In this document: positions 1 through 64,000 of the stretch, in pieces
How the letters are laid out: every line of letters starts with the position of its first letter
How positions within the stretch are numbered: position 1 is the stretch's first letter
Origin: Shewanella sp. 10N.286.48.A6
GTDB lineage: Bacteria > Pseudomonadota > Gammaproteobacteria > Enterobacterales > Shewanellaceae
Reading direction: 5' to 3'
DNA length: 64,000 nucleotides
Assembly: GCF_002873135.1 (NCBI RefSeq)
Contig: NZ_MCVI01000011.1
Location: 39,690-103,689 of the forward strand
Position numbers and translations under genes: made by a program
The notes under the pieces: generated by a model
Databases searched by the model: none
What the model was told of the DNA's origin: nothing
Seen by the model: only the letters and a program-made list of their open reading frames with translations

Positions 1-20
1 GGCCACTCGGGAACCCCTCC
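1..20 (-). tRNA. tRNA-Tyr-like, 5' end only (cut by window edge)
   Basis: Read on the minus strand from position 20, the sequence starts GGAGGGG (acceptor strand), then TT, CCC (D stem) and GAGTGGCC (D loop). This matches the start of gammaproteobacterial tRNA-Tyr, which in E. coli runs GGTGGGGTTCCCGAGCGGCC. The anticodon lies outside the window, so the identity rests on the acceptor and D arm only; another class II tRNA is possible. A well-formed promoter sits directly upstream at 36-64. Confidence 0.7.
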
Positions 21-35
21 TCAATTGCGGCGGCA

Positions 36-64
36 ATAGTAGTCACGAATTAAATATAAGTAAA
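36..64 (-). promoter_or_regulatory. sigma70 promoter of the tRNA, with GC-rich discriminator
   Basis: On the minus strand a -35 element TTTACT (59-64) and a -10 element TACTAT (36-41) are separated by exactly 17 bases. They are followed by the GC-rich run TGCCGCCGC before the tRNA 5' end. A GC-rich discriminator is typical of stable RNA promoters under stringent (ppGpp) control; that regulation is inferred from family knowledge. Confidence 0.65.
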
Positions 65-143
65 GGAAAAATCGAAAATAATGCTCAAGTATTTGTTTAA
101 GTGGTCGATAAAATATCAACCTTGATAAATTTGATGTAATTAT

Positions 144-647
144 ATGCAAATTGAGTCGCCATTAGTCAACGAACTGCAATTAGGCAATCGCCTTAATGAT
201 GCAGTTGAACACCATAGAAGAGGCGAATTCGCGCTACTACTTTCTATGTTGTCTAATGACGCTTGCGATATGGCGCAATTTCAAGTCGATAAAAATTTAT
301 CAATTGATGAAAAATTATATAAACAGTTACATATTCCTAAACCCCAAGCATTAGTGTGCGATATATCTCAGCAACAGGCGATTAATCATGCCGGTGATTT
401 TTATGAAAGCGGTTTAAGCCAATTTCATTTACAGCAGGCGTTAAAACCTGAAGCTGTAGTGACGCGGGGAAAATATGATGAAGATTTGCAAATCACCTTA
501 GCGAATTGTGATCTACTAACCAAACTTAAGCACCAACAATTAGTCCCAGATACATCAGCTCTAGCGCAAAATGAATTTCTTGAGCAATTAACCATACAAA
601 GAAAGATGAGCGAAACCCTAGCATCACAACTTTATGCCGTTGCCTAG
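144..647 (+). CDS. VC2046/SO_2500 family protein
   Basis: This 167-residue cytoplasmic protein resembles the small conserved family named after Vibrio VC2046 and Shewanella SO_2500, whose function is not known. I see no signal peptide, membrane segment or catalytic motif; the sequence is hydrophilic and looks largely helical. The ATG at 144 has only a weak ribosome binding site. It stands alone between the divergent tRNA and the YfcZ-like gene. Its stop codon lies inside the first copy of a short tandem repeat (634-684), so the 3' end may vary between strains. The family call is from recall of the sequence pattern. Confidence 0.7.
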   Translation: MQIESPLVNELQLGNRLNDAVEHHRRGEFALLLSMLSNDACDMAQFQVDKNLSIDEKLYKQLHIPKPQALVCDISQQQAINHAGDFYESGLSQFHLQQALKPEAVVTRGKYDEDLQITLANCDLLTKLKHQQLVPDTSALAQNEFLEQLTIQRKMSETLASQLYAVA

Positions 648-684
648 TTAATGCTGTTGCTTAGTAAATGCCGTGGCAGTGATT
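634..684 (+). repeat. imperfect 17-bp tandem repeat, three copies, spanning a stop codon
   Basis: Copies at 634-650 (ATGCCGTTGCCTAGTTA), 651-667 (ATGCTGTTGCTTAGTAA) and 668-684 (ATGCCGTGGCAGTGATT, more diverged). The first copy contains the TAG stop of the preceding gene. It looks like a local replication-slippage duplication. Confidence 0.6.
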
Positions 685-846
685 AAGCCGTTACTTGAGT
701 TGGTTGCTACTAAGCGTTAAGCGCCTGCTGGTTAGACAGCCCCTATTAGGTGCATTACTGATTGGTAATATTGTGAGGCATATAAAGATTTTATTTCAGT
801 TTTTGGGCTATGCTGACGTTTTAATGTGTATTGATAGGTGATAAAA

Positions 847-1134
847 GTGATAAAAACGATTACTAAGCAAGAAGTACAAGTCAGTGACAACTGTAATGAT
901 TGCGGCAGCTTTGTCGATATTGGTGCTGTTATCGAAGAAGAAGATACACAACTTATCTTGCAAGTTGATGGTGAAAACTTTCAGCAAATTGCAGATGACT
1001 TAGTTAGCAAAGCCAAAGAACGTTTTAGCAATGTCAAAGTACAGCAGCAAGTAACCGAGCAAGATGCGGTGGTTACTTTTGAGTTTGACGTTACGGTAGA
1101 AAAAATGATTTTCCAATTAGAAAACGGCCTTTAA
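847..1134 (+). CDS. YfcZ/YiiS (DUF406) family protein
   Basis: A protein of about 95 residues matching the DUF406 family (E. coli YfcZ and YiiS). The conserved N-terminal patch NCNDCGSFVDIGAVI and the C-terminal MIFQLENG match the family pattern CxCVDVG and MLIFQLG. The function is unknown; the fold is a small alpha/beta domain in the cytoplasm. Two GTG starts are possible, at 838 and 847. The sequence AGGTGA (836-841) is a good ribosome binding site five bases before 847 and overlaps the 838 codon, so I prefer 847. It is a single-gene unit. Confidence 0.75.
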   Translation: MIKTITKQEVQVSDNCNDCGSFVDIGAVIEEEDTQLILQVDGENFQQIADDLVSKAKERFSNVKVQQQVTEQDAVVTFEFDVTVEKMIFQLENGL

Positions 1135-1155
1135 TTAGTCGTTTCTATGAGGTGT

Positions 1156-1200
1156 TGAAGGTTACAACTTGCTGTTTTAAAATAGGAAGTGTAACCTTCA
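1156..1200. repeat. long inverted repeat with 11-bp perfect arms
   Basis: The arms TGAAGGTTACA (1156-1166) and TGTAACCTTCA (1190-1200) are perfect complements around a 23-base loop, just after the YfcZ-like gene. No T-run follows, so it is not a classical terminator on the plus strand. It could be an operator pair or an RNA hairpin. Confidence 0.6.
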
Positions 1201-1332
1201 TTTACCGAAGTTGAGTAAAATTCAACATCATGATTTTGATAATAACATTTTTGTAAATATCTCTTTTTAGCAACACTTCTTAACATTTTTAGAGTGTTAT
1301 TAACGGCTAAGTTCCGTTATTTTAAGTAGAAA

Positions 1333-1354
1333 AAACCTCCACAGAAAGAGGTTT
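1333..1354 (+). promoter_or_regulatory. small hairpin in the leader of the GGDEF-EAL gene
   Basis: AAACCTC (1333-1339) pairs with GAGGTTT (1348-1354) across an 8-base loop, ending 33 bases before the ATG at 1388. It does not resemble a GEMM cyclic-di-GMP riboswitch. A regulatory role is only a guess. Confidence 0.35.
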
Positions 1355-1387
1355 ACCCGACTGTTAAGTTGTCCTTTGGGAATAATA

Positions 1388-3565
1388 ATGAAACAAACTG
1401 AGCAACGACATTTATTAGAGTTAATTGTAAACTCTGTCGCCAAAGAACAAGGCGACTTTAAACAGACCTCAGAGTTAGTCTGTAAATTACTACTAAAGTT
1501 TTTTAATGCTAGTAGCGTTTCAGTTATTTCATTACGTAACAAGTCACTAAAGCAAGAAATCATTGCTTGTCTGTCTGCTGATGACAGCCTAAAACAATTA
1601 ATTTACCAACACCGCAACGATAATCTTGTTGCAAATGCCTACTTTGATGATATACGCCGTTACCGTCATATTGTCAGTGACAGTTCTCAAACTGACACCC
1701 GTCTGCAGGGCTTAAGTGCTTATTATAAGCAAGCCAATGTTCACGCAAATTTAGATGTTGCCATCCGTATCAATGGTCATATAGAAGGGCTATTGTGCAT
1801 TGAGTTTGAACATCCTCTAAAGCTAACAAGCGATCAAATACAATTTGCTTGTCAATTTGCCGATCAATTGGCTTTAACCCTTGCCACCCGCTATGCCTAC
1901 GATAAAGATGAGCGAATAACACTATTTCATAGTGCTACAGAGCAAGCTAAGCATGTATTGATGCTTATTAATCTTAAAACCCAAATTATTGAATATATAA
2001 ATCCAGCTCATGAAAAAATGACTGGCCTAAGTCGCGATATTGTTCAAGATAATCAATTAGTCAGCTTAGATTTTTTTCGTGGCAAACGAGAGCTTGCTGA
2101 TGAAATGACCCAAGCGTTAATCAATGGCAATGTGGTAGAAGGTGAAAGTGAGCTAACTCGTCTTGATGGCTCGAACTACTGGGTGCAGTATCAAGCCAAC
2201 CGCTTTGTCACTGAGCAAGGAAACGATTACGCCTTAGTGTCATGCCTTGATGTTACTGCTCAGCGTAAAAGCAAAGAGCAGCTTGAGCATCTTGCTTGGA
2301 ATTGCAGCCTCACCGGCCTGAGTAATCGCCTTCATTTTACTCAGCAATTAGAAAGGCTCTCACAAGGCACGTTGATCCTTATCGACTTAATGGGCTTTAA
2401 GCGGTTTAACGATACCAATGGTCATGAGCAAGGCGATGCCTTGTTATCCGAAGTCGCTCGACGATTAAAACATTTTGCTAACAGCCATGATGCTATTGAT
2501 GTGGCGCGAGTCGGCAGTGACGAATTTGCAATGATTTTACCGCAATTTGATGCTGCTGAATTACTCGAGAACAATATTAATAAGTTATATCAACAATTAC
2601 TGGTCACCTCGGTAATTGGTCGTGAAAAAGTTGACCCTAAAGCGGCGCTAGCCATTGTTGATATAGCTGCGGTTGCAGATCAGTTTTCACCACTATCCTG
2701 TGCTGATATTGCTCTGCAGTACGCGAAAAAGAAGCCATCACTGAATTACCAAGTCTTTAATGATGACTTATTAGCAACCTTTAAAAATAACGCCGAAATA
2801 GAGCGAGATTTACAAACCGCGGTACGTAACAGGCAATTTGAACTGTATTATCAGCCACTGATGGATTTAAAAAATCATAAATTTATTGGCGCAGAAGCAT
2901 TAATCCGCTGGCATCACCCTAAAAAAGGTGTGCTTTACCCGGGGGCATTTATTGATATCGCTGAACAAACCGGCATGATCACTGTCATTGGCGAATGGGT
3001 ATTGGAAGCGGCCTGTAAGCAACTTAACTTATGGCAGCATAAGAATGTTGATATCGTCATGCATGTTAATGTTGCTGCAAGGCAATTTTTCAGTGGCAAT
3101 TTATTTGAGCAAGTTTGGAGCTTAGTTACCCGCTACCGGATTAAACCACAAAGCTTAATTTTAGAAATTACTGAAACTGAGCTAATGGGAGATATTCGCC
3201 ATGCAACCCGACTTTGCCAAGAATTAGCCGATTTAGGCGTTGGCTTAGCCATCGATGATTTTGGTACAGGTTACAGCTCTATGCGTTATTTAAAGCAGTT
3301 TCCAATTACTAAGTTAAAAATCGATCGCTCATTTATTGCCGATTTAACCACCAGTCATCAGAGCCGTGAAATTGTCAGCGCCATTATTGCTATGGCCAAG
3401 GCGTTAAATATATCCCTAACAGCAGAAGGGGTTGAAACCAAGGAGCAAGAGCTGTTCCTTGAAGATAGCTGTTGCCATCACGCACAGGGTTATTTATACA
3501 GCCCAGCCATAAGAGAAAACGAATTTTCACAGTTTATTTTTGAAAAAAATGAAGTCGTGCATTAG
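1388..3565 (+). CDS. GAF-PAS-GGDEF-EAL cyclic-di-GMP signalling protein
   Basis: A 725-residue cytoplasmic protein with no membrane segment. In order: a GAF-like domain (about 10-165), a PAS domain (about 175-285), GGDEF (about 290-455) and EAL (about 470-715). The GGDEF signature reads RVGSDEF, so the second Gly is Ser, and diguanylate cyclase activity may be weak or absent. The EAL domain looks fully active: AEALIRWHHP, LEITETELM, IDDFGTGYSS, LKIDRSFI and TAEGVET are present. It probably acts as a sensory phosphodiesterase, with GAF and PAS binding an unknown ligand. The ATG at 1388, preceded by GGGA, is preferred over an in-frame TTG at 1376. It is monocistronic and ends in a hairpin terminator. 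Confidence 0.9.
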   Translation: MKQTEQRHLLELIVNSVAKEQGDFKQTSELVCKLLLKFFNASSVSVISLRNKSLKQEIIACLSADDSLKQLIYQHRNDNLVANAYFDDIRRYRHIVSDSSQTDTRLQGLSAYYKQANVHANLDVAIRINGHIEGLLCIEFEHPLKLTSDQIQFACQFADQLALTLATRYAYDKDERITLFHSATEQAKHVLMLINLKTQIIEYINPAHEKMTGLSRDIVQDNQLVSLDFFRGKRELADEMTQALINGNVVEGESELTRLDGSNYWVQYQANRFVTEQGNDYALVSCLDVTAQRKSKEQLEHLAWNCSLTGLSNRLHFTQQLERLSQGTLILIDLMGFKRFNDTNGHEQGDALLSEVARRLKHFANSHDAIDVARVGSDEFAMILPQFDAAELLENNINKLYQQLLVTSVIGREKVDPKAALAIVDIAAVADQFSPLSCADIALQYAKKKPSLNYQVFNDDLLATFKNNAEIERDLQTAVRNRQFELYYQPLMDLKNHKFIGAEALIRWHHPKKGVLYPGAFIDIAEQTGMITVIGEWVLEAACKQLNLWQHKNVDIVMHVNVAARQFFSGNLFEQVWSLVTRYRIKPQSLILEITETELMGDIRHATRLCQELADLGVGLAIDDFGTGYSSMRYLKQFPITKLKIDRSFIADLTTSHQSREIVSAIIAMAKALNISLTAEGVETKEQELFLEDSCCHHAQGYLYSPAIRENEFSQFIFEKNEVVH

Positions 3566-3583
3566 CACGACTTGTTGTTTTTT
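3552..3583. terminator. bidirectional terminator between the GGDEF-EAL gene and ychJ
   Basis: AAGTCGTGC (3552-3560) pairs with GCACGACTT (3565-3573) over a 4-base loop. A T-rich run follows on the plus strand and a run of seven T on the minus strand, so it can end both convergent genes. The loop holds the start of the GGDEF-EAL stop codon. Confidence 0.75.
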
Positions 3584-3592
3584 GATGGTGTG

Positions 3593-4075
3593 TTAGCCTG
3601 TTAACTTCATGCAGCAGGCTTTAAATTTTTTACCACTATGGCAGATACATGGGTCATTTCGCTTTGGTAAATCCGCGTTAAATTGCTCACCAGTGGTGTA
3701 AAACCACTTAGCGTCTTCTCGAACAAATTGTGATTTTTCATAGATCGCATCGATTTCACCGTCATGATAAAACCAAGCTTTAAAGGTCACCGTTGCCGTG
3801 GCGAGCTCATCTTGTGGCTCAAAATTAATCACCTCTAATCCAAGCCATCGAGTAAGCTCAGCCCCTTGAGACAAATCATTAATAGATAGGCCGCCGCGAT
3901 AGTTAGCATGATGAGTCTCGATTAAATAGGGATAGTGTTGTAATACAAAGGCGCAATAACGCGAGCGCATCAGGATCTCAGCTGTAGCTGCAACTTGAAC
4001 ATTACTGTGGTATGGCTTACAACAATCTTCATAAGTTGAATCACTGCCGCAGGGACAATGTATTTTAGTCGTCAT
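3593..4075 (-). CDS. ychJ: YchJ family protein with two SEC-C zinc motifs
   Basis: A 160-residue cytoplasmic protein of the YchJ (UPF0225) family. A SEC-C metal-binding motif stands at each end: CPCGSDSTYEDCC at residues 8-20, and CICHSGKKFKACC near the C terminus. Between them is an NTF2-like core with the family pattern RSRYCAFVLQHYPYLIETHH and ELTRWLGLEV. In the second motif one Gly after the CxC is Ser, but the Cys ligands are intact. SEC-C motifs bind zinc and are also found at the end of SecA; the role of YchJ itself is not established. It is a single gene convergent with the upstream-numbered GGDEF-EAL gene. Confidence 0.85.
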   Translation of the reverse strand: MTTKIHCPCGSDSTYEDCCKPYHSNVQVAATAEILMRSRYCAFVLQHYPYLIETHHANYRGGLSINDLSQGAELTRWLGLEVINFEPQDELATATVTFKAWFYHDGEIDAIYEKSQFVREDAKWFYTTGEQFNADLPKRNDPCICHSGKKFKACCMKLTG

Positions 4076-4203
4076 AGTAGCTGTCTTTTAAATGCAATGA
4101 GTAAAAATGGGTTATAAAGTGTTGAAGGCTTATCTTTAATGGCTTAAAGCACTGATTATTAAACTGGTTAATAAGAGTTTTAAACTAGTAGCTTTAACAA
4201 TTG

Positions 4204-4821
4204 CTATGGAATTCGATGTTCTGCTTCAACGGGTACAGAACCCACTTCAGCTTCATTTTCAACTGATATCGATTTAGCTTCAGTATTGAATTGGCGACCA
4301 TAATATAAGTTAGAAATGGGTTTTGCCGAATAGTAAAGCTCAGGATTCATTTTGGTGTTTGAATCAACAATAAACTGCCATTGATTGTTAGTGTCTTTTT
4401 GTGACACAAAAACAAATTTACCTGAAAATACACTAATTTGATCGCCTGTTTCTTTTTTAGGGTGGAATCGAACCAAATAAAAGCCAACGTCAGTAGCACT
4501 ATCGTTAGTTAGCTTTCTATTGATGACTCGAAAATCGACTTCAATACGGGCTTCTCTTTTAGCAATTTTTTCAAAAAAATGCTGATAAAGTTCAACTATT
4601 TGTGGTTTACCGGTAATGATACCTTGATTTGGTGTTTCAGAAAGGTACACCGCATCATCGGTATACATGGTCTCGATGATACTGATATCTAAATTTTCAA
4701 AACCTGACGCAAAAGTTTTATAGTTTTGGTTTATGATTTCGTTATCTGTCAAGGTCACAGCTTGATTGAAAAAACTGATTAATGAGAAGCAGGCAATAAA
4801 AAATATTTTATAATGAGGCAT
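4204..4821 (-). CDS. secreted NTF2-like (DUF4440/SnoaL-type) protein
   Basis: A 205-residue protein with an N-terminal signal peptide (KIFFIACFSLISFFNQAVT), so it is probably periplasmic. The body (about 25-175) has the cone-shaped NTF2-like pattern: an N-terminal helix, YTDDAVYLSETPNQGIITGKPQIVELYQHFF, then strands ending in WQFIVDSNTKMNP. Such domains serve as small ligand-binding pockets or enzymes; no catalytic residues can be assigned here. The C-terminal 30 residues are acidic and probably disordered. It stands alone and divergent from smrA. Function unknown. Confidence 0.65.
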   Translation of the reverse strand: MPHYKIFFIACFSLISFFNQAVTLTDNEIINQNYKTFASGFENLDISIIETMYTDDAVYLSETPNQGIITGKPQIVELYQHFFEKIAKREARIEVDFRVINRKLTNDSATDVGFYLVRFHPKKETGDQISVFSGKFVFVSQKDTNNQWQFIVDSNTKMNPELYYSAKPISNLYYGRQFNTEAKSISVENEAEVGSVPVEAEHRIP

Positions 4822-4938
4822 GCAATTATTTTGCTCTTAGTGATTCTAACAATAGTCATTACGACAATGGCAACACTATAAATTATTCGGTAGTGATACT
4901 AAAGTGGATAATCTTTACAAAGTGTGTAGGAACCAATA

Positions 4939-5529
4939 ATGAATAACGATGACAGCGCACTGTTTTTAGCAGAAATGGCAGGGGTAAAACCCATTAAGGC
5001 CAGTGATAGTATTTTTAGCTTCGATTCCGACATCGCAACAGAAGCGCAATTAGCCAGACGAGCTGCTGCAGCGCAGAATGAGTACATTAGTAAACTTACT
5101 GTAGATCCGATGATGATTAGCGCGGTAAAACCGGAAGACATGGTGAGTTACAAGCTTGATGGGGTTCAAGATGAAGTGTTTAGTCATCTGCGGCTTGGTA
5201 AATATAAATATCAAACAGTGGTTGATTTACATGTTTATCGCTTAGCTCAAGCGCGGGAATACCTTATCGAGGCGATTATCAAAGCACATCATCGTGGTGA
5301 GCGTAATATTTTGGTTATTCACGGTAAAGGCTTTAAAAGTAAGCCATACCCAGGGTTAATGAAATCAGCAGTGTGCCAATGGTTGATGCAGTTAGACGAA
5401 GTGCAAGCCTATCATTCTGCTACTCGTACTCAGGGTGGCACCGGTGCAGTATTTGTTATGCTGGTTAAATCCGCTCAGCAACGAATTGAGGCAAGTGAAA
5501 CTAATCGTAAAGGAAGCGGTTTTAGGTAG
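4939..5529 (+). CDS. smrA: Smr-domain DNA endonuclease SmrA
   Basis: A 196-residue protein with a C-terminal Smr domain (about 90-175) carrying VDLHVYRLAQA (DLH motif), VIHGKGFKSKPYPGLMK (HGKG motif) and TGAVFVMLVK. The N-terminal DSALFLAEMAGVKPIK matches the E. coli SmrA (YdaL) type rather than the SmrB type. Small MutS-related domains of this kind nick DNA or RNA; the precise physiological role of SmrA is not settled. The ATG at 4939 follows TAGGA at a good distance. It is monocistronic and convergent with the M2 peptidase gene. Confidence 0.85.
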   Translation: MNNDDSALFLAEMAGVKPIKASDSIFSFDSDIATEAQLARRAAAAQNEYISKLTVDPMMISAVKPEDMVSYKLDGVQDEVFSHLRLGKYKYQTVVDLHVYRLAQAREYLIEAIIKAHHRGERNILVIHGKGFKSKPYPGLMKSAVCQWLMQLDEVQAYHSATRTQGGTGAVFVMLVKSAQQRIEASETNRKGSGFR

Positions 5530-5562
5530 TCTATATTATCGGCATCACATAGCGTTATTACC

Positions 5563-5618
5563 CTTATAACAAGGCCTACTCACTAAAACAGTCAGTGGGC
5601 CTATTTGTTATTGGCAGT
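5563..5618. terminator. probable bidirectional terminator between smrA and the M2 peptidase
   Basis: The segment AGGCCTACTCACT is nearly complementary to AGTCAGTGGGCCT, with one wobble and one mismatch. It is flanked by ATAACAA and TTGTTAT, which extend the stem. No long T-run is present, so the call is moderate. Confidence 0.45.
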
Positions 5619-5642
5619 TCATTTAAAACAGCTAACGATGAG

Positions 5643-7526
5643 TTACCAACCGCATTGACGGTTTTGTTGGCTATTTTGCTTTTCTAACCACACTTGTAAT
5701 GGCGCAAAATAATCGAGTACCGCTTTAGCATCCATGTTTTTAGTGCCAGTGACGATATTTAACGCTTCAGGCCACGGCTGACTTAAACCTGACTCAAGCA
5801 TTTGATTAAGCTTATCTCCGGCGTCTTTATTACCATAAATACTACAACGGTGCACTGGGCCTTCATTACCGGCGATCTCACATAATGCTTTATGGAACTG
5901 GAATTGAAGTACGTGGGCTAAAAAGTAGCGTGTGTAAGGAACATTGCCAGGGACGTGATATTTAGCGCCCGGATCAAAGTCTGCTTCAGTACGTGCTATA
6001 GGCGCTTTAACGCCTTGGTATTTTTCACGTAAATCCCACCAAGCTTGGTTATATTGAGCTGGGCTAATTTCGCCATTAAATACTTTCCAGCGCCATTGAT
6101 CGATCATCAAACCAAATGGCATGAAGGCAATTTTATCAAGGGCTTGACGCAGTAACAGTCCGATGTCTTTTGATTCATCAGGCACTTCATCTAATAGACC
6201 GATTTGTTTGAGGTAACTCGGCGTAATTGATAGCGCAATCGTGTCACCAATGGCTTCATGGAAACCGTCGTTTGCAGAACCTTTAAATAGGTGAGGTTGG
6301 TTTTTATAAGCGCGCTGATAATAGTTGTGACCTAATTCATGATGAATAACGGTAAAGTCTTCGGCGGTTTTTTGAATACACATTTTAATGCGAATATCGT
6401 CTTCGTTATCTAGATCCCAAGCTGAAGCATGACAAACGACATCGCGATCTTTAGGTTGCACAAATAATGAGCGAGTCCAAAATGTTTCTGGTAGCGCTTC
6501 AAAGCCTAATGATGAGAAAAACCCTTCAGCTTGCTTAACCATTTTAATTTCATCATAGTTATTGGCCGCTAAAAGCTCGGTAACATTGTAGCCAGGATCT
6601 GCATCATCAGGGGCGACAGTATTGTAAATGGTTCCCCATTGCTGAGCCCACATATTACCCAATAGATGCGCAGGAATAGGACCATTATCTGGTGCTACCT
6701 CGTCTCCATATTGCTGATTTAGTTCGCCACGGACATAACAATGTAGTGAATCATATAAAGGTTTAATATCACCCCAAAGTCGGTCTAATTCGGCTGAAAA
6801 CGCCTCAGGCTCCATATCATATTGACTACGCCAAAGTTCTGATAAATCGCTAAAGCCTAAATCTTGCGCGCCTTCATTAGCCAGCTCAACTTCACGTTTA
6901 AATAATGGACGCATAGGTTTGGCTATTTCACGCCATCCTTGCCATGCTTCTAATAGCACCGCAGGATCTTGAGATTCAGCCATCAAATTTGATAATTCTG
7001 GCTGGGTTAAGCAGCGACCATCGGCAAAACAGTATTTCCCTTTACCGTATAAGCCATTCAGTTCTGAGCTAATTTGTGCAAGCTCAGCGTTTTTAGCAGG
7101 ATCTAATGGCGCAGGTAATACCAAGCTACTTCGTAAAATATGTAACTTGCGGGCGTTAACAGGATCTAATTCGACCTTGGCATATTTAGCCGCTTCGGTG
7201 GCAAAGCCAACTGACATCGAAGTCATTTTTTCACTAATTGCAGCAGAAAGCGCAGCAGTATCTTCAGTGATAAAATTGCTATAAACCCATTCGGTGCGTG
7301 CGCCTTCTACAGAGAGTTTGGCCAACTGTGCTTCAGCATCATTAATAAATGCGATTGCTGAAGCGCTATCAATTTTGGTTGTTTTTTCAGTTGATTGGCT
7401 AGCTGGTGGCAGAGGATTTGTGGTGGTTAAATTAATCTCTTCATCCATTTGTTGGCAGGCTGAAAGGCCAAGCGCCATTGAAATAACAACAGCGATAGTA
7501 GACGGTTGTTTAAAAGTTAACTTCAT
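5643..7526 (-). CDS. M2 family peptidyl-dipeptidase A, predicted lipoprotein
   Basis: A 627-residue zinc metallopeptidase of the angiotensin-converting-enzyme family (M2), which removes C-terminal dipeptides from oligopeptides. The N terminus is a lipoprotein signal: a basic MKLTFKQ, a hydrophobic stretch and the lipobox LSAC (Cys24), so it is probably anchored in the envelope. The zinc motif is HHELGH followed by GFHEAIGDT, whose Glu is the third ligand; the family segment AKYHVPGNVPYTRYFLAH is present near the C terminus. Full family length, so it appears complete. It is monocistronic and divergent from psrA, with about 190 bases between them. Confidence 0.9.
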   Translation of the reverse strand: MKLTFKQPSTIAVVISMALGLSACQQMDEEINLTTTNPLPPASQSTEKTTKIDSASAIAFINDAEAQLAKLSVEGARTEWVYSNFITEDTAALSAAISEKMTSMSVGFATEAAKYAKVELDPVNARKLHILRSSLVLPAPLDPAKNAELAQISSELNGLYGKGKYCFADGRCLTQPELSNLMAESQDPAVLLEAWQGWREIAKPMRPLFKREVELANEGAQDLGFSDLSELWRSQYDMEPEAFSAELDRLWGDIKPLYDSLHCYVRGELNQQYGDEVAPDNGPIPAHLLGNMWAQQWGTIYNTVAPDDADPGYNVTELLAANNYDEIKMVKQAEGFFSSLGFEALPETFWTRSLFVQPKDRDVVCHASAWDLDNEDDIRIKMCIQKTAEDFTVIHHELGHNYYQRAYKNQPHLFKGSANDGFHEAIGDTIALSITPSYLKQIGLLDEVPDESKDIGLLLRQALDKIAFMPFGLMIDQWRWKVFNGEISPAQYNQAWWDLREKYQGVKAPIARTEADFDPGAKYHVPGNVPYTRYFLAHVLQFQFHKALCEIAGNEGPVHRCSIYGNKDAGDKLNQMLESGLSQPWPEALNIVTGTKNMDAKAVLDYFAPLQVWLEKQNSQQNRQCGW

Positions 7527-7685
7527 CTTACAGGTTTCCTTATTTTTATTTTCGACGACAGTTTACATAATTAACTTAAATATTGCATTTTAGTTGCAAC
7601 TTGGTGCGCAAAGGGTTGCTGCTATTGTGTTGAGATGTAATAGCTGCAAGAAATTAGATTGACAACTGTGCGCTCAATGTTTAAT

Positions 7686-7702
7686 TTAAACGAGTGTTTT
7701 AA
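7686..7702. promoter_or_regulatory. PsrA operator upstream of psrA-fadE
   Basis: The sequence TTAAACGAGTGTTTTAA holds AAAC, four bases, GTTT, which is the PsrA consensus known from Pseudomonas and predicted in Shewanella. It ends about 18 bases before the psrA start, so it probably mediates autorepression of the psrA-fadE operon that is relieved by long-chain acyl ligands. The match is seen; the regulation is inferred. Confidence 0.7.
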
Positions 7703-7719
7703 TTGATTTGGGTCATGGA

Positions 7720-8361
7720 ATGGCAGGCAGAACAGATACAAAAACAAGAATATTAGATGCTGCTGAAAAACTTTTCGCTGAGAGGGGCTTTTCAGAAACA
7801 TCTTTACGTCTAATTACTAGCAAAGCCGAAGTTAATTTAGCTTCAGTTAATTATCATTTTGGTTCAAAGAAAGAGCTGATTAGAGCCGTATTAGCACGCT
7901 ATTTAGATGTGTTCATGCCAAGTGCAGCTGCTGAAATAGATAGATTATTTAAAAATCCACAACTAGCTAATTTGAATGAGATATTTTCATCTCTAATTAA
8001 TCCATTATTGGAATTAAACCAAGTAAGGCAGGGTGGAACAACGATATTTCTGCAATTGTTAGGTCGTGGTTATATCGAAAGTCAGGGCCATTTAAGGTGG
8101 TTTATCACCACGCATTATGGTGATTATTTAAAAGTTTTCGTTAAAGCGGTATCAGAAAGTGCGCCGCATATTCCGCCTGCAGAAATGTTTTGGCGACTAC
8201 ACTTTACCTTAGGGACCATAGTATTCACCATGGCTTCAGCTGATGCACTTAACGAAATTGCAGAAGCTGATTATGGTGAACATAATGATACTGAAGCAAT
8301 CATTCGTAAGGTGATTCCATATATGGCCGCTGGTGTTTCAGTGCCAATTTTAGCTAAGTAA
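7720..8361 (+). CDS. psrA: TetR family fatty-acid regulator PsrA
   Basis: A 213-residue TetR regulator. The N-terminal helix-turn-helix segment, from ILDAAEKLFAERGF through NYHFGSKKELI, is nearly identical in pattern to Pseudomonas PsrA, which represses beta-oxidation genes and responds to long-chain fatty acids. The ligand domain follows (about 80-205) and includes EMFWRLHFTLGTI. An in-frame TTG at 7708 is also open, but the ATG at 7720 begins just before the conserved DNA-binding domain and is preferred. The gene is 12 bases before fadE and shares its promoter, with a PsrA box at 7686-7702. Confidence 0.88.
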   Translation: MAGRTDTKTRILDAAEKLFAERGFSETSLRLITSKAEVNLASVNYHFGSKKELIRAVLARYLDVFMPSAAAEIDRLFKNPQLANLNEIFSSLINPLLELNQVRQGGTTIFLQLLGRGYIESQGHLRWFITTHYGDYLKVFVKAVSESAPHIPPAEMFWRLHFTLGTIVFTMASADALNEIAEADYGEHNDTEAIIRKVIPYMAAGVSVPILAK

Positions 8362-8373
8362 TAAGGGATTAAC

Positions 8374-10650
8374 ATGACTGTCGTTATACTGGTTTTAATA
8401 GCACTTGCTGTGTTATTTGGTGTGCGTAATTTAAGGATGCGATTTATCACGCGTCCGGTTTTTTCGTTTTTTAAGAAAGTACTTCCGCCATTATCTAGTA
8501 CTGAAAAAGAGGCGATGGAAGCGGGTGATGTGTGGTGGGAAGGTGAATTGTTTGGCGGAAATCCAAACTGGAACACGCTTCACAATTACGGTAAACCCCA
8601 ATTAACAGCAGCTGAGCAAGACTTTATCAATAACCAAGTGCAAACAGCGCTGAGTATGATTGATGATTATGACATTGTTCACAACCGCAAAGACTTACCA
8701 CCTGAGTTATGGGATTACTTCAAAAAAGAAGGTTTTTTTGCATTAATTATTCCCACTAAATTTGGTGGTCGAGAGTTTTCTGCCTACGCCAACTCAACCA
8801 TTGTCAGTAAAATTGCCTCTCGCAGCATTAGTGCGGCCGTTACGGTTATGGTTCCTAACTCTTTAGGCCCTGGTGAGTTATTAACTCATTATGGTACTGA
8901 AGAGCAAAAACAGCGTTGGTTACCTGCGTTAGCTAATGGTGATGAGCTACCGTGTTTTGCGTTAACTGGCCCAGAGGCGGGATCAGACGCTGGTGCAATA
9001 CCTGATACTGGTATTGTGTGTCGCCGCGAATTTAATGGTGAAGAAGTATTAGGTTTAAGTCTTACTTGGGATAAACGTTACATTACCTTGGCACCTGTAG
9101 CTACAGTGCTTGGTCTTGCATTTCAAATGCGTGACCCTGAGGGCTTATTAGGTGATACGGTTAATCTTGGTATTACCTGTGCGTTAATTCCAACCGATCA
9201 TCCCGGTGTTGAAATTGGTCGTCGTCATAATCCATTGATGATGGCCTTTATGAACGGCACCACAAGTGGTGAAGATGTATTCATTCCACTGGATTGGATT
9301 ATTGGCGGCCCTCAGTTTGCGGGTAAAGGCTGGAGAATGCTGGTTGAGTGTTTATCTGCCGGCCGTGGTATTTCATTGCCAGCATTGGCAACTGCATCGG
9401 GTCATATGGCCACTAAAACCACAACAGCTTATAGTTATGTAAGACAGCAGTTCGGTATGCCAATTGGTAAATTTGAAGGTGTACAAGAAGCGCTAGCGCG
9501 TATTATCGCTAACACTTATCAATTAGAAGCGGCCAGATGTTTAACCACCACCGGTATTGATTTAAAAGTGAAACCATCGGTGGTTACCGCGATTGCTAAA
9601 TATCACATGACTGAATTAGGTCGAGATGTGGTAGAAGATGCGATGGATATTCAGTCTGGTAAAGGTATTCAGTTAGGGTCGAAAAACTATCTCGGTCATG
9701 CTTATATGGCCAGCCCTATTTCTATCACTGTTGAAGGGGCGAATATTTTGACCCGTTCGCTGATGATTTTTGGTCAAGGGGCAACACGCTGTCATCCTTA
9801 TGTATTGGCTGAAATGGAAACTGCGGCGATGGAAGATCAAAAAGCAGCCATTAACCGTTTCGATTCATTATTAATGGGCCATATGACTTATGCTATTCGA
9901 AATGGCGTCATGGCTTTCTTTAATGCATTAACAGCCAGTAAAACCAATTCATCGCCAGTTAGTGGTACCACTCAGCAATATTATCGTGATATGAGCCGTA
10001 TCTCGGCAGCTTTAGCGATAATGACTGATTTAGCTATGTTGGTCATGGGCGGTGATTTAAAACGTAAAGAGATGATCTCAGCGCGTATGGGCGATGTGCT
10101 AAGTCAATTATACCTAGCATCAGCAACCTTAAAGCTGTTTGAAGATAATGGCCGTCAACAAGATGATTTACCGGCAGTGCATTATGTTATGACTGAAAGA
10201 TTACATCTTGCCGCTAAAGCATTGGAAGAGGCTATTCGTAACTTCCCAAATAAGTTTGTTAGCGTATTGCTTAGAGTGATCATATTTCCATTAGGTAATC
10301 ACTTTAATGCGCCAACTGACAAACAAGCAACGACCTTAGCAGATGGTTTCATGCAACCTTCGCCAGCAAGAGATAGGTTAACTTTCTTATGTGCTGATTT
10401 TGACGGAGATAGCAGCGGCATTGCTGAAGTTGAGCAAGCATTTACAGCTAAATATGCTTGTAAAGGTTTGTACTCTCGCCTTAAGAAAGCCCAAAAAGCG
10501 GGGACTCTTGATGCGAAACAGCCAATGTTTGACTTGTTTAACCAAGCTTTAGCCAATGACGTGATTAATCAAGCAGAGCTTGAGCAGCTACTTGATGCCA
10601 ATGAAAAGCGCTTAGCTGCGATTCATGTCAATGATTTTGAAAGCCTATAA
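8374..10650 (+). CDS. fadE: acyl-CoA dehydrogenase FadE
   Basis: A 758-residue protein of the long FadE class, which carries out the first (FAD-dependent) oxidation of acyl-CoA in beta-oxidation. An N-terminal hydrophobic segment (TVVILVLIALAVLFGV) suggests inner-membrane attachment, as in E. coli FadE. The acyl-CoA dehydrogenase core (about 80-480) has FALTGPEAGSDAGAIPDTG and CLSAGRGISLPALATASG; the C-terminal DUF1974-type extension (about 490-755) is characteristic of this class. AAGGGA precedes the ATG at 8374. It is cotranscribed with psrA and ends at a strong bidirectional terminator. Confidence 0.92.
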   Translation: MTVVILVLIALAVLFGVRNLRMRFITRPVFSFFKKVLPPLSSTEKEAMEAGDVWWEGELFGGNPNWNTLHNYGKPQLTAAEQDFINNQVQTALSMIDDYDIVHNRKDLPPELWDYFKKEGFFALIIPTKFGGREFSAYANSTIVSKIASRSISAAVTVMVPNSLGPGELLTHYGTEEQKQRWLPALANGDELPCFALTGPEAGSDAGAIPDTGIVCRREFNGEEVLGLSLTWDKRYITLAPVATVLGLAFQMRDPEGLLGDTVNLGITCALIPTDHPGVEIGRRHNPLMMAFMNGTTSGEDVFIPLDWIIGGPQFAGKGWRMLVECLSAGRGISLPALATASGHMATKTTTAYSYVRQQFGMPIGKFEGVQEALARIIANTYQLEAARCLTTTGIDLKVKPSVVTAIAKYHMTELGRDVVEDAMDIQSGKGIQLGSKNYLGHAYMASPISITVEGANILTRSLMIFGQGATRCHPYVLAEMETAAMEDQKAAINRFDSLLMGHMTYAIRNGVMAFFNALTASKTNSSPVSGTTQQYYRDMSRISAALAIMTDLAMLVMGGDLKRKEMISARMGDVLSQLYLASATLKLFEDNGRQQDDLPAVHYVMTERLHLAAKALEEAIRNFPNKFVSVLLRVIIFPLGNHFNAPTDKQATTLADGFMQPSPARDRLTFLCADFDGDSSGIAEVEQAFTAKYACKGLYSRLKKAQKAGTLDAKQPMFDLFNQALANDVINQAELEQLLDANEKRLAAIHVNDFESL

Positions 10651-10799
10651 TCGAAAGTTAACTGACGTTTGACTGTAACGGTCTAGCGTTACCTGAGGTT
10701 TGAATGTTAAACAAGTAATGTTTATGCCTTGGGTACTGTTAGCCTGAAATAATGACGACACACAATTTTCTAAATCAAAACACACATATTTAGCACATA

Positions 10800-10829
10800 A
10801 AAAAACCACCTAATCAGGTGGTTTTTTAT
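10800..10829. terminator. bidirectional terminator between fadE and pykA
   Basis: ACCACCT (10806-10812) pairs with AGGTGGT (10817-10823) over an AATC loop, flanked by an A-run on one side and a T-run on the other. The stem can stop transcription from both convergent genes. Confidence 0.85.
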
Positions 10830-10855
10830 TAGCTATTTGAAGCAATTAACTCATA

Positions 10856-12295
10856 TTAAGCAACAACAAGTACTTTACAAGTGTTAGTGCCACCAACAGT
10901 TTCCATTGCATCGCCTTTAGTCATTAATACCATGTCACCTGATTTAAGGTAACCAGCAGCTGCAACCGCTTTTAACGCTTCTGATGCTAATGCATCAGCT
11001 GGGAAAGCTGTAGAATCAAACTGAACTGGCATAACGCCACGGAATAAAGCTAATTTTGCTAAGGTCTTTTGATGACGAGACAGTGCGAAAATTGGTAATG
11101 CAGAGCTGATGCGCGACATTAACTTGGTGGTTTCGCCTGATTCAGTCAAGCTGATGATAGCTTTAACACCTTTTAAATGGTTTGCAGCATACATAGTTGA
11201 AAGGGCAATGGTTTCTTCAATAGTATCGAATGTTTCGTTCATTCTATGCTTAGAAGACATCACTGATGGATGCTGCTCTGCACCAGCACAAACATTGCTC
11301 ATTGCTAACACAGTCTCTTCAGGGAAGTCACCGGCAGCAGTTTCAGCTGAAAGCATCACAGCGTCAGTGCCATCTAGTACGGCGTTCGCTACGTCCATAA
11401 CTTCAGCACGAGTTGGCATAGGGCTTGAAATCATTGATTCCATCATTTGAGTTGCAGTAATCACAACTTTGTTCAATTGACGTGAACGACGGATAAGTTT
11501 CTTTTGTACTGCAACTAATGCAGCATCGCCAATTTCAACACCTAAGTCACCACGTGCAACCATTACCGCGTCAGATGCTTTAATGACATCGTCCATCGCT
11601 TCATCAGTACCAACAGCTTCTGCACGTTCTACTTTTGATACAATGAGTGCAAAACTGCCCGCATCTTCAGCAAGCTTACGTGCTAAATCTAAATCAGCGC
11701 CAGTACGTGGGAAAGAAACGGCTAAGTAATCAACCTGAATTTGCGCAGCCGTTAAAATATCTGCTTTGTCTTTTTCAGTTAGTGCAGGGGCTGTTAATCC
11801 GCCGCCTTTTTTGTTGATGCCTTTATTATTAGATAAAGGACCCGCAACAGTAACACTTGTGAAAACTTTACGACCTTCTACAGATTCAACTTTAAGCTGA
11901 ACACGGCCGTCATCAAGCATAAGAATGTCACCTATGACAACGTCATTTGGCAATTCTTTATAATCGATACCAACTTGTTTCTCGTCACCTTCACCTTTAG
12001 CAAGATCTGCATCTAAAATGAAAGTATCACCTAAATTCAACTGAATTTTTTTGTTATCTTTAAAGGTAGATACACGAATTTTGGGGCCTTGCAAATCACC
12101 TAATACAGCTACGTGAACACCTAACTCTTTTGCAATATTGCGAGCGTCAGTAGCACGTTTAAGATGATCTTCTGGTGAGCCGTGTGAGAAGTTAAGACGT
12201 ACAACATTTGCACCAGCGGCAATGATTTTACGTAGGTTATCATCGCGGTCGGTTGCAGGTCCAAGTGTCGTAACGATTTTAGTTCTGCGGAACAT
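10856..12295 (-). CDS. pykA: pyruvate kinase PykA
   Basis: A 479-residue pyruvate kinase, catalysing phosphoenolpyruvate plus ADP to pyruvate plus ATP in the cytoplasm. The start [15 protein letters not shown], the NFSHG segment, [10 protein letters not shown], the active-site loop [10 protein letters not shown] and [14 protein letters not shown] are all present. The length and the C-terminal domain are those of the PykA (type II) enzyme. It is transcribed alone, away from hexR, with a HexR-like box about 80 bases upstream. Its position beside hexR and the Entner-Doudoroff operon fits a role in disposing of PEP made by that pathway. Confidence 0.95.
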
Positions 12296-12374
12296 AGGAT
12301 ACTCCGTTAATTTAAAAGAAAAAGAATTCGGTACTAAATATTATGGACTTATATTAACAGAGATTTTCGAATTA

Positions 12375-12389
12375 TGTAGGAAAGTTACG
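12375..12389. promoter_or_regulatory. HexR-like box upstream of pykA
   Basis: TGTAGGAAAGTTACG matches the HexR consensus TGTAATWWWATTACA at 11 of 15 positions and lies 80 bases before the pykA start. pykA is a known HexR target in Shewanella; the site itself is my reading. Confidence 0.5.
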
Positions 12390-12445
12390 AACAAAAAGAT
12401 CGTTTTTGAGATATATATCTGTGACTGAGTCGTATAAATTCAATA

Positions 12446-12481
12446 AAAAAGGCCGAACAGGTAATATTGTTCGGCCTTTCG
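12446..12481 (-). terminator. terminator of hexR
   Basis: GGCCGAACA (12451-12459) pairs with TGTTCGGCC (12468-12476). On the minus strand the stem is followed by TTTTTT, so it ends hexR transcription. Confidence 0.8.
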
Positions 12482-12504
12482 GACAGGTAATTATTTAGTA
12501 ATAA

Positions 12505-13359
12505 TTAGATGGTAAGATCTTTATTTATCCGAGATTCTTTCAATACTTCTTTAACACGTTTTAGATTATCGCGAAAACGCGGGCCTCTTCTCAAGGTAAA
12601 GCCTGTGGCTAACACATCAATAGTAACCAGCTGTGCTAAACGTGAAGCCATAGGTAAATACATGTCAGTATCTTCTGGCACTTCCATGGTCACCGGCAAC
12701 GTACATTCGTGAGACAGTGGCGAGTTACGAGCAGTAATCCCAATCACCGCAGCGCCATTTTCACGGGCAATTCGGGCTATTTCGATTAATGATTTAGTAC
12801 GGCCAGTGTGGGATATAAGCACCACAACATCACCTTCATCGCAGCCAATACAGCTCATACGTTGCATTAATACATCATCAAAACAAATGACCGGTACGTT
12901 AAAACGGAAGAACTTATTTTGCGCATCGTGAGCAACTGATGAGGATGCTCCCAGGCCAAAAAACGATATTGTTTTAGCTTGCGTTAAAATATCTACGGCT
13001 TTATTGACTGCAACCACATCAAGGCTTTGACGGGCAGTATCAAGGGATGCCATTGAAGATTCGAAGATTTTTGTTGTATAGGATTCAGGAGAATCATCTT
13101 CTTCAACATGGCGGCTTACATAAGGTGTACCGTTAGCAAGACTTTGGGCCAAATGTAACTTAAAATCAGGGAAGCCCTTAGTATCAAGTCTGCGACAAAA
13201 ACGGTTCACAGTGGGTTCGCTGACGTCAGCCATTTTGGCAAGCGTTGCAATACTAGAGTGAATCGCCGTTTGCGGAGAAGAGAGAATGACCTCTGCAACT
13301 TTTCGCTCTGACTTACTAAATTGTGTAAGGCTTTTTTGCACCTTCTCAAGGGTATTCAT
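12505..13359 (-). CDS. hexR: RpiR family transcriptional regulator HexR
   Basis: A 284-residue regulator with an N-terminal RpiR-type helix-turn-helix (about 1-77, with MADVSEPTVNRFCRRL as recognition region) and a C-terminal SIS sugar-phosphate-binding domain (about 125-255, with FFGLGASSSVAHDA and ISHTGRTKSLIE). HexR senses 2-keto-3-deoxy-6-phosphogluconate, the Entner-Doudoroff intermediate. In Shewanella it controls zwf, edd-eda, pykA and fermentation genes. It is divergent from zwf and the shared 330-base region holds HexR boxes, so autoregulation is likely. Confidence 0.95.
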   Translation of the reverse strand: MNTLEKVQKSLTQFSKSERKVAEVILSSPQTAIHSSIATLAKMADVSEPTVNRFCRRLDTKGFPDFKLHLAQSLANGTPYVSRHVEEDDSPESYTTKIFESSMASLDTARQSLDVVAVNKAVDILTQAKTISFFGLGASSSVAHDAQNKFFRFNVPVICFDDVLMQRMSCIGCDEGDVVVLISHTGRTKSLIEIARIARENGAAVIGITARNSPLSHECTLPVTMEVPEDTDMYLPMASRLAQLVTIDVLATGFTLRRGPRFRDNLKRVKEVLKESRINKDLTI

Positions 13360-13385
13360 AAGTAATTGTCCGCTAAAATGGATGA

Positions 13386-13409
13386 TGTAATTTTATATCA
13401 TAAATTACA
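13386..13409. promoter_or_regulatory. HexR box in the hexR promoter
   Basis: TGTAATTTTATATCA (13386-13400) matches TGTAATWWWATTACA at 13 of 15 positions. The wider site is a 24-base inverted repeat with arms TGTAATTT and AAATTACA. It begins 27 bases upstream of the hexR start, which suits autorepression. Confidence 0.65.
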
Positions 13410-13596
13410 ATTTAGGAGGAAATGAAGTAATTTTCATACCTCTAAAAACGATTATAAGCCGTTTTGTTTTATTTTTTGTAACTAATCTATGATAGTAAAG
13501 TAATTTAACAACTAAAATACTATCAGGTTTTATGTGAAAAAGGCTAGATGTAACCAATATCAATAATTGTAAAATTATAATGCACAACTTTAATTC

Positions 13597-13611
13597 TGTT
13601 GTTATATTACA
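13597..13611. promoter_or_regulatory. HexR box in the zwf promoter
   Basis: TGTTGTTATATTACA matches the HexR consensus at 13 of 15 positions and ends 78 bases before zwf. A weaker partial site (11 of 15) lies at 13568-13582. The rest of the 330-base hexR-zwf gap is AT-rich and holds no gene that I can see. Confidence 0.7.
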
Positions 13612-13689
13612 ACAAAAGTGTGCTTTTATTCACTGGCAACTAAAAATGGTTTGCCTGTGAACACGCATAATAAAGGAGTATTTTAAGCA

Positions 13690-15162
13690 ATGAGTAACTC
13701 ATCAATAGGCGCCAAGGCTTGCGACTTTGTACTTTTTGGCACCAAAGGCGATTTAGCACGCCGTAAGTTGTTACCTTCTCTCTATCAGCTTGATAAAGCG
13801 AATCTATTAGATAAAGACACCAAAGTTATTGGTGTCGCTAAAGATGCCTTTACTCAAGAAGAGTTCATTGAACTTGTCAATAAAGCATTAAACACTTTTG
13901 TAAAGGACGAGTTATGTGAAGAGACCCTCGCTCGCTTTATTGCTCGTTGTCATTATATCGGTACTAATTTTACCGATTCTGAAGGCTACAAAGCTTTCCA
14001 TGGTCTTTTAGAGCCAACTAAGCGTGTAATGGTCAGCTATTTCGCCACGCCTCCGTCAATCTTTGGTGAAATCTGTCGTTGTCTTAATGAGCAAAACCTT
14101 ATTCATTCCGACACCCGTATCGTGCTTGAAAAGCCAATTGGCACTTGCCTTGCGTCATCAAAAGTCATTAATGACAAAGTTTCTGAATTCTTCAATGAAA
14201 ATCAAGTTTACCGAATTGACCACTATTTAGGTAAAGAAACCGTTCAAAATCTCATTGCCCTGCGCTTTGCGAATTCATTGTTTGCTTCTAAATGGGATAA
14301 CCGCACGATTGATCATGTACAAATCACCGTAGCTGAAGAAGTCGGTATTGAAGGTCGTTGGGGATACTTTGATACTGCAGGTCAAATGCGTGACATGATC
14401 CAAAACCATTTACTGCAGGTGCTGACGCTTGTGGCAATGGACCCGCCAGTAAATTTAGATGCTGATAGCATTCGTGATGAAAAAGTAAAAGTACTTAAGT
14501 CATTGCGTCCAATTACCCCAAACAACGTGTTTGAAAACACGGTTCGTGGTCAATATTCTAGTGGTTATTTAAAAGGCTCACCTGTTCCTGGTTATTTAGA
14601 AGAAGAGGGCGCCAATGTTAAATCTAACACTGAAACCTTTGTAGCGCTTCGTGTTGATATTGATAATTGGCGCTGGGCTGGCGTGCCGTTCTACTTACGT
14701 AGTGGCAAACGTATGCCGTTTAAGAGCAGTGAGATTGTGGTTTACTTCAAAAACCCGCCGCATAATTTATATCGTGACACCATGCGTAACTTACCACCAA
14801 ACAAGTTGACTATTCGTTTGCAACCCCATGAAGGTGTTGAAATTCAAATGATGAATAAAGTCCCAGGTCTGGAAGAAAAGCAACGCATCCAAACCACCAA
14901 ACTTGATTTAAGTTTCACCGATACCTTTAAAAACGAACGCATTGCCGACGCTTACGAACGTTTATTACTTGAAGCCATGTTAGGTAATCAAGCATTGTTC
15001 GTGCGCCGTGATGAAGTTGAGCAAGCCTGGACTTGGGTCGATGGCATCATCAATTCTTGGGAAAATGGCGGCGAGAAGCCTAAGCCATATCCAGCAGGTA
15101 CATGGGGCCCTGTGGCTTCAGTTGCTTTAATCACTAAAGATGGTCGTTCTTGGGACGAGTAA
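13690..15162 (+). CDS. zwf: glucose-6-phosphate 1-dehydrogenase
   Basis: A 490-residue cytoplasmic enzyme oxidising glucose-6-phosphate to 6-phosphogluconolactone with NAD(P). The nucleotide-binding start CDFVLFGTKGDLARRKLLPSL, the substrate and catalytic motif RIDHYLGKETVQN and the EKPIG segment are present. It is the first gene of zwf-pgl-edd-eda, which sends sugar phosphates through the Entner-Doudoroff route to pyruvate and glyceraldehyde-3-phosphate. AAAGGAG lies slightly far (11 bases) from the ATG at 13690. It is probably repressed by HexR through the box at 13597. Confidence 0.96.
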   Translation: MSNSSIGAKACDFVLFGTKGDLARRKLLPSLYQLDKANLLDKDTKVIGVAKDAFTQEEFIELVNKALNTFVKDELCEETLARFIARCHYIGTNFTDSEGYKAFHGLLEPTKRVMVSYFATPPSIFGEICRCLNEQNLIHSDTRIVLEKPIGTCLASSKVINDKVSEFFNENQVYRIDHYLGKETVQNLIALRFANSLFASKWDNRTIDHVQITVAEEVGIEGRWGYFDTAGQMRDMIQNHLLQVLTLVAMDPPVNLDADSIRDEKVKVLKSLRPITPNNVFENTVRGQYSSGYLKGSPVPGYLEEEGANVKSNTETFVALRVDIDNWRWAGVPFYLRSGKRMPFKSSEIVVYFKNPPHNLYRDTMRNLPPNKLTIRLQPHEGVEIQMMNKVPGLEEKQRIQTTKLDLSFTDTFKNERIADAYERLLLEAMLGNQALFVRRDEVEQAWTWVDGIINSWENGGEKPKPYPAGTWGPVASVALITKDGRSWDE

Positions 15163-15171
15163 GGAAATATT

Positions 15172-15870
15172 ATGATTAAAGAATCTGTATTTAAAGCATT
15201 TGCAACCCCAGCGGATCTCGAAGCCAAATTAGCTGACAAAATTGCCAGTCAGTTGCAGGATGCGGTTGATAGCCGTGGTAAAGCAAGCCTTGTTGTTTCA
15301 GGTGGCTCGACACCGCTTAAATTATTTCAATTACTAAGCAATAAAGCGATCGACTGGAGTGATGTTTATATCACACTTGCCGATGAACGTTGGGTAGATG
15401 CAGAAGCTGCAGATTCTAACGAGCGCTTAGTAAGAGCACATTTATTACAAAATCGCGCAGCAAGTGCCAAATTCCGTGGTTTAAAGAATATGTTTGATAG
15501 CCCTGAAAAGGGCTGTGACATGACGATTGAGTCTCTGGCTAACTTCCCTAAACCATTTGATGTTGTGGTATTAGGCATGGGTACAGATGGCCACACTTGT
15601 TCGTGGTTCCCTTGCAGTAAAGAATTAGAAAACGCTTTTACGACTGGTTTACTTTGCGCAGCCGTTAATCCAACGACTGCTCCACATGCACGTATTACCT
15701 TATCTAAAGGTGCCATTTTAAACAGTCGCCAGATTTATCTGCATTTAGTAGGTGAGTCAAAACTATCCGTATATCGCCAAGCTTTGGAAAGCGACGATGT
15801 GAATGCAATGCCAATTAGAGCCGTATTAGCGCAGCGTAAAACGCCCGTTGATGTGTTTTATAGCGCGTAA
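15172..15870 (+). CDS. pgl: 6-phosphogluconolactonase
   Basis: A 232-residue DevB/SOL-type lactonase, which hydrolyses 6-phosphogluconolactone to 6-phosphogluconate. The family motifs [37 protein letters not shown] and ITLSKGAI are present; the His of DGHT is in the active site. It starts 9 bases after zwf and stops 11 bases before edd, so it is translated from the same operon messenger. Its length is normal. Confidence 0.93.
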
Positions 15871-15881
15871 AGGAGTTAACC

Positions 15882-17708
15882 ATGCACTCAGTAGTTCAAG
15901 CTGTTACCGATCGAATTATCGCTCGTAGCCAAGATTCACGTAAAAAATATCTCGAAGCATTAAACGATGCTCGCGCCAAAGGCGTACATCGTAGTGCATT
16001 AAGCTGTGGTAACTTAGCCCACGGTTTTGCGGCTTGTAAGCCAGATGATAAAGACTCTTTACGTCAATTAACCAAAGCGAATATCGGTATTGTGACGGCA
16101 TTTAACGACATGTTATCTGCTCATCAGCCATATGAAGATTACCCAAATTTCATTAAAAAAGCCTGCCAAGAAGTCGGTAGTGTTGCTCAAGTTGCTGCGG
16201 GCGTTCCGGCAATGTGTGACGGTGTGACCCAAGGCCAACCTGGCATGGAGCTTAGCTTACTGAGTCGTGAAGTGATTGCTATGTCAACGGCGGTGGGTTT
16301 ATCTCACAACATGTTTGACGGTGCCTTATTATTAGGTATTTGCGACAAGATTGTTCCGGGTTTATTGATTGGCGCGTTAAGTTTTGGCCATTTACCAATG
16401 ATGTTTGTGCCAGCAGGTCCAATGAAATCTGGTATTCCAAACAAAGAAAAAGCCCGTGTACGTCAACAATTTGCTCAAGGCAAAGTTGATAGAGCGGCAT
16501 TGTTAGAAGCTGAATCAAGCTCTTATCACAGTGCGGGTACTTGTACTTTCTACGGTACTGCTAACTCTAATCAGTTAATGCTTGAAATGATGGGCTTACA
16601 GTTACCTGGTTCTTCGTTTGTGAATCCTGATGATCCACTACGTGATGAACTAACCGCAATGGCAGCTAAACAAGTGTGTCGTTTAACCGAAATGGGTACC
16701 CAATACACCCCAATCGGTGAGATTGTTAACGAAAAATCAGTGGTTAATGGCATTGTAGGCATCCTTGCAACAGGTGGTTCTACCAACCTGACTATGCACA
16801 TTGTTGCTGCCGCGCGCGCCGCTGGCATCATTGTCAACTGGGACGATTTTTCAGATTTATCTGATTGCGTACCGTTAATGGCCAAGGTTTATCCAAATGG
16901 ACATGCTGATATTAACCATTTCCACGCCGCAGGCGGTATGGCATTTTTAGTCAAAGAATTGCTAGATGCAGGGCTTATCCATGAGGATGTCAACACTGTA
17001 GCGGGCTTTGGTTTACGTAAATATACCCAAGAGCCGCGCATTCTTGATGGCAAGTTAACTTGGGTTGATGGGCCAACAGAAAGTTTAGACAAAGAAGTGT
17101 TAACTCACATCGACACACCTTTTCAAAATAACGGCGGTCTAAAATTACTTAAAGGTAACCTTGGTCGTTCAGTGATCAAAGTCTCTGCTGTACCAGCTGG
17201 CAACCGAGTTGTTGAAGGTCCAGCGGTTGTGATTGACGACCAAAACAAGCTTGATGCAATTTTCCAAGCAGGTGGTTTAGACCGAGATTGTGTTGTGGTG
17301 GTAAAAGGCCAAGGCCCGAAAGCTAACGGTATGCCAGAGTTACATAAACTCACGCCATATTTAGGTACATTACAAGATAAGGGCTTCAAAGTGGCGCTTG
17401 TTACAGATGGCCGTATGTCTGGCGCGTCAGGCAAAGTGCCTGCAGCGATTCACTTAACGCCAGAAGCATTAGATGGTGGCCTTATCGCTAAGGTTGAAGA
17501 TGGCGACATGATCCGTGTCAATGCTGATACCGGCGAGCTAAGTTTACTGGTGGATGAAGCCACTTTAACTGCACGTGTAGCTGGGAAAGTAGATCTACAT
17601 CACTCAAGTTATGGCATGGGCCGTGAATTATTCGGTGCTTTACGAAATAGTTTAAGCAGCCCAGAAACAGGCGCTCGTAGTACCAGTGCCATTGACGAAA
17701 TTTATTAA
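15882..17708 (+). CDS. edd: phosphogluconate dehydratase
   Basis: A 608-residue iron-sulfur dehydratase of the IlvD/Edd family, converting 6-phosphogluconate to 2-keto-3-deoxy-6-phosphogluconate (KDPG). Family segments include [80 protein letters not shown] and [16 protein letters not shown]. The Cys residues of these motifs ligate the cluster. It is the third gene of the operon, 12 bases after pgl and 19 bases before eda. KDPG, its product, is the effector of HexR. Confidence 0.96.
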
Positions 17709-17727
17709 TTAAAAGGAAGATACTCGA

Positions 17728-18369
17728 ATGCTTGAGAATAACTGGACGTTACAGCCACAAGATATTTTTAAACGCAGCCCGATTGTTCCTGTAATGGTTA
17801 TCAATAAAATTGAGCATGCAGTACCGTTAGCTAAAGCATTAGTAGCGGGCGGCATCAGTGTTTTAGAAGTCACTTTACGCACAGAATGTGCTTTAGAAGC
17901 CATTGCATTAATTGCTAAAGAAGTCCCAGATGCGTTAGTGGGGGCAGGTACTATTTTAAATGAATTGCAACTGCAGCAAGCTGTAGATGCGGGTTCACAA
18001 TTTATTATTACGCCAGGTGCTACCGTTGACCTGTTAAAAGCAGCTAAGCGTGGTAATGTGCCGTTAATTCCAGGTGTTGCGAGCATCTCAGAAGTCATGG
18101 CGGGGATGGAGTTGGGTTACACCCATTTTAAATTCTTCCCAGCTGAAGCGTCTGGCGGCGTTAATGCACTGAAAGCCTTCTCGGGTCCATTGGCGAATAT
18201 TCGTTTTTGTCCAACAGGCGGTATTACGCCGACAAGTTATAAAAATTACTTAGCATTAGCTAATGTTGATTGTATTGGTGGTAGCTGGATAGCGCCTACT
18301 GATGCAATGGAACAAGAAGATTGGGGTCGTATTACCCAGCTCTGTAAAGATGCCATCGGCGCTTTATAA
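17728..18369 (+). CDS. eda: KDPG aldolase (2-keto-3-deoxy-6-phosphogluconate aldolase)
   Basis: A 213-residue class I aldolase, splitting KDPG into pyruvate and glyceraldehyde-3-phosphate. The catalytic Glu is in LEVTLRTE and the Schiff-base Lys in THFKFFPAEASGG; GAGTILN and FCPTGGI complete the barrel motifs. It is the last gene of the zwf-pgl-edd-eda operon, preceded by AAGGAAG, and is followed by a hairpin terminator at 18395. Such aldolases usually also act on 4-hydroxy-2-oxoglutarate. Confidence 0.96.
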   Translation: MLENNWTLQPQDIFKRSPIVPVMVINKIEHAVPLAKALVAGGISVLEVTLRTECALEAIALIAKEVPDALVGAGTILNELQLQQAVDAGSQFIITPGATVDLLKAAKRGNVPLIPGVASISEVMAGMELGYTHFKFFPAEASGGVNALKAFSGPLANIRFCPTGGITPTSYKNYLALANVDCIGGSWIAPTDAMEQEDWGRITQLCKDAIGAL

Positions 18370-18394
18370 CCCGAGCGTTTAACTAACGATTAAT

Positions 18395-18424
18395 AAAAGC
18401 CACTTTCGAGTGGTTTTTTTGTTT
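18395..18424 (+). terminator. terminator of the zwf-pgl-edd-eda operon
   Basis: CCACT (18400-18404), a TTCG-type tetraloop and AGTGG (18409-18413) are followed by a run of seven T, with an A-run before the stem. Confidence 0.8.
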
Positions 18425-18506
18425 TTAAAATAAGTCCGATCATCAATTTTATAGTGTATAAATTAATACTGGTGAATTAACATTATAAAAATGGACACTT
18501 CTTTAA

Positions 18507-19214
18507 ATGGACAAGTACCAGCAAACGGTAAACGTATTTGACAAAGCAGCTGATAAATATCAGCAAAAATACATGGATTGTGCCTTATATGCTGATAGTC
18601 TTAATCGTTTTGCTGCGTTAATAGACACTCAATTCAACATTGAATCTAGTTCTAAATCGGCATTTAAAACAGAAACGGGTATTTCTGTATACGATATCGG
18701 TTGCGGACCAGGTAACGCCAGTTTGTATTTGCAACAAGCATTAGCTCAGCAACGAAATGTCCCGATAAATATCAGTGGAATAGATTTATCTACGGCGATG
18801 ATAACGATTGCCAAGCAGCAAAACCCCGCAGCGACATTTGAGGTTAACGATATTCGCCAGATTGCGGCAACAAATAATAGATTTAATGTACTGCTGTGCT
18901 CATTTTGTCTGCCGTATCTTGCAAAAACTGATATAGCGCCTTTTATTGAATCTTTAGCCAAGATATCGACACCACAAGCGTTGATCTATATTGGCTTTAT
19001 GCAAGATGATTACAGTCAATCATGTGTGCAGGAATCTGCTGAGGGTGACAAATTACATATGTATTTTTATCAACCTGAATTTATAGCGTCTTTGCTCTGC
19101 CAATATGATTTTGAAATTGTCACCAGCTTTACCCAAGATCATATCGTCGATGGTCAGAAGATGGCCACTGATAGGTTTTTATTTGCTAAGAAAACAGTGT
19201 TAATTAAGGAGTGA
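18507..19214 (+). CDS. class I SAM-dependent methyltransferase
   Basis: A 235-residue protein with a methyltransferase fold. Motif I is VYDIGCGPGNAS (about residues 60-71); ISGIDLSTAMITIAKQQ follows as motif II, and the motif IV region reads FNVLLCSFCLPYL. The acceptor substrate cannot be read from the sequence. It ends five bases before a membrane-protein gene whose ribosome binding site (AAGGAG) overlaps the end of this one, so the two are translationally linked. The start ATG at 18507 has only a weak upstream site. Confidence 0.8.
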   Translation: MDKYQQTVNVFDKAADKYQQKYMDCALYADSLNRFAALIDTQFNIESSSKSAFKTETGISVYDIGCGPGNASLYLQQALAQQRNVPINISGIDLSTAMITIAKQQNPAATFEVNDIRQIAATNNRFNVLLCSFCLPYLAKTDIAPFIESLAKISTPQALIYIGFMQDDYSQSCVQESAEGDKLHMYFYQPEFIASLLCQYDFEIVTSFTQDHIVDGQKMATDRFLFAKKTVLIKE

Positions 19215-19218
19215 TCGA

Positions 19219-20322
19219 ATGCGAACATGGCCATTAGCTTCCAAAATCCCTTTTATTAGTCTGCTAGTTCTATCGTTTGCCTGGTTTTTATTTTATCAAA
19301 ACGATATGTGGATTAATGATTATGGCGCAGCAAAATTCGATTGGTTGTTACTCATTGACGCTGCTATCACTTTACCCATAATTTGCTTTTTGTGTATCAA
19401 ATCTACCAAGTTAGCACTCGTTAAGGCACTCGGTTATTTTGCTATTTTAATACTGCTTGGCAGTTATATTATTCCCTCAGAGCAACAAATATTATGGCCT
19501 TATTTAACTCAGATCCGTTACCTGTTACTGACGGTATTTGTATTAATTGAGGTATTTTCAATTACCTGCGTGATATTTGCCATAAAAACGGCGCTTAAAT
19601 CAGGAGTTGATCCTGATATTGTAATTAAGCAGCCAATTAGTGCTTTATTTGGTAATAACTTGGTAGCCGATATCATGATTTTTGAAGCCAGAGTTTGGAG
19701 CTTCTTTTTGTGTGGCCATTTAATCAAACCGTCAACATATCACGGTGATTCACAATTTAGTTATCATCATAAAGACGGTAATCAGTCTAACGCGCTAGGA
19801 TTTATAATGATGATAATGTTTGAAATACCGCTGATGCATTTACTGGTTCATTTTATGTTTTCAGCGTTCAGCGCTAATGTGGTAACGGCATTAACCTTGG
19901 TGAGTTTAGTATTCTTTATTGCTGAATACCGTGCTATGTCACGCAGACCGATCACAATAGAGACTTGTGCAGCCTCATTAGTCACTGATAATTACAACCC
20001 AAACACTCAAGCTGAGCTTGGCCTCGCAGATTTAAATTCAGGCTCAGGAGCAAGCGTCATAATTCAGAATAAATTACATATTCGCTACGGAGTGTTTAAT
20101 AGCTTTAGCATTGATTTAAGTAATATTAAAACTGTCGAACCCAACAAATTAGCCATTCGACGTGCTGAAACGATAAAACGCTTTAACTTTTCTGGCGCTC
20201 CCAATGTCAAACTAACCTTAGTTGAGCCTATTAAAGGTATTGATAGTGTATATATTGGAGTCGATCAACCAGATGCGCTTATTGGTGAACTAACACTAGG
20301 TCTCGTTAAACCAAATTGCTGA
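19219..20322 (+). CDS. multi-pass membrane protein with C-terminal PH-like region
   Basis: A 367-residue protein that I do not recognise. About six hydrophobic segments can be seen: near residues 8-25, 40-60, 68-88, 92-120, 195-215 and 220-240. A soluble C-terminal region (about 255-365) resembles a bacterial PH-like beta domain: LHIRYGVFNSFSIDLSNIKTVE, VKLTLVEP and VYIGVDQPDALI. AAGGAG precedes the ATG at seven bases. It is in an apparent two-gene unit with the methyltransferase, which may act on a lipid or a partner of this protein; that link is only inference. Confidence 0.7.
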   Translation: MRTWPLASKIPFISLLVLSFAWFLFYQNDMWINDYGAAKFDWLLLIDAAITLPIICFLCIKSTKLALVKALGYFAILILLGSYIIPSEQQILWPYLTQIRYLLLTVFVLIEVFSITCVIFAIKTALKSGVDPDIVIKQPISALFGNNLVADIMIFEARVWSFFLCGHLIKPSTYHGDSQFSYHHKDGNQSNALGFIMMIMFEIPLMHLLVHFMFSAFSANVVTALTLVSLVFFIAEYRAMSRRPITIETCAASLVTDNYNPNTQAELGLADLNSGSGASVIIQNKLHIRYGVFNSFSIDLSNIKTVEPNKLAIRRAETIKRFNFSGAPNVKLTLVEPIKGIDSVYIGVDQPDALIGELTLGLVKPNC

Positions 20323-20363
20323 CACTAGGCCAATATAATGGCTGTTATTGACCTTATATAGTT

Positions 20364-20960
20364 TCAGCTTAACGTGCGCAGCTGTATTTGCTGCATATGA
20401 TTATTAAAGTGCATTACATGGGCAAGGGCGTAGTCTTGTTTACTGAGCTTGCCATAAGCAAAGTGGGGCTGTAAATGACCGTTATATTGCTGAAAATCTA
20501 CGAGCGATTGTTGCAACCTTTTGAGGGCTAGCAAATAATCAGCCTGCTTTGAAATTAAAGGTGCACCGGGTATGACTTCTGCAAGGTTATGAGTCATCTT
20601 GCCTTTAGCACTGAATAAAGCAAATGCGCTAGCCCCAATAGTGTGTTTAAAAATCTCTGCTTTTTGCTGGGGATAACCTGTCATTGAATACTCAACACTT
20701 TGGGCGCAATGAGTAAAAATTTGGTTTAAATCCCAACCTGCTGATGTCGTGCTTAAAGTAGCCTTTGCTGCTTGCTCTGGGTTGTTGCCAATGACGGCTG
20801 CAGCAAGCAATTGCGCTATTTGAGATAATATATTATCTATAGTCAATGGCCGAGGTGCTGGGCTGATGCTAAACCAAGTCACTGTACCTGCAATTGTCAC
20901 ACCAGCGCCAACCACGGCACTGCCTTTTACCAAAGTTGTTAAAAACGCTCTTCTGTCCAT
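20364..20960 (-). CDS. DUF1569 family protein with Tat signal
   Basis: A 198-residue protein beginning MDRRAFLTTLVKGSAVVG, a twin-arginine signal that would export it folded into the periplasm. The rest fits the DUF1569 family, a DinB-like four-helix fold; the C-terminal segment YALAHVMHFNNHMQQI carries the conserved His residues that could bind a metal. The cargo and function are unknown. It lies between the plus-strand membrane protein and the LysR gene, 83 bases from the latter. Confidence 0.7.
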   Translation of the reverse strand: MDRRAFLTTLVKGSAVVGAGVTIAGTVTWFSISPAPRPLTIDNILSQIAQLLAAAVIGNNPEQAAKATLSTTSAGWDLNQIFTHCAQSVEYSMTGYPQQKAEIFKHTIGASAFALFSAKGKMTHNLAEVIPGAPLISKQADYLLALKRLQQSLVDFQQYNGHLQPHFAYGKLSKQDYALAHVMHFNNHMQQIQLRTLS

Positions 20961-21043
20961 GGTTATCCTTGTTGGGCTTTGTGAGTAGCAGACTAAAATT
21001 ACGCCAGCTGTTAATTTTGCCTTGCTGTTTCACTGATTTAAAA

Positions 21044-21892
21044 TCACGTTTTAAGGTAGGGAAATAGCTGTAGCGTTTGTTCAATAATATCGACTTTATG
21101 GCCTTTTTCTAAATACACTGCATAAATTTCTCGAGAAAAAACCGGCGCATCTTCGACAATAAAAAGTCTATTGCTTTCAATATATTCAAACGCCATTTGT
21201 CTTGGCAGGTAGGCGCAGCCACCGACATCCAATAAAAAATTAAGTGCAATCCTTGGTTGGTTCATCGAGTGTTTTGCTGGCGGTGAGTCTTGAAAACTGC
21301 GGCGGTATTGGCTGTTAATCGACTCACCATAGTCCACCATAATGTAGTTTGCTAATGTCGACTTTTGTTTGGCACGATTTGATTCTGTGCTCACTAGGTA
21401 TAACGGCACAGTCGCAACCTTAGTGATGACAAGATCTTCTACATAAGGCGGCTCGAATAAAAAGGCCACATCAATAACGCGACTTAACAGGCTTTTTCTT
21501 AATTCAACGGGCGATAGGGTACTGGTTAATAAACTCATCCCTTCGATATTGAGGTGAATTTTGGTGAGCCAGCCTTGTAGGACGATATCCCATATAGACA
21601 TGATAGAACCTATGGCCAGTTGGTGGTTATCACCCTCAGCAATCCCCACATCTTGCTTGGCTTTTTGCCACATCAATAACAGCTCATTGGCATGCTTAAT
21701 TAAGCGGTTACCCTCAGGGGTTAATTTGAGGTGTTTCTTACTGCGATCAAACAGTAACACCCCCAAGTCCTCTTCTAAAAGCTTGATTCTGGCACTGACA
21801 GCAGATTGAGTGATAAACAAATTTTCGGCAGCGACTCTAAAATGTAGCGTATGGCTAACTTCTAAAAATGTTTTTAATAATTCTACTTTCAT
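21044..21892 (-). CDS. LysR family transcriptional regulator, HdfR-like
   Basis: A 282-residue LysR regulator with a winged helix at the N terminus (ELLKTFLEVSHTLHFRVAAENLFITQSAVSARI) and a substrate domain (about 90-280). The pattern is close to E. coli HdfR, especially KTFLEVSxTxHF and the W-rich core. The ATG at 21892 follows AAAGGA, and an in-frame TTG one codon earlier is unlikely. It is divergent from rimK, and an 18-base perfect palindrome lies between them, so it may control rimK and its own gene. Confidence 0.83.
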   Translation of the reverse strand: MKVELLKTFLEVSHTLHFRVAAENLFITQSAVSARIKLLEEDLGVLLFDRSKKHLKLTPEGNRLIKHANELLLMWQKAKQDVGIAEGDNHQLAIGSIMSIWDIVLQGWLTKIHLNIEGMSLLTSTLSPVELRKSLLSRVIDVAFLFEPPYVEDLVITKVATVPLYLVSTESNRAKQKSTLANYIMVDYGESINSQYRRSFQDSPPAKHSMNQPRIALNFLLDVGGCAYLPRQMAFEYIESNRLFIVEDAPVFSREIYAVYLEKGHKVDIIEQTLQLFPYLKT

Positions 21893-21939
21893 CAAAATCC
21901 TTTAAAAGCTGTGATTAAATTTTTTAATTAAACACATCA

Positions 21940-21957
21940 AAATATAACGTTATATTT
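21940..21957. promoter_or_regulatory. 18-bp perfect palindrome between lysR and rimK
   Basis: AAATATAACGTTATATTT is a perfect inverted repeat in the 139-base divergent region. It contains the T-N11-A form expected of LysR sites. Binding by the neighbouring LysR protein is inferred. Confidence 0.5.
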
Positions 21958-22031
21958 ATGAGAGAGATACTCTTACACTCAGCGAATTACAGCACCTTTG
22001 TGCAATAAAAGAAACATGTTCAGGACATATT

Positions 22032-22937
22032 ATGAGAATTGCCATTCTATCAAGAAACCCAAATTTATATTCAACTCGCCGCTTAAAAGAGGCCGGTGAA
22101 GCTATGGGCCACACAGTGGATATTATTGATACATTACATTGCTACATGGATATTACCAGCAGCAAACCAACCTTGCGCTACGATGGTAAAGAGCTTCCTA
22201 TGTATGATGCTGTGATCCCGCGTATTGGTGCATCAGTGACATTTTACGGTACAGCTGTGGCGAGACAATTTGAAATGATGGGGACTTTTAATATCAATGA
22301 ATCTGTCGCCATTAGCCGATCTCGCGATAAATTACGTTCATTGCAATTATTGTCACGTAAAGGCATTGGGCTGCCACGTACCGGTTTTGCTAACAAGCCT
22401 GACAATATCAAAGATTTGATTAAAAACGTCGGTGGTGCGCCTGTTGTGATTAAGCTACTAGAAGGCACCCAAGGTATCGGGGTGGTTCTTGCTGATACCG
22501 CTAAAGCTGCTGAAGCCATTATCGAAGCCTTTATGGGGTTAAAAGCCAACATTTTGGTACAAGAATTTGTTAAAGAAGCTGGTGGCGCCGATATTCGCTG
22601 TTTAGTGGTTGGCGGTAAGGTTGTTGCGGCAATGAAGCGCCAAGGGGCAGAAGGTGAGTTTCGTTCCAACTTGCACCGCGGTGGCTCTGCTGTAGTGGTT
22701 AAATTATCTAAAGAAGAGCGTGAAACAGCAGTTAATGCAGCCAAAATTATGGGGCTAAACTTATGCGGCGTTGATTTACTGCGCTCACAAAATGGCCCTA
22801 TGGTGATGGAAGTTAATTCATCACCAGGGCTTGAAGGTATTGAAACGGCAACGGGTAAAGATGTCGCGTCAATGGTATTTCAATTTTTAGAAAAGAATGC
22901 CAAGCCCCATAAAAACAAAACCCGTGGTAAAGGCTGA
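22032..22937 (+). CDS. rimK: RimK, ATP-grasp glutamate ligase of ribosomal protein S6
   Basis: A 301-residue ATP-grasp enzyme matching E. coli RimK, which adds glutamate residues to the C terminus of ribosomal protein S6. The N-terminal [22 protein letters not shown], the ATP-grasp segments [19 protein letters not shown] and [20 protein letters not shown], and [15 protein letters not shown] are present. It begins a plus-strand unit with a zinc deacylase-like gene (13 bases after) and a retropepsin-like gene that overlaps by one base. In Pseudomonas rimK is grouped with a retropepsin-like RimB, so this set may add and remove glutamate tails. The divergent LysR gene is a plausible regulator. 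Confidence 0.92.
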
Positions 22938-22950
22938 TTAGGACGTCATT

Positions 22951-23973
22951 ATGGATAAGTTAATTATTGGCGATTTTACCATTTTACCCGGTGAGCAGCG
23001 CAAAATAGAGCTACCGGTAGCAAAATTATATACCGATGCTGATGTTTCTTTACCGGTACATATAATCCGAGCTAAAAAGCCGGGGCCATCAATATTTATC
23101 AGTGCGGCGGTACATGGTGATGAATTAAATGGCATTGAAATTATACGAAGGCTAATTAAACAAAATAAATTTAAGATCACTTCAGGGACCCTCATAGCTG
23201 TACCTATGGTCAATGTGTATGGGGTTGTGAATCAAAGCCGCTACATGCCAGATAGACGGGATTTAAATCGCTGTTTTCCTGGCTCTGCTAAAGGCTCATT
23301 AGCTGGACGGGTGGCACATATATTTCTTAATGAAATTGTCAGGCACTGCGATTACGGCATCGATTTACATACTGGCGCGATACACCGCTCTAATTTCCCG
23401 CAAATTAGAGCGGATATGGACGATGAGGAAACCAAACTACTTGCCGAAGTGTTTGGCGTGCCGGTTATTTTAAATTCAAACCTAGTGGATGGTTCTTTAA
23501 GGGAGTCAGCTGTTAAGAATGAAACCAAAATCCTCTTGTATGAAGCAGGTGAAGCGCTAAGATTTGATGAGTTTTCAATACGTGCAGGCATGAAAGGCAT
23601 TTTAAATGTGTTGCAGCACTTAGGCATGATTAGAAAATCATCATCAAAAGCAAAGAAAAAGCGCGCCCCATTTATCGCCAACGGCAGTCAGTGGGTACGT
23701 GCCAATGCCAGTGGGATTGTGCATAACATTGCTAATTTGGGTGAACAAATTACTAAAGGGCAAGTTTTGGCTGAAATTGGTAGCCCCTATGGCGAAGTGA
23801 TTGACTCGGTGATCGCATCACGCTCTGGCATATTAATCGGTAAACAAAACATACCGCTAGTGCAAGAAGGTGAAGCCATGTTTCATATTGCTTACTTTAG
23901 CGAAAATGATGAAAAAATTGCTGAACACATTGAAAATGTTCAAGAACAACTATTACCAGATTCTGTAAATTAA
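22951..23973 (+). CDS. succinylglutamate desuccinylase/aspartoacylase family zinc hydrolase
   Basis: A 340-residue protein of the AstE/ASPA branch of the M14 carboxypeptidase fold. Zinc ligands appear in SAAVHGDELNGIE (His and Glu) and GIDLHTGAIHR (His). The C-terminal part (about 245-320) looks like a beta-rich extension with ASGIVHNIANLGEQITKGQ. Family members cleave amide bonds to acidic amino acids; here, next to rimK, the substrate could be a glutamylated protein tail. The stop codon overlaps the next ATG (TAATG), showing coupling. The substrate is inference only. Confidence 0.82.
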   Translation: MDKLIIGDFTILPGEQRKIELPVAKLYTDADVSLPVHIIRAKKPGPSIFISAAVHGDELNGIEIIRRLIKQNKFKITSGTLIAVPMVNVYGVVNQSRYMPDRRDLNRCFPGSAKGSLAGRVAHIFLNEIVRHCDYGIDLHTGAIHRSNFPQIRADMDDEETKLLAEVFGVPVILNSNLVDGSLRESAVKNETKILLYEAGEALRFDEFSIRAGMKGILNVLQHLGMIRKSSSKAKKKRAPFIANGSQWVRANASGIVHNIANLGEQITKGQVLAEIGSPYGEVIDSVIASRSGILIGKQNIPLVQEGEAMFHIAYFSENDEKIAEHIENVQEQLLPDSVN

Positions 23974-24410
23974 TGAGTTTCGATATGAAAAATAAAACGA
24001 TTATTGGCAACTTAGAGTATATCGCGCTGCCTAAATTGGGTATCACCGAGTTACAAGTACGTGTGGATACAGGGGCTAAAACTTCGTCTTTACATGTAGA
24101 TAATATTAAAAAGGTGCTGATAGATGGCGAGCATTGTGTCTCGTTTGATATTCACCCAGATTCACATAATGTTGATACGGTAAAAAGCTGCCATGCTCCT
24201 ATTAGTGATATCCGTAAAATTAAGTCATCTAATGGCACCTCGGAGCAACGTTATGTGATTAAAACGCCAGTAGTTCTTGGGCAACAAAAGTGGTCGATTG
24301 AAATTACCCTTACCGATCGCTCAGACATGAGTTATTTAATGCTATTTGGTCGTGAAGCTTTAGGTACACGGTTTTTAGTGGATCCGTCAGCGGTATATTT
24401 AGGATCTTGA
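23973..24410 (+). CDS. retropepsin-like aspartic protease, RimB-type
   Basis: A 145-residue protein of the DUF785 family, sometimes labelled ATP-dependent zinc protease. It carries the single retropepsin motif VDTGAKTSSLH, in which the Asp would be catalytic, and the downstream partner MLFGREALGTRFLVDP. Proteins of this type form homodimers. In Pseudomonas the equivalent RimB is a protease grouped with RimK. It overlaps the preceding gene by one base and is 45 bases before the MscS gene. A second ATG at 23985 is possible. Confidence 0.8.
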   Translation: MSFDMKNKTIIGNLEYIALPKLGITELQVRVDTGAKTSSLHVDNIKKVLIDGEHCVSFDIHPDSHNVDTVKSCHAPISDIRKIKSSNGTSEQRYVIKTPVVLGQQKWSIEITLTDRSDMSYLMLFGREALGTRFLVDPSAVYLGS

Positions 24411-24455
24411 ATCTAAATATGAATTCAGGTTTAGTAATAACGACGAGGTGCAATA

Positions 24456-25319
24456 ATGGATTTCGTACAAGTTGAACAATGGCTAAATTTGACAGTGTTT
24501 ACTGTTGCACAACAGCCAATTACCTTAGGTGGGTTATTGATCATTCCGGTGATCATAATTGTCGGTTTGTTCATCACTAAATTGCTAGTAAAACTGATCA
24601 CTAAGCGGTTAACGTCTAAAAAGACTGACCCTAATATTATCCATCTGTTGCAACGTATATTGTATGTCATCGCCATTGCAATATTATTAATTACTTCGCT
24701 TGATTTAATTAATGTGCCCATTACCGCATTTGCATTTTTGTCCGGTGCCATTGCAATCGGTTTTGGTTTTGGCGCGCAAAACATTATTAACAACTTCATT
24801 AGTGGTTGGATATTAATGTGGGAACGCCCCATTAAAATTGGTGATTTTCTTGAAGTTGAAGGTGCTAAAGGCATAGTCGAAGCCATTAATAATCGTTCGA
24901 CTCGTATAAGACGGGTTGATGGCGTTCACTTGTTGATCCCCAATAGCACGTTATTAGAAAACACTGTGGTGAATTGGACACTAGTTGATAATTTAGTCAG
25001 GTCAAATGTGCGGGTTGGCGTAGCTTATGGGACTAAGGCAAGAGTTGTCGCAGATTTGTTATATGAAGCAACTATCGCACAAAAAGAGGTATTAATTGAG
25101 CCTAAACCTGTGGTGAGTTTTGAAGACTTTGGTGACAACGCGCTAATATTTGAAGTTAACTTTTGGATTAACTCCACTGTAGAAGGGGGGTTAAGGGTGA
25201 CGCGAAGTAATATTCGTTTTGCACTGGATGAATTATTAGAGCAAAACAATATTGTGGTGGCATATCCACAACGTGATGTGCATCTGGATGGCTCACTGAC
25301 ACTAATAAAGCAAAGGTAA
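24456..25319 (+). CDS. small-conductance mechanosensitive channel, MscS family
   Basis: A 287-residue channel with three membrane helices (about 25-45, 65-85 and 90-125). The pore helix AFAFLSGAIAIGFGFGAQNIINNFISGWIL has the Gly/Ala packing pattern of MscS TM3. The beta domain (KIGDFLEVEGAKGIVEAINNRSTRIRRVDGVHLLIPN) and the C-terminal alpha/beta domain follow. It releases solutes on hypo-osmotic shock. The ATG follows GAGGTG. It may be cotranscribed with the rimK group, though the 45-base gap allows its own promoter. Convergent with adhE. Confidence 0.9.
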   Translation: MDFVQVEQWLNLTVFTVAQQPITLGGLLIIPVIIIVGLFITKLLVKLITKRLTSKKTDPNIIHLLQRILYVIAIAILLITSLDLINVPITAFAFLSGAIAIGFGFGAQNIINNFISGWILMWERPIKIGDFLEVEGAKGIVEAINNRSTRIRRVDGVHLLIPNSTLLENTVVNWTLVDNLVRSNVRVGVAYGTKARVVADLLYEATIAQKEVLIEPKPVVSFEDFGDNALIFEVNFWINSTVEGGLRVTRSNIRFALDELLEQNNIVVAYPQRDVHLDGSLTLIKQR

Positions 25320-25340
25320 ACAGTAAATTATTAAATAAAA

Positions 25341-25386
25341 ATACCGCTGATACATTTGATGATAATCAATATTGTATCAGCGGTTA
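25341..25386 (-). terminator. terminator of adhE
   Basis: ACCGCTGATACA (25343-25354) pairs perfectly with TGTATCAGCGGT (25373-25384) across an 18-base loop. On the minus strand it is followed by ATTTTTATTT. Confidence 0.65.
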
Positions 25387-25483
25387 ATTAATCGCTACTG
25401 TTCAAGCCAGTTCTTTTATAACTCTAGCTTGTGTAGACTTGTACCAGAGCCAGTGCCGAAAAGTAGCAACTAGAACATAGCCA

Positions 25484-28099
25484 TTAGTTATCTTGATATG
25501 GCTTACCATAAAAGCTATCTAATAATATCTGCTTTAACTCACTAATAAGCGGGAAGCGCGGATTGGCGCCAGTACATTGATCATCAAAAGCGTGCTCGGC
25601 TAATTCATCCAATTTGGCTAAGAAATCGGCTTCATTAACACCAGCTTCCTTGATAGATGTCGGAATACCGACTGCGGTTTTTAACTGTTCTATTTTACTT
25701 ATTAGCAATGCTACCTTGTCTTTATCAGTGGTGTTTGAGTCAATACCTTCAAGCTTTAGGGTTTCAGCTATCTTTGCATAACGACATAAGGCTTTTGGGC
25801 GGTCGTACTGACTAAAAGAAGCTTGCTTGGTCGGCATATCGGTGGCGTTAAAGCGAATAACATTACTGATTAACAATGCGTTTGCTAACCCATGGGCTAA
25901 ATGAAACTCAGCACCGAGCTTATGGGCCATTGAGTGGCAAATGCCTAAAAAAGCATTAGCAAAGGCAATACCTGCGATAGTGGCGCCGTTATGGACTTTT
26001 TCTCTGGCTATGGGGGCTTTAGCGCCCAGTTCATAAGCTGCCGGTAAATACTCACATAATAATTCCAGTGCTTGTAAGGCCTGACCGTCACTAAATTCAT
26101 TTGCCATCACGCTAACATAAGCTTCTAATGCGTGAGTTACAGCGTCAATGCCACCAAAAGCGGTTAATGACTTTGGCATATCCATTACTAAATTGGGGTC
26201 GACAATTGCCATGTTAGGAGTGAGTTGATAATCAGCAATAGGGTATTTCATGCCGCTCACTTCATCGGTTACCACGGCAAACGGGGTCACTTCTGAGCCT
26301 GTGCCAGAGGTGGTCGGTATTGCCACCATTTGCGCTTTAACCCCTAATTTGGGGAACTTATAAATACGTTTGCGAATATCCATAAAACGCAAAGCTAAGT
26401 CAGCAAAATCAACGTCAGGATGTTCATACAATACCCAAATTATTTTAGCCGCATCCATAGGCGAACCACCACCTAATGCTATGATGACATCAGGTTGGAA
26501 ACTTTGAGCAACTTTAGCGCCTTGTTTCACAATGGCTAAAGTAGGATCCGCTTCAACGTCATAGAATACTTCTGTTTCAAGCCCCTGAGCTTTTAAGATT
26601 TTAATGGTTTCATAGCAATAGCCGTTATTAAACAGAAACTTGTCAGTGACAATTAAGGCGCGTTTTTTAGTTGATAGCTCTTCTAATGCAATGGGTAAAC
26701 TGCCTCGGCGGAAATAAATTGAAGAGGGTAGTTTGTGCCACAACATATTTTCAGCCCTTTTAGCGACAGTTTTCTTATTAATTAAATGGCTTGGGCCAAC
26801 GTTTTCAGATATTGAGTTACCGCCCCATGAACCACAGCCCAAAGTCAGTGATGGCGCTAATTTAAAGTTATATAAATCGCCAATACCTCCTTGTGATGCT
26901 GGAGTGTTTATTAATATCCGCGCAGTTTTCATTCTAAAACCAAAGGCTTTAACTCTTTCTACTTGGCCATCTTGGTCAGTGTATAACCCTGAGGTATGAC
27001 CAATGCCTCCTAATGTCACTAATGCTTCAGCTTTGTCCATGGCATCATTAAAATCAGTGGCGCGGTACATACCTAAAAGTGGTGATAACTTTTCATGGGC
27101 AAAGGCTTCAGCTTCATTGATATCCGTCACCTCACCAATTAATACCTTAGTCCAGCTTGGGACAGTAATTCCTGCCATGTTGGCAATGGTTGGGGCACTT
27201 TGACCAACGATGTCAGCATTCAACCCACCATTTTTAAGAATAACCTCTTGCATGGCAGCGGTCTCTGAATCGGATAACAGGTAACCGCCATGAGTTTCAA
27301 AGCGTTGTTTAACTTGCTCATAAATACTGTCTACCACGATGATGGCTTGCTCTGAGGCGCACACGACGCCGTAATCGAAGGTTTTTGACATAAGGATTGA
27401 GCTTACTGCGCGTTTTATATCAGCGGTTTCATCAATCACGATTGGGGTATTACCCGCACCAACCCCAATGGCAGGTTTACCCGATGAGTATGCAGCTTTA
27501 ACCATACCGGGGCCGCCAGTTGCGAGGATAAGGTTGATGCTATCGTGTGTCATAAGTTGGTTAGACAGCGCCACTGAAGGTTCGTCAATCCAGCCGATAA
27601 TGTCTTTGGGTGCACCAGCGGCAACGGCGGCATCTAAAACAATACGTGCTGCAGTCGTGGTGGATTGCTTGGCTCTTGGATGTGGCGAGAATATAATACC
27701 GTTACGGGTTTTAAGGCTAATCAGCGCTTTGAAAATGGCAGTTGAGGTAGGGTTAGTTGTGGGCACTATGCCGCAAATTATCCCTACAGGTTCGGCAATG
27801 GTGATGGTGCCAAAAGTGATGTCTTCAGCGATGATACCGCAGGTTTTATCGTCTTTATATTTGTTGTATATATATTCAGATGCAAAGTGATTTTTAATGA
27901 CTTTGTCTTCTAATAAACCCATGTTGGTTTCAGTTGCTGCCATTTTAGCAAGTTTAATACGAGAATCTGTGGCGGCAAGCGCTGCTGCTCTGAATATATT
28001 GTCGACTTGTTCTTGGCTGAAATTGGCATATTCTTTCTGCGCTTTAGCGACTCGCTCTACCAGTAGCTCAAGTTGTTCGGTGTTGTTGACAGTCATCAT
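25484..28099 (-). CDS. adhE: bifunctional acetaldehyde-CoA/alcohol dehydrogenase AdhE
   Basis: An 871-residue fusion that reduces acetyl-CoA to acetaldehyde and then ethanol, using two NADH. The aldehyde dehydrogenase half (about 1-440) has the catalytic Cys in FDYGVVCASEQAIIV and the segment GVGAGNTPIVID. The iron-dependent alcohol dehydrogenase half (about 450-870) has GGGSPMDAAK and the metal His residues in GICHSMAHKLGAEFHLAHGLANALL. Such proteins form long spirosome filaments. GAGG lies five bases before the tandem ATGs at 28099. The upstream region has two HexR boxes and an FNR-like box, consistent with control by carbon flux and anaerobiosis. Confidence 0.96.
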   Translation of the reverse strand: MMTVNNTEQLELLVERVAKAQKEYANFSQEQVDNIFRAAALAATDSRIKLAKMAATETNMGLLEDKVIKNHFASEYIYNKYKDDKTCGIIAEDITFGTITIAEPVGIICGIVPTTNPTSTAIFKALISLKTRNGIIFSPHPRAKQSTTTAARIVLDAAVAAGAPKDIIGWIDEPSVALSNQLMTHDSINLILATGGPGMVKAAYSSGKPAIGVGAGNTPIVIDETADIKRAVSSILMSKTFDYGVVCASEQAIIVVDSIYEQVKQRFETHGGYLLSDSETAAMQEVILKNGGLNADIVGQSAPTIANMAGITVPSWTKVLIGEVTDINEAEAFAHEKLSPLLGMYRATDFNDAMDKAEALVTLGGIGHTSGLYTDQDGQVERVKAFGFRMKTARILINTPASQGGIGDLYNFKLAPSLTLGCGSWGGNSISENVGPSHLINKKTVAKRAENMLWHKLPSSIYFRRGSLPIALEELSTKKRALIVTDKFLFNNGYCYETIKILKAQGLETEVFYDVEADPTLAIVKQGAKVAQSFQPDVIIALGGGSPMDAAKIIWVLYEHPDVDFADLALRFMDIRKRIYKFPKLGVKAQMVAIPTTSGTGSEVTPFAVVTDEVSGMKYPIADYQLTPNMAIVDPNLVMDMPKSLTAFGGIDAVTHALEAYVSVMANEFSDGQALQALELLCEYLPAAYELGAKAPIAREKVHNGATIAGIAFANAFLGICHSMAHKLGAEFHLAHGLANALLISNVIRFNATDMPTKQASFSQYDRPKALCRYAKIAETLKLEGIDSNTTDKDKVALLISKIEQLKTAVGIPTSIKEAGVNEADFLAKLDELAEHAFDDQCTGANPRFPLISELKQILLDSFYGKPYQDN

Positions 28100-28189
28100 T
28101 ACGTCCTCAAAAATTGTTAACTAAAGCGTTTTAGTTAACAACTCTTAGCAGCTGTTATAGCTGTGACCTTGGCAAATTATTAGCGTCTA

Positions 28190-28204
28190 CGTGATAAAAT
28201 TACT
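28190..28204. promoter_or_regulatory. second HexR-like box upstream of adhE
   Basis: CGTGATAAAATTACT matches TGTAATWWWATTACA at 12 of 15 positions, 90 bases before adhE and 63 bases from the stronger box at 28253. Confidence 0.45.
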
Positions 28205-28252
28205 CCTTTAGCGGTATATATGTCGTGATCCACAGCACAAATCACTACGAAT

Positions 28253-28267
28253 GGTAATTTAATTACA
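28253..28267. promoter_or_regulatory. HexR box upstream of adhE
   Basis: GGTAATTTAATTACA matches the HexR consensus at 14 of 15 positions, the best site in the window. It lies 154 bases before the adhE start. Confidence 0.7.
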
Positions 28268-28284
28268 CAAAAAGGCTTAGTTAA

Positions 28285-28298
28285 GTGATTATTATCAT
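28285..28298. promoter_or_regulatory. FNR-like box upstream of adhE
   Basis: GTGATTATTATCAT matches TTGATNNNNATCAA at 8 of the 10 defined positions. It lies close to the HexR box, so an anaerobic input is plausible. Confidence 0.45.
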
Positions 28299-28350
28299 GC
28301 CAGCAAAGCTGGCGGTTAATTCACTAAGAGTGTTTTACCTTTGAATTAAT

Positions 28351-28368
28351 AGCATAAAAATTTATGCT
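28351..28368. repeat. palindrome in the adhE-dgt gap
   Basis: AGCATAAAAATTTATGCT has perfect 8-base arms around AA. It could be an operator for an unidentified regulator. A second hairpin, GCCAGC-AAA-GCTGGC, is at 28299-28313. Confidence 0.5.
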
Positions 28369-28412
28369 AACTGAGTGTGCTTTGGCTGGAAGTAATTGAA
28401 GTTTTATTACAG

Positions 28413-28456
28413 TGTTAGTGACTTTAGATGCTTAACGCTCATCAAAGCCACTAACA
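28413..28456 (-). terminator. inverted repeat after dgt, possible terminator
   Basis: TGTTAGTGACTTT (28413-28425) pairs with AAAGCCACTAACA (28444-28456) with one mismatch. It sits 30 bases past the dgt stop codon. The T-run on the minus strand is poor, so termination is uncertain. Confidence 0.45.
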
Positions 28457-28486
28457 CAGGGGTCTCATCTTGATAGGTAAATAAGG

Positions 28487-29920
28487 TTATCTTTCTAAGC
28501 TAATCTCAAAAATGCCAGAAGACTTGGGGCCAAATAATTGCTGATGCAACTTACCGGCAAATTCATCGGTCATTCCAGAAATATAATCTGCAATAATTCG
28601 CATTGGATTAAGGTTATTCTCCTTGGCATGTAACCAACGTTCTTGAGTGTTTAATGGCAGCAAACGTTGTGGATCAGACTCAAAGGCTTCAAATAATTCC
28701 ATGACAATTTGTTGGCCTTTGTATTCGAGCATTTGCATTTCAGGTTTACGGATAACGTACTTATAGACAAATTGTTTTAAAGTATGCAGTGCGATGGCAA
28801 AGTCAGGCTCTAGGCTGGCATTGTATTTTAATAAAGGTTCATCAAATTTGTCGTCTTGCTCGATATTAATGGCAGTGACAAAACCATTCACTAAGGTACC
28901 TATGGCATCTTTACGTAAGTGATGTTGATGGGAAAATAATTTATCTGCGATATGGGTAAATTCGTGAGTAAGCCATGGGTCATTACTTTGGCTTAATTTG
29001 TCAGCGACATCCTGCTGCCATTGCAAAGGCGTGACTATGCCCATCACGATAGCATCTTCTAAATCATGGACTGCATAAGCGATATCATCCGCCAGTTCCA
29101 TGATGGAGCAATCAAAAGATTTATACTGGGTTCTGTGGTGAGGATAGTGTTGATTAGTGCTGTTTTTAATGCTGATAAAGCGGTTTCTATCATTTACACT
29201 CAAACCTGAAAGCACCCAATCGAAGATATCTTTGTCATCGTTAAAAAGGCCTTTTACCGATGGCCACTGTGAAGGTCTTAATTGTCTGTGGCTGGTTATT
29301 TCTGGGTGACCTAAATCGACATGTAACTGGCTATATAAAGCGGGATACTTTAACACTCCAAGTAAGGTTCGCCTGGTTAGATTCATGCCCCAGTATTCGG
29401 TGTAGGGTTCAAGTCTGGCTAAAATTCTAAAAGTTTGACCGTTGCCTTCAAATCCGCCGTGATGGCGCATCATATAGTTCAAGGCCACTTCACCACCGTG
29501 ACCAAATGGCGGATGACCAATATCATGGGCTAAGCATAGTGACTCTATTAAGCTCATTGAATCTAATAGTTGCTCAATGTCAGGGAATTTACGTTTAAGC
29601 TGGGCAGCGATGCCTGTGCCTATTTGTGATACTTCTAATGAATGGGTTAAACGAGTGCGAAAAAAATCGTTCATGCCAATGCCGTGTACCTGAGTTTTAG
29701 CTTGTAGGCGACGAAAGGCGGCTGAGTGCAGTATTCTTGCTCTGTCACGCTGAAACGGACTGCGGTGATCATTACGGCGTAATTTATCTTCACCTAGGCG
29801 GCGTTCATGCCATGGATTTATCTTAGTGCTGCCCTCAATATCAGCGTTCATTTGTTTGTCATTGATGGCAGCTAATTCATTTTCAGTGACATCACTACTG
29901 TGTATTTCATTGTCTGACAT
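28487..29920 (-). CDS. dgt: deoxyguanosinetriphosphate triphosphohydrolase-like protein
   Basis: A 477-residue HD-domain enzyme that hydrolyses dGTP (possibly other dNTPs) to deoxynucleoside and triphosphate. The metal ligands are visible: [12 protein letters not shown] (His), [17 protein letters not shown] (HD) and [17 protein letters not shown] (Asp). The N-terminal block [30 protein letters not shown] is typical. AAAGGATG precedes the ATG. It starts 24 bases after yfbR, giving a two-gene deoxynucleotide-handling unit. NCBI names close Shewanella relatives anti-phage dGTPases, from work showing that some deplete dGTP during phage infection; whether this one does is unknown. Confidence 0.88.
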
Positions 29921-29944
29921 TGATCATCCTTTACTGTGTGAGCA

Positions 29945-30553
29945 TCAGTTAGTTAATTCGTTTTCAGTCAATTTATCTAATGTGGAAGTGCAGCTATCGA
30001 GGAAAATTTCGATAAAACATTTTACTTCAGGTAAATCTTGTTCCATTTGCTTAAGCTTTTTATCCAAGTTAATTTTTACATGTTGAAACTCGTCATTGTT
30101 AAAGCGTAGCTCATTCATGGTTTTCACATAGGCTTGTAAAATATCTGCGGCTTTGACGATAGCTTTGTATTCTGGGTCGACTTGGGTTTGAACTAATAGT
30201 GGCTCCATTTCTTCACGCAGATCTTCAGGTAACGAGGCTAAGCATTCTTTTTCAGCCAGATCTTCAAGCTTTTTAAAGGCTTTGGTAAATTCAGGACTGT
30301 GATATTTGGTGTTGGAGTTGATATCTTGGAGCTTGGTTTCTGATACTTCATGGTAAAGGGCGATGGTAGCCGCTTTTTCTGGATTTAGCTTACCGCCAAA
30401 GCGTTTATTTTTAATGACCACCAATAAGTGCGCAATCACAGCGACTTGATGACAATGCTCTGATACGTTTTCTTTTTGAAAACAATGCATCAAAGCCCAA
30501 CGTTCTAACAATGGCATACGGGTGATCCATGCCATAAAAGTACTTGGTTTCAT
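29945..30553 (-). CDS. yfbR: YfbR-like 5'-deoxynucleotidase with altered HD motif
   Basis: A 202-residue HD-fold protein aligned without gaps to E. coli YfbR, which removes the phosphate from deoxynucleoside 5'-monophosphates. Arg18, Trp19, His33, His68, Glu72, Asp77 and Asp137 are conserved. Residue 69 is Glu where E. coli has the metal-ligand Asp, so the hallmark reads LYHEVSE instead of MYHDASE. Activity or metal preference may therefore differ. It precedes dgt by 24 bases on the same strand, so both enzymes lower deoxynucleotide pools. GAGG stands six bases before the ATG. Confidence 0.85.
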   Translation of the reverse strand: MKPSTFMAWITRMPLLERWALMHCFQKENVSEHCHQVAVIAHLLVVIKNKRFGGKLNPEKAATIALYHEVSETKLQDINSNTKYHSPEFTKAFKKLEDLAEKECLASLPEDLREEMEPLLVQTQVDPEYKAIVKAADILQAYVKTMNELRFNNDEFQHVKINLDKKLKQMEQDLPEVKCFIEIFLDSCTSTLDKLTENELTN

Positions 30554-30750
30554 AATCTGCCTCGGTAATAGGATTAAGGCGAATAGCAGATCCGTGTCGC
30601 TAATGAATACGGATTACGGCTAAAAAGCTATCTGTCTACTGTAATCAACTACACTGCGCCATACAACTGTATTTTATATTAACAATTAACTAAAATTTAC
30701 GTTAGCATAACAACGGATAAGCTTGATTATGAAAGAAAATGTTAAGTTAA

Positions 30751-31671
30751 ATGAGATTAAATATGGATGATGCTCGCTGTTTGCAATTAGATAGATTAGT
30801 CACCAACGAAGAGCTATATATACTCGACAATGTAAAATCACTTAATTTTGTTTGCGATGAATGCGCTGTGGCGCTTATACCTTGCTCTTACAAAAAAGCG
30901 GTTAACTTACGTAGACCTTATTTTAAAACCTCAAAAAACGTTGATCATGAGCAGCATTGTTACGCTAAAGCCAGCAGTAAAATTAAGCAGCAAGGCAAAA
31001 CATCACGGTTGAGCAGTGATGAAGGCTTTCCGTTAGCCTATCCAAATCGGTTTACTTTAACCGCCGCAAAGTCCGTTAAAGCGGTGAGTACTACCGAGAT
31101 TGCCGCTGATGATGTTAATCAATTAACAAGGTCGAAGGCCGCGAAAACTGTAAGCAGTAAGCGTAAAGCGAATTATCTGACCAGCTCTTTTCAAAGCATA
31201 GTCGATCAGTATTTTGACTTTCCTTACGATCGTGACAGGGCGCTTTCATTTGAAGGGGTTGAGGGAAACCAATATGGGCAGATTTTCACAAAAATCATTA
31301 ACCCAGTAGGCAAGCAAAAGTTTCGTTTTCAAACTGACAATAATGATACCAAGGTGTTTTACAGCACCTTAGCATGGGATAAACCACAAGTTGAAGCTGA
31401 CTATATTATGATTAAGTTATCCGCTGGCTGGTGGCAAAAAGTGGATAATAAGAATAAAAACCTCAGACCCTATGTTGTCAAAATTCAAACCAGTGCATGG
31501 CCTGAAGCGGTAAAGACAAATTTTGTAAAACGCTTAACTCAAATACGAGAACTGGTAAAAGGCACCGACAAAAAAGCCTTGGTAGCATTTGTTGGCAAGC
31601 AAGATCAGCAAGAGGATTTTTATCGCTTTTTTGCTAAAGAAGCCAAATTGATTAGTTTTAAAGTGGTTTAA
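30751..31671 (+). CDS. unrecognised protein with an N-terminal CoiA-like zinc ribbon
   Basis: A 306-residue protein that I cannot assign. Near the N terminus Cys35, Cys38, Cys45, His66, His69 and Cys70 form the pattern CDEC...C...HEQHC, with YFKTSKN before it, reminiscent of the zinc ribbon of competence-related CoiA proteins. A basic, Ser/Lys-rich linker (about 75-150) follows, then a compact alpha/beta region (about 160-306) with several Trp and Lys. It has no signal peptide or membrane helix; it may bind nucleic acid. A start at 30763 (MDDAR) is also possible. It is convergent with the next gene and divergent from yfbR. Confidence 0.6.
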   Translation: MRLNMDDARCLQLDRLVTNEELYILDNVKSLNFVCDECAVALIPCSYKKAVNLRRPYFKTSKNVDHEQHCYAKASSKIKQQGKTSRLSSDEGFPLAYPNRFTLTAAKSVKAVSTTEIAADDVNQLTRSKAAKTVSSKRKANYLTSSFQSIVDQYFDFPYDRDRALSFEGVEGNQYGQIFTKIINPVGKQKFRFQTDNNDTKVFYSTLAWDKPQVEADYIMIKLSAGWWQKVDNKNKNLRPYVVKIQTSAWPEAVKTNFVKRLTQIRELVKGTDKKALVAFVGKQDQQEDFYRFFAKEAKLISFKVV

Positions 31672-31685
31672 TTTTGCTCAGTGTG

Positions 31686-32528
31686 TTATTGTAGGATAAA
31701 CTCTGTTTGGATCGGATTATGATCTGAGGCTGAGGTTTCGTTAGAGTCTGCATTTATTAAGGTTAAACCGCGATAAAATAAATGATCAAGTGGTAAGCCA
31801 AACACCCGTTTACGAAAATCTGCTTTGTATTTAGCTTCTGTTAGGCTCAGGCCATGAGTGAGTTGCCTTACGATACTCATTCTACCTTCTCGCCAGGTAT
31901 TTAAGTCTCCTGCTAAAATAACCGGCCCCTGATGTATGGCGACTTTTTTTAGCACTTTTTTCAGTTGTGATTCGTAACTATTTAGTCGCCAGTCAAAATT
32001 AACGCCATGTAAATTGACCACCAGTAATTGCTGGCCATTAGATAATGGGTAGGCGGCCACAAGAGTCGATTTGGCGAATCGGATTAACGGTTCTGCAGTT
32101 TGATAGGCACAGGCTTCACTAGCTGGTTGAGATGAAATATTCATAACCCCCATTGGTACGTTAAGCAGGTTAAACCCTTTGGCCATTACCACATGGTGCT
32201 GGGTATCGGCTAAGAACTTTGAGAAACGACGATTAAGTTTGGCTTCTTGCAGAAGTAACAAATCTGAGCCTTGAGTGATTTGCTGTAATTCAGTTTGCCA
32301 GTTTCTCTTTTGTTGTTTATAAATGTTCCAAACAGCAATACGTAAGCGTCCTTGTTGATCAAGGGGCTTGCTGACTGTTTGGGATAAACATTGAGACACA
32401 AACATGGGTTGTAGTTCACTCATCATAACCTCGGCTTCGCCATTAAATTTCGTCACTACAAATAAATACAAACCGCCACTTAACAATAGCCCGATCATGA
32501 TCCAATATTTTAATTTGTTAAGGTTCAA
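31686..32528 (-). CDS. endonuclease/exonuclease/phosphatase family protein, membrane-anchored
   Basis: A 280-residue protein of the EEP superfamily. An N-terminal hydrophobic helix (about 9-27) would anchor it in the inner membrane with the catalytic domain outside. Metal and catalytic motifs are LLLLQEAKL, NLHGVNFDW, LAGDLNTWREG, LDHLFYRG and ASDHNPI. The pattern resembles E. coli YafD. The start is TTG at 32528, supported by GAGG five bases upstream; no ATG lies before the hydrophobic helix. Substrate unknown. It is divergent from cls. Confidence 0.8.
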   Translation of the reverse strand: MNLNKLKYWIMIGLLLSGGLYLFVVTKFNGEAEVMMSELQPMFVSQCLSQTVSKPLDQQGRLRIAVWNIYKQQKRNWQTELQQITQGSDLLLLQEAKLNRRFSKFLADTQHHVVMAKGFNLLNVPMGVMNISSQPASEACAYQTAEPLIRFAKSTLVAAYPLSNGQQLLVVNLHGVNFDWRLNSYESQLKKVLKKVAIHQGPVILAGDLNTWREGRMSIVRQLTHGLSLTEAKYKADFRKRVFGLPLDHLFYRGLTLINADSNETSASDHNPIQTEFILQ

Positions 32529-32650
32529 TGTTACCTCGAGATAGATGTATGACAGCTGAATGATTAGCTTTGCTATATGCTTGCTTGTTTAAAGAGTACA
32601 ATCAACTTTACTATTAACTTTTCAATACACCTAGGAATACTGTAAAAACT

Positions 32651-34102
32651 ATGGATCAATTGACCCAAATTATTGCCATTGTTGGTGTGGTGCTTTATTG
32701 GCTTATTTTAGGTGTGGTGGCAATTCGAATCGTTATCAAACGTCGAAGTATCGGCGTGTCATTTTCTTGGTTGTTGATTATTTACTTTTTGCCTTTTGTT
32801 GGGGTGTTTGCCTACTTATTATTTGGTGAATTGCATTTGGGTAAAACCCGCTCAAATCGTTCAAAAGCCATGTATAAACCCTATGCCGAGTGGTTTAAAG
32901 CGTTATATGAGCATAATGCCCATAAACCAGAAAGCCAAAGTCATTATGCTATTCCTATTAGTCATTTGTGTGACACCCAATTAAGGATCCCATCTCTTAC
33001 TGCCAATGAAATGGTGTTAAAACATACTACCGATGACATTTTAAACTCAATAATTAGCGATATAAATAAGGCTAAAAATTGTATTCATATGGAGTTTTAT
33101 ATTTGGCATCCCGGTGGTCTTGCAGATGAAGTGGCTAATGCATTGATTGCCGCTAGCCAGCGTAATGTCGCTATTAAATTACTATTGGATGCAGCAGGCA
33201 GTCGCCACTTTTTCAAATCATCATGGCCAAAGTTAATGACAGATGCAGGAATTAAAGTGGTGCCGGCATTGATTGTTAGTCCACTGCGTATGCTGTTTAG
33301 GCGCATGGATCTGCGTTTGCATCGTAAAATTGTTGTCATAGACAATACCGTGGGCTATACCGGCTCAATGAACTTAGTTGATCCTAAATATTTTAAGCAG
33401 TCCAGCGAGGTGGGAGAGTGGATTGATATGATGGTGCGGATCACCGGACCTGTTGTACCAGTGATTAATACCGTAAGCAGCTGGGACTGGGAAGTTGAAA
33501 CCAATGAGCGCTTTTTACCTGAGCAGCCGCCAGCGGCAGAGTCGACTCATACATCGTCATTAGTTCAAGTTATTCCATCGGGCCCAGGGATGCCGGAAGA
33601 TGTTATTCATCAAGTATTATTACAAAGTTTATATCAAGCCCGTACACGCATTGTTATTACCACACCTTACTTTGTACCCAGTGAATACTTGTTAGTGGCC
33701 TTAGTCACCGCAGCGTTACGGGGAGTTGATGTTAATATTATTATCCCAAGGCGCAACGATTCCACTATGGTCAAATGGGCCAGTAGTTCGTTTTTCACTG
33801 AACTGTTAAATGCTGGCATAAAAGTTCATCAGTTTAACGGTGGTTTGCTGCACACTAAGTCGGTGTTGATTGATGATGAACATTGTTTGATTGGTACGGT
33901 AAATATGGATATGCGTAGCTTGTGGCTAAATTTTGAACTCACTTTAGCGGTTGACGATGTTAAGTTTGCTAACAAATTACAGCAGCTACAACAAAGCTAC
34001 ATTAATGATTCAAAACAACTTAGTTTAGAAGAGTGGAACCAGAGGCCTTGGTATAAAAGGGTGATTGAACAAGTTTTCTATTTATTCAGCCCTTTGCTAT
34101 AG
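32651..34102 (+). CDS. cls: cardiolipin synthase
   Basis: A 483-residue phospholipase D family enzyme joining phosphatidyl groups to make cardiolipin. Two N-terminal membrane helices (about 5-27 and 37-60) are followed by two HKD motifs: RLHRKIVVIDNTVGYTGSMN and LLHTKSVLIDDEHCLIGTVNMD. The layout is that of ClsA-type enzymes of about 480 residues. It is monocistronic. Its stop codon and last codons lie in the first unit of a 13-base tandem repeat (34089-34166), so the 3' end may be unstable. Confidence 0.92.
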   Translation: MDQLTQIIAIVGVVLYWLILGVVAIRIVIKRRSIGVSFSWLLIIYFLPFVGVFAYLLFGELHLGKTRSNRSKAMYKPYAEWFKALYEHNAHKPESQSHYAIPISHLCDTQLRIPSLTANEMVLKHTTDDILNSIISDINKAKNCIHMEFYIWHPGGLADEVANALIAASQRNVAIKLLLDAAGSRHFFKSSWPKLMTDAGIKVVPALIVSPLRMLFRRMDLRLHRKIVVIDNTVGYTGSMNLVDPKYFKQSSEVGEWIDMMVRITGPVVPVINTVSSWDWEVETNERFLPEQPPAAESTHTSSLVQVIPSGPGMPEDVIHQVLLQSLYQARTRIVITTPYFVPSEYLLVALVTAALRGVDVNIIIPRRNDSTMVKWASSSFFTELLNAGIKVHQFNGGLLHTKSVLIDDEHCLIGTVNMDMRSLWLNFELTLAVDDVKFANKLQQLQQSYINDSKQLSLEEWNQRPWYKRVIEQVFYLFSPLL

Positions 34103-34166
34103 CTCTTTGTTAGAGCGCTTTGTAATAGCACTTTGTATTAGCCCTTTGTAATAGCCTTTTACAATC
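34089..34166. repeat. 13-bp tandem repeat, five to six copies, across the cls stop codon
   Basis: Units GCCCTTTGCTATA (34089), GCTCTTTGTTAGA (34102), GCGCTTTGTAATA (34115), GCACTTTGTATTA (34128), GCCCTTTGTAATA (34141) and a degenerate GCCTTTTACAATC (34154). Consensus GCNCTTTGTAATA. The first unit covers the end of cls. Confidence 0.75.
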
Positions 34167-34230
34167 GATTTAGTGTTAGCATTTGACTTTAATGCTTCAC
34201 ATTTCGATTAATACCAAACTATGAACTTAC

Positions 34231-34263
34231 AAAAAACAGCCACTATAGAAACTATAGTGGCTG
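34231..34263 (-). terminator. terminator of alaA, possibly shared with cls
   Basis: CAGCCACTATAG (34237-34248) and CTATAGTGGCTG (34252-34263) form a perfect 12-base stem with an AAA loop. On the minus strand it is followed by six T. Confidence 0.85.
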
Positions 34264-34305
34264 TGTTTGTTATGACTATTACTGATAAATACGGCAGTAA
34301 TTTGA

Positions 34306-35520
34306 TTACTGTGAGTAGTTCTCTAAAAAGTTGCCAAAATCTGTGAGTGCCTTAGTTAAGTCTTCTTTGTGGGGTAAAAATACCACTCGCAGATGATCTG
34401 GCTCTGGCCAGTTAAAGGCGGTACCTTGGACTAAAAGCATTTTTTCAGATTTTAATAAATCCAGTACCAGTCTTTCATCGTCTCTAAGATTAAATTTCTT
34501 TAAGTCCAGCTTAGGGAAGGCATATAAAGCTCCCTTAGGTTTTTTAACGCTAACACCGGGTATTGAATTAAGCACGTCATAACAGACGTCTCTTTGGGCG
34601 GTTAAACGGCCATTTGGCAGTATTAGCTCGTTAATACTTTGATAGCCACCTAAAGCAGTTTGTATCGCATGTTGATTAGGTACGTTTGAACACAAGCGCA
34701 TTGAAGCCAACATGTCTAAACCTTCAATATAATTTTTGGCGGCTTTTAAATTGCCACTGAGAACCATCCAGCCAACGCGAAAACCTGCAGCGCGGTAAGC
34801 TTTAGATAAGCCATTAAACGTCACTGTCAAAATATCATCTGAAAGCGAAGCTGCATGTACATGCACAGCTTCATCATAAAGAATTTTATCGTAGATTTCG
34901 TCGGCGAATAAAATGATGTCATGTTGACGGCACAGTTCAACCACCTCTAACAATAACTCACGACTGTATACCGCACCTGTAGGGTTATTGGGGTTGATGA
35001 TCACAATGCCGCGGGTACGCGGGGTGATTTTACTTTTAATATCGTCAATATCCGGAAACCAGTCTGACTCTTCATCGCAGCGATAATGCACCGCTTTACC
35101 GCCAGCAAGGTTGGCAGCAGCGGTCCATAGCGGATAATCAGGTGAGGGGATCAGTACTTCATCATCGGTATTAAGTAGACCTTGTAATGCCATACAGATA
35201 AGCTCAGATGCACCGTTACCGATATAGACATCTTCGATATCAATACCAAAGATCCCTTGAGCTTGATAATGCTGCACAATGGCTTTACGGGCTGAAAATA
35301 GCCCTTTTGATTCACAATAACCTTGAGCGCTTGGTAAGTTTAAAATGACGTCACGGACAATTTCTTCAGGGGCTTCAAATCCAAAAGGGGCAGGGTTGCC
35401 GATATTAAGTTTTAATATTCTATGACCTTCATCTTCTAGGCGGCGTGCCTCTTTATGAACAGGTCCTCGAATATCATAGCAAACACTATCGAGTTTATTG
35501 GATTTGATAATAGGGCGCAT
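34306..35520 (-). CDS. alaA: glutamate-pyruvate aminotransferase AlaA
   Basis: A 404-residue class I PLP-dependent aminotransferase, very close in sequence to E. coli AlaA (YfbQ), which makes alanine from pyruvate and glutamate. The PLP lysine is in FNGLSKAYRAAGFRVGWM; NPNNPTGAVYS and DEIYDKILYD are also present, and KLNIGNPAPFGFEAPEEI marks the subfamily. It is a single gene ending in a strong hairpin. In E. coli alaA is adjacent to yfbR; here the two are about 4 kb apart. Confidence 0.93.
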   Translation of the reverse strand: MRPIIKSNKLDSVCYDIRGPVHKEARRLEDEGHRILKLNIGNPAPFGFEAPEEIVRDVILNLPSAQGYCESKGLFSARKAIVQHYQAQGIFGIDIEDVYIGNGASELICMALQGLLNTDDEVLIPSPDYPLWTAAANLAGGKAVHYRCDEESDWFPDIDDIKSKITPRTRGIVIINPNNPTGAVYSRELLLEVVELCRQHDIILFADEIYDKILYDEAVHVHAASLSDDILTVTFNGLSKAYRAAGFRVGWMVLSGNLKAAKNYIEGLDMLASMRLCSNVPNQHAIQTALGGYQSINELILPNGRLTAQRDVCYDVLNSIPGVSVKKPKGALYAFPKLDLKKFNLRDDERLVLDLLKSEKMLLVQGTAFNWPEPDHLRVVFLPHKEDLTKALTDFGNFLENYSQ

Positions 35521-35770
35521 ACTTGCCTCAAGTTACTAATACGACATAAGTATCCGAACAATAACGAATTAATGGCAGTGAGAAAAGGATTAATTGAATA
35601 TTTTATTGAGTTTATTAGAGGATTGTACTGCGCGGCTTATATTATCGACACTCGGTTAGGTTAAATGACTAAATTGGTGAGCATGAGTAAGATGAAACAC
35701 TGAATTGCTGGTGTTTTTGAGTGCAACTCTCTTATTAAAGATAAGCTAACTAAGTGCATAAAATAAATAC

Positions 35771-35803
35771 AAAAAACAAAAAAGCCAGCAATTGCTGGCT
35801 TTT
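35771..35803 (-). terminator. terminator of efp
   Basis: GCCAGCA and TGCTGGC form a perfect stem (35783-35798) followed on the minus strand by TTTTTTG and more T. Confidence 0.85.
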
Positions 35804-35852
35804 AGACTTTTAGGGTGGTTCCGTTAAGGGGCCTCCCTAATGATAGCGATAA

Positions 35853-36413
35853 TTAAACGCGTTTTTTGAACTCGTTAGTACGAGTATCAATTTCGATTTT
35901 ATCACCGATTTTAACGAATTCAGCTACCGTAACAGTACCACCACCAGTAATGGTTGCTGGCTTCATTACTTTACCTGAAGTATCACCACGAGCAGCAGGT
36001 TCAGTGTAAGTTACTTCACGAACGATGCTAGTCGGTAATTCAACAGAAATCGCTTTACCTTCGTAGAAAGTGACTGAACATTCTTCTTCCATACCGTCAA
36101 CGATATAAGCAGAAGCATCACCTAAGTTGTCAGCTTCAACGTCATATTGGTTGTACTCAGCATCCATAAATACATACATAGGATCTGCGTAGTAAGAATA
36201 AGTACATGCTAAACGTTCTAGGATGATATCTTCCATTTTGTCATCACCTTTAAAGGTGGTTTCAGTGGTAGAGTCTTGTAGAACGTTCTTTAATTTGATT
36301 TTAACGATTGCAGCGTTACGACCAGAGCGAGTTGTTTCAGTTTTCTGAACAACCCATGGGCTGCCATCTAACATGATCACGTTACCAGGACGGAGTTCAT
36401 GAGCAGTTTTCAT
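35853..36413 (-). CDS. efp: elongation factor P, arginine-rhamnosylated type
   Basis: A 186-residue translation factor that relieves ribosome stalling at polyproline. It has the KOW-like N domain and two OB domains. The tip of the first domain reads TRSGRNAA and counting from Met1 places Arg at residue 32, where E. coli EF-P has modified Lys34. This is the type rhamnosylated by EarP, and earP lies directly upstream. The pair was worked out in Shewanella and Pseudomonas. It is 46 bases after earP on the same strand and may have its own promoter. Confidence 0.95.
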
Positions 36414-36459
36414 TACTTTATTCCTATATTTTAGGTATTAATTTTAATTGCGCAGTATC

Positions 36460-37653
36460 TTAGCTGGTTTTAATAAATTGAACCAGACGTGTAGCAAGAT
36501 CTGCATCATTTTTAGCATCAACTGCCCAATCTGTAGCATGACGCTGCATAGGCAATTGCACTGAAATAAGTTGTTGCCAATAATCTGAGATATCGGCACG
36601 TTGCTGATTGAATGCAAAATTTACTTCCGAGAAGATATTTGCAAATCTATCATCAAGTTTGTGGGTATAGATATTAACAAAAGCCTGCAGTTTTACTAGG
36701 TGATAATCTTCATCTTGTGGGTAAATATGCCAAATAAACGGCCTAGCTGCCCACTGAGCGCGCAAAAAAGAGTCTTCTCCGCGAACAATGTTGATATCAC
36801 AGCTCCAAAGCAGTCGGTCAAAGCCGCTTTGATCTGTCATAGGCAGAATGTGAATAACCAGATTTTCCAGCTGATATTGCTGACCTGGTTTAATGTTTTC
36901 TATGGTCACTGGCAATAAATCAATGATGCTGGTTAAGCTTTTGCCCACGGGAATTAACGCATGCATGGTTTGGCTTGATTGACGCCAAAGCTTGACCAAA
37001 CTTGCTAGGGCTTGTGACTCATAACTAAATACTGATACGACGACATCTTCAGCGTTAATGCCTGATAAACCTAATTGGCGAAACAATGACAGTTTATTAC
37101 TGCTATCAGCTTGCCAAGCATTACGTTGACTAAATAAGTCTTGCTCGCAAATCAATCCGCCACTTTTTGCAGTAAACCCAGGAAAATAAAAATACTTTTT
37201 AAGGCCACTTTGTTGCATTGAAGGTAAACCGTGACAGCCGTCGACCCAATCTTCAGCGCAAAGGTATTCAAGGTTTATCCATAGCGGTGGAGTATGTGAT
37301 GAGGTTGAAGTGTGGTGTTTATTATGATTATGGAGTTCTTCAATACTGCTTTTAACTTGTGAAGGTAATTCACAAGCAAAAGCTTCAATCAATACGCTTC
37401 CAGCTTTGTACTCTATATCTAATGGGTTGTTCCATTGAAAAATATTAACACCGCAAAAGCATTGCTGGGCTATAGCTGGGTTTAACTGCGGCAAAATATG
37501 CGAAAAACTGTGTAAGTCATCGACCCATAAATTGATTTCAATACCGTATTCTGCGTGCAATTGTTTGGCTAAACGCCAGGTGACACCGATGTCGCCGTAG
37601 TTATCAACAACAGCGCAGAATATATCCCAATGTTGATTGCTTGATTTGTTCAC
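36460..37653 (-). CDS. earP: EF-P arginine 32 rhamnosyltransferase EarP
   Basis: A 397-residue GT-B glycosyltransferase (former DUF2331) that transfers rhamnose from dTDP-rhamnose to Arg32 of EF-P. The N-terminal signature WDIFCAVVDNYGDIGVTWRLA holds the catalytic Asp residues (17 and 21). The sugar-nucleotide segment CDINIVRGEDSFLRAQWA and PFIWHIYPQDEDYH near residues 280-315 are also conserved. It precedes its target efp. The dTDP-rhamnose pathway genes are not in this window. Confidence 0.93.
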   Translation of the reverse strand: MNKSSNQHWDIFCAVVDNYGDIGVTWRLAKQLHAEYGIEINLWVDDLHSFSHILPQLNPAIAQQCFCGVNIFQWNNPLDIEYKAGSVLIEAFACELPSQVKSSIEELHNHNKHHTSTSSHTPPLWINLEYLCAEDWVDGCHGLPSMQQSGLKKYFYFPGFTAKSGGLICEQDLFSQRNAWQADSSNKLSLFRQLGLSGINAEDVVVSVFSYESQALASLVKLWRQSSQTMHALIPVGKSLTSIIDLLPVTIENIKPGQQYQLENLVIHILPMTDQSGFDRLLWSCDINIVRGEDSFLRAQWAARPFIWHIYPQDEDYHLVKLQAFVNIYTHKLDDRFANIFSEVNFAFNQQRADISDYWQQLISVQLPMQRHATDWAVDAKNDADLATRLVQFIKTS

Positions 37654-37702
37654 TTTTTTCTCTCAACACAGCAGCTAGCTATTTGGCGCTAAATGTCAGC
37701 GC

Positions 37703-37757
37703 TAAAAAAAGCGGCTATGGCCGCTTTTTAAACTGTTTTTACTTAACAGTAAAAACA
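37703..37757 (-). terminator. terminator of fldA, followed by a second inverted repeat
   Basis: AGCGGC and GCCGCT (37710-37725) form a short stem with a TATG loop between A- and T-runs. A second repeat, TGTTTTTAC (37734-37742) and GTAAAAACA (37749-37757), lies closer to the fldA stop and may extend the terminator. Confidence 0.7.
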
Positions 37758-37774
37758 AAGTTAGAGACTCAATA

Positions 37775-38302
37775 TTAGTCTTCTAATTCAGCTAAGCACA
37801 TTTCTTCATAAATTTGCTTAACCCAAGCGTCAACACGCTCTTCAGTCAGTTCAGGTTGACGATCTTCATCAATACCTAAACCAATAAAGTGTTTGTCGTC
37901 AACTAAACCTTTTGATGCTTCAAAGTCGTAACCTTCTGTTGGCCAATGACCAATAATGATCCCGCCACGCTCAGATACGATATCACCAACCATGCCCATA
38001 GCGTCAAGGAAGTACTCAGCGTAATCTTCTTGATCGCCACAGCCAAAAATTGCGACTAACTTATCAGTGAAGTCAACTTGTTCTAGCTCTGGGAAAAAGT
38101 CATCCCAATCGCATTGAGCTTCACCGTAATACCATGTTGGAATACCAAATAAGATCAAATCGAACTCAGCGATTTGCTCTTTGGTGCTTTTGGCGATGTC
38201 TTTGACATCGACCATTTTTTTACCCAACTTCTTCTGGATCATTTTGGCTACAGCCTCGGTATTACCAGTGTCACTACCGAAAAAAAGACCTACAGTTGCC
38301 AT
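37775..38302 (-). CDS. fldA: flavodoxin FldA
   Basis: A 175-residue long-chain flavodoxin, a cytoplasmic FMN electron carrier. The phosphate-binding loop is FFGSDTGNTEAVAKM; the isoalloxazine loops are GIPTWYYGEAQCDW and FGCGDQEDYAEYF. It usually substitutes for ferredoxin, for example for pyruvate formate-lyase activation and biotin or methionine synthesis. It follows ybfE by 49 bases, the same neighbourhood as in E. coli, but fur, which often follows fldA, is not here; earP and efp are. Confidence 0.95.
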   Translation of the reverse strand: MATVGLFFGSDTGNTEAVAKMIQKKLGKKMVDVKDIAKSTKEQIAEFDLILFGIPTWYYGEAQCDWDDFFPELEQVDFTDKLVAIFGCGDQEDYAEYFLDAMGMVGDIVSERGGIIIGHWPTEGYDFEASKGLVDDKHFIGLGIDEDRQPELTEERVDAWVKQIYEEMCLAELED

Positions 38303-38351
38303 TGTCTATCCTTTAAATATCATGTTCGCTTTGCGAATTTAAAAAAACGGT

Positions 38352-38624
38352 TCAGTTGTCGATTTGTTGTTGCAAGATTAATTCGATTAACTGGCTACGG
38401 CTGATGTTACTGGCCAATGCTTGTTCGTTCAAGGCGTCATATAAAACTTGTGACACCTTTAACTCTATTCGTTTTAATCCGTTAGCGCGATCACGTTGTA
38501 TTTGATTGCGCTTATTGACCTTTAACTGTTGTTCCCGACTTAAGGGGTTGCTTCTAGGACGTCCACGACGCTTCTCTGAAGCAAACAGGTCAATGGTGGT
38601 TCTATCTGTTGTTTCTTTTGCCAT
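38352..38624 (-). CDS. ybfE: YbfE family LexA-regulated protein (ribbon-helix-helix)
   Basis: A 90-residue protein matching E. coli YbfE: MAKETTDRTTIDLFASEKRRGRPRSNPLSREQQLKVNKR, then a C-terminal ribbon-helix-helix-like segment (LKRIELKVSQVLYDALNEQ, ISRSQLIELILQQQ). It probably binds DNA. In E. coli the gene is in the LexA regulon; I see no CTGT-N8-ACAG box upstream here. The ATG at 38624 was chosen by homology over longer in-frame starts, which would run into the upstream gene. It lies between DUF2788 and fldA. Confidence 0.85.
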   Translation of the reverse strand: MAKETTDRTTIDLFASEKRRGRPRSNPLSREQQLKVNKRNQIQRDRANGLKRIELKVSQVLYDALNEQALASNISRSQLIELILQQQIDN

Positions 38625-38632
38625 CGTTCTGT

Positions 38633-38854
38633 TTAACCGATCCCTGAACCTTCCCAGGTGATCTGAATAATACCTTTTGCTACAAACCCGGCACAGCCAA
38701 GGAATAATACTAACCATACGATGTAACGTCCAAATTTGGGCACTTGGCCTTGCTTAAGGACATCGTGAATAGCCATACCAATAAAGAAAAATATTAAAGC
38801 AAAAAACAAGTTTAGACCTAATGTCTCAATTTGATCCATATACTGATTCAACAT
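38633..38854 (-). CDS. DUF2788 family small membrane protein
   Basis: A 73-residue protein with two membrane helices (about 13-33 and 45-65) separated by a short basic loop (KQGQVPKFGRY). It fits the DUF2788 family seen next to ybfE and fldA in Shewanella and relatives. The function is unknown. It is the first gene of the DUF2788-ybfE(-fldA) unit, eight bases before ybfE. Confidence 0.78.
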   Translation of the reverse strand: MLNQYMDQIETLGLNLFFALIFFFIGMAIHDVLKQGQVPKFGRYIVWLVLFLGCAGFVAKGIIQITWEGSGIG

Positions 38855-38963
38855 GTTTTTTCCTTTAGTAATGCTTTAAGGCTAAAAGAGGGCGGGAATA
38901 TATCACATAGATATACTATGAGCCATATTTGTTGGCTTCTATTAATGAAAATTTACAAGTTAA

Positions 38964-39740
38964 TTATTGGCTATTGCTATCGATAAACTCAGCAACTAAT
39001 CGATTAAATATTTCAGGTTTTTGGGCATGTAACCAATGACCTGTACCATTGATGGTTTTGGCACTGACACGAGGGAACTGCGTCATGATGGCATTGGTGT
39101 GCTCTGCAAGCACGTATTGAGAGTCACCACCACGGATAAAGAAACAGGCCTTATCGTATTGTTTGTCGGTGATATCCCAAGCAATGATTTGCGGATAATT
39201 CTCGATTAAACCGTCAAGATTCATTTTCCACTCAAAGCCATTGTCGGTTCGCTGCAGGTTTTTAAGCAAAAACTGCGCGGTACCTAAATCAATATCAGCG
39301 CTGATTAAATGCTCTAATGCTGATTTTCTGTTGGTGGATTGATCTAGAGTTAAGGATGTTAACCCTGCAAATACGGTTTGATGACGTGGTTCATAAGCCA
39401 CAGGGGCGATATCTGCTACGACTAAACTAGTGACTTTTTCGGGATGTAATAACGCTAAAGCCATGGCGACTTTACCGCCCATCGAATGGCCAACAAAATG
39501 TGCTTCGGTTAAATTCAAGCTGTTTAGCAACTCTACGCAAGCTTCGGCAAGGAGTGGGTAGTCCAAATATTGCCAATGTTCACTTAAACCATGGTTAGGT
39601 AAGTCGACACGAATAACCTGATGGTTTGCTTCCAGTGCATTTGCGAGGTTTTTCAGGTTGTCCAAATTACCAAATAAGCCATGAATTAAAACCACTGCAG
39701 GGCCAGTACCTGATGAAACGTAATGCATTGAAATGTCCAT
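38964..39740 (-). CDS. ybfF: alpha/beta hydrolase, YbfF-type esterase
   Basis: A 258-residue alpha/beta hydrolase. The oxyanion-hole segment is LIHGLFGN, the nucleophile elbow FVGHSMGGKVAM, the acid region RGGDSQYV and the catalytic His NGTGHWLHAQKPEIFN. This is the E. coli YbfF pattern; the natural substrate is not known, although such enzymes act on short acyl-CoA or acyl esters. Starts at TTG 39752, ATG 39740 and ATG 39728 are possible and none has a good ribosome binding site; I chose 39740. It is divergent from seqA. Confidence 0.82.
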   Translation of the reverse strand: MDISMHYVSSGTGPAVVLIHGLFGNLDNLKNLANALEANHQVIRVDLPNHGLSEHWQYLDYPLLAEACVELLNSLNLTEAHFVGHSMGGKVAMALALLHPEKVTSLVVADIAPVAYEPRHQTVFAGLTSLTLDQSTNRKSALEHLISADIDLGTAQFLLKNLQRTDNGFEWKMNLDGLIENYPQIIAWDITDKQYDKACFFIRGGDSQYVLAEHTNAIMTQFPRVSAKTINGTGHWLHAQKPEIFNRLVAEFIDSNSQ

Positions 39741-39938
39741 TTTGATTGTCAACGAAGGCGTGATTTTGCCTGTAAAAGGGGATGATGATCAAGAACTGAA
39801 ATGAATTAGTCAATTGTTATATGTTCATTAAAGCATCCATCGGTGCCATTGATGATGTGAAATTGACTAATTTTGAGATGTTTAGCTGTTTTTACTCTTT
39901 ACCATCGGCGTGAGATGGGTAGACTGTCATTATATAAA

Positions 39939-39956
39939 GATCGATCTAAATCGATC
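39939..39956. promoter_or_regulatory. cluster of three GATC (Dam) sites upstream of seqA
   Basis: GATCGATCTAAATCGATC contains GATC at 39939, 39943 and 39953 inside an inverted repeat (arms GATCGAT and ATCGATC). Two of the sites are 10 bases apart, one helical turn, a spacing that SeqA dimers can bridge when the DNA is hemimethylated. It lies 80 bases before seqA, so cell-cycle autoregulation is a reasonable inference. The rest of the 295-base gap holds nothing I recognise. Confidence 0.5.
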
Positions 39957-40035
39957 GGTAATGCCACTGGTCATTATTTAATGTCGTAAGTGGCTTGACG
40001 TTTTTGACTATAGATTAAGACCAAAGGAAGCATTA

Positions 40036-40629
40036 ATGAGTAAATATATTGAGATAGACGAAGAACTCTATCGTTATATTGCAAGTAAAACAGAACGCAT
40101 TGGTGAAAGTGCATCTGATATTTTACGCCGTTTGTTGGATCTTTCTATTGAATCAGTTGAACCTGTAGAGCCTTTAGCGATAAGCCAACCTAGCTTAGAA
40201 ACCGCCCATGCTACAAGCGTTGCTAAAGTAAAGGCTGAGGTTATCACACCAGAAGTCGTTGAACCTGCCGTAATTGAAGAAGTAAACACTGAGGTCGATT
40301 TCAACACTGTTGTACATGAACATATGTTATCTCAGCAAAAAGGCGCAGTAGGGCGCTTTATGTTTTTGTTAGAGTCACTTTCTGCAATGATGCCAGCCAC
40401 TTTTGATCAAATATTAAAAATCCAAGGCCGGGGCCGTTTATATTTTGCTCGTTCAAAAGCGGAATTATTAAAAGCCAGTCAGTCTGCTAATCCGAAGGAA
40501 ATTGGTACTAGCGGTTATTGGGTTACCACTAATAACAACACCGCCAAAAAGCGCACTATTTTATCAGAAGTGTTATTGCAACTCGGCTGTAATGAAGAGC
40601 TGGCAAAATCAATTTCAGACAGAATCTAA
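40036..40629 (+). CDS. seqA: replication initiation negative modulator SeqA
   Basis: A 197-residue protein that binds hemimethylated GATC, sequesters oriC and organises new DNA. The N-terminal oligomerisation domain is MSKYIEIDEELYRYIASKTERIGESASDILRRLL in pattern; an acidic, variable linker (about 40-95) follows, longer than in E. coli. The DNA-binding domain includes AVGRFMFLLESLSAM, GRGRLYFARSK, YWVTTNNNTAKK. AAAGGAAG precedes the ATG. It is 34 bases before pgm, the same pair as in E. coli. Three GATC sites lie in its own upstream region. Confidence 0.94.
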   Translation: MSKYIEIDEELYRYIASKTERIGESASDILRRLLDLSIESVEPVEPLAISQPSLETAHATSVAKVKAEVITPEVVEPAVIEEVNTEVDFNTVVHEHMLSQQKGAVGRFMFLLESLSAMMPATFDQILKIQGRGRLYFARSKAELLKASQSANPKEIGTSGYWVTTNNNTAKKRTILSEVLLQLGCNEELAKSISDRI

Positions 40630-40663
40630 GGCAATTTTAAATTTCTAAAATAGGGAGTATACC

Positions 40664-42304
40664 GTGGCAATTCATGACAGAGCAGGCACTGTAGCAATAC
40701 AAAAGGATTTGATTAATTTACCCAAATTGATGAGCCACTATTACCGAATCGTCCCTAATGTTGAAGATGTGCAGCAAAAAGTGACCTTTGGTACATCAGG
40801 TCATCGCGGCAGTTCACTTAAGGCCAGTTTTAACCAAAATCATATTTGGGCTATTACTCAGGCTGTGGTTGATTATCGTCAACAAGCGGGTATCAGCGGG
40901 CCTATGATTGTAGGTTTTGACACCCACGCCCTATCGTACGCAGCTTATATGTCGGTGCTTGAAGTACTTACAGCGAACCAAGTCGCTGTAAAAGTGCAAA
41001 AAGATGACGGTTTTACCCCAACACCGGTCGTCTCACAAACTATTGTGAGTGCCAATGTTAATGGCGGCGATCTCACTGACGGTCTTATTATTACACCATC
41101 ACATAATCCGCCTCAAGATGGTGGTATTAAATATAATCCACCCCATGGTGGACCTGCTGAAGGCGAGATCACTAAACAAATTGAAACCGCTGCCAACGAA
41201 TATTTAGCTAATCAATTAAATGGCGTTAAAAAAGTCAATTACGGTACTGCTGTAGAGTCAGGCTGGATTAATGAAGTTGATTTTATCGCACCTTATGTTA
41301 ATGCATTAAGCAAGGTTATTGATCTAGAAGCGATAGCAAAAGCCAAGATAAAAATTGGTGTTGATCCATTGGGTGGCTCTGGTATTTATTATTGGTCTCA
41401 CATTGCTGAGCAATATGGTTTAGACATTACCTTAGTCAATGACAAAGTCGACCCAAGTTTTGGTTTTATGTCGTTAGATAAAGATGGAAAAATCCGCATG
41501 GATTGTTCATCACCTTATGCCATGGCGGGATTACTGGCACATAGCGAAAACTTTGATGTCTGTGTTGGTAATGATCCAGATTACGATCGTCACGGTATTG
41601 TTTGCCCAGGTTTTGGATTAATGAACCCAAATCATTACCTTGCTGTCGCTATAGATTACTTGCTGACTTACCGCAAAGATTGGGCGGCAGACTTAGCCAT
41701 TGGTAAAACCTTAGTATCAAGTGCAATTATCGACAGAATTTGTCAATCACATCAACGACATTGTTTAGAAGTACCAGTGGGCTTTAAATGGTTTGTTGAC
41801 GGTCTTGCTAACAGCAGTATTGCGTTTGGCGGTGAAGAAAGTGCCGGCGCTGCCTTTTTAAATAAAGATGGTTCTACTTGGTGTACCGATAAAGATGGTT
41901 TTATTCTGGCTTTGTTAGCCGCTGAAATTTTAGCGGTAACAGGTAAAACGCCTGCCCAGCGTTATGTCGAGCTAACTGAACAGTTTGGTAAGAGTTACTA
42001 TACCCGTATCGATAGTCCTATAAGCCTGAAGAAAAAAGCCAAGTTTGAGACCTTATCGTCAGATAGCTTTACCGATACAGTCCTTGCTGGTGAAACCATT
42101 ACGGCTATTTTATCTCATGCGCCAGGTAACAATGCGGCAATTGGCGGCATTAAAGTCACCACCGAAAATGGCTGGTTTGCCGCGCGTCCATCTGGCACTG
42201 AAGCATTATTTAAAATTTACGCTGAAAGCTTTGTCAGTGAGGCGCATTTAGCTGAAATTATCAGTCAGGCACAAGTCATGATTGATAGTGCGTTAAAAGC
42301 CTAA
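40664..42304 (+). CDS. pgm: phosphoglucomutase (alpha-D-glucose)
   Basis: A 546-residue enzyme interconverting glucose-1-phosphate and glucose-6-phosphate. The catalytic phosphoserine loop is ITPSHNPPQDGGIKYNPPHGG, the metal loop DPDYDRHG, and the sugar loop GGEESAGA; ARPSGTE closes the phosphate site. The start is GTG at 40664, fixed by homology to MAIHxRAG of E. coli Pgm and by an AGGGAG site upstream. It follows seqA closely and ends at a perfect hairpin terminator. Confidence 0.96.
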   Translation: MAIHDRAGTVAIQKDLINLPKLMSHYYRIVPNVEDVQQKVTFGTSGHRGSSLKASFNQNHIWAITQAVVDYRQQAGISGPMIVGFDTHALSYAAYMSVLEVLTANQVAVKVQKDDGFTPTPVVSQTIVSANVNGGDLTDGLIITPSHNPPQDGGIKYNPPHGGPAEGEITKQIETAANEYLANQLNGVKKVNYGTAVESGWINEVDFIAPYVNALSKVIDLEAIAKAKIKIGVDPLGGSGIYYWSHIAEQYGLDITLVNDKVDPSFGFMSLDKDGKIRMDCSSPYAMAGLLAHSENFDVCVGNDPDYDRHGIVCPGFGLMNPNHYLAVAIDYLLTYRKDWAADLAIGKTLVSSAIIDRICQSHQRHCLEVPVGFKWFVDGLANSSIAFGGEESAGAAFLNKDGSTWCTDKDGFILALLAAEILAVTGKTPAQRYVELTEQFGKSYYTRIDSPISLKKKAKFETLSSDSFTDTVLAGETITAILSHAPGNNAAIGGIKVTTENGWFAARPSGTEALFKIYAESFVSEAHLAEIISQAQVMIDSALKA

Positions 42305-42338
42305 AGTTTAAACCAAAGGGTTAATAGCCTTAGATGAT

Positions 42339-42375
42339 AAATGCCTGACTTAGCAATAAGTCAGGCATTTTTTTA
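42339..42375 (+). terminator. terminator of seqA-pgm
   Basis: ATGCCTGACTTA (42341-42352) and TAAGTCAGGCAT (42357-42368) form a perfect 12-base stem with a GCAA loop, followed by seven T. Confidence 0.9.
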
Positions 42376-42395
42376 GGGATTGTATTGCTACGGGT

Positions 42396-43559
42396 TTAGC
42401 TGATGATAGGTACATCATAGGGTGTGTTGTTTGGCAGTATGTGATTTATCTCTTCAGTTGTTAATTGCCAATGTTGCTGCATCACAGTCGATATCCAGCT
42501 AAAACTATTACTGGTAGGTTGTAAGTCTCGATTTTGAAATAACTGCTCAGGTTTAAGTCCCGGCCATTGCCCTAAGACTTTACCGCCTTTTACTGCGCCA
42601 CCTGCGATAAACATAGCACTACCAGTGCCATGATCCGTACCATAGGTGCCATTTTCTTTTACAGTGCGGCCAAACTCGGTAGCAACAATTATCACAGTAT
42701 TTTGCCATTGATTAACTAAAGCGCTTTTAAGTGCTTCTAGGCCTTTATCTAATTGGCTCAATTGACGGTTAAGGCGACCATGTTGGTTGCTATGGGTATC
42801 CCAGCCGCCCATTTCTAACATGGCGCAATCTATTTCATCACTTTGGGTTAAAAAATTACCACAGGCTTTAGCTAAGGCGACAAATTTACGACTCTTATTG
42901 CCACCACCTCGCATGGCCATTTCTTTCAATGAGATCCCATCCATTAGGTTTTGAGATAATTTTTTGTCTTGTTGATAAAGCACGGCTAACTGCTGATAAA
43001 TATCTTCATCAGCGGGCTCTCCTTTAGTGGGATACCAAGTATTGACACTATCACTCCCGCGTAAACTGATAGGGATAGCGTTTGATATGGCGATAGCGCT
43101 ATTGTTTTTATCATCTAGTGAAGCACTTATGGCTCGTCCTAACCAGCCAGACTCAAGCTCTTTAAGTTCTCCACCGCTTTCTAAAAAGTCTTGTCCAGCA
43201 AAATGTGACCGCTCAGGGTAACCAGACGATACTGCCACAATAGGTAACAGTTGCTTGTCGAGATACCACTGATGCATATTGGTTAATACTGGATTTAAAC
43301 TAAATTGTGGGTTTAACACGAGTTTTGAATTAGCGACATTACCGGCTAGCGTGGGTCTTAATTGAGAAAAGTTAGGCTCCTTTAGTGGCACTATGGTATG
43401 TAATGGGTCAAGTGCGCCGCGAAGTATGACCCAGACGATATTCTTTTTAGTTTTAGCTGAGGACGCGGATGTTGCATTCGCCACAGAGCTAGGCGCTAGG
43501 CCGCTGCTTAACATCACTAAACTGGCACTGATCCCTTTAATAAATTCACGACGTTGCAT
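42396..43559 (-). CDS. DUF1501 family protein with Tat signal
   Basis: A 387-residue protein of the DUF1501 family, related in fold to sulfatases and alkaline phosphatases. The N terminus QRREFIKGISASLVMLSSGLAPSS is a twin-arginine signal, so it is exported folded. Conserved segments include WVILRGALDP, GWDTHSNQHGRLNRQLSQLDKGL, EFGRTVKENGTYGTDHGTGSAMFIAGG. The function is unknown. Its start is one base after the stop of the DUF1800 gene, and the DUF1800-DUF1501 pair is widespread in bacteria, which suggests that they work together on an exported product. Confidence 0.85.
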   Translation of the reverse strand: MQRREFIKGISASLVMLSSGLAPSSVANATSASSAKTKKNIVWVILRGALDPLHTIVPLKEPNFSQLRPTLAGNVANSKLVLNPQFSLNPVLTNMHQWYLDKQLLPIVAVSSGYPERSHFAGQDFLESGGELKELESGWLGRAISASLDDKNNSAIAISNAIPISLRGSDSVNTWYPTKGEPADEDIYQQLAVLYQQDKKLSQNLMDGISLKEMAMRGGGNKSRKFVALAKACGNFLTQSDEIDCAMLEMGGWDTHSNQHGRLNRQLSQLDKGLEALKSALVNQWQNTVIIVATEFGRTVKENGTYGTDHGTGSAMFIAGGAVKGGKVLGQWPGLKPEQLFQNRDLQPTSNSFSWISTVMQQHWQLTTEEINHILPNNTPYDVPIIS

Positions 43560-43560
43560 G

Positions 43561-44967
43561 TTATCTCCTTAAGAACTCAGGGCTAAGTAATAATAACGCT
43601 AAAGCTTGTTCACGACTTTCTGCACGGGTAATGGTATTAAATGATAATTCAGATAATGAGTTGCCATATACAGTATTAATTGCCTGAGCGGTATCAGAAT
43701 CTCGTTGGGAGGTAGCAAATTGTGTGGTCCAGTTGATTTTGGTCATTAATGCATTAGCACTGTTCCAGTCTGGTTCTAGATCGCCAAATCCCTCAGGGGA
43801 GCCCGCTTTAAAAGGCTGTTGACCCATTTCACCTAACTGCTTAAGTAATTTTTGCATGTTAGTGACAGGCTTATTAACTGCGCGGTAACTAGAGATGACA
43901 TGTTCAACGGGGGTTTTAAACTTCAGCTGTTCAGGCTGCCATGACTCGTCTGCATTAATTAAGGTCAGCATAACTTGTTTGATGTTGCCATTGGTGCTGT
44001 TCCATGTTTCAACAAGCTTGGTTTGCAGTGTTTCAGAAGGATTATCACTTATAAAATATTTAACTATTTTATAGCACAGGTGGGTTGCAGTTTGTGGCTG
44101 TTTGGCAATATCAGCCAGCATAGCTTGACCCTGTTTAACGCCAGAGGCATTGTCTTGTGCGGCAGGATATTGTTTACCAAGTAGGGTTCTAGGTCCTGGC
44201 TCATGGCCATTGACTCGATAGATAAAACCTGTGGCATTATCTTTTCTGGGGTTGGCAATGCTCCACCCGCTAATTCCGTTTGCTAGCTCAATGACATCAG
44301 CTTGAGTGTAACCACCATTAACCCCAAGGGTGTGTAGTTCGAGGATTTCTCGAGCTAGATTTTCATTTAACCCTTTGCCTCGCTTGCCAAGAGGGGAATT
44401 TGCACCGAACGACTTTTCATTATTGAGATAACGTATCATGGCAGGATGACTGGTCACTGCCAGTAGCATGTCTGCAAATGATCCTAATAAATTTGGCGCT
44501 ATGGCTTCACGCTCTAATGTGGCGGCAAGTGCTGTCATCACTCGTCCACTGACTGTGACACTAAAATGATTTGAAAAAAAATGTAATAAACGCCAGCTTA
44601 ATGAGTTTGGAGAATTGATTGCGCTATTAAATGCACTGGCTGTTAGCTGGTAATAGGCTTGTTTGTGTGGCGGCAGTGGCTTTGGCCCGTTAAATTTCTT
44701 TTTATTGTTGGCTTTATTTGCATTAGATTGACCTTGCATGGACATCATATTTTCAGTTTGACGGTTTTTTTTTGCTAGCTGCTCTTGTCTTAAAAATTCG
44801 CTTACTTGACGGATTATTTCGTCAGAGTTGAATTCAGTTGCTTCAAACTCTGGGATCACCAATTGTTTAACTAAGTAGGCTTTTGGATCGTTAGTCGCTA
44901 GGGATAGTTCGTTTGGCCTCGCGCCAAGTCCAAATCGGTTAGTGGCAATTATCGCAGCTGCTGACAT
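43561..44967 (-). CDS. DUF1800 family protein
   Basis: A 468-residue protein of the DUF1800 family. It starts AAIIATNRFGLGARP and carries the hallmark segments LLHFFSNHFSV, NENLAREILELHTLGV, GGYTQADVIELANGISGW and SPEGFGDLEPDW. It has a Gln/Asn-rich basic insert near residues 60-100. No clear signal peptide is visible. The role is not known; it is always found with a DUF1501 partner, here one base downstream. AAGGAT precedes the ATG. Confidence 0.85.
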   Translation of the reverse strand: MSAAAIIATNRFGLGARPNELSLATNDPKAYLVKQLVIPEFEATEFNSDEIIRQVSEFLRQEQLAKKNRQTENMMSMQGQSNANKANNKKKFNGPKPLPPHKQAYYQLTASAFNSAINSPNSLSWRLLHFFSNHFSVTVSGRVMTALAATLEREAIAPNLLGSFADMLLAVTSHPAMIRYLNNEKSFGANSPLGKRGKGLNENLAREILELHTLGVNGGYTQADVIELANGISGWSIANPRKDNATGFIYRVNGHEPGPRTLLGKQYPAAQDNASGVKQGQAMLADIAKQPQTATHLCYKIVKYFISDNPSETLQTKLVETWNSTNGNIKQVMLTLINADESWQPEQLKFKTPVEHVISSYRAVNKPVTNMQKLLKQLGEMGQQPFKAGSPEGFGDLEPDWNSANALMTKINWTTQFATSQRDSDTAQAINTVYGNSLSELSFNTITRAESREQALALLLLSPEFLRR

Positions 44968-45254
44968 AGTACATCCTTGGATCAGTTAACTTGTGGTCTT
45001 GGTGAAATATTACCTTAAGCTAAACAAAGCCGATTTATAAGCGTGAACTAGATTTTTTAGATGGTTTTATGAACAAATTAGCCTTAAGAATGACATAAAC
45101 TACACAAAATAGAGGGTAATATCATTTTTGGCTTGATAGACGCTTGCACTGCTGAGGATTTATTTTAACCACGACTGTTTCAAGATAGAAGGTGAGGCAG
45201 CTTAGCATTATTGCCAGACAAATTAGTTATGTTTGCGGGGCTGGCTGATAAATA

Positions 45255-45299
45255 CAAAAAAACTACCCATTGAGCGCAGTGGGGAGCTCTGGCTCAAAG
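45255..45299 (-). terminator. possible terminator of the hya-hyp unit
   Basis: On the minus strand TTGAGC and GCTCAA (45270-45297) can pair, followed by GGGTAG and seven T. The loop is 16 bases long, so the stem is weak. Confidence 0.4.
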
Positions 45300-45363
45300 G
45301 GATAGCATTAAAAGTAAGCCGGCTGTATCTGGCTAACTAATATTGACTAAGCGACTTTTGTTA

Positions 45364-45395
45364 AAATAAGTGCTGTTTTAAATAAGTGCTGTCTA
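45364..45395. repeat. 16-bp direct tandem duplication next to a stop codon
   Basis: AAATAAGTGCTGTTTT (45364-45379) is repeated as AAATAAGTGCTGTCTA (45380-45395), ending six bases past the stop of the small His-rich gene. Confidence 0.6.
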
Positions 45396-45401
45396 AGCAA
45401 G

Positions 45402-45566
45402 TTATCGCGTTTTGTTGTAAATAACTAAGGCGACAATGGCTACTAATGCAATAGCAGGTGCGAGTTCATACAGATGATGAAATAGACTGACTGCGCCATG
45501 ACCTTCGTGGGCAAATGCAAGAGTAGGGGATGCAGCCATTAGCATTGCGGTTAGTTTCGTTTTCAT
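45402..45566 (-). CDS. 54-residue His-rich secreted or membrane peptide, hydrogenase-linked
   Basis: A short gene with a strong ribosome binding site (GAGGAAC, seven bases before the ATG). The product begins with a signal peptide MKTKLTAMLMAASPTLAFA, then HEGHGAVSLFHHLYELAP, then one membrane helix (APAIALVAIVALVIY) and a basic tail NKTR. After cleavage it would expose HEGHG with further His residues, a likely Ni or Cu ligand patch on the periplasmic face. The motif recalls the first residues of HupE/UreJ nickel transporters, but the protein is far too short to be one. It is 59 bases after hypA on the same strand. A nickel-related role is inference. Confidence 0.65.
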   Translation of the reverse strand: MKTKLTAMLMAASPTLAFAHEGHGAVSLFHHLYELAPAIALVAIVALVIYNKTR

Positions 45567-45625
45567 TGTTAGTTCCTCAATAATTCTTTTTTAATTGGTT
45601 AATAAAAGTTATTACAAATTGAGCT

Positions 45626-45973
45626 TTAATCGGTATTCATTTCAAGTTGCATTAACATCATCTGCTCACCATCTATTACCTGAGTATTGGTACTTAAACA
45701 TCTTGGGCAAACAATATTACATTCGGTTAATTCTGATTGCGTGTCACATTGGCGGCAGTGAATGATTAGCGCCTGTATATTCATATCCAGCATGGCGTTG
45801 TGGCAAATCCCTTCAAGTTTGAAAGTTTCAAACGCCGTGGCCAATAAACGTGGCTCGACGCCACTTAACACCCCAACTTTAATCTGTACTCTGATGATTT
45901 CATTAGCTTGATTTTGGGCCGCTAATTGCTCAATTTGCTCCAATAATGACATCACAATTGAATACTCATGCAT
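45626..45973 (-). CDS. hypA: hydrogenase nickel insertion protein HypA
   Basis: A 115-residue nickel metallochaperone that works with HypB to load nickel into the hydrogenase large subunit. It begins MHEYSIV, with His2 as nickel ligand, and has the zinc site CRQC...CPRC. The start at 45973 is chosen because the family begins MHE and because TAATG overlaps the hypE stop; AAGGA lies eight bases upstream. A longer in-frame start at 45979 is unlikely. Last of the hyp genes before the small His-rich gene. Confidence 0.93.
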   Translation of the reverse strand: MHEYSIVMSLLEQIEQLAAQNQANEIIRVQIKVGVLSGVEPRLLATAFETFKLEGICHNAMLDMNIQALIIHCRQCDTQSELTECNIVCPRCLSTNTQVIDGEQMMLMQLEMNTD

Positions 45974-46986
45974 TAGCAAATCCTTGGTAATAGCTCACCT
46001 TGGGGAACATCTAAATAGCGGCTACTGCCCCATGGTGTGGTTAATACTACTTTGCCAAGGTGTTGATTAGTCACATTGCCGATAATGCAGGCTTGATCGC
46101 AGTGGCAATATTGTTTCATGATAGTTAAAGCCTGCTCAGCTCTCTCCTGTGGCAGGGCCATAATAAAGGTGCCTTCATTTGCTAAATCAAAGGCTTCAAA
46201 ACCATAAAGTTCACACAGGCCTTGGACTTGTGGCGATATTGGAATTAATTTTTCATCGACTTCAATGCCAACAGCAGATGCATTGGCCCATTCATTTAAT
46301 ACCGCAGACAGGCCGCCGCGAGTGGCATCTCTCATGGCATGGATTTCGATATTCGCTGCAATGAGTTGCTCGACTATGGGCCAAAGAGTGGCGCAATCAC
46401 TGGTGAGTTCAGACTCTAAACATAAGCTATCACGTGCCATTAAAATGGCTGCTCCGTGCCTTCCAATGTCGCGGGATACGATAATAGCGTCACCTTGTTG
46501 CAGGTTTTTAACTGAAATACCGGGTTTTAAAATTCGGCCCACACCTGAGGTATTGATAAATATGCCGTCAGCGCAACCTTTAGGTACTACTTTAGTATCA
46601 CCACAGACAATACGTGCACCAGATTTATGTAATTCAGCGGCCATGCTTTGCACTATGGTATTCAGATCTTTAATGGCAAAGCCTTCTTCAATTATAAAGC
46701 TGCAGCTTAAATATTCTGGCTGCGCTGCCATCATGGCTAGATCGTTGACTGTGCCAGCAACGGCCAGTTTGCCGATATCACCACCAGCAAAAAATAAAGG
46801 CTCAACGGTAAAAGAGTCGGTAGTAAATGCACAATGGCCAGTTAAATTTAAATCCGCAGCATCTTCTTGAGACTCCAAAATTGGATTTGAAAAAGCTTTA
46901 AAGAACATATCAGTAATTAAACTGTTCATTTCTTTACCACCGCCGCCATGGCTTAACTGCACGTGTTGATATTTATTCGCTGGCAT
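45973..46986 (-). CDS. hypE: hydrogenase maturation protein HypE
   Basis: A 337-residue PurM-like ATPase that converts the carbamoyl group on its C-terminal Cys to cyanide for the active-site iron. The C terminus is LLPRIC, with the acceptor Cys last, as required. The N-terminal part has LSHGGGGKEMNSLI and AFTTDSFTVEPLFF, and VCGDTKVV follows. It overlaps hypD by 14 bases at its start and hypA by one base at its end. CAGGAG precedes the ATG. Confidence 0.95.
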   Translation of the reverse strand: MPANKYQHVQLSHGGGGKEMNSLITDMFFKAFSNPILESQEDAADLNLTGHCAFTTDSFTVEPLFFAGGDIGKLAVAGTVNDLAMMAAQPEYLSCSFIIEEGFAIKDLNTIVQSMAAELHKSGARIVCGDTKVVPKGCADGIFINTSGVGRILKPGISVKNLQQGDAIIVSRDIGRHGAAILMARDSLCLESELTSDCATLWPIVEQLIAANIEIHAMRDATRGGLSAVLNEWANASAVGIEVDEKLIPISPQVQGLCELYGFEAFDLANEGTFIMALPQERAEQALTIMKQYCHCDQACIIGNVTNQHLGKVVLTTPWGSSRYLDVPQGELLPRIC

Positions 46987-48100
46987 TCGTTACTCCTGTA
47001 TAACGATAATATGCATTGCAGGCACCTTCTGAGCTGACCATACAACTGCCCAATGGATTGTCTGGAGAGCAGCCTCTGCCAAAGACTTTGCAATCTTGTG
47101 GATTGGCGAGACCGCGCAAAATATCACCGCATTGACAGGCTTTGTGGTCATCAATTTCTACAGTGGGTAGCTGTTGTTTGAATATAATTTCGGCGTCGCG
47201 ATGGGCATACTGGGGTTTTAAGGTTAATGCTGATTTTGAAATCGGCCCTAAACCACGCCACCTAAATGATGCTCTTAGGGTTAAGTATTGGTCGATTAAT
47301 GCCTGCGCTGCTTGATTACCCTCGTAACTGACCGCGCGGCTGTATTGATTATCAAGCTTGGCAATATTTTGCTGTTTTTGTTTTACAATTCTAAGAATCG
47401 ATTCCATCACATCCACAGGTTCAAATCCCGCTACTACCACTGGTGTGTTGTAGTTATCTACAGCCGCTTGGTAAATTTTAGCGCCGCTAATCACGCTCAC
47501 ATGGGCAGGTCCTATAAAGGCATTTACTTTAGCTTGTGGGTTGGCCATCACGGCATCAATCGCTGGTGGCACTAGTACGTGGTTGATATGAAATAACAGA
47601 TTATTTATTTGCTGTTTTTCAGCTTGGTCAATTAACACGGCAGTCATTGGGGTTGATGTTTCAAAGCCGATGGCAAAAAAGATAATGGTTTTATCGGGAT
47701 TGTCTTTTGCGATACTAAGCGCATCCATAGGGTCGTATAAAGGCCGAATATCACAACCTTTAGCACGAAATTGAGCAAGGCTACCTTTTGAACCAGGCAC
47801 TCGGATCATATCGCCTAGGGTCAATAATATAACGTCATCAAGCTGTGCTAATGCAGCAGCATGGTCGATGCGCTCTTTTGGCATAATACACACAGGGCAG
47901 CCGGGTCCATGAATAAAATTGATGTTAACAGGCAGCAATTGCTTTAAACCATATTTCATTATGGTGTGGGTATGACCGCCGCATACTTCCATTATGTTAA
48001 TATCAGTATCTATCTGACTAGCATGTGAGTTTATCTCTTCTGCTAACGCTTTGATGGTGTCAGGATTGCGAAACTGTTGATATAGATCAGTGAGGATCAT
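46973..48100 (-). CDS. hypD: hydrogenase maturation protein HypD
   Basis: A 375-residue iron-sulfur scaffold on which the Fe(CN)2CO group is built with HypC. Conserved Cys motifs are EVCGGHTHTIMKYGL, GPGCPVCIMPKERID and, at the C terminus, GRGCSPDNPLGSCMVSSEGAC. The central GFETSTPMTA and FIGPAHVSVISG segments also match. It shares ATGA with the end of hypC (4-base overlap) and overlaps hypE, so the three are translationally coupled. Confidence 0.96.
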   Translation of the reverse strand: MILTDLYQQFRNPDTIKALAEEINSHASQIDTDINIMEVCGGHTHTIMKYGLKQLLPVNINFIHGPGCPVCIMPKERIDHAAALAQLDDVILLTLGDMIRVPGSKGSLAQFRAKGCDIRPLYDPMDALSIAKDNPDKTIIFFAIGFETSTPMTAVLIDQAEKQQINNLLFHINHVLVPPAIDAVMANPQAKVNAFIGPAHVSVISGAKIYQAAVDNYNTPVVVAGFEPVDVMESILRIVKQKQQNIAKLDNQYSRAVSYEGNQAAQALIDQYLTLRASFRWRGLGPISKSALTLKPQYAHRDAEIIFKQQLPTVEIDDHKACQCGDILRGLANPQDCKVFGRGCSPDNPLGSCMVSSEGACNAYYRYTGVTNASE

Positions 48101-48342
48101 AAATCATTTCCTTCATCATTAAGTTTATCAACAATCTCTTTATAGAGTTCCAAACTTAATTTGGCATCTTCTGTATCGATTTTATTCATCACAAATCCGA
48201 TATGGATCAGCACAAATTCGCCCACCTTTAATGGCTCTGTCATTAGGTGACTACTGACCCGGCGTTTAACCCCTAAGGTATCGACGGTGACACTAGTATC
48301 ATCGTGAACAGCGGTAATTTGAGAAGGCACTGATAAGCACAT
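48097..48342 (-). CDS. hypC: hydrogenase assembly chaperone HypC
   Basis: An 81-residue OB-fold chaperone that carries the iron group from HypD to the large subunit. It begins MCLSVPSQI; Cys2, exposed after removal of Met1, is the functional ligand, which is why 48342 is the start and not an in-frame ATG five codons earlier. VLIHIGFVMNKID is the second family motif. It starts one base after the hypB stop and overlaps hypD by four bases. Confidence 0.94.
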   Translation of the reverse strand: MCLSVPSQITAVHDDTSVTVDTLGVKRRVSSHLMTEPLKVGEFVLIHIGFVMNKIDTEDAKLSLELYKEIVDKLNDEGNDL

Positions 48343-48343
48343 A

Positions 48344-49063
48344 TTATTGCGCTCCAATTGCGCTGTTTATCCAATCAGCCACTTGGTTAAGAGATTGTGG
48401 ATCTTTGACTGAAATGGGTAATAAGGTCACATCAGGATTGAGTTTTTTAAGTTGCTGCTCGCATTCGGTTAAGGAAAAGTCAAAATGCTCGGCTAAATCC
48501 ATTTTGGTTATGAGTACCAAATCTGCACGGCGAAACATCACCGGGTACTTTTCAATTTTATCGTCACCTTCAGGCACAGATAACAGCACGATATTTTTGT
48601 GGGTGCCGACATCGTAACTAGCGGGGCAAACAAGATTGCCAACGTTTTCTACGAAGCAGACATCAATAGGTTTAAGGTCAATATGGTGCAGCGCTTGATG
48701 CACCATAAAGGCATCTAAGTGACAGGCTGAGCCGGTTTGAATTTGATAAGCACTAATGCCTTTAGCGATTAAGCGGTCAGCATCACGAGAGGTTTCTAAG
48801 TCGCCTTCAATGACCGCGAATTTAGCCATTAAATGAGTGGGTAAATATTCCAGTAAAGTGGTTTTACCGCTACCTGGGCTACTCATTAAGTTAAAAGCCA
48901 TGACGTTATTGGCTTTAAAATGCGCACGGTTATGCTGGGCTTCATGATCATTCTTATCTAATATTTTATGAATAACAGATAAGGTCTTAGTATCATTAAG
49001 CTGCGGGTTAGAGTGTAGGCTATGTTGATGATCTGTAATTGAACATCCGCAATCTTGGCACAT
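48344..49063 (-). CDS. hypB: hydrogenase nickel incorporation GTPase HypB
   Basis: A 239-residue GTPase delivering nickel with HypA. The N-terminal MCQDCGC is the high-affinity metal site, followed by a short His-containing linker (about 8-35) rather than a long His tract. GTPase motifs are NLMSSPGSGKTTLLEY, EGDLET, FVENVGNLVCPASYD and LITKMDL; GSACHLDA holds the dimer-interface metal ligands. It lies between hypF (102 bases away) and hypC (one base). Confidence 0.95.
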   Translation of the reverse strand: MCQDCGCSITDHQHSLHSNPQLNDTKTLSVIHKILDKNDHEAQHNRAHFKANNVMAFNLMSSPGSGKTTLLEYLPTHLMAKFAVIEGDLETSRDADRLIAKGISAYQIQTGSACHLDAFMVHQALHHIDLKPIDVCFVENVGNLVCPASYDVGTHKNIVLLSVPEGDDKIEKYPVMFRRADLVLITKMDLAEHFDFSLTECEQQLKKLNPDVTLLPISVKDPQSLNQVADWINSAIGAQ

Positions 49064-49165
49064 ATCAATATTCCTTATTCGAAACGCCTCTTGCTATATC
49101 TCAGTATCAATGGCGGTTAAAAATTATTCTTTGATTAACATCAGCAATTAATCGTTATTTAAATA

Positions 49166-51544
49166 TTAATTGGCTATTTGTGTTGTTTGTTGTTGTAAAT
49201 AGGCAAACCATAATTGCCCTAAAGAGATGCCGGCATCGTTTATAGGGATAAGTTTACTGGGTAGTATTTGCCGCTGCTTTAACGCTTGCTGACATTGTGT
49301 TAGTAGTAATTTATTTTGAAACACACCGCCGCTAAACACTAAAGCATATTCAGGGTACTGATTAGCAACATCAGCGACAGCTCGGCTTAAACTCGCTGTG
49401 AATGCAAAACATAATTGTTCGGTCGATGGCGGCTGTTTAGCCGTGATAAGCCCGATAACTTGTTTGATTAATCCGCTGCTATCCCAAACTTTAACTGCTG
49501 AAGCAGCTGCTGTTGGCTCTGGAGACAATGCCAGTAATTGCTGCTCAGTGTTGGCAGTATTTGTTGTATTAGATGCTATTGATTGCTTGAGCCAGTTATT
49601 AGCACAAGTTTCAATTAACATGCCTGCTTGGGCTTCAAACTGATTCGTTTCAATAAGATTAAGCGCAACAGCAATGGCATCAAACAGCCGTCCTATTGAG
49701 CGTGATTCAATGCAAGCACTATTGTTAAGCCACATACGATGTAAATTATCTAAGGTATGAGCAGGCATTGTTTGAATTGCCTCGATGGGCAGTTTTTTTA
49801 TTTGAGCAAGGCTGAAGTGCTCGAATAACAAGGCTAATAAAATCCTTACGGGATGTTTAATCGCTTGCTCGCCACCAATTAACTTAAATGACTTCAAGTG
49901 TGCGACACTGCGATAATTAATGCCATCAAGCAACATGCACTCACTGCCCCAAAGGCTGTCATCATCACCTAAGCCTGTGCCATCAAAACTAAATCCTAAT
50001 ACTGGTTTTTGGTAGTTATTGATCGCCAGCACACTAAGGATATGCGCATGGTGATGTTGAACCTGTGAAATCGGGACATTGTGTTGATTATTAGCCCATT
50101 GGCTAGATGCATAATCAGGGTGCTTATCACTTATTATTTTCTTAGGGTTAAAACGATACAGTCGCTTAAATGTGTTTAAGGTGTGTTCAAATAACTGGTT
50201 AGTTTCGAGGTTATACAAGTCACCAATATGCGGGCTAATAAAGGCATGTTGTTTAAAAGCAAAGCATTGAGTATTTTTTTGCTGCGCCCCGACCCCAAGA
50301 ATTGGATATTTAATGGCGCTGGGTAAGGCAATACTTAATGGCGCATAGCCTCTTGCTAATCGAATAACCTGAATTTGCTCGTTAATTACTTGAACAACGC
50401 TATCATCACAAGGGTTTACAATGGCTCTGTTGTGGTCAACGAGGCCATCAATCACATGGCCTAGTTGCGACATAATCTCGTTGGCGTCGGTAATAATGGG
50501 TAAGCCTGAAAGATTTGCGCTGGTGGCAACAATAGGTTTGTTAAAGGCATTAAGCAGCAGATGATGCATGGGAGTGTAGGGCAGAAACAGTCCTAATTTA
50601 TCTATGTCGGGTGCAATTAACTTGCTGATAAAATTATCAATATTGGCGTGTTTAGCCATTAAGGTGATAGGTTTTTCAGCACTACTTAAGAGTTGCCACT
50701 CTGTTTTTGTGCCAGTAACGAGTTGTTTGGCTTGCTCGATATTCGCTGCCATAACGGCAAAGGGCTTTGCTGGGCGCTTTTTACGTGATCTTAGCTTTTT
50801 AATGGCCTCATCATTAGTGGCATCACAAATAATATGAAAGCCCCCTAGACCTTTAACTGCTAAAATTTTGCCATTATTTAACGCGCTGATGATGGCTGAA
50901 AACACTTGCTGTTGATCAGCAATAACCTCAGTTATCTGCCCATGGGTAAGCATGTCAAAACGTAACTTGGGGCCGCATTTAGGGCAGCTCACTGGCTGAG
51001 CATGGTAGCGTCGATTTAAGGGATCTTCATAGGCTTTTCGGCAGTCCTCACACATAGCAAAATTAGCCATTGAGGTAAGATGGCGATCATAGGGAAGTTG
51101 CTTAACAATGCTGTATCTTGGCCCGCAATTGGTGCAATTTGTAAAAGGGTATTGGTAATGACGATTATTTGGATCTGCGATGTCAGCTAAGCAATCTGTG
51201 CAGCTACTTTTATCGGCGGAAATTGACACTATGGCTTGTTGATTAGACTGACTTTGGCTGATTGTAAAGTCGGCTAGTCTTGTATCGATTCGTTCTTCTA
51301 CCACATTCAGTTTATCGATTCTGGCTAATGGCGGTGGATTAACTCTTAACTGATGGATAACATGATTGATATCAGTATTTAATCCTTGTAGATGAATGCA
51401 TACACCTTGCTCATTATTTAGCACACTGCCGAGCAAATTAGACTGAGTGGCTAATTGATAAACGTAAGGGCGAAAACCAACCCCTTGGACTATGCCGTTT
51501 ATATTGAGTTTTACCTGTTGAAGATAGGCTTGGTGCAGTCCCAT
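49166..51544 (-). CDS. hypF: carbamoyltransferase HypF
   Basis: A 792-residue enzyme that makes the thiocarboxamide precursor of the CN ligands from carbamoyl phosphate. Domains in order: acylphosphatase (about 10-95, NGIVQGVGFRPYVYQLA), HypF zinc fingers (about 110-190, CTDCLADI...CTNCGP and CEDCRKAYEDP...CPKCGP), YrdC-like (about 205-385, ILAVKGLGGFHIICDA and KKRPAKPFAVM), and Kae1-like (about 395-790, VQHHHAHILSVL, FSFDGTGLGDDD, LVFSGGVFQNKLLL). All key motifs are intact. Its start is four bases after the stop of a degenerate HypF-like gene. Confidence 0.95.
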   Translation of the reverse strand: MGLHQAYLQQVKLNINGIVQGVGFRPYVYQLATQSNLLGSVLNNEQGVCIHLQGLNTDINHVIHQLRVNPPPLARIDKLNVVEERIDTRLADFTISQSQSNQQAIVSISADKSSCTDCLADIADPNNRHYQYPFTNCTNCGPRYSIVKQLPYDRHLTSMANFAMCEDCRKAYEDPLNRRYHAQPVSCPKCGPKLRFDMLTHGQITEVIADQQQVFSAIISALNNGKILAVKGLGGFHIICDATNDEAIKKLRSRKKRPAKPFAVMAANIEQAKQLVTGTKTEWQLLSSAEKPITLMAKHANIDNFISKLIAPDIDKLGLFLPYTPMHHLLLNAFNKPIVATSANLSGLPIITDANEIMSQLGHVIDGLVDHNRAIVNPCDDSVVQVINEQIQVIRLARGYAPLSIALPSAIKYPILGVGAQQKNTQCFAFKQHAFISPHIGDLYNLETNQLFEHTLNTFKRLYRFNPKKIISDKHPDYASSQWANNQHNVPISQVQHHHAHILSVLAINNYQKPVLGFSFDGTGLGDDDSLWGSECMLLDGINYRSVAHLKSFKLIGGEQAIKHPVRILLALLFEHFSLAQIKKLPIEAIQTMPAHTLDNLHRMWLNNSACIESRSIGRLFDAIAVALNLIETNQFEAQAGMLIETCANNWLKQSIASNTTNTANTEQQLLALSPEPTAAASAVKVWDSSGLIKQVIGLITAKQPPSTEQLCFAFTASLSRAVADVANQYPEYALVFSGGVFQNKLLLTQCQQALKQRQILPSKLIPINDAGISLGQLWFAYLQQQTTQIAN

Positions 51545-51548
51545 AGGC

Positions 51549-53525
51549 TTACCTTAACCCACGTCTTTTGGCGAGATACAAACCACCAATGGCAATGTTG
51601 GCGCCATCGAGATCTAATTGATGGTTTACCACTAGAGGGTAATTCTTTTGTAGCCGCATACATAGGCGCTCAGCAAGTACGCTATAGACTAAATCGTTGC
51701 CTGCTAACACCACGGCATCAATTCCTTGTTGCTGCTCCAGATGATCAAGCCAGTTACTAAGATAATCAGCCAGTGAATCAAAAAAGCCAAAAGCTAAAAT
51801 GGCGGGATTGGCGCCAGCTAATTTAAAACTCATTAAGCTGGCAAAGGTACGGCGCCAATTAATGCTCCTATAGCCGTTTTCTGAACAAAGTGGAAAATCA
51901 ATTCTAGGGGCATTATTACCATGATACTGCTGCGCCAGTGCATGAAACGCATCTGCTTTCGCGTCAATACTGGTTAATTGATTTAAGGCCTCATCATCTA
52001 AAATCAACATGGCAGCTAGGCCAATAAAATGTTGAATATTATCACTAGTTTTATCCAGTGTGGTTAGTGCTAATTGATGGATTTGTTGTGGAAATGCTAG
52101 GGTAAACTTAGCGAGTACTTTTGATTCTTCGTGCTGTAATTGCGCAATAATATCAGCGCCATGTTGCTCAAAAGTCGGTAATCGTAAAAACTGGGCAATT
52201 TTTTGTTGTTTATTTTGGGTAATAACTACACTGGGGTTGTCATGGCTAAAATAGAGTGTGGCACTGGTGATGGATTGTTTGTCTGTTGCTGCTAGCGTTT
52301 GAGTCGACAGCATTCGATTGGCAATTTGACTGATCACAGCTTCAGACAAATTCAGCAAACCTGCGTGCATGGCGCAGCTAGCCGCGTCTATTCCAGTCAC
52401 TGTTAATTCAGTCACAGCGGTGTTATCAGCTGCTGACATACGGCAATGGATCTGTTTGTTGTTCCAGCTGGCTTCATAGTGTTTGTATTGAGCAACATCA
52501 TGTAATGGGCTGGCGCCATTAATGGAGAATTGGTGATTGCTGGCGATTTCTACCCAAGCATTATTGATGCGAGTTACGCTTGGCTTAGCTATGGACTTAG
52601 TTAAAGGCTTGTGTAAGTCGTTATGAGTATCAGCGCTAACTGAATCGTTTGTATCAATATAGACCCAATCAATACCAATAGTGTTTAGCTGATCAGCCAG
52701 TGCCATAAGTAAACGACTGTCAGCAAAGCTCACTTGATAGTATGGATCAGTAAGTGTTGGCTGGACTTTACACTTAGCTTGATGTTTAGCAGTAGTAACA
52801 CCTGAAAAGACTGCTGCATCAGCTGACATCAGTCTGAGTCGCGGTTTTTCTAAACTGGATAAGGCGAGGGTATGGTACTGCTGCACTGCAAAATACTTAC
52901 TTAAATGCTGGGGGTTACAGATTAAAATATGTTGTTGGCCAGCGTTTTTGGCAAAAGGTTGTAAGCTCAAACTGAAATTTGAACTTGGATCCGAACTTGA
53001 TACAGAACTTAATTCAGAACTTAAATAAGTGCTGCCACTGCTGCTTAAACTAATCTTGGTGTCATTTTTTAACCGCGCTGCAATTGCAATAAGATCTTGC
53101 GGCGCCATAGATTGCTCTAAGGTGCTTATACGCTCATGGCCGTGACAATGGGGACAAACTAGATCAAGCTTTAAAAAGTTAGCATCTGCGGCATTAACCA
53201 TCTGCGGTTGGCATTCACTACAGTAACTGATGTTGAGCTCAGCATGGGCTAGCGGCTTTTGGCTGCCTTTACGGGTTTTGATGACACCGACTTCAGCAGA
53301 GCATAACCAGATTGAATATAAAAATTTGGCGGCTATCTCATCGGCAAGGGCGGCGAGTTGTGGCTCTGTGGCCTCAACTTCTAAAAAATAGCGATTGTTG
53401 TTAAAACCCGCGCTAAAGTCAAAGCGGGTATCGGCTATATATTGATTACAAAGCTGCGCATAAAAGGCCACTGGGCGCTGGCAGGTAAAATTAAAACTGA
53501 CTTTATGCATAGGGCTGACATCCAC
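51549..53525 (-). CDS. degenerate HypF-like paralogue
   Basis: A 658-residue protein with no standard name known to me. It aligns in outline with the neighbouring HypF but lacks its catalytic motifs. There is no VQGVGFRP acylphosphatase signature. One zinc ribbon remains (Cys102, Cys105, Cys124, Cys127). A YrdC-like stretch can be traced (LEKPRLRLMSADA parallels AEKPITLMAKHA in HypF). The Kae1-like metal motif HHHAH is missing, while the C terminus AVVLAGNDLVYSVLAERL...ANIAIGGLYLA parallels LVFSGGVFQNKLLL...AGISLGQLWFA. A Ser-rich repeat lies near 158-186. It overlaps hyaD by 23 bases; a start at 53510 is also possible. It may be a pseudoenzyme partner in maturation. Confidence 0.6.
   Translation of the reverse strand: MDVSPMHKVSFNFTCQRPVAFYAQLCNQYIADTRFDFSAGFNNNRYFLEVEATEPQLAALADEIAAKFLYSIWLCSAEVGVIKTRKGSQKPLAHAELNISYCSECQPQMVNAADANFLKLDLVCPHCHGHERISTLEQSMAPQDLIAIAARLKNDTKISLSSSGSTYLSSELSSVSSSDPSSNFSLSLQPFAKNAGQQHILICNPQHLSKYFAVQQYHTLALSSLEKPRLRLMSADAAVFSGVTTAKHQAKCKVQPTLTDPYYQVSFADSRLLMALADQLNTIGIDWVYIDTNDSVSADTHNDLHKPLTKSIAKPSVTRINNAWVEIASNHQFSINGASPLHDVAQYKHYEASWNNKQIHCRMSAADNTAVTELTVTGIDAASCAMHAGLLNLSEAVISQIANRMLSTQTLAATDKQSITSATLYFSHDNPSVVITQNKQQKIAQFLRLPTFEQHGADIIAQLQHEESKVLAKFTLAFPQQIHQLALTTLDKTSDNIQHFIGLAAMLILDDEALNQLTSIDAKADAFHALAQQYHGNNAPRIDFPLCSENGYRSINWRRTFASLMSFKLAGANPAILAFGFFDSLADYLSNWLDHLEQQQGIDAVVLAGNDLVYSVLAERLCMRLQKNYPLVVNHQLDLDGANIAIGGLYLAKRRGLR
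52981..53028. repeat. in-frame 12-bp tandem repeat, four units, in the HypF-like gene
   Basis: Four units beginning GAACTT (52981, 52993, 53005, 53017) encode, on the minus strand, the tetrapeptides SSEL, SSVS, SSDP and SSNF. The unit length is a multiple of three, so copy changes would keep the frame. Confidence 0.75.
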
Positions 53526-54057
53526 GTTTATAGGAATCAGGGATTAAGTCGTTAATATTAACACTGTGTTTTTTTGTATAGCTAAAACCTGCTTTTTCAA
53601 GGTGTGCCAGTAAGGCTTTTTCCATCGTCGGCACCGCAGCTTGTATTGACTCAGTTAAGCCTAATGTCATCGGCTCGATGACTGTCGGCGTAACTCCAAT
53701 CACGTGAGTATTGGGTCTATCACCGACCATGTCCATCATGATCAGGGTTTGCAGCATCTCAACCTCATGGGCACTGCCTTGCCAATCAATTTCAGGTGGC
53801 GCTTGATCAAAATTAAATGAATACACCTCTCCGGGTTTTACCCCTGGACTGTTTACGGTATCCACCACAATTAAGTTGTCATATTGACAAAGAATAGGGA
53901 TAAGTCCTTGAGCAAGGGTGCCACCATCTAAAATATCGAGTTGATGGTTTGGCTGATGGAAAGTGTATTTTTCATCGATATAATTAACAAAATGTACGCC
54001 GATGCCTTCATCAGCGTACAAAACGTTTCCTATACCTATTAGTAAGCTAGTAGACAA
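53503..54057 (-). CDS. hyaD: hydrogenase large-subunit maturation protease HyaD
   Basis: A 184-residue HyaD/HybD-type endopeptidase that trims the C-terminal extension of HyaB after nickel is inserted. Nickel-binding residues are seen in GIGNVLYADEGIGVH (Glu17), LDGGTLAQGL region with VVDTV, and SAHEVEML (His). HyaB here carries a 19-residue extension after the DPCxxCxxH motif, a suitable substrate. It starts three bases after hyaC and its 3' end overlaps the HypF-like gene. Confidence 0.92.
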   Translation of the reverse strand: MSTSLLIGIGNVLYADEGIGVHFVNYIDEKYTFHQPNHQLDILDGGTLAQGLIPILCQYDNLIVVDTVNSPGVKPGEVYSFNFDQAPPEIDWQGSAHEVEMLQTLIMMDMVGDRPNTHVIGVTPTVIEPMTLGLTESIQAAVPTMEKALLAHLEKAGFSYTKKHSVNINDLIPDSYKRGCQPYA

Positions 54058-54060
54058 AGG

Positions 54061-54726
54061 CTAGTGATCCTTATGGTAGTCATATCCGGAGACGATAGAG
54101 TCAACAGAGTTATGCTTAAAGCGTATGCCTGACCAAACCGCCATATAGATATGAATAACCACAAATATAATGAAAGCCCAGGTGACTATGTGATGCCAAA
54201 TTCGTACTTGTGCTAACCCGCCCATTAAGGCCGTAAACCAAGCTGAAACTTCCCATATAGCGCCACCTAACCCTTGATGATAAACATTGGCATAAAGCAC
54301 CAAGCCAGTGATACACATGAATAAAGCCGCAAATGATATGGCAACGTATGTCACAAACTGCAAAGGTCCGTATACGCCAGCTTTATCTAAGTGTCCCATC
54401 CAGATATAGGATTTAATTTGTGCTATCCAGCTCTTCAGGCTTAAAACATCTCTGATTGAACGTCGTTCAATGGCGCTTTTAGCAAAAAAGAACAAGTAAA
54501 AACGTACTATGGTGATACTGGTAAGTACAAAGCCAAACACGAGATGTACAAAGCGGATCCCGCCTTGAACCAAGACATCAGAAGATGCGGGCGCCACCAA
54601 AAATGGCCATGAAATGTAAAAACCAGTTACCACTAACATCAAAATAGACAGTGCTCTAAGCCAATGGAATATCCGTATGGCAGGTGAGAAGATGAGTTCT
54701 CTGCGATGGGTTGCAATTTGAGTCAT
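54061..54726 (-). CDS. hyaC: Ni/Fe-hydrogenase b-type cytochrome HyaC
   Basis: A 221-residue di-heme cytochrome b that anchors the hydrogenase and passes electrons to the quinone pool. Four membrane helices (about 18-40, 58-82, 122-148 and 175-203) carry His residues in IRIFHWLRAL, GIRFVHLVFG, VRIWHHIVTW and FVVIHIYMAVW, which supply the heme ligands. It lies between hyaB (29 bases) and hyaD (3 bases). Confidence 0.93.
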   Translation of the reverse strand: MTQIATHRRELIFSPAIRIFHWLRALSILMLVVTGFYISWPFLVAPASSDVLVQGGIRFVHLVFGFVLTSITIVRFYLFFFAKSAIERRSIRDVLSLKSWIAQIKSYIWMGHLDKAGVYGPLQFVTYVAISFAALFMCITGLVLYANVYHQGLGGAIWEVSAWFTALMGGLAQVRIWHHIVTWAFIIFVVIHIYMAVWSGIRFKHNSVDSIVSGYDYHKDH

Positions 54727-54755
54727 AATCCTTTCCTCTTAGATCCGCAAACTTG

Positions 54756-56459
54756 CTAAAACCCGTTAGGATCGATGCGGAATTCACCTAAATCATTACC
54801 TTTATAGTCCATTACGTGTACCGCGCAGGCCATACATGGATCAAAGGAGTGAATAATTCGAATGACTTCCAGTGGTTTGGTTGGATCTTCAAGTTCAAGC
54901 CCAATCAGTGATGCTTCATAAGGGCCAACTTTACCGTCAGCATCTACAGGGCCAGAATTCCACGTGGTCGGAACAATAGCTTGGTAATTTTCTATCTTAC
55001 CGCCCTTAATTCTGATCCAGTGACTGAGCATTCCACGCGGCGCTTCAATCATCGCATGGCCGATGTAATCGCGATCTGAGTCTATTTCTGGTGTCACATA
55101 GGTAGATTCATCCGATTGCATATTGGTTAACATGGCATCAAAGGTTTTTAAGCCTTCTTCTGCCACAATCACGGTTTGCAGCATGCGCGCCGCGGTGCGG
55201 CCTAAGGTGGTGAATAATGCTTCTATAGGCAGGCCTGTTGCGGCGAGCAACCCATTAACACTATCAACAACAATCTTGTTGCCACGGGCATAGTTCACCA
55301 GTAAACAGGCTAACGGCCCAACTTCTACGGGTTCGCCCTGATATCGTGGGGATTTAACCCAAGAGTATTTTCCATCACCATCGACAGTCGGTAATTTGCC
55401 ATACACGGTATCGCGCTCAACAAATCCGGTGTAATTTGGAATCGTTGTGCCGTCATAGGGGTGCTGGGCGGTTTTTGCGTCATACCATGAGTGGGTGACA
55501 TCTTCTTTTATGGCATCGGGATCTAAATCGCTCACCCCGGCTAAATCTCCATTCATTATCACGCCTTGCTCAAACAGATATTGACCATCAGCTAAGATAA
55601 AGTCATCGGTGGCTAAAAAGTTTTTAACACTGACGCCGCCTAACACACTTGGCTCGCCACCAAAGGCGGCAGCTGCCATAACGATGTCGGCTTTATAAGC
55701 GCGGATAATAAAGTCATGGACGATAGCGTGTTTTTGTTTCCACTCTTGTAAACGTGCAGGACTTAGCATGTCTCTAACAGAGGTAACACCGCCAACTACA
55801 AGGGATTGCGGATGCGGCGACTTGCCGCCAAATATTGCTAGCATTTCAGCTGCTACACGCTGAACTTCTAACGCTTTAAGGTAATGGGATAGGGCAATGA
55901 GGTTTTGCTCTGGCGTGAACTTGTAGGTTTTATTGCCCCAATAGGCATTAGCAAAAGGCCCAAGCTTTCCGGTATCAACCAAGCCTTTGACTCTTTGCTG
56001 TACGGCGCGTAATTCACCTTCGCCAGTGGCGATAGGGTTTTCGGTGTATTTATTGGCTTCTTGGGCGGCTAATGCCGGATCGGCACTTAAGGCTGACACC
56101 ACATCAACCCAATCTAAACCATGTAAATGATAGAAGTGCACAATGTGATCATGCACATACAAAGAGGTTTGCATTAACGAGCGTAAGTACTTTGCGTTGA
56201 GCGGGATTTTAACCCCTAAGGCATTTTCAACCGCTTCAGTACCGCAGCGATAATGAGAATAGGTACATACCCCACAAATACGTTGCACAATTAGGCCGAC
56301 ATCCATAGGAGTACGGCCTTTTAAAATGACTTCAATACCACGCCAAAGGGTAGAAGATGACCAGGCCTTTTGAATAACATTATTTTCATCAACTTCAACT
56401 TCAACACGTAAATGGCCTTCGATACGGGTGATAGGATCGATAACGACTCGTTTACTCAT
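54756..56459 (-). CDS. hyaB: [NiFe] hydrogenase large subunit HyaB
   Basis: A 567-residue catalytic subunit with the NiFe site. The two ligand motifs are RICGVCTYSHY (Cys62, Cys65) and DPCMACAVH (Cys542, Cys545, His548). The 19 residues after His548 form the extension removed by HyaD. Other group 1 segments include TRIEGHLRVEV and GEPSVLGGVSVKNF. It works in the periplasm, exported with HyaA. It is three bases after hyaA and leads into hyaC. Confidence 0.97.
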   Translation of the reverse strand: MSKRVVIDPITRIEGHLRVEVEVDENNVIQKAWSSSTLWRGIEVILKGRTPMDVGLIVQRICGVCTYSHYRCGTEAVENALGVKIPLNAKYLRSLMQTSLYVHDHIVHFYHLHGLDWVDVVSALSADPALAAQEANKYTENPIATGEGELRAVQQRVKGLVDTGKLGPFANAYWGNKTYKFTPEQNLIALSHYLKALEVQRVAAEMLAIFGGKSPHPQSLVVGGVTSVRDMLSPARLQEWKQKHAIVHDFIIRAYKADIVMAAAAFGGEPSVLGGVSVKNFLATDDFILADGQYLFEQGVIMNGDLAGVSDLDPDAIKEDVTHSWYDAKTAQHPYDGTTIPNYTGFVERDTVYGKLPTVDGDGKYSWVKSPRYQGEPVEVGPLACLLVNYARGNKIVVDSVNGLLAATGLPIEALFTTLGRTAARMLQTVIVAEEGLKTFDAMLTNMQSDESTYVTPEIDSDRDYIGHAMIEAPRGMLSHWIRIKGGKIENYQAIVPTTWNSGPVDADGKVGPYEASLIGLELEDPTKPLEVIRIIHSFDPCMACAVHVMDYKGNDLGEFRIDPNGF

Positions 56460-56462
56460 GGT

Positions 56463-57599
56463 TTATTCCTCTAGCGGCTTAGCAAAAAGACTAGTTACTG
56501 CGTGAGCACCTATGCCCACAACGGTCGCACCAAGAATGACGGTACCAATGGTATCGGCAGTGGCATCAATACCGTGGAGCAACTGTCTGCCTAATGGCTT
56601 TTCGAAATCCGCCATATCATCCCAAAAATTAGGTTCAGCGCAGCCAATACAGCCATGACCTGCAAGTACTGGCCAACTGGTATGATGATTAAAGCGTTCA
56701 GTGGGGCAGTTGTTGTAGGTATAAGGGCCTTTACAGCCCATTTTGTATAGGCAGTAGCCATCTTTAGCACCTTGATCGCCAAAGGTTTCTACAAATTCGC
56801 CAGCGTCAAAACGACCACGACGTTCACAGTTATCATGCACTCTAGCGCCGTATGCCCATTTAGGGCGATTAAACATATCTAACGCGGGCAGTTTTCCGAA
56901 CATGATGAAATACATCAAGGTACCGACAATGTTCTTTTCACTAGGAGGACAACCGCCTAAATTAATCACCGGTTTATCAATAACCTCTTGCACACCTTTT
57001 GCACCAGTAGGGTTGGGCGCTGCAGCTTGTACACCGCCAAATGCGGCGCAAGTTCCAACAGAAATAATTGCAGCCGCCCCAGCAGCTGCTTCTTTTACTA
57101 TCTGCATTCCGGTATGGCCTTTACAGCCGACCGTTAAATAAGTGCCATTATTAGCCGTTGGTACAGCACCCTCTACCGCTAATAAGTAATTACCTTTATA
57201 TGCCTCCATAGCATGCTCAAGGTTTTCTTCCGCTTGCCAACCGGCTGCAGCCATCAATGTTTCATGATATTCCAAAGAAATATGATCAAAGATGAGGCTG
57301 TCTAAATTAGGGCTGTCGGTTCTGATAAGGGATTCTGAACAACCGGTACATTCGGCCATATGCAGCCAAATCAGTGGTACTCGATCAGCAAGCTCAGCGG
57401 CTTCGGCAACTAGATTGGTGAAAGGCAGGGGCAATGCGAGTAGTGCGGTAACAGATGCACTCCAAGTCATAAACTCACGTCGGCTAATGCCATTTTTTAT
57501 TAATTTATCTTTTAGGCTAACGCTGTGACGTGGTTGTAACTGCTGCAATTGCGCAATTCGTGTTTTACATCGTTGATATAAAGCTGCATGTGTATCCAT
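56463..57599 (-). CDS. hyaA: [NiFe] hydrogenase small subunit HyaA
   Basis: A 378-residue iron-sulfur subunit. A twin-arginine signal SRREFMTWSASVTALLAL (about 39-56) directs export of the HyaAB complex. Proximal cluster ligands are in AECTGCSES (Cys84, Cys87), VGTCAAFGG and GGCPPSEKN; medial and distal ligands are in HDNCERRGRF, GYCLYKMGCKGPYTYNNCP and GHGCIGCAEPNFWDD. The extra Cys residues of oxygen-tolerant enzymes are Gly here. A C-terminal membrane helix (about 345-370) contacts HyaC. It is the first gene of the unit, with AAGG seven bases before the ATG and an FNR-type promoter upstream. Confidence 0.97.
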   Translation of the reverse strand: MDTHAALYQRCKTRIAQLQQLQPRHSVSLKDKLIKNGISRREFMTWSASVTALLALPLPFTNLVAEAAELADRVPLIWLHMAECTGCSESLIRTDSPNLDSLIFDHISLEYHETLMAAAGWQAEENLEHAMEAYKGNYLLAVEGAVPTANNGTYLTVGCKGHTGMQIVKEAAAGAAAIISVGTCAAFGGVQAAAPNPTGAKGVQEVIDKPVINLGGCPPSEKNIVGTLMYFIMFGKLPALDMFNRPKWAYGARVHDNCERRGRFDAGEFVETFGDQGAKDGYCLYKMGCKGPYTYNNCPTERFNHHTSWPVLAGHGCIGCAEPNFWDDMADFEKPLGRQLLHGIDATADTIGTVILGATVVGIGAHAVTSLFAKPLEE

Positions 57600-57641
57600 C
57601 TGATAACCTTATCCATGTTGGAGGATCAAACTGCTTTATTA

Positions 57642-57682
57642 AATATAGATCTGTTAGGGATAGGTATATTGATACAAATCAA
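57642..57682 (-). promoter_or_regulatory. FNR (EtrA) class II promoter of the hya-hyp unit
   Basis: TTGATACAAATCAA (57669-57682) is a perfect FNR box (TTGAT-N4-ATCAA). On the minus strand a -10 element TATATT (57642-57647) is placed so that the box centres near -41.5, the classic activating position. The rest of the 57600-57953 gap is AT-rich and I see no gene in it. Confidence 0.75.
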
Positions 57683-57953
57683 TCATTGTTCACTTATTGA
57701 ACACATATAAAAATAGAGTGTTTCGCTATTTCAACAAATAGTGAGCTGTTGATTCTTGGAGTTTTTTGCGAGGATTGATAGCAGCTAAATAGAAGTCACT
57801 AGGAAACTAGAAGCTATTGGACGTACTTGTCTGATGTTGATTTTATTTACAGCAAAAGTGAATTTCAATTTCTAACTTTATGGCTGTTTAAAACCAGTAA
57901 AATCGCGCTGACTTATCTCAAATTCAACGCGCATATCATCATAATTATTTAAG

Positions 57954-58790
57954 TTAACTGCCAGTCAATTGTTTCAATACCTGTGGCGGTACTAAGATTG
58001 ATAATTTCGCTAAACATGCATTAGTACTTGGATCGCGATATTTAATTTTAAATTGACATAATGTGTATAAGCGTTGCGGCTCATTACTGACTTACTTTCG
58101 GGGTTAAATCGCGATTAAAGCCATATTGGCCAGCGGCTGTGTTTGATTTTTTGTCCATTTGATATGCTCACTGGTGGGGCCGTGACAGGTTTCACAGGCC
58201 ATGTTGATTTCTGACCAACTACTGTCAAAGCTATTGTCTGTTACGTTATAGTTTTTTTTGACATTGGTTGAGTGACAATCAGCGCACATGTAGTTCCAGT
58301 TTTGGCCTTTATTAGTCCAAAAGAACTCGTCGTAAGGATCCATTTCAGGATACAAATAAAACCAGCGCTGTCCGCCTTCATCTTTACTACGGCTATCCCA
58401 AGCAAAAGGGAGTAGTTGTATCGCACCATTTTCAAATTCAACCATATATTGCTGTAGAGGTTCATAACCAAAGGTATAGCTAATTTTATAGTCGTTAAAC
58501 TTGCCATCTGGGCCTTTAATATTGACCCAGTACTCACTTCCTCTCATAAAAAAGCGTGAGACTTCACCTTGGTAGTCAAATTGTTGATCGGTAAAGTTTG
58601 CTAGAACGATATCTGCAGTAGTCCGCCCCATAGACATATCATGATGCGAGCCTTGCCAATCACTGTATTGTTGCTGGTGGCATTCAACACAGGTTTGGCT
58701 GCCACTAAATTCAGCTGCTGGTGTAGTCGCATTCACAAAAAAGGTCGTTAAGCTGAAGAAGGTAATACTGATTAGCTGATTGAATTTAAT
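57954..58790 (-). pseudogene. decayed multiheme cytochrome c gene
   Basis: The main fragment (58104-58736) encodes about 210 residues with three CxxCH heme sites (CVECH, CADCH, CETCH) and the start of a larger TPR-type cytochrome. Upstream in frame, codons from 58790 encode a clear signal peptide (KFNQLISITFFSLTTFFVNA), but the expected start codon is ATT and a stop lies four codons before it; only a GTG inside the signal peptide remains. At the 3' end the frame closes early, while a shifted frame continues as GFNRDLTPKVSQ, and a third frame (to 57954) holds a plausible C-terminal remnant. This suggests start loss, frameshift and internal deletion. Confidence 0.6.
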
Positions 58791-59142
58791 CTTAAATTTA
58801 CGTCAAAGATTATTAAGATCTTATAGTAAAATGAAATTAACAATTAACCAACACTTTGCTGGTGGCAATCTTGATTTATTCGCCATTTTTGATTTTTTTG
58901 GCTACTGTTAAAGTACTGGTAAAGCACTGTTATTATGCTTTTATGACTAAAGCAATATTGGCAGCATAGTTTCGCAATACCTAATGCAGTGGATATCAAC
59001 GCTAAGCGCAGTGGTAAATTATGCCGAGCAACTTGTTTTTTATATCAATTGCTCTACATTTTAATAAGAGAACGACTAGCGTTACCGCGTAAGTACACAT
59101 AGATACGTTTAACTCATTGAAGACAGGATATAAGAGGCTTTT
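58791..59142. other. 352-base gap, no gene seen
   Basis: AT-rich region between the cytochrome remnant and the YdcH-like gene. The only plus-strand frame of note is a 26-codon stretch from the ATG at 58831, without a clear ribosome binding site. A good site (AAGAGGC) precedes the gene at 59143. Confidence 0.5.
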
Positions 59143-59391
59143 ATGCTAGGTGAAAATCATTCCCTCAGAAACGAATTTCCAGATCACATAGATACGATTA
59201 CTTCGCTTATTAGCAGCAATGTCGATTTTGCTGAAATAATGAAAAAATACGATGCGTTAGATAAACAAATTAGAGATCTTGAGATGCGAGACTCGCCCAT
59301 CGCAGACGAATCCATCCATGAGTTAAAGCAGCAGCGTGTAGTAATGAAAGACGCCCTTTATCATCAAATTACTTTGGCAGAACAGGGCTAA
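59143..59391 (+). CDS. YdcH family (DUF465) protein
   Basis: An 82-residue helical protein of the DUF465/YdcH family. The pattern EFPDHIDTITSLISSNVDFAEIMKKYDALDKQIRDLE followed by ELKQQRVVMKDALYHQI is the family signature; it probably forms a helical hairpin or coiled coil. The function is not known. It is a single gene with a ribosome binding site AAGAGGC and a strong terminator 17 bases after the stop. Confidence 0.82.
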   Translation: MLGENHSLRNEFPDHIDTITSLISSNVDFAEIMKKYDALDKQIRDLEMRDSPIADESIHELKQQRVVMKDALYHQITLAEQG

Positions 59392-59407
59392 AAGAATGTA
59401 TTTAAGA

Positions 59408-59443
59408 AGCGGGCAATATCGATTAGATATTGCCCGTTTTTTT
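59408..59443 (+). terminator. terminator of the YdcH-like gene
   Basis: CGGGCAATATC (59410-59420) pairs with GATATTGCCCG (59426-59436), followed by seven T. It runs up to the stop of the convergent gene. Confidence 0.88.
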
Positions 59444-60743
59444 ATTGCTTTAATAAAGGAGACAGCACGTCAAGTTTGCCATCAATGGGTTCACTAATAG
59501 ATAAATTAAGTATGTGTGCAATTAAAGGGTAAACATGAATATTTTTAGCTAACTCAATTTCTGCTTGATGGTTAAAAGCCGGGCCGTTGGCATAAAAAAT
59601 GGCATTCATATCCGGCATCACTTCAGCGTAGTAGCCATGTTTACCCTTAACGCCAGGTTTTGCATCACTGCTGGTAATGTAATGATCATGGGTGACCAAA
59701 ATCGCATCACCAATGGCGGGATTAAAGTCATACTCAAGGTGCTTAGGTATCGACTCCTTTCTATAAAATGCTAAGCCATCGGTCGCAGCAACTAGTTTCT
59801 CAAGGGCAATTAAATCTTGGTCTTTATTATTGCCATGGGCGCGCACTAATGAAAAAGCGGCGTCATTAATAAAACTAAATCGAGATTTTAATGCCTCATC
59901 ATCGGCAAACAGTTTGTCTGTGTAGATACGCTCAAAATCAGCAACCTGTGCCATACCATGATCTGATGTGATGATAATATTAACCGCATAAGGTAGCGCA
60001 TTTACTTGCTCAATTAAGCTAGCAATGACCTTATCAATGTAATTGACAGCATCATGGGTTTGCTGCGATAACGGCCCGTGATGATGACCTGCGCTATCGA
60101 CATCTGAAAAGTATAATGTCACAAATTGCGGCCGCTGCGTTTCAGGTAATTTAAGCCATTCAATAACTTGCTCGACACGGGTTTCATTTGCGACTCTACC
60201 GTCATATCGTTTCCAATAAGTGGGTCTAAAACCTGCTATTTCAGCTTCTGAGCCGGGCCAGAAATACGTAGCTGATTTCATTCCTTGCTGGGCAGCTAAA
60301 GACCAAAGTGGAACGCCAGTGTAAAAACGGCCATCGGTGACGGCATCATGGTCGTTTAAAGCGTAATGGCGCCCTAATGTGGGGTTGTAGAAACGATTAG
60401 CAACAATGCCATGATTACTGGGATAGAGACCGGTAACCAGAGTCAAATGGTTAGGGAAGGTGACTGTTGGAAATGACGGCGTTAATTGCGTTATTGTTGC
60501 GGCATTGCTGGCAAAGTTATTAAGAAACTTAGGCTGATGAACTTTATTGTAATCATGCCTATAACCATCAATAGAGATAAGTAACACATAGGGCTTATCA
60601 TTGACATTATGGGGCTGATTTGACCCTAATGATGATGTTTCATCTGCCATGATATTATGGCTTAAAAAAACCAATGCGATAGTAATACTGCTACTAAGTT
60701 GTTTTAACCTTGCAAGGCTGTTGGATGCTAACCATTGACGCAT
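59442..60743 (-). CDS. secreted ectonucleotide pyrophosphatase/phosphodiesterase
   Basis: A 433-residue protein of the alkaline-phosphatase superfamily, NPP branch. An N-terminal signal peptide (about 12-33) sends it to the periplasm. Two-metal site motifs are LLISIDGYRHDY, the nucleophile Thr in PSFPTVTFPNHLTLVTG, FSDVDSAGHHHGPLS, IITSDHGMA and the final HGYYAEVMPDM. Such enzymes cleave nucleotides, sugar nucleotides or phosphodiesters; the substrate cannot be told. It is a single gene between the YdcH-like gene and the RND pump. Confidence 0.87.
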   Translation of the reverse strand: MRQWLASNSLARLKQLSSSITIALVFLSHNIMADETSSLGSNQPHNVNDKPYVLLISIDGYRHDYNKVHQPKFLNNFASNAATITQLTPSFPTVTFPNHLTLVTGLYPSNHGIVANRFYNPTLGRHYALNDHDAVTDGRFYTGVPLWSLAAQQGMKSATYFWPGSEAEIAGFRPTYWKRYDGRVANETRVEQVIEWLKLPETQRPQFVTLYFSDVDSAGHHHGPLSQQTHDAVNYIDKVIASLIEQVNALPYAVNIIITSDHGMAQVADFERIYTDKLFADDEALKSRFSFINDAAFSLVRAHGNNKDQDLIALEKLVAATDGLAFYRKESIPKHLEYDFNPAIGDAILVTHDHYITSSDAKPGVKGKHGYYAEVMPDMNAIFYANGPAFNHQAEIELAKNIHVYPLIAHILNLSISEPIDGKLDVLSPLLKQ

Positions 60744-60924
60744 TATTGCTTCCTTTATTATTGTATTTAGTCGAAGACAAAAATTACTTTGAACTCTTTT
60801 TATTATCTAATTTAGCCATCATAGTTAGTGTTGATGACAATCATATGATGTGTCATATTTTGCAGGCTGATTAGTTAACAAGTATTTTAGTTAATTATCA
60901 ATGCAATTAACTGAAATTAAAACA

Positions 60925-60957
60925 ATAAAAAAGCGAAACATCCTGTTTCGCTTTTTT
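60925..60957 (-). terminator. terminator of the RND efflux unit
   Basis: AAGCGAAACA (60931-60940) pairs with TGTTTCGCTT (60944-60953) over a TCC loop, between A- and T-runs. Confidence 0.85.
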
Positions 60958-60978
60958 ATTGGTCACATTGTTAACCGA

Positions 60979-63900
60979 TTATTTTACTGCTTGACTGGCT
61001 AACTCTGCTTTATGCTCTTCAGCTGTTAATGGAAAATAATGTCTCCAAGAACCTCTCAAGAAAATCCGCGTATCTTCAATTGCTATATAAAGACAAGGGA
61101 TTAAACACAGTGTTACCACTGTTGCGAACAACACCCCAAACGCCAGTGATACGGCCATTGGTATCACCATTTGTGCCTGCATACTGGTTTCAGTCATGAT
61201 TGGCACTAGACCAATAAAGGTCGTTAAAGAGGTCAACATAATCGCTCTAAAACGTCTGCAACCAGCGTTAATTACCGCATCATTGAGTTTAACCCCTTGT
61301 TTTCGGGAATTATTCACATAATCCACCATCACTAGTGAGTCATTGACCACCACACCTGCAGCGGCAATAATCCCGAATACAGAAAGGGCACTTAAATCAA
61401 TACCTAAAATGATATGGCCAAGCATTGAGCCAATCACGCCAAATGGGATCACCGACATGATCATAAAGGGTTGCACGTATGACTTAAGCGGTATCGCTAA
61501 TAAGCTGTAAATCACCAACATAGAGATAATAAAATCACGCATTTGGGTATCGGCACTATCAAGTTGCTCCTGAATACTGCCAGAAACCTCACTTTTCACT
61601 CGAGGGTATTTTGCCAATAATTGCGGAATGAAATTATCACGAATATCTTTGGCGAGTTTAAATGGCTCAGCTTGTTCAGCATCAACCGAGGCCCATACAT
61701 TAATGGTTCGGTTACCATTTTCACGGCGAATACTACTCACGCCTTGAACTACGTTTATATTAGCGACTTCAGACAGGGGTAATTCAGCACCTTGAGGCGT
61801 TTTAATCAACACCTCCTGAACGAGGGCGATAGAGTTACGTTGCTCTTCTGGGTAGCGTAGCATCACCTTGATTTCTTCGCCGTTACGGATAATCCGCTGT
61901 GCTTCAAGTCCGTAAAAGCTATTACCGACTTGTGAAGCAATATTGGCCAGGGTTAGGCCTAAACTGTGGGCTAAAGGTTTTAAGTCAAATTGCACTTCTT
62001 TGGCAGAGGATTGACGACTGTCATTAATGTCACTCACCCCTTTTAAAGTACCTAACTTTTCTTTTAACTCCTTCGATGCAGCAATTAATTGCGCTTCATC
62101 GTTACCCTCTAGTCGGAAACTAATATCACCATCATCCATGCCGCCACCAAATAAACTATCTTGGATGGTGAAAGATTTAACTCCTGGGATATTTGGCATC
62201 GCTTGGCGCCATAATTCAGCCACTTCAAAGGTATTAATGGGTCTTAATTCCGGGTCGACCAGTTTTGTCCTCACTTCTGCTTTTGTACGACCTTGAAGCT
62301 CAACTTGTAACTCTGCAATCATGCCTTGACCATATTGAGATTCAAGCTCTTTCTCAACAGTTCGCAGGGCAGATTCAATGGCATGGGCGGCATTAAGGGT
62401 TGCGGTTTCTGCGGCATCGACATTCATTTCCAAGGTGATACGAGGAAAATCATGGGGGATTTTAGGTTGCCCAATAAAGCGTACTAAGCCGCTTATATAA
62501 AGGGCTGCGCAAATAACAATTAACATCACAAAGGTCGCAATAACTGAATAACGGTATTTTACTGCAGCAGTTAGACTAGGGCGGTAAACATTAGCAATAA
62601 AATTCGCTAGGTTTGTTTCAATTTTACCTTGAATAAAGTTAACGATATTTCTTAACCAATCTAACGGATTTTTAGAACCCGGTTGCACAACTTTAGGTTT
62701 TTTCATATGCGCTAAATGTGACGGTAAAATTAACTTTGATTCCACTAATGAAAAGATTAAGCACAAAATAACCACAAACCCAATGGCTTGACCAAAGGCT
62801 GATGAAGGGCCGTCATCTAAGGTGATCGGTAAAAACGCTGCAATGGTGGTTAATACCCCAAAGGTTGCCGGTATGGCGACCCGTTTAACCCCGCGAATAA
62901 CACTATCGATATTTTGACCGTTTTCTTCACATTCAGTATGGGCGCTTTCTCCCATCACAATGGCATCATCGACCACAATACCCAATACCAGTATGAAGGC
63001 GAATAAACTGATGACATTGATGGTGACATCAATAAAGCCCATTGGCATAAATAATAGCGTACCTAAGAAACACACGGGTAAGCCCATCATTACCCAAAAC
63101 GCTAACCGCACTCGCAGAAATAACGCCAGCATGATAAAGACTAATAATGCGCCTGTTTTCATGCTATCGAGCATTAAATCTAAACGACCTTCAAGGTAGT
63201 AGGTCATATCAACCCAAGGCTCTAAGGTCACACCGTCTGGTAAAATAGCCTGTTTGTCAGTAACGTATTTTTTTAAAGTATCGGCAACATCGGTGATACT
63301 TTGGTTTTTAGCGGCGCCAACAAAAAAGGTGACAGCATTTTGGCCATTGAATTTAGAATATTGAATGCCTTCTTCAAAGCCATCGTTGACCGTCGCAACG
63401 TCTCCCAGTAATAAGTTAGTACCGTCATCCAAGGTTAATAAGGGTAAATCTTCAAACTCATATCCGACATACGCTTGGTTTTCTACTCGTAAGTTAATGT
63501 AGCCATTTTCAGCTTTAATTTGTCCCGCTGACATATTACGGGAATAACCACGTACAGCTTCTGCAACATCGTTAAAACTAAGACCAAATTCTCTGAGTCT
63601 GTCTTTACTGACTTCGACACTGATTTCGTAATTAAGTCCGCCATAGAAATCTGAAATATTTACATTAGGCAGTTGCATGATTTCTTGATGAATTTTTTCG
63701 CCTAAGTCTTTGAGTTGTCGTTGAGATAAGTCGCCATATAAACTTAAATACATCACTTCTTGGCGTATTTTTATGCGCTCAACTTTCGGAAACTCCATGC
63801 CTGCTGGGAATGTTGATACTGAGTCAATTTCTGATTTAACTTCATCCAATACAATTTGCGGATCGTATGAGTCTTCAATTCTGAAATAACCAGAGGCTTG

Positions 63901-64000
63901 GTTACGATTAGAATAGGTAATAACCCGCTGCAAGCCCTGAACAGTCTCTAAAGCTTGCTCTATTTTGACCGTAATGCCTTCTTCAACTTCTTGGGGCGCA
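60979..64000 (-). CDS. RND efflux transporter permease, N terminus outside window
   Basis: At least 1006 residues of an AcrB/MexF-like proton-driven inner-membrane pump. The reading frame is open to the window edge (PQEVEEGITVKIEQALETVQG is the usual start of the first pore domain), so the true start is beyond 64000. Twelve membrane helices are expected; VLGIVVDDAIVMGESAH and ITLDDG in the first half and GVVVNDSLVMVDYVN in the second are the proton-relay helices. The C terminus is short after the last helix. It is the last gene of its unit, with the membrane-fusion partner presumably upstream outside the window. Substrate unknown. Confidence 0.92.
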   Translation of the reverse strand, partial: APQEVEEGITVKIEQALETVQGLQRVITYSNRNQASGYFRIEDSYDPQIVLDEVKSEIDSVSTFPAGMEFPKVERIKIRQEVMYLSLYGDLSQRQLKDLGEKIHQEIMQLPNVNISDFYGGLNYEISVEVSKDRLREFGLSFNDVAEAVRGYSRNMSAGQIKAENGYINLRVENQAYVGYEFEDLPLLTLDDGTNLLLGDVATVNDGFEEGIQYSKFNGQNAVTFFVGAAKNQSITDVADTLKKYVTDKQAILPDGVTLEPWVDMTYYLEGRLDLMLDSMKTGALLVFIMLALFLRVRLAFWVMMGLPVCFLGTLLFMPMGFIDVTINVISLFAFILVLGIVVDDAIVMGESAHTECEENGQNIDSVIRGVKRVAIPATFGVLTTIAAFLPITLDDGPSSAFGQAIGFVVILCLIFSLVESKLILPSHLAHMKKPKVVQPGSKNPLDWLRNIVNFIQGKIETNLANFIANVYRPSLTAAVKYRYSVIATFVMLIVICAALYISGLVRFIGQPKIPHDFPRITLEMNVDAAETATLNAAHAIESALRTVEKELESQYGQGMIAELQVELQGRTKAEVRTKLVDPELRPINTFEVAELWRQAMPNIPGVKSFTIQDSLFGGGMDDGDISFRLEGNDEAQLIAASKELKEKLGTLKGVSDINDSRQSSAKEVQFDLKPLAHSLGLTLANIASQVGNSFYGLEAQRIIRNGEEIKVMLRYPEEQRNSIALVQEVLIKTPQGAELPLSEVANINVVQGVSSIRRENGNRTINVWASVDAEQAEPFKLAKDIRDNFIPQLLAKYPRVKSEVSGSIQEQLDSADTQMRDFIISMLVIYSLLAIPLKSYVQPFMIMSVIPFGVIGSMLGHIILGIDLSALSVFGIIAAAGVVVNDSLVMVDYVNNSRKQGVKLNDAVINAGCRRFRAIMLTSLTTFIGLVPIMTETSMQAQMVIPMAVSLAFGVLFATVVTLCLIPCLYIAIEDTRIFLRGSWRHYFPLTAEEHKAELASQAVK

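Follow-up and report, generated by a model that had tools for sequence, protein, structure and literature searches.

The [NiFe] hydrogenase operon carried by this window, the whole 64,000-nucleotide stretch of Shewanella DNA, poses a question: why is a second relative of hypF, one without the catalytic motifs, kept between the hydrogenase structural genes and an intact hypF? We favor, with a probability of roughly 0.55, the reading that its product is a non-catalytic adaptor, derived from HypF, that would serve one class of hydrogenase. The gene is called HydE-like here for reasons of position and homology given below; the HydE meant is the accessory protein of [NiFe] hydrogenases and not the radical-SAM HydE of [FeFe] hydrogenases. 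With this reading, what had been a loosely described accessory gene yields a precise hypothesis, open to testing, on how one particular hydrogenase draws on a shared cofactor factory, and Shewanella is a tractable laboratory organism for such tests.

The operon runs hyaA-hyaB-hyaC-hyaD-(HydE-like gene)-hypF-hypB-hypC-hypD-hypE-hypA, with the small hyp genes of the window named by recognition rather than by family search (Table 1). The original prediction had described an open frame at 51549-53525 that overlaps hyaD and stops four bases short of hypF, and all of this holds: it is encoded on the minus strand, its ATG start gives an 8-nt overlap with the stop of hyaD (ATGCATAA), and the ATG of hypF follows its stop codon after a gap of 4 nt. 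The 658-residue product first assigned to it is what translation from a GTG at 53525 yields. The alignment, however, makes the ATG at 53510 the likelier start, which shortens the protein to 653 aa, because the Met column for this codon is invariant in 27 of the 27 rows of our Shewanella-only profile (A1), rows that were cut at the nearest ATG, a treatment that itself bears on the invariance. The closest named relative among the matches listed comes from Shewanella sp. UCD-KL21 (89% in the best segment).

Table 1. Coordinates, in the window, of the hydrogenase operon and of the parts of the HydE-like gene.
Feature	Coordinates	Strand	Remarks
HydE-like HypF paralogue	51549..53510	minus	653 aa from ATG (658 aa if GTG at 53525)
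Zinc ribbon CX2C...CX2C, residues 97-122, equivalent to the first HypF finger	53145..53222	minus	four Cys in 27/27 rows of A1 and 16/16 rows of A5
Degenerate YrdC-like segment ALSSLEKP, residues 216-223	52842..52865	minus	aligned to the HypF segment ending RPI
Kae1-like C-terminal lobe (Pfam HypF_C_2)	51585..51938	minus	most constrained large part
hyaA, hydrogenase small subunit	56463..57599	minus	tblastn matches at related loci
hyaB, [NiFe] hydrogenase large subunit	54756..56459	minus	
hyaC, cytochrome b subunit	54061..54726	minus	agrees with the gene annotated as cytochrome b in L073 and L074
hyaD, maturation protease	53503..54057	minus	overlaps the HydE-like gene; matches the annotated HyaD/HybD of L073 and L074
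hypF, intact	49166..51544	minus	every domain present
hypB, hypC, hypD, hypE, hypA, downstream of hypF	45626..49063	minus	sequences recognized by eye; same order in L096

A single Shewanella protein reaches HypF just through its C-terminal ~120 residues. HypF_C_2 is the sole Pfam match of the window protein taken alone (E 4.4e-8, residues 530-647, above the cut-off), no NCBIfam model matches it, TIGR00143 included, and PDB sequences gave no convincing match (a single one, at E 0.2). The Shewanella-only profile likewise finds the C-terminal lobe only when compared with a 10-row HypF profile (E 1.1e-7, and 5e-7 with our own hhalign settings), and it barely matches the HypF of the window as a single sequence (E 0.02). 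Profile A5, which combines 16 family members, 2 of them from Campylobacterota, matched the 10-row HypF profile over 556 columns at E 8.8e-15 with the settings of the comparison tool and over 602-622 columns at E 8e-25 with our own, against E values of 0.11-0.75 for 10 column shuffles and 0.17 for the reversed profile. A further profile, A2, reached the HypF crystal structure 3vth (E 9.8e-12), the best stretch spanning the acylphosphatase, zinc and YrdC parts and a weak second stretch falling in the C-terminal lobe.

The full-length assignment is obtained because the two Campylobacterota rows serve as a bridge. Against TIGR00143, the hypF model with a cut-off of 466 bits, these two members score 86 and 83 bits (E 1.5e-24 and 1.5e-23) and two other Shewanella members ~12 bits, so that the family stays far below that cut-off or, as in the window, has no match at all; both Campylobacterota members pass the cut-off of zf-HYPF, and with HypF_C_2 they score 16 and 22 bits, below the cut-off of 27. 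Sub-threshold matches to ROS_MUCR and to other zinc-ribbon models were disregarded. A structure predicted from the window and L031 sequences has a mean pLDDT of 31.5, too low for a fold assignment, and although the model starts with beta-alpha-beta-beta-alpha-beta, the element order of an acylphosphatase, it does so at pLDDT 29-48, which is no evidence of fold. The profile comparisons bear out the ancestry that had been read from the layout of the protein: the HydE-like gene is a diverged paralogue of hypF, sharing descent with it along its full length and keeping the order acylphosphatase-like, zinc finger, YrdC-like, Kae1-like.

What the paralogue has lost are catalytic motifs. In HypF, as its literature describes, VQGVGFRP and an Asn are catalytic, HHHAH concerns metal, and NDGG contributes an Asp. 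Read off the A5-HypF alignment over its 16 family rows, VQGVGFRP, the catalytic Asn of the acylphosphatase and the HHHAH motif of the Kae1-like domain are present in 0/16, and no member has the whole T-S-x-N segment of YrdC (the T occurs in one, the N in one). In the column aligned to the Asp of NDGG none of the 16 has an Asp, but 10 have one a column away, so that an alignment shift of one residue would supply it. The Asp of FDGTG and the YrdC lysine (KGLGGFH) are kept in the two Campylobacterota members only. Of the eight zinc cysteines, the first four occur in every row and the other four in 2/16, both from Campylobacterota, leaving 14 rows without them; in the Shewanella members the second zinc finger is gone and the middle part is highly variable. 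The losses noted at first, of VQGVGFRP, of two zinc Cys pairs and of HHHAH, were described correctly.

The two Campylobacterota members are 641-aa 'hypothetical proteins' encoded on plasmids of Sulfurovum mangrovi and Sulfurimonas paralvinellae, and Campylobacterota were covered through plasmids only. With the window protein as query, the plasmids gave no match at E 1e-3; a shorter orthologue, searched at E up to 10, matched Sulfurovum at E 0.4, a match then backed by gene position and by profile via the Sulfurimonas relative, whose protein A1 matches at E 9e-14 over 361 columns. In Sulfurovum mangrovi the genes for large subunit, cytochrome b and protease come first, then the 641-aa gene, then three small genes that include an acylphosphatase-hypF. 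In Sulfurimonas paralvinellae the order is small-large-cytochrome b-(641 aa)-hypF, the protease genes sitting behind hypF and not before the 641-aa gene. In Shewanella, hyaD is the next matched gene upstream of the HydE-like gene in the window and in 15/15 operons fetched.

Wolinella, like Helicobacter pylori, has a hydABCDE operon. In H. pylori these are genes hp0631 to hp0635, according to PMC4992972; PMC7695850 has hydE mutants losing hydrogenase activity and describes the function as unknown. The H. pylori defect is also stated not to be remedied by nickel. The position of HydE is the one that the Campylobacterota homologues occupy, and we therefore file the Shewanella gene as HydE: most likely, to judge from sequence and gene order, it represents in Shewanella the HydE family that belongs to uptake hydrogenase operons of the hydABCDE type. 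The original prediction knew of no published function, which was right in that the function is described as unknown and too pessimistic in that the gene sits at the position of one with a mutant phenotype. Since it most likely belongs to a known, if poorly understood, family, the gene is not categorically new. It shares with the hydE genes of H. pylori and Wolinella the position directly after the small-large-cytochrome b(-protease) genes, and the Shewanella members are marked by their missing second zinc finger and variable middle; orthology with H. pylori HydE, drawn from position and a chain of homology, is held with good but not final confidence.

What appears to be new is the HypF ancestry and the independence of HydE from the linkage and lineage of hypF. 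That the HydE family looks derived from HypF appears, from these sequence comparisons, to be reported here for the first time: no statement that the NiFe HydE descends from HypF was found in the parts of the open-licence PMC full text that could be consulted (PMC7695850, PMC6155014, PMC12727194, PMC4794192, PMC5566340, PMC2262068, PMC7784907, PMC5557546, PMC4992972 and PMC10454058), which is not proof of absence, and the same portions of that literature likewise yielded no mention of a separation of HydE from hypF. Two further observations concern the plasmid loci. A second and smaller hydrogenase gene pair lies behind a TetR-type regulator directly upstream of the hyd operon on both Campylobacterota plasmids (L073:3970-6164 and L074:4447-6628). 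The large subunit on a Sulfobacillus acidophilus plasmid (L075) is 50% identical to that of the window, as close as the Campylobacterota ones, and no HydE is annotated in that stretch.

E. coli possesses hydrogenase-specific chaperones, HyaE and HybE, and its hyaE follows hyaD. The main rival of the adaptor reading is that HydE is a factor of this kind, a small-subunit or Tat chaperone acting late in assembly or in membrane localization and off the Hyp pathway. HydE does directly follow hyaD, has its gene among the structural genes of a single hydrogenase and close to the protease, and stays with hyaABCD; PMC4992972, moreover, credits HydD and HydE with localizing the complex to the membrane. 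At the hydD/hyaD position, however, the annotation here gives maturation proteases, so that this phrase looks loose; the window protein has no Pfam match to a family of the HyaE/HybE type, and ancestry from HypF would point to surfaces made for Hyp proteins. We regard a late assembly role as unlikely, though still the strongest of the alternatives.

Across Shewanella, the family occurs in 108 of 129 genomes and hyaB in the identical 108, broken copies counted. HypF passes its cut-off in 105 of the genomes; G475, G494 and G514 hold pieces below it, and the 21 Shewanella genomes lacking hyaB have weak HypF matches only. As all 108 genomes with hyaB also have hypF, co-occurrence alone does not tell hyaB from hypF as the partner of HydE. 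Outside the genus, a HydE-like gene was found in G735, from another genus of the same family (genus and family of the genomes surveyed being assigned by kinship with the window and with L031, a Shewanella locus). Beyond Shewanella and G735 no further convincing member appeared when 369 genomes from the class and 398 from the phylum were scanned. G113, G126 and G717 gave weak matches (E 2e-4 to 8e-4) that we read as HypF, the open frames there measuring 836, 816 and 779 aa. With the window protein alone as query, the genome contigs listed one related locus, L031, and none of 32 pattern matches on viral contigs was confirmed as a family member.

Five genomes (G005 at locus L089, G447 at L090, and G434, G451 and G467) carry two large-subunit genes, ~4 kb apart, but just one HydE-like gene, and in L089 and L090 hyaA and hyaC are doubled as well. 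Broken copies of the HydE-like gene occur in G023, G485 and G514 and of hyaB in G438, G001, G475 and G023, and the reading frames of hya, hyd and hyp genes are interrupted at L084 (G514), L088 (G475), L087 (G001), L086 (G438), L083 (G485) and L085 (G023). In G514 and G475 several adjacent genes are broken at once, and for this reason the broken copies are probably assembly errors or recent decay, the frame breaks being in part assembly errors.

Gene position is more informative than co-occurrence. In most operons hypF is close by: of 15 that were fetched, a set picked for odd cases, 12 have hypF immediately next or with one gene between, and 27 of 28 genomes have it inside the flank examined, the exception being G022, where hypF is on a different contig from hyaABCD-hydE. 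In G449 and G488, hyaABCD-hydE stands in a 14-kb stretch where none of hypA-F is matched, and each genome has its one full hypF ~400 kb away. In a HypF tree of 22 tips, moreover, the sole HypF of G449 is sister, with support 1.00, to the second HypF of G437, a genome where an additional hydrogenase cluster brings another full hypF but HydE remains single. G735 (L091) presents an apparent hypF replacement: its HyaB is 78% identical to that of the window and its HypF only 38%, this HypF falls outside the clade of Shewanella and Sulfurimonas (split support 1.00), hypC stands between HydE and hypF, and HydE is retained. While HypF has changed, HydE has thus stayed with the structural genes. The second hydrogenase clusters of G437 (L097, L098) and G449 (L099, L100) have their own hyp genes and no HydE; that of G437 looks formate-hydrogenlyase-like by eye.

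These arrangements bear directly on the proposal that HydE is an obligate partner of HypF. TsaB is a non-catalytic paralogue of TsaD and its fixed partner, and by analogy HydE, also a dead Kae1-superfamily paralogue kept beside an active one, might form a heterodimer with HypF; the frequent adjacency of the two genes, their paralogy and the strong constraint on the Kae1-like lobe would all suit such a pairing. HydE persists, however, with unlinked hypF genes in G449, G488 and G022 and with one of another lineage in G735; in G437 the second cluster, which includes a hypF of its own, lacks HydE, and the HypF of E. coli works without any HydE. No fixed pairing of the TsaB kind is apparent, and we consider an obligate partnership improbable, somewhat more so than a late assembly role. 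The suggestion in the original prediction of a HypF partner is weakened, although a HydE able to bind any HypF would be compatible with the data. Persistence across unlinked and other-lineage hypF genes instead fits an adaptor or chaperone dedicated to one hydrogenase better than a dimer in which HydE and HypF are obligate, co-evolved partners.

We envision the adaptor as follows. A copy of HypF would have become HydE when its catalytic motifs were lost, those of the acylphosphatase, of the nucleotide site in YrdC and of the metal site HHHAH. The order of the folds would have been kept, together with one or two zinc ribbons and, at the C terminus, the Kae1-like lobe. Because the catalytic motifs are lost, HydE should make no carbamoyl-adenylate. 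The surfaces inherited from HypF may still engage the Hyp machinery, with HypE or the HypC-HypD complex as candidate partners, and HydE could in this way direct cofactor insertion, or a later assembly step, to the HyaB/HyaA precursor. We suggest more tentatively, and with clearly less confidence than we attach to the adaptor as a whole, that HydE is a hydrogenase-specific step of [NiFe] maturation by which the common Hyp pathway recognizes one class of large subunit, whichever HypF is present. Pseudoenzymes often regulate their active paralogue, and HydE might accordingly be imagined to regulate hydrogenase gene expression or carbamoyl transfer; we think this quite improbable, given that no regulatory family matches above its cut-off and that HydE tracks the structural genes rather than HypF.

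The HydE-like gene is under purifying selection and is not decaying, and the original prediction had argued for a selected role from its placement. The 61 loci used supplied 47 family genes and 54 hypF segments, each counted once if identical, and we left out pairs whose synonymous difference fell outside 0.05-0.5. The median dN/dS of the HydE-like gene is 0.098 (30 pairs, range 0.038-0.197), close to the 0.106 of hypF (39 pairs), and in the 9 pairs common to both genes it exceeds that of hypF in 4. Regionally, the lowest values belong to the Kae1-like C terminus (0.077), the zinc ribbon (0.079) and the YrdC-like part (0.088). That HydE is an expressed but useless duplicate of hypF in decay is strongly disfavored and very improbable: its catalytic motifs are gone and it diverges faster than HypF (~31-42% against 51-69% identity to the window at other Shewanella loci, a comparison over the loci of 28 genomes without L031 and the broken L024 and, for HypF, over the part held), but its dN/dS is low, it occupies the same 108 genomes as hyaB, and it has homologues in another phylum.

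The pair formed by the window and L031, which lies outside the 30, shows weaker constraint, with a dN/dS of 0.276 for the HydE-like gene against 0.126 for hypF. The two also differ upstream of hyaA, where positions 57957-58790 of the window hold the remnant of a gene that by eye is of the multihaem-type cytochrome/TPR kind; the intact 753-aa copy in L031 matches the window at residues 1-227 and 709-753 only.
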